Source of the DNA: a virus
Length of the DNA stretch: 32,228 bases
Direction: 5' to 3' (one strand)
Virus record (IMG/VR): IMGVR_UViG_3300033148_008281
Coordinates: 1-32,228 of that record
Position numbers and translations under genes: made by a program. This document shows positions 1 to 32,228 of this stretch, in pieces (position 1 is the first letter of the stretch; the number at the start of each line of letters is the position of its first letter). The notes beneath the pieces are model-generated. The model was not told the DNA's origin. It was given only the letters and a program-made list of their open reading frames with translations, and did not search any database.

Positions 1-255
1 TGTGTGTGTGCTTTCCTCTGTGTTTACACGGGCTTGGAACCGTCTGCCAAACTAGCAGGCCACATTAAAGTAGGGGAGTTTCGGATAGTTTCAATGGCAA
101 AGACACAACTCCCCAGGTGCCTTGCCGTCTAGTCGCTTAATTCGTTCTCCCGCACGACAAACCAAAGAGAATAGGGTTGTTTTTGGGGCAGGGGAACAAC
201 CAAACCTTAAATACAACGCATTCTTGTCCTTCCCGTGTGTATTGTGTTGAATCTT
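1..255. other. gene-free left end with several stem-loops
   Basis: No credible reading frame lies here. The stretch starts with a short TG run (1-10). It holds two neighbouring small hairpins: ACGG 28-31 with CCGT 40-43, and CTGC 44-47 with GCAG 55-58 (7-nt loop). An 8-bp pair follows (GGGGAGTT 73-80 with AACTCCCC 107-114), then a 7-bp pair (GGTTGTT 175-181 with AACAACC 195-201) just downstream of the 127-residue gene. Neither has the U-run of an intrinsic terminator. The first two hairpins recall T- and anticodon-arms, but no acceptor stem could be found. It may be the tail of a transcript, or part of a structured RNA running off the window. Confidence 0.35.
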
Positions 256-639
256 CTACCCAACAAACTGTGCTTTTCTACGGGCCTTCCTTTTGGCCCG
301 CTTGTTCTTATTCCTTCCCCGTCGCACATTCCCCCGCTTGTGTGTGTAATCCGCCATCCTACACACGTTCTCCAAGTCCGTCTCTTGTGATGCCTGTACT
401 GCCACTTCCCGCACAAGGGAGCCGCTTTCCGTGGAGCCAGACCAGAGAGCAACGGACTGTCTGTGAACTCCCCCCAGTTTCACGATGCCTATCTGGTTTA
501 GGTGCGGGTTCTCACAAAATCCCGCCTTCTGGGTGCGAGTCAACCCCTCTGCCTTTATCCACTCCTCCCATGTCTCTGAATTGGCGTCTTTTGCGGGAGG
601 AGGGAGATAGAAAGCCTTCCGAATGAATGTTGTGTCCAT
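256..639 (-). CDS. hypothetical basic protein, 127 aa
   Basis: The function is not recognised. The ATG at 639 follows the stop of the 40-residue gene by three bases, and a G-run (AGGGGG) upstream can act as ribosome binding site. The N-terminal half is mixed and Trp-containing (WEEW near residue 24). The last 30 residues are strongly basic (many K and R), suggesting nucleic-acid binding or an electrostatic tail. Base composition is richer in G+C than the genes to the right, like the rest of the left 2 kb. The reading frame is supported mainly by length and by its tight coupling to the upstream small gene. A chance frame cannot be excluded. Confidence 0.55.
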   Translation of the reverse strand: MDTTFIRKAFYLPPPAKDANSETWEEWIKAEGLTRTQKAGFCENPHLNQIGIVKLGGVHRQSVALWSGSTESGSLVREVAVQASQETDLENVCRMADYTHKRGNVRRGRNKNKRAKRKARRKAQFVG

Positions 640-642
640 TAT

Positions 643-765
643 CTACCCCCTGATGTGGTGAATGTAAATGTGTCTTTCCCCGTTGGCTTTCTTGTGCTTG
701 TAGAGTGCTGCCCCAATGGCATAAACCCAGCACAAGCCGATGAAAACAAGAGCAAAGGTGGTCAT
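643..765 (-). CDS. small single-pass membrane protein, 40 aa
   Basis: Residues 3-21 form one hydrophobic helix (TFALVFIGLCWVYAIGAAL), followed by a basic, His-rich tail, so a single-span inner-membrane protein is likely. The start at 765 is well supported: AGGAG at 772-776 sits six bases upstream. A promoter-like pair lies about 55-85 bases upstream. The next gene begins three bases after its stop, so the two probably form one transcript. Small phage membrane peptides of this shape include lysis accessory and host-takeover proteins, but nothing specific is recognisable. Confidence 0.7.
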   Translation of the reverse strand: MTTFALVFIGLCWVYAIGAALYKHKKANGERHIYIHHIRG

Positions 766-787
766 GTCTTTCTCCTAAAGTCAGACA

Positions 788-813
788 GTGTGCATGTGTG
801 TGTGTGTATGTGT
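788..813. repeat. TG dinucleotide tract
   Basis: An almost pure TG run with an uninterrupted core at 795-807. It falls in the leader of the 40-residue gene, so the transcript would carry a CA-rich stretch. A shorter TG run opens the window at 1-10. The tract could be length-variable between relatives. Confidence 0.8.
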
Positions 814-820
814 TAGTGGG

Positions 821-850
821 AGTGTACCCCAAGCTCTAACGCCACGTCAA
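821..850 (-). promoter_or_regulatory. sigma70-like promoter for the small-gene pair
   Basis: On the minus strand TTGACG (plus 845-850) is followed after 18 bases by TACACT (plus 821-826), matching the -35 and -10 consensus at five and four positions. Transcription would start near 814 and give a leader of about 50 bases rich in CA before the SD of the 40-residue gene. No other gene could use it. Confidence 0.45.
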
Positions 851-870
851 GGCCCATACACAAGTTAGAG

Positions 871-898
871 TATAGGTTTTTTGGCACGGGAACCTATA
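871..898. repeat. 8-bp inverted repeat TATAGGTT/AACCTATA
   Basis: TATAGGTT at 871-878 pairs perfectly with AACCTATA at 891-898 around a 12-base loop. It lies just upstream of the promoter-like site at 821-850 as the minus strand reads, so it could be an operator. It could also be the outermost hairpin of the structured region to its right. There is no U-run, so it is not a normal intrinsic terminator. Confidence 0.5.
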
Positions 899-946
899 AA
901 CCCGCCACCTACCTGCGCGTTATATTGCGCGGTTTCGCTTGGCCAC

Positions 947-1062
947 CTTGCAGGCAATGATTACTACTTGCGCGTTTTCCCTTGCTTTCTTGTGGTGTCG
1001 GCCCTAAAGCCCACAAGCCACAAAGGAATTGACTCGCGACTGGCATTAACCCAGCCTGCAAG
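947..1062. repeat. 9-bp inverted repeat closing a nested hairpin
   Basis: CTTGCAGGC (947-955) pairs perfectly with GCCTGCAAG (1054-1062). Nested inside, CTTGTGG (989-995) pairs with CCACAAG (1011-1017), with a further GGC/GCC option in its loop. It reads as a domain of the candidate RNA: a closing helix with an internal hairpin. Confidence 0.5.
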
Positions 1063-1268
1063 AGAAAAGCGCATGTAAAACCTAAGACTAGCCAACCCAA
1101 GCGCCCTATCTTGCAACCCGATGTTTCCCGGGCGAGATAGATTAAGTCGGCTCGAATCCAAAAGTCAAAAGTGTTAGCCCAGCCCCATGCTGCTACGATT
1201 GCTAACTTTACCGGGAATCAAATAACGCTAGACTCCACAAGCGAAAGCCGTTATCGTTGGCTTTACTA

Positions 1269-1374
1269 CGAGTGTGAAGTCACCACCTAAGCAGTTTGGA
1301 GACCTCGCTTACAAGGTCAGGGTGCTTCCGGAAACCCCATGCCGGAGAACTACTTAATCTGGACACTCGGTGGT
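1269..1374. other. interleaved helices: possible pseudoknot
   Basis: CGAGTGT (1269-1275) is complementary to ACACTCG (1363-1369). ACCACC (1282-1287) is complementary to GGTGGT (1369-1374). The order is a, b, a', b' with a' and b' adjacent, sharing one base, so the two helices could stack coaxially in a pseudoknot. The intervening 75 bases hold hairpins 1301-1305/1314-1318 and 1326-1331/1342-1347. The two helices could also be alternatives rather than coexisting. Confidence 0.4.
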
Positions 1375-1601
1375 TAAACAGGCCTCGGTTTTACCCTTAA
1401 CCCGTCCGGCTTTGTGCCGTGTCGAAAACCCTACAATATCGCTGGCTTAGCCGACCTTGGCTCTAACCGTGCGATACTCGGGAAAGATTCGACCCCATGC
1501 CTACCCTTCCAGATTGTTCGGCCTCATACTTACGACAATCGCTCACTCAGTTTCCCGAATGGTTGCAATCGCCGCTTGCATAAAAACATATACTGCTCGA
1601 A

Positions 1602-1936
1602 CCGTGCCAACTGCGTAAATGCTCGAAATCATTACGTTTCGGTTTTCGACGCAACGCATCAATCGCGACACAAAAGGCACGAAAACGAAAAAACGCAATG
1701 AAAACGCACGACACCAGAGTCGTGCCATTTGAGAAAGCTCAATAAAAACAGGCAACTCAACTATGACACGAGCGCGGCGCCTACCCATTCCCATGCCTTT
1801 GTCATACAATTTTACCGGTTCTCACTAAAACGAAACGGTTCTACGCAAAAAGTTGCAACTATGCAAAACTTTGTGCGCACTACAACGCATCTAATGCGAC
1901 GTGACAAAAAACGTCAGCTGTTTCGAGTTGGCACGG
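1602..1936. repeat. 11-bp long-range inverted repeat
   Basis: CCGTGCCAACT (1602-1612) is perfectly complementary to AGTTGGCACGG (1926-1936), enclosing 313 bases. Inside lie a compact hairpin (1706-1712 with 1719-1725), CGCAT/ATGCG (1886-1890 with 1894-1898), GACGT/ACGTC (1898-1902 with 1911-1915), and the palindromes GTGCGCAC (1872-1879) and AGTTGCAACT (1851-1860). It could be the closing helix of a second domain. Confidence 0.45.
1706..1725. repeat. 7-bp hairpin GCACGAC/GTCGTGC
   Basis: A perfect 7-bp stem with a six-base loop, the most compact stable hairpin of the gene-free region. No T-run follows on either strand, so it is more likely a structural element than a terminator. Confidence 0.55.
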
Positions 1937-2202
1937 ATCTTGCGCCCCCGAAAACAGAACTTCTCAAAGATTTTAATAGATTTTTTTTAGGACCAGAAAC
2001 GGCCATAGACCTTTTTAACGCCACACTCTCAAAAACAATACCTCTCCCACCCCACTATCTTAACACAGACTCTCACTCTCTTTCACCCACCTCCAAACAA
2101 AAATATATCCAGAATTGACAAATAATTAGGTTAATGTTTTTAGGCACTTAAAAGCATAAATAATACCTTAAAAAATCTTTCACCCACATACTTTTTGTCC
2201 TT
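1937..2202. other. AT-rich spacer downstream of the minus-strand gene array
   Basis: No gene is seen. The stretch contains a run of eight T (1981-1988) and an otherwise AT-rich tract. No GC-rich stem precedes a U-run on either strand, so no intrinsic terminator is visible for the long leftward transcript. A plus-strand TTGACA near 2115 lacks a matching -10. Confidence 0.5.
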
Positions 2203-2640
2203 TTATATAATTGCTAATACTCCCTTGCGAATTATTAAAAACCCCCTAATCCTTTTCTTTGTTGTTTTTGCCACACATGATATAAACTGTTTGTTTTGAT
2301 TTTTTGAACGATTTGCGAGGACCTCTAAAATAACAATACGTCCATATCTGCTTCTTCCTTTCCCATCTTTAACAGCACTTAGGGATTTCTCACAAGCCGC
2401 AATAACTTGATTTAAATCATGTTTTAAAACCAGCTTTGATAAATTATTGGCGGTTAGGTTAAAAACGACAGGGTAAGTTCCCGGCTCCTCCCATCCCTCT
2501 ATACTCCGATACACACCCCAGTACTTCCCCAGACTAAAAGAGATTGAAACAATGGGCTTTAAATATGCTCTAACCTTGACTTTAGATTTTAAAGTAGTCC
2601 AAGGCCCTGGTTGAATTAAAAGCGGTTCTGGTTTCTTCAT
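2203..2640 (-). CDS. hypothetical protein, 145 aa
   Basis: Not recognised. The start ATG follows the stop of the glycine-rich protein by one base, indicating translational coupling. The sequence is basic with alternating hydrophobic stretches (for example IVSISFSLG and GRIVILEVLA), fitting a small beta-rich fold. It is the last gene of the continuous leftward array. Its neighbour resembles a virion protein, so a structural or assembly role is possible but unsupported. Confidence 0.65.
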   Translation of the reverse strand: MKKPEPLLIQPGPWTTLKSKVKVRAYLKPIVSISFSLGKYWGVYRSIEGWEEPGTYPVVFNLTANNLSKLVLKHDLNQVIAACEKSLSAVKDGKGRSRYGRIVILEVLANRSKNQNKQFISCVAKTTKKRIRGFLIIRKGVLAII

Positions 2641-2641
2641 G

Positions 2642-3142
2642 TTATTGTTGGATTTTGCTTAATAGTGTGGATTTTAGTATCCTTGAATTTTCCTCACACT
2701 GATAACCTTGCCAATCACCAGCAACTTGGTAATGATAGATACAAGACTTGTACTCGATGGCAATGTATGTGCAACCATTGAGCGCACTGGTGGAAAATAT
2801 AAGCTTATTGTTCTTGGCAAAAGAAACCTGTGCCGCAGATCCAAACATTCCAAGAGCAAGCAATCGCCCATCAGCATACACCTTGTATGGTATTTTATTA
2901 ACAGGGACTCTTAAAACATAGTAGCCTTTATCTTGGGTGTTAGTAGTGCCAGTGCCGAAAACCCAAGTTCCCGCATTTGGCACAATTCCTTGATCGAGAG
3001 TTCCTGCTCCCGCATTTGGGAAATAGACATTACCCGTAGTAGAGGCTCCCGTGTAAAAAGAACCGTTACCCGCAGTAACACTTCCTATGCACCCAGCAGT
3101 TCCCGTTACATAATTCGGATCCCAGATGTTAGTATTTGCCAT
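2642..3142 (-). CDS. glycine/threonine/asparagine-rich protein, probably virion surface
   Basis: 166 residues. The first 70 are rich in G, T, N and A with short repeats (NAGAGT, NAGTWVFGTGTTN), a composition typical of phage decoration proteins, fibres and tail tips. The C-terminal half is more globular with several Cys. The ribosome binding site is strong: AGGAGGT eight bases before the ATG, inside the end of the upstream gene, whose TAA overlaps the ATG (TAATG). The strong site suggests high expression, as expected for a structural protein. The assignment rests on composition only. Confidence 0.6.
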   Translation of the reverse strand: MANTNIWDPNYVTGTAGCIGSVTAGNGSFYTGASTTGNVYFPNAGAGTLDQGIVPNAGTWVFGTGTTNTQDKGYYVLRVPVNKIPYKVYADGRLLALGMFGSAAQVSFAKNNKLIFSTSALNGCTYIAIEYKSCIYHYQVAGDWQGYQCEENSRILKSTLLSKIQQ

Positions 3143-3393
3143 TATTTACCTCCTGTAGATTTAACCCACATATATTGATCTTCCATAGTTAGTCGTATAG
3201 TTTGAGTTTTCTCTCCCTTGTTCCAATGAATCAGTATATCAGTTGATTCATTTATGTATTCCACTTTACTTTTCCATCCTTCCTCTCCCAACAGCACACA
3301 TATCTTCCAATTTTGAGGGCGGGGACTGGACCTAAGAAACATGTCTTTTGAGGTCTGTATGAGCCCTTCCATTGATTTAATCAGATTTTTCAT
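3142..3393 (-). CDS. hypothetical protein, 83 aa
   Basis: Not recognised. The stop overlaps the start of the glycine-rich protein (TAATG). The start has AAGG eight bases upstream. The fold is probably small alpha/beta, with several Trp (QNWKICVLL, IHWNKGE, YMWVK). A tiny frame at 3398-3433 (11 codons) precedes it and could be a leader that couples it to the upstream repeat protein. Confidence 0.6.
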   Translation of the reverse strand: MKNLIKSMEGLIQTSKDMFLRSSPRPQNWKICVLLGEEGWKSKVEYINESTDILIHWNKGEKTQTIRLTMEDQYMWVKSTGGK

Positions 3394-3397
3394 GGTT

Positions 3398-3433
3398 TTA
3401 CCTTATGCCATAGTTCTCTTGTGCCCTGTCCAT
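3398..3433 (-). other. possible 11-codon leader frame
   Basis: An ATG at 3433 sits ten bases after AGGAGG, which is itself inside the last codons of the HREDGPA-repeat gene. The frame runs 11 codons to a TAA five bases before the ATG of the 83-residue gene. It is too short to judge as a protein. The AGGAGG has no other close start, so a coupling leader is plausible. Confidence 0.3.
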
Positions 3434-3438
3434 ATCGA

Positions 3439-3717
3439 CTATTTCCTCCTCAACTCATACATACCGTCGACTTCTATTGTTTTTCCTTCGTGGTCGTCTT
3501 TATTTACCTTGGCCTTCCATTGTTCTTCTGTTAAGCATACCCCGTTTAAATACCAAGATTTTCTTCCATTGACATATTCAATCGCAGGCCCATCTTCTCT
3601 GTGTAGCTTATTATTAAGCCACCAGGAGCTACTTTTATCAGGCCATTCAACTGCTGGCCCATTTTCTCTGTGGTATTCATTTGTGTCCCACTTACCAGCG
3701 AACAGTTTTTTGGCCAT
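3439..3717 (-). CDS. HREDGPA/MORN-like repeat protein
   Basis: 92 residues from the ATG at 3717, with repeats of the form H-R-E-[ND]-G-P-A-[VI]-E followed by aromatic K-S-W-W/Y-L-N. This is the small-repeat pattern seen in many phage and bacterial proteins annotated as MORN-like or YwqK-like. No catalytic residues are known for the type. Its own start has a poor ribosome binding site. An overlapping frame (3692-3742) encodes what looks like the missing N-terminus, so this may be the larger part of a frameshifted gene. It lies downstream of purA with an 88-base spacer, unusually long here. Confidence 0.65.
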   Translation of the reverse strand: MAKKLFAGKWDTNEYHRENGPAVEWPDKSSSWWLNNKLHREDGPAIEYVNGRKSWYLNGVCLTEEQWKAKVNKDDHEGKTIEVDGMYELRRK

Positions 3718-3742
3718 CAACTTCTACTCTGTATTTGATCAT
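3692..3742 (-). pseudogene. N-terminal fragment of the HREDGPA-repeat gene in another frame
   Basis: The ATG at 3742 has AAGGG five bases upstream and opens a 16-codon frame (MIKYRVEVDGQKTVRW) ending at TAA 3692-3694. Skipping one base after the TGG codon enters the downstream repeat frame at KWDTNEYHREN. This restores a full repeat comparable to WWLNNKLHRED later in the protein. Either a frameshift mutation, a sequencing error or a +1 shift at the TAA could explain it. The 12-mer AACTTCTACTCT occurs at 3719-3730 and again at 3768-3779. Confidence 0.45.
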
Positions 3743-3808
3743 TGTTTCCCTTGCAATATTATTTGTTAACTTCTACTCTTTTTATCTTCCCGCTCTTCCG
3801 TAATATTG

Positions 3809-4756
3809 TCACGCCTCTATTAAATCACCACTTGGAGCCTCGGAGAACCATTTAATTTGCGGAAACTTACTCATTAAGAATTCCTTATAGAGATCGAGAT
3901 TGCCGATTGTTTTTAGGCTCCCTCCATCATAAACACATATATTTGGGAAGTCTTTCAGAATATCCAGTTTGGTTACCACTACTTCGTCTGGATTTACAAT
4001 TGAAAACGCATAACGGAGCTGATCCATATCATTCCAGTAACACCTCCTTGGTCTTCCGGTAGTAGTTCCGTATTCATTGCCCAAAACTGTCAAGTCCGGA
4101 ATTGGATCATAATGAGGAGGCCCATCACCAACGCGAGTGGTATACCCTTTCATAACGCCTATTGTGTGATAAATGCGGTGAGCCATAGAGGGCATAATAG
4201 AGGATGATGTAACATAAGGATAATGCCCATGATCCACATCTAGCATAATTCCTTGGGCTCCCTCAAACAAAGCAGACTCACTGTATGAAATGGGTGGCAA
4301 TCCTCTGTATAACTTGGGTTTTTCGGTCCCTGTGAAGAATTGTTTCGCCCTAATACCCTTTTTTAACGCCCTGTCAGCATATACATAAGCAATACCAGAT
4401 TTAGTTGTTCCCAGCCCGCTTCCACTTGAATCTAACTCCTTGTGTTTTGCCGAAATCATATGCACAGATTCATTGATGTATATATCACTAACCGACATGT
4501 TTAACGAAGAGAGTTCCCTTTTGAGTTTGGAGTAGTCTATAACCATACCGGCATCCAGCGCTATTTTCTTTCCAAACACTGCTCCCGCCGGAATATGATG
4601 AAGTTTGTGCACCTGCCCATCTAAATCATAAACGGTATGACCGGCATTTGGACCACCGCAAAACCGTATTGACCACTCGTAATCTTTTATGAAATATGCA
4701 CTTACACGTCCCTTTGCTTCGTCTCCATATTGTAATCCTATAATTACTGTTTTCAT
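3809..4756 (-). CDS. purA: adenylosuccinate synthetase, short archaeal-type
   Basis: 315 residues. The family makes adenylosuccinate from IMP, aspartate and GTP, the committed step to AMP. Visible motifs are the P-loop-like GDEAKGR near residue 11, keeping the catalytic Asp; NAGHTV near 35; GTTKSGI near 120; FEGAQGIMLDVDHGHYPYVTSS; TRVGDGP; TTGRPRR; and VVTKLDIL. It is much shorter than the ~430-residue bacterial enzyme and matches the size of archaeal PurA, the group that phage PurZ (dGMP-using) resembles. The start at 4756 is chosen over one five codons earlier because it forms ATGA with the upstream stop and has GGAAG eight bases before. It shares the array with a GMP reductase-like enzyme. 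Whether it uses IMP or dGMP cannot be told by eye. Confidence 0.88.
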   Translation of the reverse strand: MKTVIIGLQYGDEAKGRVSAYFIKDYEWSIRFCGGPNAGHTVYDLDGQVHKLHHIPAGAVFGKKIALDAGMVIDYSKLKRELSSLNMSVSDIYINESVHMISAKHKELDSSGSGLGTTKSGIAYVYADRALKKGIRAKQFFTGTEKPKLYRGLPPISYSESALFEGAQGIMLDVDHGHYPYVTSSSIMPSMAHRIYHTIGVMKGYTTRVGDGPPHYDPIPDLTVLGNEYGTTTGRPRRCYWNDMDQLRYAFSIVNPDEVVVTKLDILKDFPNICVYDGGSLKTIGNLDLYKEFLMSKFPQIKWFSEAPSGDLIEA

Positions 4757-5067
4757 TTTTTCGACTTCCATAGTTTTTTGTTTTTAATTGCCGCTCTAAC
4801 ACCATCTTCTCCATTTGATCTAAACTCATCTAGCAAATTTACAGCAAAATCTAACGACGTAGAACTATCCCAAAACATCTTATCTTTTACGTCCCCCAAA
4901 TCCGACAACAAAAATGAATATTTTCTCTTATGACAATCATGTGAAACCCCGACAGTCCATTGTGCCGTTAAGGGGTTAACACTGTCTAATTTCACGAACC
5001 AACAAGAATATCGAACATCTGAAAACTCTGCAGACATATCGAAATTATAAACATTACTTGATTTCAT
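4753..5067 (-). CDS. hypothetical protein, 104 aa
   Basis: Not recognised. It is coupled to purA by an ATGA overlap and has its own good site (GGGAG five bases before ATG). Several aromatic residues lie in the first half and an amphipathic helix with a basic tail closes it. Its position next to purA is the only hint of role. Confidence 0.65.
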   Translation of the reverse strand: MKSSNVYNFDMSAEFSDVRYSCWFVKLDSVNPLTAQWTVGVSHDCHKRKYSFLLSDLGDVKDKMFWDSSTSLDFAVNLLDEFRSNGEDGVRAAIKNKKLWKSKK

Positions 5068-5078
5068 TCAATCTCCCG

Positions 5079-5300
5079 TCATTTTACTATTAGCTCGTTC
5101 CAGTCAATTTTTATCTCAACCCGCTCCCCTGTGTCCAAAATAACAGAAATGCCCTCATCTTCTATAGTAAATCTTGTTATTTCACGATCGGGATGGGTAT
5201 CTTTTAAAAACTCTTCTATTATTTTTTTAAGTTCTTCAGAGTCTATCTCAACACTTTTAAACTCTTTCCCTATTGCCTCGGATAAAGTAATTGTTTTCAT
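5079..5300 (-). CDS. hypothetical acidic protein, 73 aa
   Basis: Not recognised. The sequence is charged and Glu-rich, with a helix (EELKKIIEEFLKD) followed by beta-like segments (RFTIEDEGISVILD, RVEIKIDW). GGGAG lies seven bases before the ATG. It is a typical small phage protein between the GroES-fusion gene and purA. Confidence 0.65.
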   Translation of the reverse strand: MKTITLSEAIGKEFKSVEIDSEELKKIIEEFLKDTHPDREITRFTIEDEGISVILDTGERVEIKIDWNELIVK

Positions 5301-5317
5301 TGAGTAACTCCCGCAGT

Positions 5318-5554
5318 TTATTTTTCTCCTAACATCTTTTTAATATCTTCTCCGGCCTTTTCTACTGCTTCTTTAGACGGATTCATGGGCCTTAAGTGAT
5401 CGACAAGCAAAACCAAAAGAATCGCCAAATCTTTTTCGGAGATTTGAGTGTTGTCTTCGATTCCGCGCTTTAAGGTGGAATAATGTTTCTCTACTTCCTC
5501 CCACCTATTCGACCCTTTATTTATCAGATCATCTATCATTTCAAAAAAGTTCAC
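5318..5554 (-). CDS. hypothetical helical protein, 78 aa
   Basis: Not recognised. It is predicted to be all helical and acidic, with a hydrophobic central helix (EKDLAILLVLLVDHL). It starts with GTG at 5554, overlapping the stop of the GIY-YIG/GroES gene (GTGA), with GAGGAGGAA just upstream, so it is probably translated in step with that gene. Confidence 0.65.
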   Translation of the reverse strand: MNFFEMIDDLINKGSNRWEEVEKHYSTLKRGIEDNTQISEKDLAILLVLLVDHLRPMNPSKEAVEKAGEDIKKMLGEK

Positions 5555-6102
5555 TCTTCCTCCTCATTTAAAATTCCAATTATTTCATCTTCATTAAATA
5601 TAAACACCTCCTGGTTTTTGTATCTAACAATTTGTCCTTTAAACTCCGCTATGTACACTCTATCCCCGACTTTAACACATGGAGTGATATATTTACCCAG
5701 ATGGTTTCTTTGTCCGGGCCCGACTGCAACAACCAGGCCGGTTTGGGCTCTTCCCTTTACTGTTTCTGGCAGGTGTAATCCGGATGCTGTTTGTTTTGCT
5801 TCATCCTTTTTTATAAACACACGATTAAACAATGGGTCTATTGGAAATGACATTATTTCGTACTCCTTTATCAATTTTTCTTTTTTAGCCTTACTGAACT
5901 TCTTAATTTTCGCCTCTTTAATAGACGCCGTACTACGATTTGTGGCACCCTCTTTGTATACTAAAACAAACGGAAGGTGAGATCTAACACACTTGCTACC
6001 ATGTCCTGTTGCGTGCGTTTTTAATCTCTTTTTCAAACAATTGGTTATCCCAGTATAATAAGCACCATTGGATAACCTTAACATATACACCAACCATGTC
6101 AT
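5551..6102 (-). CDS. GIY-YIG nuclease domain fused to GroES-like co-chaperonin
   Basis: 183 residues in one uninterrupted frame. Residues 1-80 match the UPF0213-type GIY-YIG fold: VYML and YYTGIT for the two signature strands, R26 in the helix and E63 in IKEAKIKKF for metal binding. Residues 84-183 match Cpn10/GroES: PIDPLFNRVFIKK at its start, a mobile-loop-like segment (EAKQTASGLHLPE), VVAVGPG, VKVGDRVYI and the closing EDEIIGIL. GroES caps a GroEL chamber during folding, and phages often encode their own version. Met84 lies nine bases after AAAGGAG, so a separate 100-residue GroES may also be made. No groEL is present in the window. I know of no described GIY-YIG/GroES protein. Confidence 0.85.
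   Translation of the reverse strand: MTWLVYMLRLSNGAYYTGITNCLKKRLKTHATGHGSKCVRSHLPFVLVYKEGATNRSTASIKEAKIKKFSKAKKEKLIKEYEIMSFPIDPLFNRVFIKKDEAKQTASGLHLPETVKGRAQTGLVVAVGPGQRNHLGKYITPCVKVGDRVYIAEFKGQIVRYKNQEVFIFNEDEIIGILNEEEE
5863..5869 (-). promoter_or_regulatory. internal ribosome binding site for a stand-alone GroES
   Basis: AAAGGAG lies nine bases before the in-frame ATG at 5853 (Met84 of the fusion). Initiation there yields a 100-residue protein, the normal size of GroES (about 97). The site sits in the codons linking the two domains, so one gene may give both the fusion and free co-chaperonin. Confidence 0.5.
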
Positions 6103-6103
6103 T

Positions 6104-6550
6104 TTAGAACATTACCTCGGGCGCATAATAATATCCAAGTCGAGTAATATTTGGTAAATGGTCGTCGAGTTTCAATAAGCCATCTATCAAACCATCGAGT
6201 TCTGGTAAATCATTAAGCATTGACTGTTTCTCAGTAAAAACAGATATTTTTTCTTTAATTATCCTATCATTACCCAGCACATTTATTATTTGAACGATTC
6301 TTTTGGCCTCGGTTTTCTTTTTTATAGGAATCATTAAGGCAAAATTCAAAATATCGTCATACTTTTTATTTTCTTGCGTCCCAACAACCAACATACCATT
6401 AAAATAATCCGCTATTATCTGGTTATTTGTTCGAATGTTTGATATCTTGGTGTCTTGTGATGTTTTATTGTACTTTCTAGCTATTACTCTAAGGTCTTGC
6501 TTTTTTAGAGATCTGCTAATAATCTCGACCCTGAATCCAATAAAAACCAT
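6104..6550 (-). CDS. hypothetical protein, 148 aa
   Basis: Not recognised. The start at 6550 is preferred over an earlier one inside the upstream gene, because AGGTG lies five bases before and it begins just after that gene's stop. The sequence is an alpha/beta mix with a basic N-terminus (RSLKKQDLRVIARKYNK). It sits between the IMPDH/GMPR-like gene and the GroES fusion, with one base to the next ATG. Confidence 0.6.
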   Translation of the reverse strand: MVFIGFRVEIISRSLKKQDLRVIARKYNKTSQDTKISNIRTNNQIIADYFNGMLVVGTQENKKYDDILNFALMIPIKKKTEAKRIVQIINVLGNDRIIKEKISVFTEKQSMLNDLPELDGLIDGLLKLDDHLPNITRLGYYYAPEVMF

Positions 6551-6558
6551 AAAAACAC

Positions 6559-7668
6559 CTATTTTTTGCCGTGCGGAGTTCCCTCTGTGTACCCCGATGA
6601 AGTTATTTTGACCCATTTTGCGTTGTATCTTAATTCCGTTAAATTAGTTGCCCCAGAATAACTGAGCCCTATTTGTAACGATTTACACATACTTTCTATA
6701 ATCTTTTTTGCGGATCGGCCGGTGTAGGGGATTTTTATAGATATGCCCTCACTAGGCAAACCCATTTGAGTTTTATTGAACCACTTTTCTCTCGCCGCGT
6801 CTGATGCCATACCGTGATAATATTTGTATAATTGGCCGTTTTCCTCTAAAAATTCGCCCGGTGCTTCCTCTGTGCCTGCTAGCATTGAACCCATCATAAC
6901 CGCATCAGCACCGATAGCAATAGATTTCACAATATCAGAAGAAGAACGAATACCGCCATCAGCAATAATAGCTACATTGGGAAAGGCTTTGGTTGTGCTA
7001 TATGTGTATCCGTCTTGTGGCTCTGTACAACCACCATATCCCAAATTTTGACAAGTTTTAATTCGCACACAGTCTTCGATGGCTGATAGTTGGGGCACAC
7101 CATGTCCTGTGACCATTCGAGTTGTACATACCGATCCACTTCCTATACCCACTCGAATAGAATTAGTTCCTGCTTCGGCCAATTTAAGTGCACCATCAAA
7201 AGTGGCCACATTTCCAGACATTATTAAAGCATCCGAAAACATTTCTCTAATTATTTCAACCGCTTTAATACAATTTGCATTATGCCCATTAGCCACATCT
7301 ATACAGAAATTGCGAGCGCCCACGTCATACAACCTTTGTGATCTTTCCAATAAAGAATTAAGGCCCACGGCAAAATAAATGCCTTTTAAACTCGAACGTT
7401 TGGTAAGATTTTTAGCCATTTGGACCTGAGACTCTATACCCATGTATCTATGAATCACAGCAACTCCGCCTAAATCCACCATAGCGACAGCCATTTTTTC
7501 TTCTGTAACGGTATGCATTGGCGCAGATACAATGGGAACAGAAAAGTTAAAATCTTTTATTTGAGTTTGCACCGATGGATCTTTGCGAGATTTAACCGCT
7601 GAATAAACCGGTGCAAGGATAAAATCATCAAAAGTATATGCTCTGGGCGCGGTGTTCAATTTGTTCAC
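6559..7668 (-). CDS. IMP dehydrogenase/GMP reductase family enzyme, CBS-less
   Basis: 369 residues forming the (beta/alpha)8 barrel of this family. Visible are FDDFILAP at the start, VSAPMHTVTE, the phosphate-binding GIGSGSVCTTR with the catalytic Cys, IADGGIRSSSDIVKSIAIGADAVMMGSMLAGTEE, and YHGMAS. The CBS pair normally inserted in IMPDH is absent, and the Arg-Tyr dyad of the IMPDH flap is not seen (REKWFN instead). Length and flap favour GMP reductase (GMP plus NADPH to IMP and ammonia). With PurA nearby this would turn guanine into adenine nucleotides. A CBS-less IMPDH remains possible. It starts with GTG two bases after the upstream stop. Confidence 0.8.
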   Translation of the reverse strand: MNKLNTAPRAYTFDDFILAPVYSAVKSRKDPSVQTQIKDFNFSVPIVSAPMHTVTEEKMAVAMVDLGGVAVIHRYMGIESQVQMAKNLTKRSSLKGIYFAVGLNSLLERSQRLYDVGARNFCIDVANGHNANCIKAVEIIREMFSDALIMSGNVATFDGALKLAEAGTNSIRVGIGSGSVCTTRMVTGHGVPQLSAIEDCVRIKTCQNLGYGGCTEPQDGYTYSTTKAFPNVAIIADGGIRSSSDIVKSIAIGADAVMMGSMLAGTEEAPGEFLEENGQLYKYYHGMASDAAREKWFNKTQMGLPSEGISIKIPYTGRSAKKIIESMCKSLQIGLSYSGATNLTELRYNAKWVKITSSGYTEGTPHGKK

Positions 7669-7670
7669 CT

Positions 7671-7853
7671 TTAGACGCGACCCAACGAACGCAAATATTT
7701 CTTGGTTTTGTGTAACCCGAGCCTTAAAGCCTTACTCTCTATTGACCTTATGCTTCTCTGCAACATATTAGCCACACTAGCACTTGAATATCTCCCAAAA
7801 TACTGTCGCAAAGTTTTAACATCTTGTTTGTTCCATAATCGTATCTTATTCAT
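7671..7853 (-). CDS. small Myb/SANT-like DNA-binding protein, 60 aa
   Basis: The sequence LWNKQDVKTLRQYF...SSASVANMLQRSIRSIESKALRLGL fits the three-helix Myb-like/HTH module (W at the start, a turn, then RS..SI..KA..LGL in the recognition helix) that occurs as free-standing phage proteins and as an end domain of homing enzymes. DNA binding is therefore likely; the target is unknown. It sits directly upstream of the IMPDH/GMPR-like gene, so local regulation is possible. Confidence 0.6.
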   Translation of the reverse strand: MNKIRLWNKQDVKTLRQYFGRYSSASVANMLQRSIRSIESKALRLGLHKTKKYLRSLGRV

Positions 7854-7894
7854 CTTTCGCCCTTTCTGTTTTGAGCAACATCACTCATTAAGTA

Positions 7895-8611
7895 TTATAC
7901 ACTCGTTTTAAAAACTTCTTTTATTATATTATCTACGTCAAGTCCAAAGGGATCATTCTTTCTTCCTATTGGCTTTCCAACCCAGAAATGTGTAAAAACA
8001 TTACCCTTTTTAATTTTTGGATATTTTTTAATCAGTGCCTTGCATAATGCAATGATACATGTAATTTGTTCTTTTGTATACGGAGCATAATATCCCTCGA
8101 CTTCACTTCCGTCTGGGTAACTAATTCTTCCAAATTTGGTTTCCCCTTTGTATCTTTTTAGGTTACGTCCAACTTCATAATAGATTTTTCCATTTTCGTG
8201 TTTTTGCATCAGTCCAATGTTACAAATCTCAATACCTATACTGTTGTGATTTAAGTTACCAACAGTTTTTTCGTTTATAATCGTTTCGCTTCTACCTACA
8301 TGCCACGCTTTTTCTTTTAATTTTACCAATTGTTTAATTTCGTCTTTTTTGGTTCCGATCACATAATGAGCTGACGCCTGTGCTTGTGGACTCTTAAGCC
8401 ACGACACTATTCCATTAAAAGTTCCGGGGCCTGTGTGATGTAAAACAATACAATCAATATCTCGTTTTCTTTTTGATTTATTTGGAGACGGATCAAATGA
8501 AACTTGCTCCAGGTCTATTAATTTTTCTGGTATAAGAGTAGACAATTTATAACTCCTAGTTTTTAATAATGTTTTGATAAACGAGTTGTACATTTTGTAA
8601 AATGCAATCAT
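7895..8611 (-). CDS. N-acetylmuramoyl-L-alanine amidase (endolysin)
   Basis: 238 residues of the amidase_2 (AmpD/T7 lysozyme) family, which cuts the bond between MurNAc and L-Ala in peptidoglycan to release phage. Likely zinc ligands are H58 or H59 in IVLHHTGPG, H208 in FTHFW and D220 in GRKNDPFG. SAHYVIG and AWHVGRS are also typical. No signal peptide or separate cell-wall-binding domain is seen, so it needs a holin for export. None is evident nearby, though the 40-residue membrane protein at the left end is a distant possibility. Its ATG overlaps the stop of the dNMP kinase (ATGA). Confidence 0.85.
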   Translation of the reverse strand: MIAFYKMYNSFIKTLLKTRSYKLSTLIPEKLIDLEQVSFDPSPNKSKRKRDIDCIVLHHTGPGTFNGIVSWLKSPQAQASAHYVIGTKKDEIKQLVKLKEKAWHVGRSETIINEKTVGNLNHNSIGIEICNIGLMQKHENGKIYYEVGRNLKRYKGETKFGRISYPDGSEVEGYYAPYTKEQITCIIALCKALIKKYPKIKKGNVFTHFWVGKPIGRKNDPFGLDVDNIIKEVFKTSV

Positions 8612-9150
8612 AGGATTAGCCGTAAATACAAGGTGTTAATTTTATTACAAAAGTCTTCTAAAGATGAATCATTGTCAATTACAAAATCCCAACCATCATA
8701 AGATTTCATCGCAACTTCGGACTCATGTTTTGATGAGATTATTTTCTTTCTTCCGCCAAAAGAGCCTATTATTTTAACTACGGCCCCTCCAAGAGATTTT
8801 ATTAAATTTGCCTCATTTGGAAACCTCACATCCGATACAACCCAACTTTTCGTACTTTTTGCTATTTTTCTCTCCATGGCCTTAATCCACACATCGTCTC
8901 TGTGTCCTTTGCGAAGCCCGTCCGTTCCCATTTTCTGCAATATAGATCGCGGGGTCTCTTTCCAAAAAGAATCTTCTACATCTTTAAGGTTGCCATTTAC
9001 TTGTTCTTCGGTAAGACCATATATTATCTTAGCCGCTTGCTTTAATGGACCAGCGAACGATATTTTAGTGAACCCGTATTCACGCACCAAGTAATCAGAC
9101 GCAGAATCTTTTCCGACCCGCGCTTCATAACCAAATGAAATTATGGACAT
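8608..9150 (-). CDS. deoxynucleoside monophosphate kinase (T4 gp1-like)
   Basis: 180 residues. The P-loop is GYEARVGKDS near residue 7, the phage dNMP kinase form with GKD. It is followed by an LKQAAKIIYGL helix and WVVSDVRFPNEANLI, typical of the T4 gp1/DUF1064-like kinases that phosphorylate dNMPs for phage DNA synthesis. It would feed nucleotides beside the RNR and purine genes. The ATG at 9150 is preferred to a TTG two codons earlier, because AAGGA is correctly placed. It overlaps the end of the upstream gene by ten bases. Confidence 0.78.
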   Translation of the reverse strand: MSIISFGYEARVGKDSASDYLVREYGFTKISFAGPLKQAAKIIYGLTEEQVNGNLKDVEDSFWKETPRSILQKMGTDGLRKGHRDDVWIKAMERKIAKSTKSWVVSDVRFPNEANLIKSLGGAVVKIIGSFGGRKKIISSKHESEVAMKSYDGWDFVIDNDSSLEDFCNKINTLYLRLIL

Positions 9151-9356
9151 TCGCAATATATCCTTCTATTTAATTCGGCTTTTATTATTTCATATTTGGC
9201 ATCAACTCTTTTTTTCTCTTCCATCTCTACACCAAAATGCTTATTGTGTGATTCGCTTACATACAAATACATAGCATACAAATCGCTAAAGGATAATGAT
9301 TTAATATATTCGTCGAAAGGTAACGGCCTTACCTCGGAGAAAGTAACTTTTTTCAT
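9141..9356 (-). CDS. hypothetical protein, 71 aa
   Basis: Not recognised. It is helical, with a charged middle (EMEEKKRVDAKYEIIKAELNRR) and a C-terminal CEC. It overlaps the dNMP kinase start by ten bases, which suggests coupling. No domain is visible. Confidence 0.6.
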   Translation of the reverse strand: MKKVTFSEVRPLPFDEYIKSLSFSDLYAMYLYVSESHNKHFGVEMEEKKRVDAKYEIIKAELNRRIYCECP

Positions 9357-9366
9357 TTAAAACTCC

Positions 9367-9984
9367 CTATATGAATTTTCTTACGTACTTGTCTCTATGA
9401 TATTTTGTTTTGCCTAAACGCTTCAATGCATCTACATGTTTTGTGGTATAATATCCCTTATTGCTAGCCCAACCATAATCTGGGTGAACCTTTTTTGCCA
9501 ATTCTATTATGTAACGATCCCGCTCGACTTTGGCTATAATGGAAGCAGCAGCAATACTTATGCTTTTCCCGTCGCCCTTAACTATTGCAAGTTGGGGAAT
9601 GTCGATTTCTGGGACCTCTTTGTTGCCATCTATTAAAATGAAATCAGGTACAACAGTTAGCTTCTCTAACGCTCTACGAAAAGCCTTAAATTTTGACCAG
9701 TATATGTTTATTTCATCAATTTCGTCTACTGATCCGATGCCAATAGCATAATCTGTAGTGTTTTCGATAATTTGCTCGTATAAAACTTCTCTTTCTTCTG
9801 CGGTCTTTTGTTTGGAATCGTTCAGTCCCGGCATTAAATTACGATAATCTATATTTTGAGGAAATACCAACGCACAACAGAAGACCTCTCCACAGAGTGA
9901 GCCGCAGCCCGTCTCGTCTAGGCCGGCAATTGTAACATAACCCTGTGCTGCTATATCTTGTTCATATTTGTCGTTAGCTGCCAT
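9367..9984 (-). CDS. rnhB: ribonuclease HII
   Basis: 205 residues. RNase HII cuts RNA in RNA-DNA hybrids and at single ribonucleotides, and here it could remove primers or repair ribonucleotides in phage DNA. Catalytic acids are visible: D23 and E24 in the opening GLDETGCG (usual form DExGRG), D119 in LIDGN, and probably D138 in KGD. SIAAASIIAKVERD and HPDYGWASNKGY are also hallmarks. Length is normal for the family. It has a weak ribosome binding site and sits between PhoH and small genes. Confidence 0.92.
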   Translation of the reverse strand: MAANDKYEQDIAAQGYVTIAGLDETGCGSLCGEVFCCALVFPQNIDYRNLMPGLNDSKQKTAEEREVLYEQIIENTTDYAIGIGSVDEIDEINIYWSKFKAFRRALEKLTVVPDFILIDGNKEVPEIDIPQLAIVKGDGKSISIAAASIIAKVERDRYIIELAKKVHPDYGWASNKGYYTTKHVDALKRLGKTKYHRDKYVRKFI

Positions 9985-10014
9985 GATTTTATATTACACC
10001 GTTTTGATATTTTT

Positions 10015-11301
10015 CTACAATCTTTCTGCCGCCAGAGTTGCCAAAGCCGATCTTTCGCCCTTTATAAGCGTAATATGTGCTGCTATACTATCATTCTTAA
10101 ATTTCTCTATGGTGTATGACAGTCCATTATCAGAATAATCCAAATATGGGGTATCTATCTGTTCAACATCCCCCGTCAATAAAATCTTGGTATTAAATCC
10201 AACCCTAGTAACAATTGTCTTTATTTCATGCCGTGATAGGTTTTGAGCCTCATCAACTATCATAAATGAAGTATTAAGTGAACGGCCGCGTATATAAGTA
10301 AGAGGTTCTACTTCAATTTGCCCGGCGCTTTTTAAACTCTCTACAAAATTTCTTCCTTTTTCGGAGAATATCAAGTCTAAGTTGTCATTAATTGGCGTCA
10401 TCCACGGCAATAGCTTTTCCTCTAGCGACCCTGGCAAAAAGCCTAGCTCTTTTCCAACCGGCTGGATTGGTCGAGTTATTACAATTCTTTTATACACATC
10501 CAAGTCCAATATCTGCGCAACTCCTGCTAATAGCGACAATAAAGTTTTGCCGGTACCCGCACGTCCGGATATTGTCACGAGCTTTATCTTTGGGTCGAAT
10601 AAAGCATCCAGCAAATACCTTTGTTCTCTGTTTTTCGGAGACAGCCCCCAAATATTATCGTGTGTTTTTATTTTCTCCAAGCATCCGTCATTGAATTTGG
10701 CTAACGCACCATGCTGTGGGTCGGTAGTAGAAATTAACTGTATGTATTCATTCGCAAACAACCCCTTTACATCTATTTTGGTTGAACCATTTTGATGAAT
10801 TTCGTCTATCATTTCCCCCGAGACTAATAACTCTCTGTGCCCCTTGTAAATTTCATCAAGGCTATCTACTACAAAATCAGAAGTGTAATCTTCGGCTTTC
10901 ACACAAAGAGCATCACATTTAACTCTTAAATTTAAATCTTTTGTTATAATTTTTACATCTTGCCCTTTCTGTGCCAACCCAATCGCCACACTTATTATGC
11001 GATTATCTACCCTATCAAGATCCAGATCGGATGGAATATGGTTTTTACAATCTAACTCAACTCTTATTTTTCCTCCGGACTCGGTCGGTATACCCTCATG
11101 TATGCTGCCCAAATATCTCATTTCGTCCAACATTCGGATAGCCATCCTGGCATGACGTGCTGCTTGATCACTACCATCTTTCTTTTTATCAAGCTCATCA
11201 AGAACCACTAAAGGTATTACGACCTCGTTATCTTCAAACGCAAACAGCGATCGAGGCTCGTACATTAAGATATTCGTGTCCAATAAATAAGTTTTTGTCA
11301 T
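10015..11301 (-). CDS. PIN-PhoH ATPase (PhoH-like protein)
   Basis: 428 residues. The N-terminal PIN nuclease domain (about 1-145) shows LLDTNILMY at the start, VVLDELDKKK and DNRIISVA. The C-terminal PhoH helicase/ATPase shows Walker A GRAGTGKT near 247, RPIQPVGKELGFLPG, Walker B MIVDEAQN and LLTGDVEQID. The combination is known in bacteria and phages and is linked to RNA unwinding and decay. The ATG at 11301 is chosen because AAGGAG lies about ten bases before; the longer frame starts with TTG and has no site. It follows the homing endonuclease gene. Confidence 0.9.
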   Translation of the reverse strand: MTKTYLLDTNILMYEPRSLFAFEDNEVVIPLVVLDELDKKKDGSDQAARHARMAIRMLDEMRYLGSIHEGIPTESGGKIRVELDCKNHIPSDLDLDRVDNRIISVAIGLAQKGQDVKIITKDLNLRVKCDALCVKAEDYTSDFVVDSLDEIYKGHRELLVSGEMIDEIHQNGSTKIDVKGLFANEYIQLISTTDPQHGALAKFNDGCLEKIKTHDNIWGLSPKNREQRYLLDALFDPKIKLVTISGRAGTGKTLLSLLAGVAQILDLDVYKRIVITRPIQPVGKELGFLPGSLEEKLLPWMTPINDNLDLIFSEKGRNFVESLKSAGQIEVEPLTYIRGRSLNTSFMIVDEAQNLSRHEIKTIVTRVGFNTKILLTGDVEQIDTPYLDYSDNGLSYTIEKFKNDSIAAHITLIKGERSALATLAAERL

Positions 11302-11332
11302 GTGTTTGGGGCTCCTTTTTAAATATTTCAAT

Positions 11333-12100
11333 TTATGTCTTCACAGATTCGCATCTATACCCCTTATGATGCTTACGTCTTCCGAAAGCCACTGCTATCA
11401 TGTGTTGTCGACATAAATTATTTTCTCTACAATATTTCGCCAAATTTTTAATTATTTTCGAGGTTCCATTTGGCTTTATTATTTTATATTCTTTGGCTCG
11501 ACGCTCATTTCCAACCATTCTTTGGCGCATTTTTTCTGGCATTTTCTTTCCCATATGTGACTTGCTAAGGTTATCTCTGTGAGTTTGCGATTTAACTTTG
11601 CCAGTTTGTGCTTTGGACATTTTAATTTTAGTTTCCTCTGAGTGCCTATTGCCCATTAATCCTTTGGATATTTTTAATTTATGAGATTCCGATAGAGGCA
11701 CTCCTTTTTTTCCTTTATTAAACTCTATCATATATGGCCGGCTCCTTCCTTTAAGAGCCTCAGATATCTTTTTCTTAGTTTCTGGCACCATAGGGGTATT
11801 TCTGCCCCCTGGTGTAGAATTGTAACCGCCTTTATAGGTGTCAAATAAAGAAACAAAAAAGGTTTCCATTTCATTCAAAAATCTAATTGGAATATCATCG
11901 CCCACTATACCCCAAATCCAATCGCTTTTATCATATTTTTTGAGAGCCCGAGCGAATTTATGATCATTATATTTAGCACTTTCGTGATGCTGATAGACCC
12001 TTTCGTCCAATTCCTTTATAGTTTGCCCAACGTAAAATTTATTACTTTTGATATTGGCCGCTACATAAATGATGCCAATTTTTGATTTTTTTGAACTCAT
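11333..12100 (-). CDS. GIY-YIG homing endonuclease with NUMOD3 repeats
   Basis: 255 residues. The N-terminal nuclease carries IIYVAANIKSNKFYVGQT (GIY and YIG strands), an ELDERVYQH helix and an acidic NEMETFF position. The middle holds three or more NUMOD3-type DNA-binding repeats (S-x-x-H-K-x-K-I-S-K-x-x-x-G). The tail has an HTH-like end (SKIIKNLAKYCRENNL) and KGYRCE. Such Seg/I-TevI-like enzymes cut DNA and spread their own gene. It is free-standing between the gene after nrdJ and phoH. The start at 12100 follows the upstream stop by two bases, with GGAAT before it. Confidence 0.88.
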   Translation of the reverse strand: MSSKKSKIGIIYVAANIKSNKFYVGQTIKELDERVYQHHESAKYNDHKFARALKKYDKSDWIWGIVGDDIPIRFLNEMETFFVSLFDTYKGGYNSTPGGRNTPMVPETKKKISEALKGRSRPYMIEFNKGKKGVPLSESHKLKISKGLMGNRHSEETKIKMSKAQTGKVKSQTHRDNLSKSHMGKKMPEKMRQRMVGNERRAKEYKIIKPNGTSKIIKNLAKYCRENNLCRQHMIAVAFGRRKHHKGYRCESVKT

Positions 12101-12102
12101 TT

Positions 12103-12465
12103 TTATTCCGCCGGGCATATGCTCCATTCATTTAAGTGTATCTCATAATAAACCCCGCTTTCGTCTATTTTTTTTATCCGATTTGGCATCTTCCACTGCC
12201 CGATTAAATTCTCCTTTTCTGCCGGAAGCCAACCCTGATTAAAATTATCATCGTACCAAGCCTTTTTAAACACATCGATTTCGCCATTAGAATATAGCAC
12301 TACGTCCACCCCCAGGTCTTCCATTTTGGACCTATAATCGCAAATATTCTCGTCCAATGCCCCTTCTGCACCCAAATATATTACTATTTGCTCTATCCAT
12401 TCTTGACGAGATTCTTTTATCATTTCATTGGCATCAGATAAGTTGCACAAAAAGATAGCAGTCAT
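12103..12465 (-). CDS. hypothetical protein, 120 aa
   Basis: Not recognised. An alpha/beta protein with an acidic middle and many Trp in the second half (KKAWYDDNFNQGWLP, GQWKMPNR). The ATG at 12465 follows the nrdJ stop by two bases, so it is co-translated with the reductase. A GTG four codons earlier is less likely. Confidence 0.6.
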   Translation of the reverse strand: MTAIFLCNLSDANEMIKESRQEWIEQIVIYLGAEGALDENICDYRSKMEDLGVDVVLYSNGEIDVFKKAWYDDNFNQGWLPAEKENLIGQWKMPNRIKKIDESGVYYEIHLNEWSICPAE

Positions 12466-12467
12466 GT

Positions 12468-14966
12468 TCAGCCACACTTACTCATTCCACAATCTGTACA
12501 CTCAGGACAGCCGCCGCTTAATCGCAAATTGGAACTACCACAGCTGGGGCAAACCGGTTTATTTTTTACAACTGTTGATGACTTTTCGTATTTTCTAAGA
12601 ACCCTTAGCAGTGCTTTGCTAAAATCAACAACAGTACCATCAACTTTAGAGAGCTGATCTGTCACAGCGTCAATTGGAATACCGAACCTAAGACAGGAGC
12701 TTAAAAGTCTAGTTAACATACGGTGTTCATCGCTCCTCAAACAAGATGAGATGTTCTTGATTTTAAAATCACCAGTATCTAAAAAATAAGATGTTTGGTC
12801 GCCCTTAATCAATTTCCCCTTTTTATATTTATCAGAAAGCTCAAAAGAATCTTGTGGGGCACAAAAGATTTCGTAAGGCATATCATGTAAAATACCAACC
12901 AATACCGTCCACTTTTCCCCCCGCACAGAGGTGTGATGGATATCACAAACCAATTCATCCGGGCGGTCAGGGGCATGTGCGGTTACGATGTTTTGTACTG
13001 CGATGCTATTGTTCGACTCAGCAGATACATGCTCTAATATTTGTTGTTTAGAACCATCCCTATAAACAGTTGTGCTTTTAATGCCCATTTTATAAGCCAA
13101 CAAATAAGCATTTTCTACGTCATCCACTGTCGAACTATTTGGCATGTTAATTGTTTTCGAAGTCGAAGCATCTATATATTTTGAAAACACCGCTTGCATT
13201 TTCAGGTGATCTTCCCACGAAATATTATGCGCTTCTTCAAAGTACTCTGGCACATCAAAAACTTTCTTGAGACAGCTCAGACTATAATTGTACACGGAGT
13301 AATCTATTTTGTTTTGCTTAAGCCAATTTATAAAATTGGGAGAGCCATCTTTAAAAGTACCCACCCTGCTGTTTCTAACAAAACACATGGCAAAATATGG
13401 CTCGCACCCCTGCGAATAACCCACCATAGTCCCCACTGTGCCTGCGGGAGCTTGAGCTAATACTGTGACATTTCGAATACCATGGCGCCTAATGAGATTT
13501 TGAATATGCTCCGGTAGTGTTTTGAAAAACTCTGATTGCGAAAAACCTTTATACTCATAAGCCGGAAACGAACCCCGTTCCTTGGCTAAATCAATGCTTG
13601 CCTCATAAGCCTTATCTCTCATAAACTCTAATATTTCGGACACAAACTTTCTTCCTGGCGCTTCAGAATATTTAAGCTTGGCCTCGATAAGCAATTCTGC
13701 CACGCCTGTTGTTCCGAGACCAACTCTTCTTTCTCTTTTTGCGTTATCGTCTATATCTTTCTCTCCAACTTCACTCAAATCTATTACGTTATCAAGACTA
13801 CGAATTGCTTCAAAAATTGCATCGCGGAACTCATCCCATTGAAATTCACCGTCTCTAAAAAACGATGGCAGTACTAAAGAAGCCAAATCACAAACTGAGT
13901 TTCTCGGAAGAATCTCTTCGCCACATGGATTGCAGCCCTCTATTGGATTAAAATATTCGCCGTTATGATACTTTTTGGCAGTATCCCAAAATATTATTCC
14001 CGGACAACCATCTTCATACGCATTTTTGCAGATCATCCTAAACCACTCTTTGGCGGTTAAATGATATGGGCCCTTTACGAGTTCAACATTTGTGCTGTTA
14101 AAAAATGGAACCATTGATGAAACTTTGTACCTAGCCATTTCTTCATTTGGCGCTACAACAGTAAAATGTTTAACAAAGTTAGTTTTTGTTTTAGGTCCGA
14201 TCAAATTTTTGAAATCCCAAAGAAACCACTCCACCCCCTTCCACTCCAGTTTCCATGGCTTATTTGAATCGGAAACAACCCTTTTCATGAACTTGTCTGA
14301 TAAAGCCACTGACACATTGAACATTTGCCACTGATGTGGGTTAGACCATTGAAAATAAGCAAATTCGTCCTCATTATACACAGTGGTAAACTTACGAATA
14401 TTTTCCCAATTGCTATTAGATTTTTTGGTTATAAACTCCAACAAATCGGGATGCCAATCTTCAAGTATACCCATATTTGCGCCGGATCTATTGCCATTTT
14501 GACTTACATTGGAACTTTGGTATGAAAAATCAGTTATAAAACCGGTAGAACCAGAAGATCTAGATTGTGTGGTTTTACATATAGAGCCATTTGGTCTGAG
14601 TGTTGAAAAATTAATTCCCGTACCACCACCAGAAGCTTGTATCGAAAAATGTTTTCTTTTTAACTCGGAGATAGCCTCTCTGGTATCATCCTCGAATCCA
14701 ATAACATAACAATTATATAAATTTTTGGTTTTGGTGCCCGCTTGAGCCAAAATTCTTCCAGCGTCTATAATTTTCTTTTCTTGCCTCAGTTTTAAAGCAG
14801 AATCTTTATGTTCTAAATCGTTTTGATACAATAGGTTGACGACACGAGTAAAAACCTCATCTATGTCCTGCTCTATAGTCACACCTTCATCGTTTTTCAA
14901 AAAGTATCTTGCGGACGCCAACTCTCGATGGGCTGGATTTAAAAAATATGAATCGTTTAATGTCAT
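12468..14966 (-). CDS. nrdJ: adenosylcobalamin-dependent (class II) ribonucleotide reductase
   Basis: 832 residues, the usual size for class II enzymes. It converts ribonucleotides to deoxyribonucleotides using vitamin B12 to make the radical, without oxygen. Visible are the first active-site Cys (NLYNCYV near 85), ASGGGTGINFS, the core EGCNPCGEE with catalytic N, C and E near 350, GLGTTGVAELL, APAGTVGTM, and a C-terminal zinc-ribbon-like tail (CPSCG, then CPECTDCGMSKCG) that in this family receives electrons. The neighbours are a sigma factor upstream (TAA next to the ATG) and a small gene downstream. A thioredoxin lies farther right. The host must supply B12. Confidence 0.95.
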   Translation of the reverse strand: MTLNDSYFLNPAHRELASARYFLKNDEGVTIEQDIDEVFTRVVNLLYQNDLEHKDSALKLRQEKKIIDAGRILAQAGTKTKNLYNCYVIGFEDDTREAISELKRKHFSIQASGGGTGINFSTLRPNGSICKTTQSRSSGSTGFITDFSYQSSNVSQNGNRSGANMGILEDWHPDLLEFITKKSNSNWENIRKFTTVYNEDEFAYFQWSNPHQWQMFNVSVALSDKFMKRVVSDSNKPWKLEWKGVEWFLWDFKNLIGPKTKTNFVKHFTVVAPNEEMARYKVSSMVPFFNSTNVELVKGPYHLTAKEWFRMICKNAYEDGCPGIIFWDTAKKYHNGEYFNPIEGCNPCGEEILPRNSVCDLASLVLPSFFRDGEFQWDEFRDAIFEAIRSLDNVIDLSEVGEKDIDDNAKRERRVGLGTTGVAELLIEAKLKYSEAPGRKFVSEILEFMRDKAYEASIDLAKERGSFPAYEYKGFSQSEFFKTLPEHIQNLIRRHGIRNVTVLAQAPAGTVGTMVGYSQGCEPYFAMCFVRNSRVGTFKDGSPNFINWLKQNKIDYSVYNYSLSCLKKVFDVPEYFEEAHNISWEDHLKMQAVFSKYIDASTSKTINMPNSSTVDDVENAYLLAYKMGIKSTTVYRDGSKQQILEHVSAESNNSIAVQNIVTAHAPDRPDELVCDIHHTSVRGEKWTVLVGILHDMPYEIFCAPQDSFELSDKYKKGKLIKGDQTSYFLDTGDFKIKNISSCLRSDEHRMLTRLLSSCLRFGIPIDAVTDQLSKVDGTVVDFSKALLRVLRKYEKSSTVVKNKPVCPSCGSSNLRLSGGCPECTDCGMSKCG

Positions 14967-15554
14967 TTATAGATCTCCGTGGGATGACAAAGTTTTTTTC
15001 AGTTTTGCCACAATATCGTTTCTAATTTGCCGTACTCTTTCGGGACTAATATTAAACTGCAAAGCAACTGCTCGTAAAGTTTTTGGTTTTTCTCCGACCC
15101 CAAACGTTTTTTTAATTATACTGGATTCTTTTGGTGATAGCTTGTTTATTTCCTTATATAAAATTTCTTTTTCTTCTTTTATGAGAAGTTGGTGTTCGGG
15201 ATTATCTTCGGGTATAAAATCATTTTCATCCGGCTCTGAGTATACAACCCTTATGCGATGTGGATTGTATACTATATCAAACCTACTGGCTGATCTTTTT
15301 ACATAATGCAATATCCATCTATCCGCATATACAAAAAAGTTAGGGAATTTGTTCGGATTAAACATATTGACTGCCCTAATTAATCCAACGAAGCCCTCTT
15401 GTACTAAATCTTCATAATTTGGATATCTTTTATACATTTTACAATTACTATAAACCAGTGTGGTCGTTTTTCTTACAATTTCGCGTTTGTATTTCATATC
15501 CCCACAACATCTGAGCTGTTTAAACGCATCCATTATTTCTGAATTTGATGTCAT
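14967..15554 (-). CDS. sigma-70 family RNA polymerase sigma factor
   Basis: 195 residues. Region 2 shows DLVQEGFVGLIRAVNMF followed by FFVYADRWILHYVKR. Region 4 is LSPKESSII...TLRAVALQFNISPERVRQIRNDIVAKL, a clear HTH. Regions 1 and 3 are short. It would direct host RNA polymerase to phage promoters, likely at a late stage. The gene follows the SLOG-like gene by one base and abuts nrdJ. Its promoters in this window could not be identified. Confidence 0.88.
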   Translation of the reverse strand: MTSNSEIMDAFKQLRCCGDMKYKREIVRKTTTLVYSNCKMYKRYPNYEDLVQEGFVGLIRAVNMFNPNKFPNFFVYADRWILHYVKRSASRFDIVYNPHRIRVVYSEPDENDFIPEDNPEHQLLIKEEKEILYKEINKLSPKESSIIKKTFGVGEKPKTLRAVALQFNISPERVRQIRNDIVAKLKKTLSSHGDL

Positions 15555-15555
15555 A

Positions 15556-16041
15556 TTATTCCAAATCAGTATGAGTAATCATTTTTAAACTTGATCCGTT
15601 TATAACCATTTTATTCGTGTCCAAGCAATGTTTTATACAATCATAAACCTCTTCTCTTCTTTTATCTGCCCGAAATACCATAATGAAATTAGAACTATCT
15701 GCTAATAATTTATAACAGTTAACGCTGTCGTATTTAGGCGAGCATATCGTACTTGCCCACGCTCGATTAAAATACTTTATCATATCTTTTTGTTGATTTT
15801 CATACCAGTGTTTACTTGTTTCCTCAATTGGTCCGGGCATAAATAGATGATATTTGATTGAAAAATCAATGCATGTTTTTGCAACCCAATGCCCAACGCC
15901 TATATTTCCGCCAATATTTAGCACTAAATTTTCGCCGTATTGAAATTTTATTAAGTCGACAACACTGTTGATTTCTCTTTTGAAACGATCACAGTCGGAA
16001 ATATACTCTATGGAATGTCCAATTACTCCAATTTTATACAT
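15556..16041 (-). CDS. SLOG/YpsA-like Rossmann-fold protein
   Basis: 161 residues. An N-terminal IGVIGHS strand-turn and a later LNIGGNIGVGHWVAK segment resemble the SLOG superfamily (DprA, LOG, YpsA). These bind nucleotides or related ligands; some degrade or sense them in phage-host conflict. The C-terminal part (NFIMVFRADKRREEVY, then NKMVINGS) fits the remaining strands. Function is not determined. It overlaps the 57-residue gene by eight bases and precedes the sigma factor. Confidence 0.5.
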   Translation of the reverse strand: MYKIGVIGHSIEYISDCDRFKREINSVVDLIKFQYGENLVLNIGGNIGVGHWVAKTCIDFSIKYHLFMPGPIEETSKHWYENQQKDMIKYFNRAWASTICSPKYDSVNCYKLLADSSNFIMVFRADKRREEVYDCIKHCLDTNKMVINGSSLKMITHTDLE

Positions 16042-16207
16042 ATTGCCCCTCTTGCAGTTCGTCTATTATAGATTGAATTGCCAACCTAATAATCTCTAAA
16101 TCATTTTGAGATGATATGATCGCAAGTCTTGATATTAATTGTTTTATATCAATCGCCTTAGAAACTGTACCATCTAAATGTTTATGTTCTCTTTTCCATA
16201 CTTCCAT
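16034..16207 (-). CDS. hypothetical protein, 57 aa
   Basis: Not recognised. The start at 16207 is favoured by AGGAGAGG just upstream; a longer frame would overlap the zinc-ribbon gene. It has two predicted helices (IKQLISRLAIIS, LEIIRLAIQSIIDELQ), suggesting a small helical adaptor. Overlaps the next gene. Confidence 0.55.
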   Translation of the reverse strand: MEVWKREHKHLDGTVSKAIDIKQLISRLAIISSQNDLEIIRLAIQSIIDELQEGQYV

Positions 16208-16229
16208 TTTACCTCTCCTGCGTATAAAT

Positions 16230-16484
16230 TCATGACTCGCCACAAATATCCAAAAAATCTTTATCGCTTCCCTCACTGATATTTTTACTTATTCTTTTTG
16301 CATCAGGCTCAATAAGCTCAGAGAGAATCTCTTTTGCGTCTAATCGTTTTCTGCTGTGTATTTTACCAAAAACCTTGTTGCATTTTTCTTTACACTTTTC
16401 ACATTCAACTGTTTGAGTAGAATCGTGCAAAAACCTTTCAAATAGTATATTACACTTTTCACACCTAAAGTTATAAAGTGGCAT
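16230..16484 (-). CDS. FmdB-family zinc ribbon protein
   Basis: 84 residues. The opening MPLYNFRCEKC is the FmdB family start, and a second pair, CEKCKEKC, completes a zinc ribbon within the first 35 residues. The remainder is helical and acidic. The FmdB domain is common in bacteria and phages without an established reaction; nucleic-acid or regulatory binding is usually assumed. The gene follows dnaB in the array. Confidence 0.7.
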   Translation of the reverse strand: MPLYNFRCEKCNILFERFLHDSTQTVECEKCKEKCNKVFGKIHSRKRLDAKEILSELIEPDAKRISKNISEGSDKDFLDICGES

Positions 16485-16498
16485 ATTATTAAACCTTT

Positions 16499-17869
16499 TT
16501 ATATAATTTCATCCTCATCCACAAACGAATCATCAATTATATCTATCACCTTCATTCTGCCGAAATCTTTACTCAGTGTAAACATTCCCTTTTCCCCATC
16601 TCTCATTTTTATAATATACATGGGAATATCAGTGCGTAAATCTTCATCTTCACGACAACCTATTTGAAGGATTATATTTGCATTATTGGGAATCATGGCA
16701 CTTCTTGCTATTCGTCTGGTATTATATGATTCAGACCCGTCTTTTGTTCTATTTACCTGAGAGCCGGTTATAACAGATATTTCATAAATTCTAGCAAACT
16801 CATGAAGCTCTGCGGATATAACACCCAAGTCCATCCAGTCAGATCCAGAGGAATCATTTGGGCTCATAATACCCAGATAATCAACAACCACCAAATCAGG
16901 TTTAAAAAGAGTTTCTGAAATTTCAATATATTTAATTTCGATCTCTCGGGTTGTTGCACCCTTCGGCATGTCCACTATATGAAAATGTTTAGAATATTCC
17001 TTCTGAAACCTAAGACACTGAAAGTACTTTAACTCATCTTCCTCTGACAACAGGCCGTCTCTAATATGATTGGCATAGACTTCGGATATACAAGAGTCTA
17101 TTCTTCTTTCTATAGATTCTTTTGGCATCTCCAAGGAAAAGTATAATATATTTTTCCCATCATTGTTCCATTCTTCAGCACAGTCCGATATATTATTTGA
17201 CGCAATATAGGCATTAACAGCAATATTATGCATTAATATAGACTTTCCCGTACCTGTATCTCCGGCAATAATAACAAATTCTCCAGGATGCAACCCGTTA
17301 GTAATTCTATCCAAAGTAGAAAAACCTGTTAGAATTCCACGAGCAAACTCTGGATGTTCTTTTAAGTATTTGTATTTGCTGATTCTTTCTAGGGCGCTAT
17401 CTCTTAATGTACCTTCCTTATACATCCTCTCGCAACCTATCGAGTCAACTTCCACGGCTGCCTTTTTTATGATCTGATTTATTTTTTTAACGCGCTTTTC
17501 ATTGCCCGATTGATTTTTTAGAATGTCGGAAATTCTTTTAATATTTTCCTTTTGAATCTTGTCGTTATATCTAACTTGTATCTTTTTAACCAACCATTTG
17601 AATTCTTTTGGATCCGCAGAGTTCTCCATCAAAAAATCGAACATTTCCACTCGATTAGTAGTATCGGACTCGCCCACATACTCTTTAATCATATTTCTAG
17701 TAGGGAGGGATTTTAACTCCGGGTCGTTAAAAAAATGCATCAACGCCACAAATAACCATTGATATTTCTGAGACAAATATCCACAATCGATGGAGTTAAA
17801 AAGATCCATGGCATATTTTTTATCTTTAAATGCCAATGAAAGTATTTTTTCGTCTATCGATGTAATCAT
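16499..17869 (-). CDS. dnaB: DnaB-like replicative helicase
   Basis: 456 residues. The N-terminal helical domain (1-150) leads to the RecA-like ATPase: Walker A AGDTGTGKS near 205, LYFSLEMPKESIERR, Walker B VVVDYLGIM, and the GSQVNR and RDGEKG motifs. It is the hexameric helicase that opens the fork. Its ATG overlaps the loader's stop (ATGA), so loader and helicase are made together. Confidence 0.9.
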   Translation of the reverse strand: MITSIDEKILSLAFKDKKYAMDLFNSIDCGYLSQKYQWLFVALMHFFNDPELKSLPTRNMIKEYVGESDTTNRVEMFDFLMENSADPKEFKWLVKKIQVRYNDKIQKENIKRISDILKNQSGNEKRVKKINQIIKKAAVEVDSIGCERMYKEGTLRDSALERISKYKYLKEHPEFARGILTGFSTLDRITNGLHPGEFVIIAGDTGTGKSILMHNIAVNAYIASNNISDCAEEWNNDGKNILYFSLEMPKESIERRIDSCISEVYANHIRDGLLSEEDELKYFQCLRFQKEYSKHFHIVDMPKGATTREIEIKYIEISETLFKPDLVVVDYLGIMSPNDSSGSDWMDLGVISAELHEFARIYEISVITGSQVNRTKDGSESYNTRRIARSAMIPNNANIILQIGCREDEDLRTDIPMYIIKMRDGEKGMFTLSKDFGRMKVIDIIDDSFVDEDEII

Positions 17870-18528
17870 TTTTCAATTCTCTTCCTGATATCAATTCCGG
17901 CCACATATTTAGTTTCTACGTACTGCTTGTATAATGAGGAAATGCTTTGAGCAGTTTGTTCGCCGAAAACATTAAACAAGTTATTAGTTTCGTTGCTACA
18001 CATAATCGTAGGCAATAAGTTTTGGCATCTATTCCTAAAAATACTTTCATACACACCGCCGAACAACTCTTTTTGTGCCCGACTAGTAAAAAACCTAGAA
18101 TCCAATTCGTCTATCACCAAAAAATCAACGCCTTTTAATTTGGTTCTATGGAGGCTGTTTTTTATTACATCATTCATCATATCAGTGGCAGATGTATAAT
18201 ACACGATAAAGTCATTTTTAAGAGCAAATTTTAATATTGAACAAGCCGAATGAGTTTTTCCCACACCATGACTGCCAATAAAACATATGGACTTGCCCGC
18301 TGCATAATTAACCGCCATATCATTCGTATAGTTCCGCACAAAAGCATTGAGGTTGTCAAAAACAGAAGAATTGTCAGGTTTAGATAGCCAATATTCTGCT
18401 GGAATATTTGCCTCAGCCATTTGATCTATTAAACCATAGGCCTTTATACACTTGGCACAAACTCCATTACACTTATGTCTGTCACTTATTTGTTTTCTTA
18501 CAGCCTGCTTTTTGTTTGCGGTGCTCAT
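17866..18528 (-). CDS. DnaC/IstB-like helicase loader
   Basis: 220 residues. An N-terminal Cys cluster (CNGVCAKC, residues 20-27) precedes the AAA+ domain with Walker A GSHGVGKTH near 86, Walker B FLVIDELD, an arginine-finger region and SN in IMCSNET (sensor 1). It would load DnaB onto single-stranded DNA. AGAAGG precedes the ATG at 18528 by eight bases. The start lies 47 bases inside the upstream zinc-ribbon gene, a longer overlap than usual here. Confidence 0.85.
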   Translation of the reverse strand: MSTANKKQAVRKQISDRHKCNGVCAKCIKAYGLIDQMAEANIPAEYWLSKPDNSSVFDNLNAFVRNYTNDMAVNYAAGKSICFIGSHGVGKTHSACSILKFALKNDFIVYYTSATDMMNDVIKNSLHRTKLKGVDFLVIDELDSRFFTSRAQKELFGGVYESIFRNRCQNLLPTIMCSNETNNLFNVFGEQTAQSISSLYKQYVETKYVAGIDIRKRIEK

Positions 18529-18676
18529 TCATGGTACCTTCTTTTCTTTTTTGTTTGAAACACTTCTCGCAGTAATAATCCACCTCGCGCACAGATTTCT
18601 TTTTAGACTTTGTCTTCGTGTCCACCTTTATAATACCCGAAATTTTCTTTTTACACCTACAACAAATTAATATCAT
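18482..18676 (-). CDS. small zinc-ribbon protein, 64 aa
   Basis: Residues 5-8 CCRC and 35-38 CEKC give a four-Cys zinc site separated by a very basic stretch (KTKSKKKSVREV). Nucleic-acid binding is likely. It is joined by ATGA to the preceding gene and its last 15 codons overlap the loader. Real length could be shorter if a downstream frame is used, but the overlap start supports it. Confidence 0.6.
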   Translation of the reverse strand: MILICCRCKKKISGIIKVDTKTKSKKKSVREVDYYCEKCFKQKRKEGTMNEHRKQKAGCKKTNK

Positions 18677-19206
18677 TTGTTTTTACCTCCGAGTTTGATC
18701 ACTAAATCAGATGGATTTAATGTCCCTTCGCCGATACCATGGGGCAACGAAAATGAAACATCGGATTTTTCACAATTCGACGAAGTTATTATATTCAACT
18801 CGCCCACATCATATTCGATAGTTTTTTGTACGAGACCAGTAAGTGCCTCCTGTACCTTTTTGTCCGTATATACGAGATCCACTATCTCCGAACTACAGGT
18901 TGCCAAATTCATATCTGCCCCAACAGAAATTTTTGAAACAAGCTCTCCATCGATCTTCACTACAAGAACACTTGATTGTTGCTTTACCACCTCTAACCCA
19001 ACATTCTTTTTGGGCGTTGGGTTGTTAGAAGTAGTAAAACCTTCACTCGTGCAAAAGCTTATGTTTTCTTTCATTACGGCTATAACCAAATAATCATCGT
19101 CCTGTAAATATATTGACTCTTCATCACTGTCAAAAAATATTCCCGACAAACAATCTTCATTGCTTTTTAAATACACTCTTGTTTTTTTGCCGATTAATTT
19201 TTTCAA
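18673..19206 (-). CDS. possible Sm-like N-terminal domain protein, 177 aa
   Basis: Not firmly recognised. The first 50 residues (GKKTRVYLKSNEDCLSGIF...SIYLQDDDYLVIAVMKENI) follow the pattern of an Sm/LSm beta-barrel: a GK-V-L-K-opening, a G at the turn, an LxDDD turn, and a strand ending in ENI. The second part (90-177) is a separate, Ser-rich domain ending GGKNK. An RNA-binding role fits its place between helicase and loader genes but is a guess. Confidence 0.4.
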   Translation of the reverse strand: MKKLIGKKTRVYLKSNEDCLSGIFFDSDEESIYLQDDDYLVIAVMKENISFCTSEGFTTSNNPTPKKNVGLEVVKQQSSVLVVKIDGELVSKISVGADMNLATCSSEIVDLVYTDKKVQEALTGLVQKTIEYDVGELNIITSSNCEKSDVSFSLPHGIGEGTLNPSDLVIKLGGKNK

Positions 19207-19210
19207 TAAA

Positions 19211-19930
19211 CTACTCCTTTATGTTCAGACGGTTTCCACTTATCAATTTCATTTCTTTAGCTTTCGATATTAATACTCTTTCGGGTGTTCCTAAATTACT
19301 ATTCGAGTTATAATACTTTAATAACCCGCCCAAATCATTCATAGTGTCCAACGAATACATATTAAATATTTCCGGTATATTATTCTTACACCACTCTATA
19401 AGTTGAGGTGGCAAAGAACTTGAACGTCGCAATGATTGATTCCTAGCCCTGTATAAGTTATATTTCCTCACTATGCTTGGCGAATTCAAGTATCCCAAAG
19501 ATGAAATTTCGATCGACGAATGTAAAAACTTATTAAAAAACCAATAGATATATTTTCTGGCGATATCAGCGCTGGAAAAGGCTTTGAGTATTAATATGGC
19601 ATCACGGCACTCTTTGCAACTGTATGGATTTATATTTTGTGGAACGAAAATATAATCTACGCCATAGAATTGTTTGTAGCAGAAACAAAAAAACCCTATC
19701 ACACAACTTATTTGATGTTTTTTATTTGACCAATTTTCTCGTTTGCGATACAAAAGAAGATATTCTTGGTAAAACTTCTTCCAAGTTAAATCAGTATCAC
19801 CACATACATCACACACAAATATGGGTGTATTTTCTTGGTATTCTAAAACATACCTACCATTGCATTTTTCCCCACTCTTCTTCTTCGAGCGACACTGGTT
19901 TGCTTTTCTTTTGATCTTTTTTCTTGGCAT
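19211..19930 (-). CDS. hypothetical Cys-cluster protein, 239 aa
   Basis: Not recognised. The N-terminus has a four-Cys site: C13, C23, C39 and C42 (QCRSKKKSGEKC, then CDVCGD), a zinc-finger pattern. The rest is aromatic and helical (IYWFFNKFL). The start at 19930 lies 77 bases inside the helicase gene. It is kept because the first two Cys of the site fall in that overlap and no later Met precedes them. Confidence 0.6.
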   Translation of the reverse strand: MPRKKIKRKANQCRSKKKSGEKCNGRYVLEYQENTPIFVCDVCGDTDLTWKKFYQEYLLLYRKRENWSNKKHQISCVIGFFCFCYKQFYGVDYIFVPQNINPYSCKECRDAILILKAFSSADIARKYIYWFFNKFLHSSIEISSLGYLNSPSIVRKYNLYRARNQSLRRSSSLPPQLIEWCKNNIPEIFNMYSLDTMNDLGGLLKYYNSNSNLGTPERVLISKAKEMKLISGNRLNIKE

Positions 19931-21428
19931 TGTATGTTTTTGGAAGAGTTATTTCGAACCCAGCCTCCCTGCGGTATGTTTCTAGTCGTCTTCTAGAGTG
20001 ATCCTTTAAATACTTGGCATTATCTATAAAATCAATAACTATTGCGTCTTTTTTGCCTTTAAAGGGTCTTATCACTCTGCCAAGCCGTTGTAATGTTCGT
20101 CCCGTTGCCTTTCCCGACCCTGCTAATATCAACGCATCGAGGTTAGGCAAGTCTACGCCCATGTCGTAGACTATACTGGCTATTATTATATCAATTCGTC
20201 CACCTAAAAACTCTTTTCTAATTCGATTTCTCTCTTCTGACTTTATCTCCCCTCTCACAAAGTATACTACAAGATTTTCCGGAAATTTCGACAGTAAAAT
20301 TTGTCCATGTTTAATGGTCTTTACCAATATCAACACTTTTCGGTTCTTTTTTATCAACTTCAATGCAGACGAAACGATCTTATTATTTCTATTGAGATTC
20401 TGGACAATATATTTTTTGTAGATAGATTGATAACCATTCGGCATATTTTTCTTCTCTGGGACATTCAGAAAATGTATCTTGGGCACAACCAAATATCCCG
20501 ACGCAATAAGCTCCGAGGGTGTTATTTCAATTATCTTTTTCCCACAAACCGCCTCAAGTAATAAATCGGCATTATCGTCTCGCCAGGCAGTACCCGAAAG
20601 TCCAAATTTATATCGGGATGATTTGCTCTTTTGATTTATTAACTGCAATGTTGATGTAGCAAGCATGTGACATTCATCATAAAAACTACACTCTGTTCCC
20701 ATTATTATTCTTTTTATTTTGTCTCTATTTCTTTCGTCAAACTTTTCATCAGTGGTTTTGTCTTCATCATCAAATGGCGTATATTTTCCTCCTAGCGCAT
20801 TCGAAGCAGTCCACACAGTGCAAACATTAATTCTGTGTATTTCCGCTCGACCGTCCCCAATAATGCCAACTTTCGCGCCTAATATCTCCTGAAACATTTG
20901 ATGCATTTGATAAAGAAGATCAATGCCGGTAACATACACCATTGTTTTTACATTAATTTTGGCAATTAATTGGGCAATCATAATAGATTTTCCGCTTCCC
21001 GTCGCCGCCTGTATAATTCCCGATTTGCTATTTATCGCCGCTTTGAACACCCTTTCTTGATACTCTCTGCGTTCTATGTTTTTTGTCTCTACTTCAGGAC
21101 CAAAAGGCACCGCACAACGAGTATCTTTTACTATATACGGAATATTGATATTTTTGAGAATTATTTTTACACGCCACAATAAACCAGAAAGAAATCTTTT
21201 GTTCTTAAATAAATGATTTCTTCCGTCCCAGCGCTTATATTTCTTTTCTTTTGCGTCCCAGAATCCGTGTTTAAAAGCATTAGAAAATTGATAGTTTTGT
21301 ACATAATAACCGAGAGATTGGTCTAATTTTTTTATTACATGTGCGGGAAGTATACCATTTATTTTGGAATATACTATACCAACCTCTATCTCAACTGGTT
21401 TTTTTATGGTCATGTCTATTTTGGGCAT
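19854..21428 (-). CDS. SF2 DNA helicase (UvsW-like)
   Basis: 524 residues. SF2 motifs appear in order: Walker A QAATGSGKS near 145, MVYVTGIDLL (Ia), FYDECHML (DEAH-like box), FGLSGTAWR (III), VLILVKT (IV), IIASIVYDMGVDLP (V) and QRLGRVIRP (VI). The N-terminal 100 residues with GFWDAKEKKYKRWDGR fit the DNA-binding domain of UvsW-type phage helicases, which regress forks and resolve R-loops. The C-terminus is basic. The ATG at 21428 follows the tubulin gene's stop by one base. A TTG 21 bases earlier is rejected. Confidence 0.88.
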   Translation of the reverse strand: MPKIDMTIKKPVEIEVGIVYSKINGILPAHVIKKLDQSLGYYVQNYQFSNAFKHGFWDAKEKKYKRWDGRNHLFKNKRFLSGLLWRVKIILKNINIPYIVKDTRCAVPFGPEVETKNIERREYQERVFKAAINSKSGIIQAATGSGKSIMIAQLIAKINVKTMVYVTGIDLLYQMHQMFQEILGAKVGIIGDGRAEIHRINVCTVWTASNALGGKYTPFDDEDKTTDEKFDERNRDKIKRIIMGTECSFYDECHMLATSTLQLINQKSKSSRYKFGLSGTAWRDDNADLLLEAVCGKKIIEITPSELIASGYLVVPKIHFLNVPEKKNMPNGYQSIYKKYIVQNLNRNNKIVSSALKLIKKNRKVLILVKTIKHGQILLSKFPENLVVYFVRGEIKSEERNRIRKEFLGGRIDIIIASIVYDMGVDLPNLDALILAGSGKATGRTLQRLGRVIRPFKGKKDAIVIDFIDNAKYLKDHSRRRLETYRREAGFEITLPKTYNAKKKDQKKSKPVSLEEEEWGKMQW

Positions 21429-21429
21429 T

Positions 21430-22731
21430 TTATTTCCGTCGCCGGTCAACTATCTTTTTAGAATTGCGTTTAATCTTTCCCATTGCTGAGTTCTTATTCT
21501 TGATTTTATTATACATTTGGTCACTGGCTGATGCAACTTGAGTTTTGCCAACATCTATGGTCATATTAGATGCTCGATTGTCCTCTTTTTGCTTAAGCCT
21601 GTCCATATGTCTTTCGGCTTCTAACTTTAACTCCTTGACTCTTTCTTCCGGCAGTCCTAATCCACTAAACAATGAATACACTCTAATGGTTTCCTGTCCC
21701 GGAATATTATAGATTCCCCTAAAAATCTTTGTACCATCTGAGCAAATCTTATTTAACATCGAAAACCCGAACTCTAAGTTGGCCGCAGGAATTTGCTCTA
21801 AAATCTCCTTACCGCCAGTGATAATAACGCCAGCAGTTCGGGTTTGTTTAAGGTCGAATTCGTCAGCCAGCAATCCATTTTCGAGATTTTGGACAATAGC
21901 AGAGGCAATAGCCTCCTCTTCAAGATAATCTTTGACCTCTATCATGCCATATAAAGCACAGTCGTTGCCTAGTAGCGTTGCAACAAAGTCCATGCTGTCG
22001 AGTGATGTATATTCTGACGGTGTAGCAGAAAGCATATTAAACAGATGTAATGGCTCAACAATCGTCTCATTGGCTACATCCCAGAATTTTGATACAGGAA
22101 GTCCGGGGTGCAATATTTCTATTTTGGCATTATCTACTACGATCAAAGAACTAATCTCGTCACCTTTGGCCATTTTTGATAACTGGGATAGGGTCTGAAT
22201 ACTATTATGTTTAGCCAGGGTGTCTTCCGACGACAAGGGGAGAATATAAATCATTACAATCGGTTTCCCCATTTGAGACATAATTCTAACCATATTCTCC
22301 GCGCCGCCTGATCCACTTCCACCACCACCAGAAGTCGCCAACACAAGTATCTCATTATCGGTAAAATTATCTTGTAGCATCTCCAAAATAGGCCCAGAAT
22401 ACTCACTGACGGCCGCAGCACCTGTATCTCTATCCTTTGCAGCCCCGCCCAAAGCGTAGTCGAGAAACATTTTTTGTTTCTCTGGTATGCGTATTAAACT
22501 GAGATCTTGGAGGGCGGTATTCAAAATTATACTATCATAACCCCTGTTGTAAAACTGCTCTGCTATTCTACTTCCAGCCTGTCCAATTCCCACCACACCA
22601 AAATTAACGCTTCGATCCTGTTGCTCCACTAATAATGTCGCCATATCACCCTCCACTAAAATTTTTCGTTTGAGTTCTTTTTCGAGTTTTTCATTTTCTC
22701 GCATTATATCATTAAAATCTTCGTTTGTCAT
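21430..22731 (-). CDS. tubulin/FtsZ-superfamily GTPase
   Basis: 433 residues. An N-terminal charged, coiled-coil-like segment (1-40) is followed by the GTPase: VGIGQAGSRIAEQF (T1 loop), ILNTALQDLS (T2-like), ATSGGGGSGSGG (the glycine-rich tubulin signature, near 133-143), and a later DSMDFVATLL that aligns with the T7 catalytic loop. The C-terminus is very basic (KIKRNSKKIVDRRRK). Phage relatives such as PhuZ and TubZ form filaments that move DNA or centre the phage nucleus. The long N-terminal helix is unlike those. ATGA overlap with rmlB and GGAG before the ATG support this start. Confidence 0.8.
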   Translation of the reverse strand: MTNEDFNDIMRENEKLEKELKRKILVEGDMATLLVEQQDRSVNFGVVGIGQAGSRIAEQFYNRGYDSIILNTALQDLSLIRIPEKQKMFLDYALGGAAKDRDTGAAAVSEYSGPILEMLQDNFTDNEILVLATSGGGGSGSGGAENMVRIMSQMGKPIVMIYILPLSSEDTLAKHNSIQTLSQLSKMAKGDEISSLIVVDNAKIEILHPGLPVSKFWDVANETIVEPLHLFNMLSATPSEYTSLDSMDFVATLLGNDCALYGMIEVKDYLEEEAIASAIVQNLENGLLADEFDLKQTRTAGVIITGGKEILEQIPAANLEFGFSMLNKICSDGTKIFRGIYNIPGQETIRVYSLFSGLGLPEERVKELKLEAERHMDRLKQKEDNRASNMTIDVGKTQVASASDQMYNKIKNKNSAMGKIKRNSKKIVDRRRK

Positions 22732-23687
22732 TTCCAACTCCATGTATTTTTTTTGTACCACCCTACTACATATTTCAGAGCTTCGTCGAATTCATACTTC
22801 GGATTCCACCCAAGTTTCTTAATTTTATCACAATTTAATGAATACCTAAAATCATGACCAAGACGATCGGGAATAAATTCAATCATTCGCTCATCTTTCC
22901 CCATCACCTCTATTATTTTCTTCACCAAATCAATGTTCTTAATGTCCACCGCGCTCCCTATGTTGTAGATTTCTTTATTTTTCCCTGACTGAATTATGGT
23001 TTGTAGGGCAAAAAACACATCTTTGACAAAAATCCACTCTCTTTCTTGTAATCCTTTTCCAAACACCTCGCACTTTTTATCTTGCAGTAGGTTGGTAATA
23101 CACCTGGGGATCATTTTTTCTTTATTCTGTCGCCCACCAAAAATATTACAACATCGGGTTATTGTTATTGGAAGGTCATAAGTGCTAATGTATGATTGAC
23201 ACAGAAGATCCGCGGCACCTTTTGTTGCGGAATACGGGTTACGAGGGGCCATTTTATCATTTTCGAGGGATGATCCGCTTAAAATTTGCTCATAAACCTC
23301 ATCGGTCGAAAACTGAATAAATCTTTCAGGACAATGAACGCTTCTAATGGCTTCAAGCATACTATGAACGCCAACAACGTTTGAAAATACGAACTCCCGC
23401 GAATTTTGTATGCTGTTGTCTACATGAGATGACGCCGCGCCGTTTATTACTATATCTGGCTTTTCTATATCAAATAATTTGGAAACAAACTCATAATCTG
23501 CTATATCACCCAAATAAAATCTATGCCTGCGGGTCTGAACATTTGGATTATAGCCAATGTTTAAAAGAGAACCCGCGTCAGTTAATTTATCGACACTGAT
23601 AATCTCATAATTTGTATGCTGTTGGAAATATAACAGCATATTAGAAAAAACGAAGCCAGCCGATCCCGTTAATAAGATTTTAGTCAT
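22728..23687 (-). CDS. dTDP-glucose 4,6-dehydratase-like (RmlB family)
   Basis: 319 residues of the extended SDR fold. TGSAGFVFS (residues 7-15) replaces the usual TGGAGFIGS, and TDEVY (128-132) and YSATK (152-156) hold the catalytic Asp, Glu, Tyr and Lys of dehydratases. DRLGHDFRYSLNCDKI near the end is the signature of this sub-family. It would turn dTDP-glucose into the 4-keto-6-deoxy sugar, following the RmlA-like neighbour made just before it. Its stop overlaps the tubulin gene's start. Confidence 0.88.
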   Translation of the reverse strand: MTKILLTGSAGFVFSNMLLYFQQHTNYEIISVDKLTDAGSLLNIGYNPNVQTRRHRFYLGDIADYEFVSKLFDIEKPDIVINGAASSHVDNSIQNSREFVFSNVVGVHSMLEAIRSVHCPERFIQFSTDEVYEQILSGSSLENDKMAPRNPYSATKGAADLLCQSYISTYDLPITITRCCNIFGGRQNKEKMIPRCITNLLQDKKCEVFGKGLQEREWIFVKDVFFALQTIIQSGKNKEIYNIGSAVDIKNIDLVKKIIEVMGKDERMIEFIPDRLGHDFRYSLNCDKIKKLGWNPKYEFDEALKYVVGWYKKNTWSWK

Positions 23688-23694
23688 ATTCTAC

Positions 23695-24666
23695 CTACTT
23701 TTCATCAAATACTATTGATTTAAACTCATCTATTTCTTCCGCCGAAACATTTGCTTTTTTTGCACCATATAGAAAACACTCTGAATATTTCTGAATTGAG
23801 CTTCCCGCATCATTCCAATATCCGCCCACCACCTTATGTTGAAGTGTGCCGTTCGTAGCAAAGAAATCATTCACTGCCGATATTTCCAATTCCCCTCTAT
23901 TACTGGGTTTAATCTTTCCAATTACATCAAAAACATTGGCCTTATAAACATACAGCCCAACAACCGCCAAACTACCTACGAACTTTTTGGGCTTTTCTAC
24001 TATCTTTACAATCTTGCCTTTTTTTATTTTAGCGACCCCATAATCTTGAGGGTTTGACACGTCTTTTAAATAAACACACGCATCATCAGACCCCAACTTA
24101 ACCTTCGTATCGAGTTTGTCATTATCGAAAACATTATCTCCGAGTATACAATAAATCTCATCTTCTGGTTTTACAAAATCTCCAGCCAAATTAAGCGCAT
24201 TGGCTATTCCAAACGCACCATCCTGAACCCTGTATAAAAACTCCATACCCCATTCGTGTCCGCTCCCTAATATAGAAGATATTTCCCCTACACCACTTTT
24301 GCTGGAAATTATAATAACTTTTTTGACACCAAATTTTCTCATCGTTTTTACTGGAAAAAATATCATTGGCACCACACCTAAACTCAAACAATGCTTATTG
24401 GTATGGGCTGATAATGGGAAAAGCCGTGTGCCCGACCCGCCTGCTAAAATAACTCCTACTTTATTAGCATCATTATTTTTATTTACACGATCGGCTTTAT
24501 TGGAACATACCTCGCATAAAGTAACCAAATTAGATAAATGCCATCCAAACCTGCCATCTATTTTGGCCACCTGTTTTACAAATATATCCTTCGTAGATCC
24601 ACACTGCTTACATCTGAACGCATCCCTCTCAAGACATAGTTTTTTTCCGAATTCAATATATTTCAT
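23695..24666 (-). CDS. HNH-type zinc domain fused to RmlA nucleotidyltransferase
   Basis: 323 residues in one frame. Residues 1-60 look like the HNH fold: CKQC (19-22), WHLSNLVTLCEVC (42-54), with Cys pairs for zinc. The usual catalytic VHH is VKQ, and the His after the last Cys is missing, so nuclease activity is doubtful. From residue 70 the sugar nucleotidyltransferase starts: GVILAGGSGTRLFP, then NKHCLSLG, GDNVFD, VEKPKKF and GGYWNDAGS. RmlA joins glucose-1-phosphate and dTTP. No alternative start exists between the domains, so they are really joined. GGAG lies five bases before the ATG. Confidence 0.85.
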   Translation of the reverse strand: MKYIEFGKKLCLERDAFRCKQCGSTKDIFVKQVAKIDGRFGWHLSNLVTLCEVCSNKADRVNKNNDANKVGVILAGGSGTRLFPLSAHTNKHCLSLGVVPMIFFPVKTMRKFGVKKVIIISSKSGVGEISSILGSGHEWGMEFLYRVQDGAFGIANALNLAGDFVKPEDEIYCILGDNVFDNDKLDTKVKLGSDDACVYLKDVSNPQDYGVAKIKKGKIVKIVEKPKKFVGSLAVVGLYVYKANVFDVIGKIKPSNRGELEISAVNDFFATNGTLQHKVVGGYWNDAGSSIQKYSECFLYGAKKANVSAEEIDEFKSIVFDEK

Positions 24667-24681
24667 TTAAACTCCGACGTG

Positions 24682-24996
24682 CTATTTTTCTACTAAAACA
24701 ATATCATCTTCTTGGTGAGTTCCTGCCTCTAAAATCGTCGCATCCCCCTTTAAAGCAACAACCCTATGCATTAATTTTGGAGGAAGGTGATAAGTATCAC
24801 CCTCATTAAGAACTTTGCTTTGTCCATCCACTACCAATTGCACGACTCCTTGTAAAACAAACAGGGTAATTTCCTGCTTTTTATGATAGATGTATGGCAA
24901 TTTTTCACCTTCACGCACAATAAACACTCGACCAGAATATTTATCATTATTGGCCCAAGTTATATCAAAACCCCAAGGCGTTGTGTTAAAATCCAC
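24682..24996 (-). CDS. cupin, mannose-6-phosphate isomerase-like
   Basis: 104 residues. Start PWGFDITWA, then the cupin strands with LPYIYHKKQE (metal His and Glu), FVLQGVVQLVVDG, EGDTYHLPPKLMHRV (second metal His) and a closing TILEAGTHQEDD. This single-domain cupin is common in sugar-nucleotide clusters as a sugar isomerase or epimerase. GTG at 24996 is preferred: AGAGGAG lies about seven bases upstream and its G is the last base of the upstream stop (TAGTG). An ATG 28 codons earlier would overlap the dehydrogenase by 85 bases. Confidence 0.8.
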   Translation of the reverse strand: MDFNTTPWGFDITWANNDKYSGRVFIVREGEKLPYIYHKKQEITLFVLQGVVQLVVDGQSKVLNEGDTYHLPPKLMHRVVALKGDATILEAGTHQEDDIVLVEK

Positions 24997-25883
24997 TATT
25001 TTTCTTCTCCTCTGCGCGAAATAACTCCCGGTAAATTCTCCCAATCTTTCTCTGGGCGATTTTTTAGATTTTGAGACCACGATGCTTTTATTAATTCTGG
25101 GTCTAAATCCAAACCTTCGGCGAATTTTATTAAAGCATTAATATCTTTGGGAAAACATGCGCCGCCATATCCGCGCTTTCCATTTTCTGAAACCCCAGCA
25201 CCGGATATGACATCTGCATGTGAGCGACCTATCCTCCCATCTGCCAAAATCATATCCTTTACTTCATCATATTCGAGACCAAGTTTTTCACACAGATCAT
25301 AAATGAAATTAAAATAACTTACTTTAACTGCAAAGAAACAATTAGCCGAATATTTTACTAGCTCTGCCGATTCCCAGCTGGTAGTATAGATGGGAACGGA
25401 ATTGCCAAAACGATGCTTAAACAACTTAACCATTTTATCTACGGCGGTTTGATTTTTCCCACCAAATATATGACGAGCAGCACATATAAAGTCAATTTTG
25501 TTACTTCTAGCCGTCAAAAATTCCGGGCTAGAGACAAAAATCAACTTCGGGTATCTCTCCTGAAACATTCGATTAGTTCCCGGCAAAATAGTACTTTTTA
25601 TCACGGCAATTTTATTTGTGCCTTCTTCAATTAAATCATGCACACTGCCAATTGCTCCATCTAAAACACCCAAATCTTGTTCTCCGCCATCCTTAAACAT
25701 CGGGGTGTGAAGGCAAAAAAAGATAATTTCACTATTTTTAACAGTGTCTTCTAATGTATTAAAACCGATTTTAAACTTGTCATAAATCCAAAGACGAGCA
25801 TGCAAACTGAATGCGTGAGAAAGACTGCTTCCCAAAAACCCGTGCCCTATTATTCCCAACTTCCAATTGTCTCGTATATCCAT
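24996..25883 (-). CDS. UDP-glucose/GDP-mannose dehydrogenase family, C-terminally short
   Basis: 295 residues. The NAD-binding start (LGIIGHGFLGSSL), SSPEFL with Glu121, AVKVSYFNF with Lys187, and the active-site GYGGACFPKD with Cys243 are present. The usual family (about 400-440) continues into a UDP-binding domain that is absent here. It therefore may act on another substrate or need a partner. AGGAGG lies nine bases before the ATG. Stop overlaps the cupin's start. Confidence 0.82.
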   Translation of the reverse strand: MDIRDNWKLGIIGHGFLGSSLSHAFSLHARLWIYDKFKIGFNTLEDTVKNSEIIFFCLHTPMFKDGGEQDLGVLDGAIGSVHDLIEEGTNKIAVIKSTILPGTNRMFQERYPKLIFVSSPEFLTARSNKIDFICAARHIFGGKNQTAVDKMVKLFKHRFGNSVPIYTTSWESAELVKYSANCFFAVKVSYFNFIYDLCEKLGLEYDEVKDMILADGRIGRSHADVISGAGVSENGKRGYGGACFPKDINALIKFAEGLDLDPELIKASWSQNLKNRPEKDWENLPGVISRRGEEK

Positions 25884-25893
25884 TTAAAACCTC

Positions 25894-26220
25894 CTACAAT
25901 AATTTTACACTATTTTCGTCTATTTGATATTGTATTTTGTGTGCTATTTTGCGCGCCAGATACTGAACCAATTCCAATATTTCAATTTTATCTTCCTTGG
26001 CGAGATTATAAACATCCAAATCCACATCAATAGAAATAAAGAAAGATTTTTGGCCCGAAGAATCCACGACCCTACATTCTATTTTTTTTGGCATTTCGAC
26101 CATTATTGAGCCAGTTTGTGTTTGGATGGCTTTTACGGGCAAATCTCCTCTCTTAAACATACTGTAGCATGTTTGATAGTTTAACCCCAGAGTTTTAGCA
26201 TATTCGGAAAGTTTAATCAT
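25894..26220 (-). CDS. HTH protein with IS607 recombinase-like N-terminus
   Basis: 108 residues. The first 40 (MIKLSEYAKTLGLNYQTCYSM...GDLPVKAIQTQTGSIMVE) strongly resemble the MerR-type HTH that opens IS607-family serine recombinases. The catalytic domain is missing; the second half is a different small domain with charged helices. It may be a regulator or a domesticated fragment. ATG at 26220 with AGGTG eight bases before is chosen over the earlier ATG at 26265. Confidence 0.6.
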   Translation of the reverse strand: MIKLSEYAKTLGLNYQTCYSMFKRGDLPVKAIQTQTGSIMVEMPKKIECRVVDSSGQKSFFISIDVDLDVYNLAKEDKIEILELVQYLARKIAHKIQYQIDENSVKLL

Positions 26221-26265
26221 ATTATCCACACCTAAGCAAATATAAACCCAATGGTTTAAAAACAT

Positions 26266-27231
26266 TCATACTTTACATCCGTCAACCCACCATTCAAAAG
26301 TTTTTTCTAAACCATCCAGAAAACCCACGGTAGGTTTATATCCTAAAACTTTCCGTGCTTTACTTATATCTGCATGAGACTTGAACGGATCTCCAAGACG
26401 TTTTGGGGCTCGTACTTTCTGCATAGTTCCCCCAAAAAAACCGTCCAACACAGCATATATTTCGTTTATACTGTGTGTTTCGCCGTTTGCTATATTAAAC
26501 ATGTCTCCGCTGAATTTCTTTTTGCTTTCCGCAGCCAATATATTTGCTTGGACTACATTGTCTATATAACACAGATCACGGCTTTGATTACCTGTACCGT
26601 CAATTCGGCATTTCTCTTTGTTCATCGCCGCCCACAGAAAAGCCGGCACGACTGTTGAATATGCCGAATCTGCTCGTTGTAGCGGACCAAACACATTGTA
26701 GTATAAAAGATTCACAGTATCTAACCCATATAGTTCACCATACAACCTGCAATATTCTGCTCCAGCGACCTTCTGTAAGGCATAATTACTCTTCGGATGC
26801 ATTCTGGCTGACTCCGGCGTTGGAAACTCGGCTACGCCCCCGAAAATTGAACTGGAGCAACTAAAAACAACTCTTTCAACGCCAGCCATTTTGGACGCTT
26901 CTAGCACATTCAGAGTGCCATTGATATTGTTGTAATTTGATTCCAGCGGGTGATCCGTACTAAACGAAACTCTTGGAAGAGCAGCCAACAGGAAAACTGT
27001 ATCTTTTCCGTCTAACTTTTTAGCCAAGTCCCTGTCATTCATGTCCTTTTTAACAAAGTGAAAGTTTCCGGACAATCCGTAAAATCTTTTTTTCATCACA
27101 TTTTCGTAAAATCCAGTAGAAAGATTGTCTATTCCGGTTACATCATATCCGCGTTTAACCAACTCGTATGATAGGTTTGAGCCAATAAAACCGGCACATC
27201 CAATAACGCACATCGATTGGCCTTTATCCAT
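26266..27231 (-). CDS. NAD-dependent sugar epimerase/dehydratase
   Basis: 321 residues, extended SDR. VIGCAGFIGSNL binds NAD, followed by DNLSTG, SCSSSIFGG and NYALQKVAGAEY with catalytic Tyr and Lys, and NVFGPLQ. The closest pattern is UDP-glucose 4-epimerase (GalE) and relatives; the substrate is not certain. The ATG at 27231 is picked because it keeps the first beta strand complete and has GGAG nine bases before; the next Met at 27213 with AAAGG upstream is nearly as good. It overlaps the end of thioredoxin. Confidence 0.85.
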   Translation of the reverse strand: MDKGQSMCVIGCAGFIGSNLSYELVKRGYDVTGIDNLSTGFYENVMKKRFYGLSGNFHFVKKDMNDRDLAKKLDGKDTVFLLAALPRVSFSTDHPLESNYNNINGTLNVLEASKMAGVERVVFSCSSSIFGGVAEFPTPESARMHPKSNYALQKVAGAEYCRLYGELYGLDTVNLLYYNVFGPLQRADSAYSTVVPAFLWAAMNKEKCRIDGTGNQSRDLCYIDNVVQANILAAESKKKFSGDMFNIANGETHSINEIYAVLDGFFGGTMQKVRAPKRLGDPFKSHADISKARKVLGYKPTVGFLDGLEKTFEWWVDGCKV

Positions 27232-27535
27232 TGCGCATTTCTCCAATCTTTTCTTCGATCTTTTGGGCAGAAATTACTCCGACAACAATCTCAGAAATCT
27301 CGCCATCTTTAAGAAAAACCAATGTGGGGATAGACAGAATATTAAACTTCTTAGCCAAATTCGGAGCATTATCTACATTAACGGCTCCAAACCTAACATC
27401 TTTGATCTCATCAGATAATTTGTGGAAAATCGGGCTAATTATTTTGCACGGACCACACCACTCAGCATAAAAATCTATTACCGCTAAACCTGTCGTTTCA
27501 TCAAAGTTTTTATCATTCAACTCTATTACTGACAT
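27224..27535 (-). CDS. thioredoxin
   Basis: 103 residues with the WCGPCK active site (residues 27-32), the cis-proline loop SIPTLVF and normal length. It reduces disulphides and could feed electrons to the class II RNR far downstream. AAGGAGG lies about five bases before the ATG. Confidence 0.95.
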   Translation of the reverse strand: MSVIELNDKNFDETTGLAVIDFYAEWCGPCKIISPIFHKLSDEIKDVRFGAVNVDNAPNLAKKFNILSIPTLVFLKDGEISEIVVGVISAQKIEEKIGEMRNG

Positions 27536-27546
27536 TCAAACCTCCT

Positions 27547-27798
27547 TTATAAATATTCCGGCCAACATTGATCCCAATCCCGCATATATTTTCGTGACTG
27601 ATTTCGTTTTACATTTGTTATTTGCCCGTTTGTTGTAAATATAGTAATAATATCTTCAACACGCCCAACATTTTTCATATTTACATAAACCGATTCTTCC
27701 TCCACACCTCGGTCCGAACAAAACTCAAAATATTTTTTTGTTATTATATATTGCCCACGAGAAAACCAGCAATACAAGACCGAAATATTACAATCCAT
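27547..27798 (-). CDS. hypothetical protein, 83 aa
   Basis: Not recognised. The ATG overlaps the methyltransferase stop (TAATG). It is Cys/Trp-containing with aromatic residues, ending YMRDWDQCWPEYL. Confidence 0.6.
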   Translation of the reverse strand: MDCNISVLYCWFSRGQYIITKKYFEFCSDRGVEEESVYVNMKNVGRVEDIITIFTTNGQITNVKRNQSRKYMRDWDQCWPEYL

Positions 27799-28385
27799 TA
27801 TTTAACCGCCTTACAGCAATAACAAAACCTATCCCACTCACCCTCTCCGCCGAACCCCTCGACACGAACTTTAGAAAAACCTCTTAATAAAAACTCCCAC
27901 CCATCTCGTGTCGGACGCCAATAGTCTTTAACTGGATTCTTCTTTTTTCGTGATTCGGGGGTGCTTCCATAACCGAACCACGAATGATTATAAGGGCAGG
28001 TAAGCAATAAAACCCCACTCGGTTTTAATATTCTATGTATTTCGTTAATTCCCTTTTGTATATCGGGAACGCACTCAAAAACCTCAATGGCCAATGCAGC
28101 ATTCCAAGCGTTCGTCCATTCTTTCGGCATATCCTGAACATCGCCACGAACATCAACGAAATTTTTTGAGTCTCCGTACCATTTTTTATCGAACGTAGTG
28201 TATTTTTTGACCTTAGAGAAATCCAATAGTTGTTTGGGTACAGGAGATCCACCAGCACCAATATTTATTACTCGGCCAGACAACGATGGAAGTTCTCTCT
28301 CCATCCACGTATAAACATGATAGCGTGTTTCACTCAATACTTGTCCTCGCCAAACCTTCTCTTTTTTCTTGGGCCAACCGTCCAT
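27798..28385 (-). CDS. SAM-dependent methyltransferase, class I
   Basis: 195 residues. Motif I VINIGAGGSPVPKQ, an acidic end of strand 2 (YTTFD), ALAIEVFECVPDI (post-I/II) and RILKPSGVLLLTCPYN are typical of the class I fold and the Methyltransf_11 group. Its target cannot be read; a glycan or small metabolite is likely given the glycosylation context. The start at 28385 lies one base after the upstream stop. Confidence 0.78.
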   Translation of the reverse strand: MDGWPKKKEKVWRGQVLSETRYHVYTWMERELPSLSGRVINIGAGGSPVPKQLLDFSKVKKYTTFDKKWYGDSKNFVDVRGDVQDMPKEWTNAWNAALAIEVFECVPDIQKGINEIHRILKPSGVLLLTCPYNHSWFGYGSTPESRKKKNPVKDYWRPTRDGWEFLLRGFSKVRVEGFGGEGEWDRFCYCCKAVK

Positions 28386-28386
28386 T

Positions 28387-28575
28387 TTATTTCCCCACAT
28401 ATTTCTCAACAAAACCCACAAATTCATCCGTAATTAACATTGAGCCAACGGTAGAGACACCTAATACAAATCTAGAATTTACTCCTGTTTTACGCAGATA
28501 GTCAAGATTTTGAGTATATCTTTCGTTAAGCCCATGAATGAAAAACTTATAAATGTCCATCATGTTTTTATTCAT
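28387..28575 (-). CDS. hypothetical protein, 62 aa
   Basis: Not recognised. Joined to the gene before by ATGA. Short hydrophobic middle (VLGVSTVGSMLI) could be a single membrane span, but it is weak. Confidence 0.55.
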   Translation of the reverse strand: MNKNMMDIYKFFIHGLNERYTQNLDYLRKTGVNSRFVLGVSTVGSMLITDEFVGFVEKYVGK

Positions 28576-28826
28576 CTCGCCTCGCGTTCATTTATCATTC
28601 GTTCGATGTTTTGATATTTTTGAGTTGCTATTACAAAACATTCTTCCTTTTTCATAATATATTCAAGTAATTTTTGAGCACTATTGGGGTCGCGAATATA
28701 AAATCTTTTAGCCAAACTTAAAGTTCTTTTTTCCATTTCACTTAAATATTTGGCATATTGACATATATTGCGTTCAAAATTATCGCAAACTACCAAACAA
28801 TATAAAAATCTAATCAAATTATCCAT
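28572..28826 (-). CDS. hypothetical helical protein, 84 aa
   Basis: Not recognised. It is helical, with charged segments (EMEKRTLSLAKRFY, KYQNIERMINEREAR) and a Cys-containing N-terminal hydrophobic helix (FLYCLVVC). The ATG overlaps the end of the saccharopine-dehydrogenase-like gene by eight bases. Confidence 0.6.
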   Translation of the reverse strand: MDNLIRFLYCLVVCDNFERNICQYAKYLSEMEKRTLSLAKRFYIRDPNSAQKLLEYIMKKEECFVIATQKYQNIERMINEREAR

Positions 28827-29862
28827 TGGCTCTCAAAAACGGGTAGTGTGTTAAATTGCCTGTGCCAAACATTATATTTTTGACCGCCAACTTATCTAAT
28901 ATGTGCGTGTAGCAATCATCATCTTGCGCCAATATTTCTGGTGGAATAATACCCCAGCCATCTACAAAATCATCAGCCAATATTTGAGCAAAAACCGAAC
29001 AAGAAAAAGCAGTAGCACGAGCCATAGCGCTCACCCCATCTTCTGGTTTAACTATTAACACCTCTTCTTTGCCATCTGCAATCACTCGCATCACCAGAAC
29101 ATCTTCAATATTCGAGCATTTTTGTATAAACTCTATAAATTTACCTTCTTCAACAAGACGCTTTGTTTCACTCATGTGTCCCGCACGTCGTATAGTTTTC
29201 TCCTCCAATGTTTGTACGGACCCATAGTTAGACAACATAGTTCTCAATCCGTCCGTGTAAAATGCCTCCAATTTGCCTATGCCGTCGACTTCAAACGTCT
29301 CTATGCCCGACAAAACCTCTCTTTCCTCTACGTGCCCATCTTTTATTATTCGAGCCGGACGCAAAAACTCCTCTAACAAATCCTCGGGAGACCAAGTCAA
29401 AGAATATCCGAGTGGTACATTTGAGTCCTTCGCAAACCCGCCCACCTGAACGCTTACTTTTTTTGGCGATTGTGTGTGAATTGCTCTGCCTGCTATTAAA
29501 TTACTCAGCCCTGGTGCAACGCCACAATCTGGTAATATTTTGACTCTTTTTTGTTTGGCGTCGGCATCTAAATCTAAAACATTTTCCTCACAATAGGATA
29601 AATCAACACAATTCTTTTCCGCCATAATACAGGTTTTAATAGTTTCATATCCCAATCTGGACGGCAACGCACAAACAACCAAATCTGCTTGTTTTATTAC
29701 ATCTAGTTTTTTGTATGGATTAGATAAATCAACTTGTATAAACTTTGCGTATTTAATGTTGGGATTGGAAACATCAGATACTAATACATCATAGCCACTT
29801 TCAATCAAATCTTGTGCTATTATTTTACCTTGTCTTCCGGTACCCAACACGATTATTTGCAT
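28819..29862 (-). CDS. saccharopine dehydrogenase-like oxidoreductase
   Basis: 347 residues. The N-terminal Rossmann fold starts IIVLGTGRQGKIIAQDL and DCGVAPGLSNLIAGR is the family signature near residue 112. The family includes saccharopine and carboxynorspermidine dehydrogenases, which join or split amino-acid conjugates with NAD(P). Its substrate here is not known; lysine-, polyamine- or sugar-acid work is possible. It overlaps the coiled-coil gene by ten bases, and GGAGG lies four bases before the ATG. Confidence 0.8.
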   Translation of the reverse strand: MQIIVLGTGRQGKIIAQDLIESGYDVLVSDVSNPNIKYAKFIQVDLSNPYKKLDVIKQADLVVCALPSRLGYETIKTCIMAEKNCVDLSYCEENVLDLDADAKQKRVKILPDCGVAPGLSNLIAGRAIHTQSPKKVSVQVGGFAKDSNVPLGYSLTWSPEDLLEEFLRPARIIKDGHVEEREVLSGIETFEVDGIGKLEAFYTDGLRTMLSNYGSVQTLEEKTIRRAGHMSETKRLVEEGKFIEFIQKCSNIEDVLVMRVIADGKEEVLIVKPEDGVSAMARATAFSCSVFAQILADDFVDGWGIIPPEILAQDDDCYTHILDKLAVKNIMFGTGNLTHYPFLRANG

Positions 29863-30590
29863 TTCTCCTCCACCTCTCGCTTCTTTTGTTGAAGAGTATC
29901 AAACAACTGGCGCGTAGCAATATATTTAGTTTTTGTTTCTTCTGTCGCATTTCTTTGATTTATTTCACTCAAAGCATTAAGCTCGATTACCGTCTGTTTT
30001 ATTTGATCATCTATTTGAGATATTTCCGCTTGCCTATCTACCACCTGCGTTATGGAAACTTCTCCCCCATCAGCATCATATAATTTTTTGTCGGGATATT
30101 CTTTTTCAATTTCGCACTCTATTTCATTTTGTAGAACAGCAACAACTTCTTGAATAGTTTCTGTCGGAAATAATTTTTTTATTTGATCTAGGTTTAATCT
30201 TTCACCCTCGAATGATTTTTTGGACAACGCAGGACGAGTTGCGCCGACACCCGGCGATGGCTGTTGGGACTGTGGGGGCGAATTCACCCCACCCTTCCGG
30301 ACTGTTCCCTCACGAATCCGTTTCGAATGTTCATCTATCTCTTTTGACTCGACCCTTTCCCCTTCCACTGTGTTCATGGTTTGGCTAAATGCCCGGCCCG
30401 CCATAAGTATAACAGGATCATTGAATGATTTGCTCCCTATTAAAAGATTTGCCAACTCTTCCGACTTTTTAAGCATAATGTCATCGGGAATTTTCACCCT
30501 ACCATCAAGAGTGCTTTGGATTAAATCCTCTAATTTTCTAATTGGTACAAGATACATTAATTCATACATAAATTTTGCCAATATTTTCAT
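29853..30590 (-). CDS. hypothetical coiled-coil protein, 245 aa
   Basis: Not recognised. The N-terminal half is helical, with a hydrophobic start (LAKFMYELMYLVPI). The middle has a Pro/Ser/Gln linker (SPPQSQQPSPG), and residues 165-245 form a charged coiled coil (ISQIDDQIKQTVIELNALSEIN, TLQQKKREVEEK). It looks like a scaffold or a structural adaptor. ATGA overlap with the deacetylase. Confidence 0.65.
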   Translation of the reverse strand: MKILAKFMYELMYLVPIRKLEDLIQSTLDGRVKIPDDIMLKKSEELANLLIGSKSFNDPVILMAGRAFSQTMNTVEGERVESKEIDEHSKRIREGTVRKGGVNSPPQSQQPSPGVGATRPALSKKSFEGERLNLDQIKKLFPTETIQEVVAVLQNEIECEIEKEYPDKKLYDADGGEVSITQVVDRQAEISQIDDQIKQTVIELNALSEINQRNATEETKTKYIATRQLFDTLQQKKREVEEKCK

Positions 30591-31270
30591 GCCAAATCCT
30601 CCAAAAATCTAAAAACAAAACTATCAGATTCTAATAAACTCACAACATAATCAAATGTTTTTTTGCACATATAGTTGCTTGTCCAATTCGAAGTATGTCC
30701 GTAGGCAATTATATCTTCATTTTTTATATTACACGGATTATTCAAATCCCAGTTGTAAGAAACCCAGCGGAGATTGTGTATTTGCCCCTCATATTTTTGA
30801 TAATATGTGCTATTTCCGGCAATAAGAAAACCCCGTTCGGCTAATATTTCACAAGCACTTCTCGAAATCTTCCAGCCGGGAGGCCTAATTGTCTTAAAAT
30901 ATAATAGTTTAGCCTTGCCAAAAACACCCTTAGATGCATTGAACAATATTTCTGCTTCTCTCCTAGTCAAAAATTGCATTTCGTCATTATTTGAGTTCGG
31001 ATGTTTCCCATCTGTACGTCGATGAAAATGACCATGAAGATTTAGTCGATAATTTTTCGGAAGTTTTTTGACCCGTTTAATCCACTCAGGGTTATTATAC
31101 AAAAAACACGGCTCCTCACCGAGCCTCGCAAAAGCCGTAGGAACAAATAAGTTAATTTTAATTTCCGGCCATTTTTCAATCAACTTATCGCACCAGCCAA
31201 TAGACTCAAAATCCAATCCGGCTTTAGGATGCGGCGAAAAATCATCGAGCGAAAGATTAAAAACTCTCAT
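30587..31270 (-). CDS. polysaccharide deacetylase-like protein
   Basis: 227 residues. The NodB-like motifs are visible: LSLDDFS (first Asp pair), LNLHGHFHRR (metal His pair) and TIRPPGW (third motif). It would remove acetyl groups from an N-acetylated polysaccharide, and together with the glycosyltransferase next door it suggests glycan tailoring. Start at 31270 by ATGA overlap with the upstream stop. Confidence 0.72.
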   Translation of the reverse strand: MRVFNLSLDDFSPHPKAGLDFESIGWCDKLIEKWPEIKINLFVPTAFARLGEEPCFLYNNPEWIKRVKKLPKNYRLNLHGHFHRRTDGKHPNSNNDEMQFLTRREAEILFNASKGVFGKAKLLYFKTIRPPGWKISRSACEILAERGFLIAGNSTYYQKYEGQIHNLRWVSYNWDLNNPCNIKNEDIIAYGHTSNWTSNYMCKKTFDYVVSLLESDSFVFRFLEDLA

Positions 31271-31878
31271 CTCGTTGCATCCCAATAGCCGGGAGAGCTG
31301 AAGCATGAAGTCTCTCTATACGCCCTCTCTACATCTCCACCCATATTCCAAGTTCGGCAAACACACCAAACTCTATGTTTCTTGTCGTAATCCGGATCTA
31401 TAATTTTACAATATTTACACCAAGTTCCCTTGGCTCCCTCAAAATAATCAACGCGCATAGGCAATAAAGTAAAACTAGGATCAACCTCTTGAAGTAATTT
31501 ATTGCTACACCTCCCACAAATCCCAGCGCATATTATTCCAGCGTCATTCAAATTCCAATTTCTTTTTTCTACTAAATATTTAATAACAGGATACATGCCG
31601 TTTATAGTAGTAATTCCCCCTGCAATTTGCCCACTTTTTATCGCCTTCCATCGTTGTGGCATCTTGTTCAATGCCCATTCTAAAAGCTTAACAGGCCATT
31701 TCGCTTTTTGTTGTGATCCCACTCGGCAAATTGACTCTTGCACCACCAAGAATTTAGAAATTTGATATTCAATCCTTGGGTCCGTAGGTATTTCATTTAT
31801 ATTATCTACCCCAACCTTTTTCAAGTTTGTATCTTCATAATACAAGCACTCCGGCGGATTTAATTTATCTATCTGCAT
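31267..31878 (-). CDS. Cys-rich protein of unknown function
   Basis: 203 residues. Not recognised. The C-terminal half has four Cys pairs or clusters: CAGICGRC, WCKYC, WCVC and a last Cys, as for two zinc sites. The N-terminal half is helical with a KWPVKLLEWALN segment. The Met at 31878 is next to a GGGAGGAGG stretch; a longer version begins four codons earlier. It overlaps the glycosyltransferase by ten bases. Confidence 0.6.
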   Translation of the reverse strand: MQIDKLNPPECLYYEDTNLKKVGVDNINEIPTDPRIEYQISKFLVVQESICRVGSQQKAKWPVKLLEWALNKMPQRWKAIKSGQIAGGITTINGMYPVIKYLVEKRNWNLNDAGIICAGICGRCSNKLLQEVDPSFTLLPMRVDYFEGAKGTWCKYCKIIDPDYDKKHRVWCVCRTWNMGGDVERAYRETSCFSSPGYWDATR

Positions 31879-32228
31879 ACCTCCTCCCATATCTTATCGT
31901 GCCCCTTTGTAAAGTTTTCCCAAGTGAAATTAAGCACTTGATTTCTCATTGTTTCCATTTGCGTTAGATTCCTCCACATATCTACATGATCTTGTCTCTT
32001 CCACATGTCTTCTAGTCGCTTTACAAAAATATCTTCTCGGTTAAGTGGAGCCCGAATAACCCCACAATCGAATTCGTTTGCGACACCTACATTTTCATAA
32101 CACACAATTGGTATTCCCTGTGCCAAAGATTCAATAATAGCCATTGATCCACCTTCACTAGTAGAACACTGTACCACTACATCCAAAGATTTATAACACA
32201 TTGGCATATCTGCTTCTTTCATCTTTCC
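31869..32228 (-). CDS. glycosyltransferase group 1 (GT4), C-terminal part, cut by edge
   Basis: Only the last 119 codons are present; the frame is open to the right edge. The segment YKSLDVVVQCSTSEGGSMAIIESLAQGIPIV is the GT4 donor-binding signature with the E-x7-E motif. It uses an activated sugar to extend a glycan. It begins the visible leftward array and suggests glycan synthesis upstream. Confidence 0.85.
   Translation of the reverse strand, partial: GKMKEADMPMCYKSLDVVVQCSTSEGGSMAIIESLAQGIPIVCYENVGVANEFDCGVIRAPLNREDIFVKRLEDMWKRQDHVDMWRNLTQMETMRNQVLNFTWENFTKGHDKIWEEVCR

Follow-up and report, generated by a model that had tools for sequence, protein, structure and literature searches.

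A single open reading frame (ORF) in a viral contig joins a GIY-YIG domain of the UPF0213/Slx1-like type to a full-length GroES (Cpn10) co-chaperonin, with no stop between the two. The window, by which we mean the whole 32,228-base stretch analyzed (virus record IMGVR_UViG_3300033148_008281), is a single metagenomic contig. That one open frame should match two complete domains is beyond chance, and the ORF is real as a sequence feature. GIY-YIG/GroES is new as a pairing. The ORF is probably an in-frame merger of adjacent nuclease and groES genes in a packed phage operon, a merger that most likely carries no specific link to chaperonin function.

Domain content and coding signal of the ORF

The initial annotation described an uninterrupted frame of 183 codons at positions 5551 to 6102 with a GIY-YIG signature in its first part and a full-length GroES in its last 100 or so residues. 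The frame is indeed open throughout, running from ATG to TGA on the minus strand, the annotation having named no strand (Table 1). Pfam matches GIY-YIG at residues 3 to 75 (E 9.4e-14) and Cpn10 at residues 88 to 177 (E 1.3e-21), the latter covering positions 2 to 92 of the 93 in PF00166; both E-values are well past the curated cut-offs. PHROGs likewise identifies the second half as co-chaperonin GroES (PHROG 3188, E 2.2e-16). Among solved structures, the one nearest to the nuclease half is the UPF0213 protein BH0048 (PDB 1zg2, E 5e-10), with 1ywl also among the best, and a profile built from viral relatives of this half matches 1zg2 with an E of 1.3e-28. The GroES half matches a bacterial GroES (PDB 8wuw, E 3.3e-13).

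The signature residues named in the annotation (VY, YTG, R26, and E63) are found as V5-Y6, Y16-T17-G18, R26, and E63, and are invariant across the viral alignment; Y6, Y16, R26, H30, and E63 are all present, H30 being invariant as well. The first domain is a UPF0213/Slx1-like GIY-YIG domain and a predicted nuclease. A homing endonuclease identity was ruled out for this domain, which is of the UPF0213 type and has no NUMOD match. The window's other GIY-YIG gene, in contrast, does have a NUMOD match; this homing-endonuclease-like GIY-YIG/NUMOD3 gene (11333 to 12127, minus strand) lies between PhoH-like and ribonucleotide reductase genes. The GroES portion also proved to be full-length, comprising 100 amino acids (M84 to E183) with the mobile-loop segment included. 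By its sequence, the second domain is a complete Cpn10 co-chaperonin, with putative heptamer formation and GroEL binding. AlphaFold2 run on the single sequence of the ORF product gave an unusable model (pLDDT 33).

Frame-0 codon log-odds are positive across the junction and most of both domains, and the other frames contain stops. In the junction block (codons 73 to 84), frame 0 scores +3.3, and the other two frames score -10.0 (with three stops) and +1.4. Because the coding signal keeps to one frame on either side of the junction, a frameshift within the GIY-YIG or Cpn10 domain was ruled out. Stop-codon recoding was similarly ruled out as the cause of the join, since all three stops are in normal use in the contig (TAA 21, TGA 15, TAG 11).

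Table 1. Coordinates of the ORF, its domains, its junction elements, and the neighboring genes in the window
Feature	Position	Strand	Remarks
Upstream gene	6104..6616	minus	stop 1 nt before ORF start
ORF, GIY-YIG (residues 1-83) and GroES (84-183) in frame	5551..6102	minus	ATG start, TGA stop, 183 codons
GIY-YIG domain PF01541, UPF0213/Slx1-like type, residues 3-75	5878..6096	minus	Pfam, PDB 1zg2
AAAGGAG Shine-Dalgarno-like site inside ORF	5863..5869	minus	9 nt ahead of GroES ATG
In-frame internal ATG (M84), probable own start of GroES	5851..5853	minus	Shine-Dalgarno, domain boundary
Cpn10/GroES domain PF00166, residues 88-177	5572..5841	minus	Pfam, PHROG 3188, PDB 8wuw
Small downstream gene	5318..5554	minus	GTG start overlaps GroES stop (GTGA)

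The junction and its surroundings in the contig

The nuclease domain ends at about residue 80 and GroES starts at M84 (MSFPIDPLFNRVFIKK...), with a linker of about 8 residues between the two domains. The DNA at the junction reads AAAGGAG TACGAAATA ATG, so that a strong Shine-Dalgarno-like site within the ORF precedes the GroES start by 9 nt. Matches of at least 6 nt to the Shine-Dalgarno consensus stand before 7 of the 47 listed gene starts, before 5 of the 186 internal in-frame ATGs (M84 included), and before 1 of 386 ATGs on the opposite strand. The site before M84 is unpaired in the minimum-energy predicted RNA fold. The ORF's own start, M1, has only a weak GAGGT at a spacing of 11 nt. Taken together, these features suggest that M84 is a probable independent start of GroES, used by predicted internal initiation.

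The same stretch of DNA bears on a second explanation, in which the nuclease gene lost its stop through an assembly error at one base or through a transient mutation, the two genes being separate in the real phage population. We consider this unlikely, although it accounts for several details. An out-of-frame TAA overlaps the GroES ATG as TAATG (5855 to 5851), an arrangement that two further listed genes of this contig share at their starts, as would suit two separate genes. Against an error, frame 0 carries the best coding signal on either side of the junction, and LIKEY, the residues directly before it, resembles the tail of a relative (IIKEY, in L121). Any base error would therefore be confined to the last few nuclease codons. 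The junction itself contains no long homopolymer, though there is a stretch of six A some 12 codons upstream of it.

The contig is tightly packed, 33 of its 46 gene junctions being an overlap of at most 25 nt or a gap of at most 15 nt. The ORF lies between an adenylosuccinate synthetase-like gene, with the Asp of the GDE motif kept, and an IMPDH/GMP reductase-like gene (3809 to 7668, minus strand), which suggests a purine-nucleotide module. No GroEL gene is found within the window.

Several other features of the contig are worth recording. A Tubulin/FtsZ-family protein resembling PhuZ/TubZ is encoded at 21430 to 22761 (minus strand), and tblastn against 50,697 phage records gave no match to it. 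At 28819 to 29862 (minus strand) there is a gene resembling saccharopine dehydrogenase, which is unusual for a phage. Positions 1 to 2100 have a GC content of about 50%, compared with 33 to 42% in the remaining contig, and contain no obvious phage gene. Neither Rfam nor blastn against phage records gave a match for this region, which may be an insert of foreign origin, untranslated sequence, or the product of a chimeric join.

Relatives of the two domains

The domain order was sought in other phages from both sides of the junction, and no second example was found. Viral GroES relatives numbered 104 (24 loci came from scanning with one sequence and 80 from scanning with an alignment, a few contigs being in both), and none of these other loci encodes a UPF0213-type GIY-YIG in frame with GroES. 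Their N-terminal extensions do not exceed 33 residues, except at one locus (L025), where an 84-residue open stretch gives no GIY-YIG match. A GIY-YIG gene of a different, homing type occupies the space between phage groES and groEL at another locus (L087:3328-3948).

From the nuclease side, 70 other viral UPF0213 relatives were collected (68 viral loci and two phage records), and Cpn10 lies near the nuclease gene in none of them. All but two of these ORFs (68/70) end no more than 25 residues past the end of the domain, indicating that the frame in the window continues beyond the normal end of the nuclease. GroES is also present in 4 of 23 other virus records with such a nuclease gene, always as a separate gene. 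The two genes are about 5 kb apart in G022 and about 173 kb apart in LR756508, with G038 (about 27 kb) and G040 (about 30 kb) in between; among records with both genes, no relative has them adjacent.

Both families are common in 285 Omnitrophota genomes, and none among the matches listed covers both domains. One Omnitrophota Cpn10 with a 223-residue open frame (L198) was rejected as a candidate, as no GIY-YIG match was obtained upstream of the Cpn10 and that part resembles spurious read-through of high-GC sequence. Close relatives of the virus were sought via P0001, its two halves, the IMPDH/GMP reductase, the PurA-like protein, the tubulin, and DnaB, and these searches returned distant matches only, with no sister or ancestral junction. 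A blastn comparison of the DNA near the ORF with phage records gave no match. Further, a literature search found no description of a phage GIY-YIG/GroES fusion. The statement in the initial annotation that no protein with this order is described thus holds within the literature, viral, phage, plasmid, and sampled-genome searches. The architecture is absent from the viral contigs, phages, plasmids, and genomes sampled (for Omnitrophota, from the matches listed), and no recurrent GIY-YIG-GroES fusion family across independent genomes emerges from them.

The nuclease family does join in frame to other proteins. The two of the 70 viral UPF0213 ORFs that read on in frame (L183 and L137) have partners that start near a Met. 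In the first (L183:2998-3843), the frame continues past the UPF0213 GIY-YIG for about 200 residues, which belong to an AdoMet-methyltransferase-like protein (phrog_19090) encoded by a stand-alone gene in haloviruses. In the second (L137:2983-3435), it is followed by a small charged protein of about 65 residues; this join is possibly an assembly error, because its junction comes after a long run of A. In an Omnitrophota genome (L199:1621-3492), the frame of a UPF0213 GIY-YIG continues into a complete TrpE, component I of anthranilate synthase. The joined cases are few (the window, L183, L137, and L199), each is on one assembled contig, and the partners are unrelated to one another. The methyltransferase could be a meaningful partner of the nuclease in L183, a join that recalls the methyltransferase-nuclease fusions of a 2006 superfamily survey (PMC1564403).

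These comparisons also weigh on both sides of the explanation by base error or short-lived stop loss. The join is on one contig only, no close relative of the virus turned up in our searches, and the nuclease domain usually ends where this frame reads on, points that speak for a lost stop. On the other hand, further in-frame joins of the UPF0213 family, at viral loci and in Omnitrophota, are known.

Probable in-frame merger, its possible function, and known systems

An in-frame merger of two neighbors therefore remains our preferred explanation. A small stand-alone UPF0213/Slx1-like nuclease gene and groES would have stood back to back in a tight operon, the nuclease gene having no stop ahead of the groES start and the groES start falling in the same frame. 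Under ordinary polycistronic translation, ribosomes beginning at M84 would make a normal 100-residue GroES, and ribosomes beginning at M1 would probably make some GIY-YIG-GroES protein. The GroES ring caps GroEL, and the long protein may assemble into such a ring or may just carry a putatively active nuclease. The merger does not appear to be specific to the chaperonin, since other members of the UPF0213 family are joined in frame with downstream genes of unrelated kinds. Both domains nonetheless keep their conserved residues, the catalytic positions are retained, and the frame is intact, which argues against a merger and nothing more and indicates that the long product could be functional.

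The initial annotation offered two readings, a stable read-through of two genes and a nuclease tethered to a chaperonin ring. We favor the former and disfavor the latter because GroES has its own Shine-Dalgarno site and ATG, because the linker is so short, and because several unrelated neighbors are joined to this nuclease family. As a dedicated protein, the fusion would form GroES heptamers bearing up to seven GIY-YIG nucleases at the GroEL lid, possibly guarding, degrading, or repairing DNA near folding complexes. Both domains look complete, and the chloroplast co-chaperonins Cpn20 and Cpn23 (PDB 7ekq) indicate that Cpn10 tolerates an N-terminal neighbor, making a mixed ring conceivable. However, the pairing is missing from the 104 other viral GroES genes, the 70 other viral UPF0213 genes, and the Omnitrophota matches listed, the linker has only about 8 residues, the internal start would yield free GroES regardless, and the partners of joined UPF0213 domains have nothing in common. 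We therefore consider such a dedicated fusion highly improbable. A selected GIY-YIG-GroES acting on the infected cell's GroEL lid, in a ring of short and long subunits produced by internal initiation, seems just as doubtful.

A nuclease-bearing chaperonin cap would represent a novel type of phage protein, provided that the long product is both made and retained. Even otherwise, the ORF indicates that small GIY-YIG nuclease genes can fuse in frame with whichever gene comes next. Reading a functional link into such an architecture would therefore call for a second independent example.

The first domain closely follows the UPF0213/Slx1-like nucleases (1zg2, 1ywl, and the Slx-1 cluster of PMC1564403). 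Residues 3 to 79 align with 1zg2, and the pattern of VY, YTG, R, H, and E is shared, as is the usual end of the domain. These nucleases normally stand alone at about 85 to 100 residues, whereas the frame in the window reads on into GroES. Similarly, the second domain has in common with bacterial and phage GroES (Cpn10; PHROG 3188) its start, the mobile-loop region TASGLHLPE, and the VVAVGPG and VKVGDRV motifs, but the frame adds an in-frame N-terminal extension of 83 residues. GroES is otherwise a stand-alone chain of about 100 residues; the frame here has 183, although the strong internal start would yield a GroES of the usual 100. The chloroplast structure 7ekq, which is among the structure matches of the ORF product, offers a partial parallel, as Cpn20 and Cpn23 have a Cpn10 unit with more chain directly ahead of it. 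The extra part of Cpn20 is another Cpn10 unit and that of Cpn23 is a long chain, however, and neither is a nuclease.

The closest precedent for the join itself is found in PMC1564403, where fusions of Slx1-like GIY-YIG domains with methyltransferases are described, together with the caution that isolated fusions may reflect domain mobility and not functional linkage. The word "chaperonin" does not occur in the text of that survey. As in the window, an Slx1-like GIY-YIG domain is joined there to an unrelated full-length protein; the partners in the survey are methyltransferases or other domains, whereas the partner in the window is a chaperonin cap.
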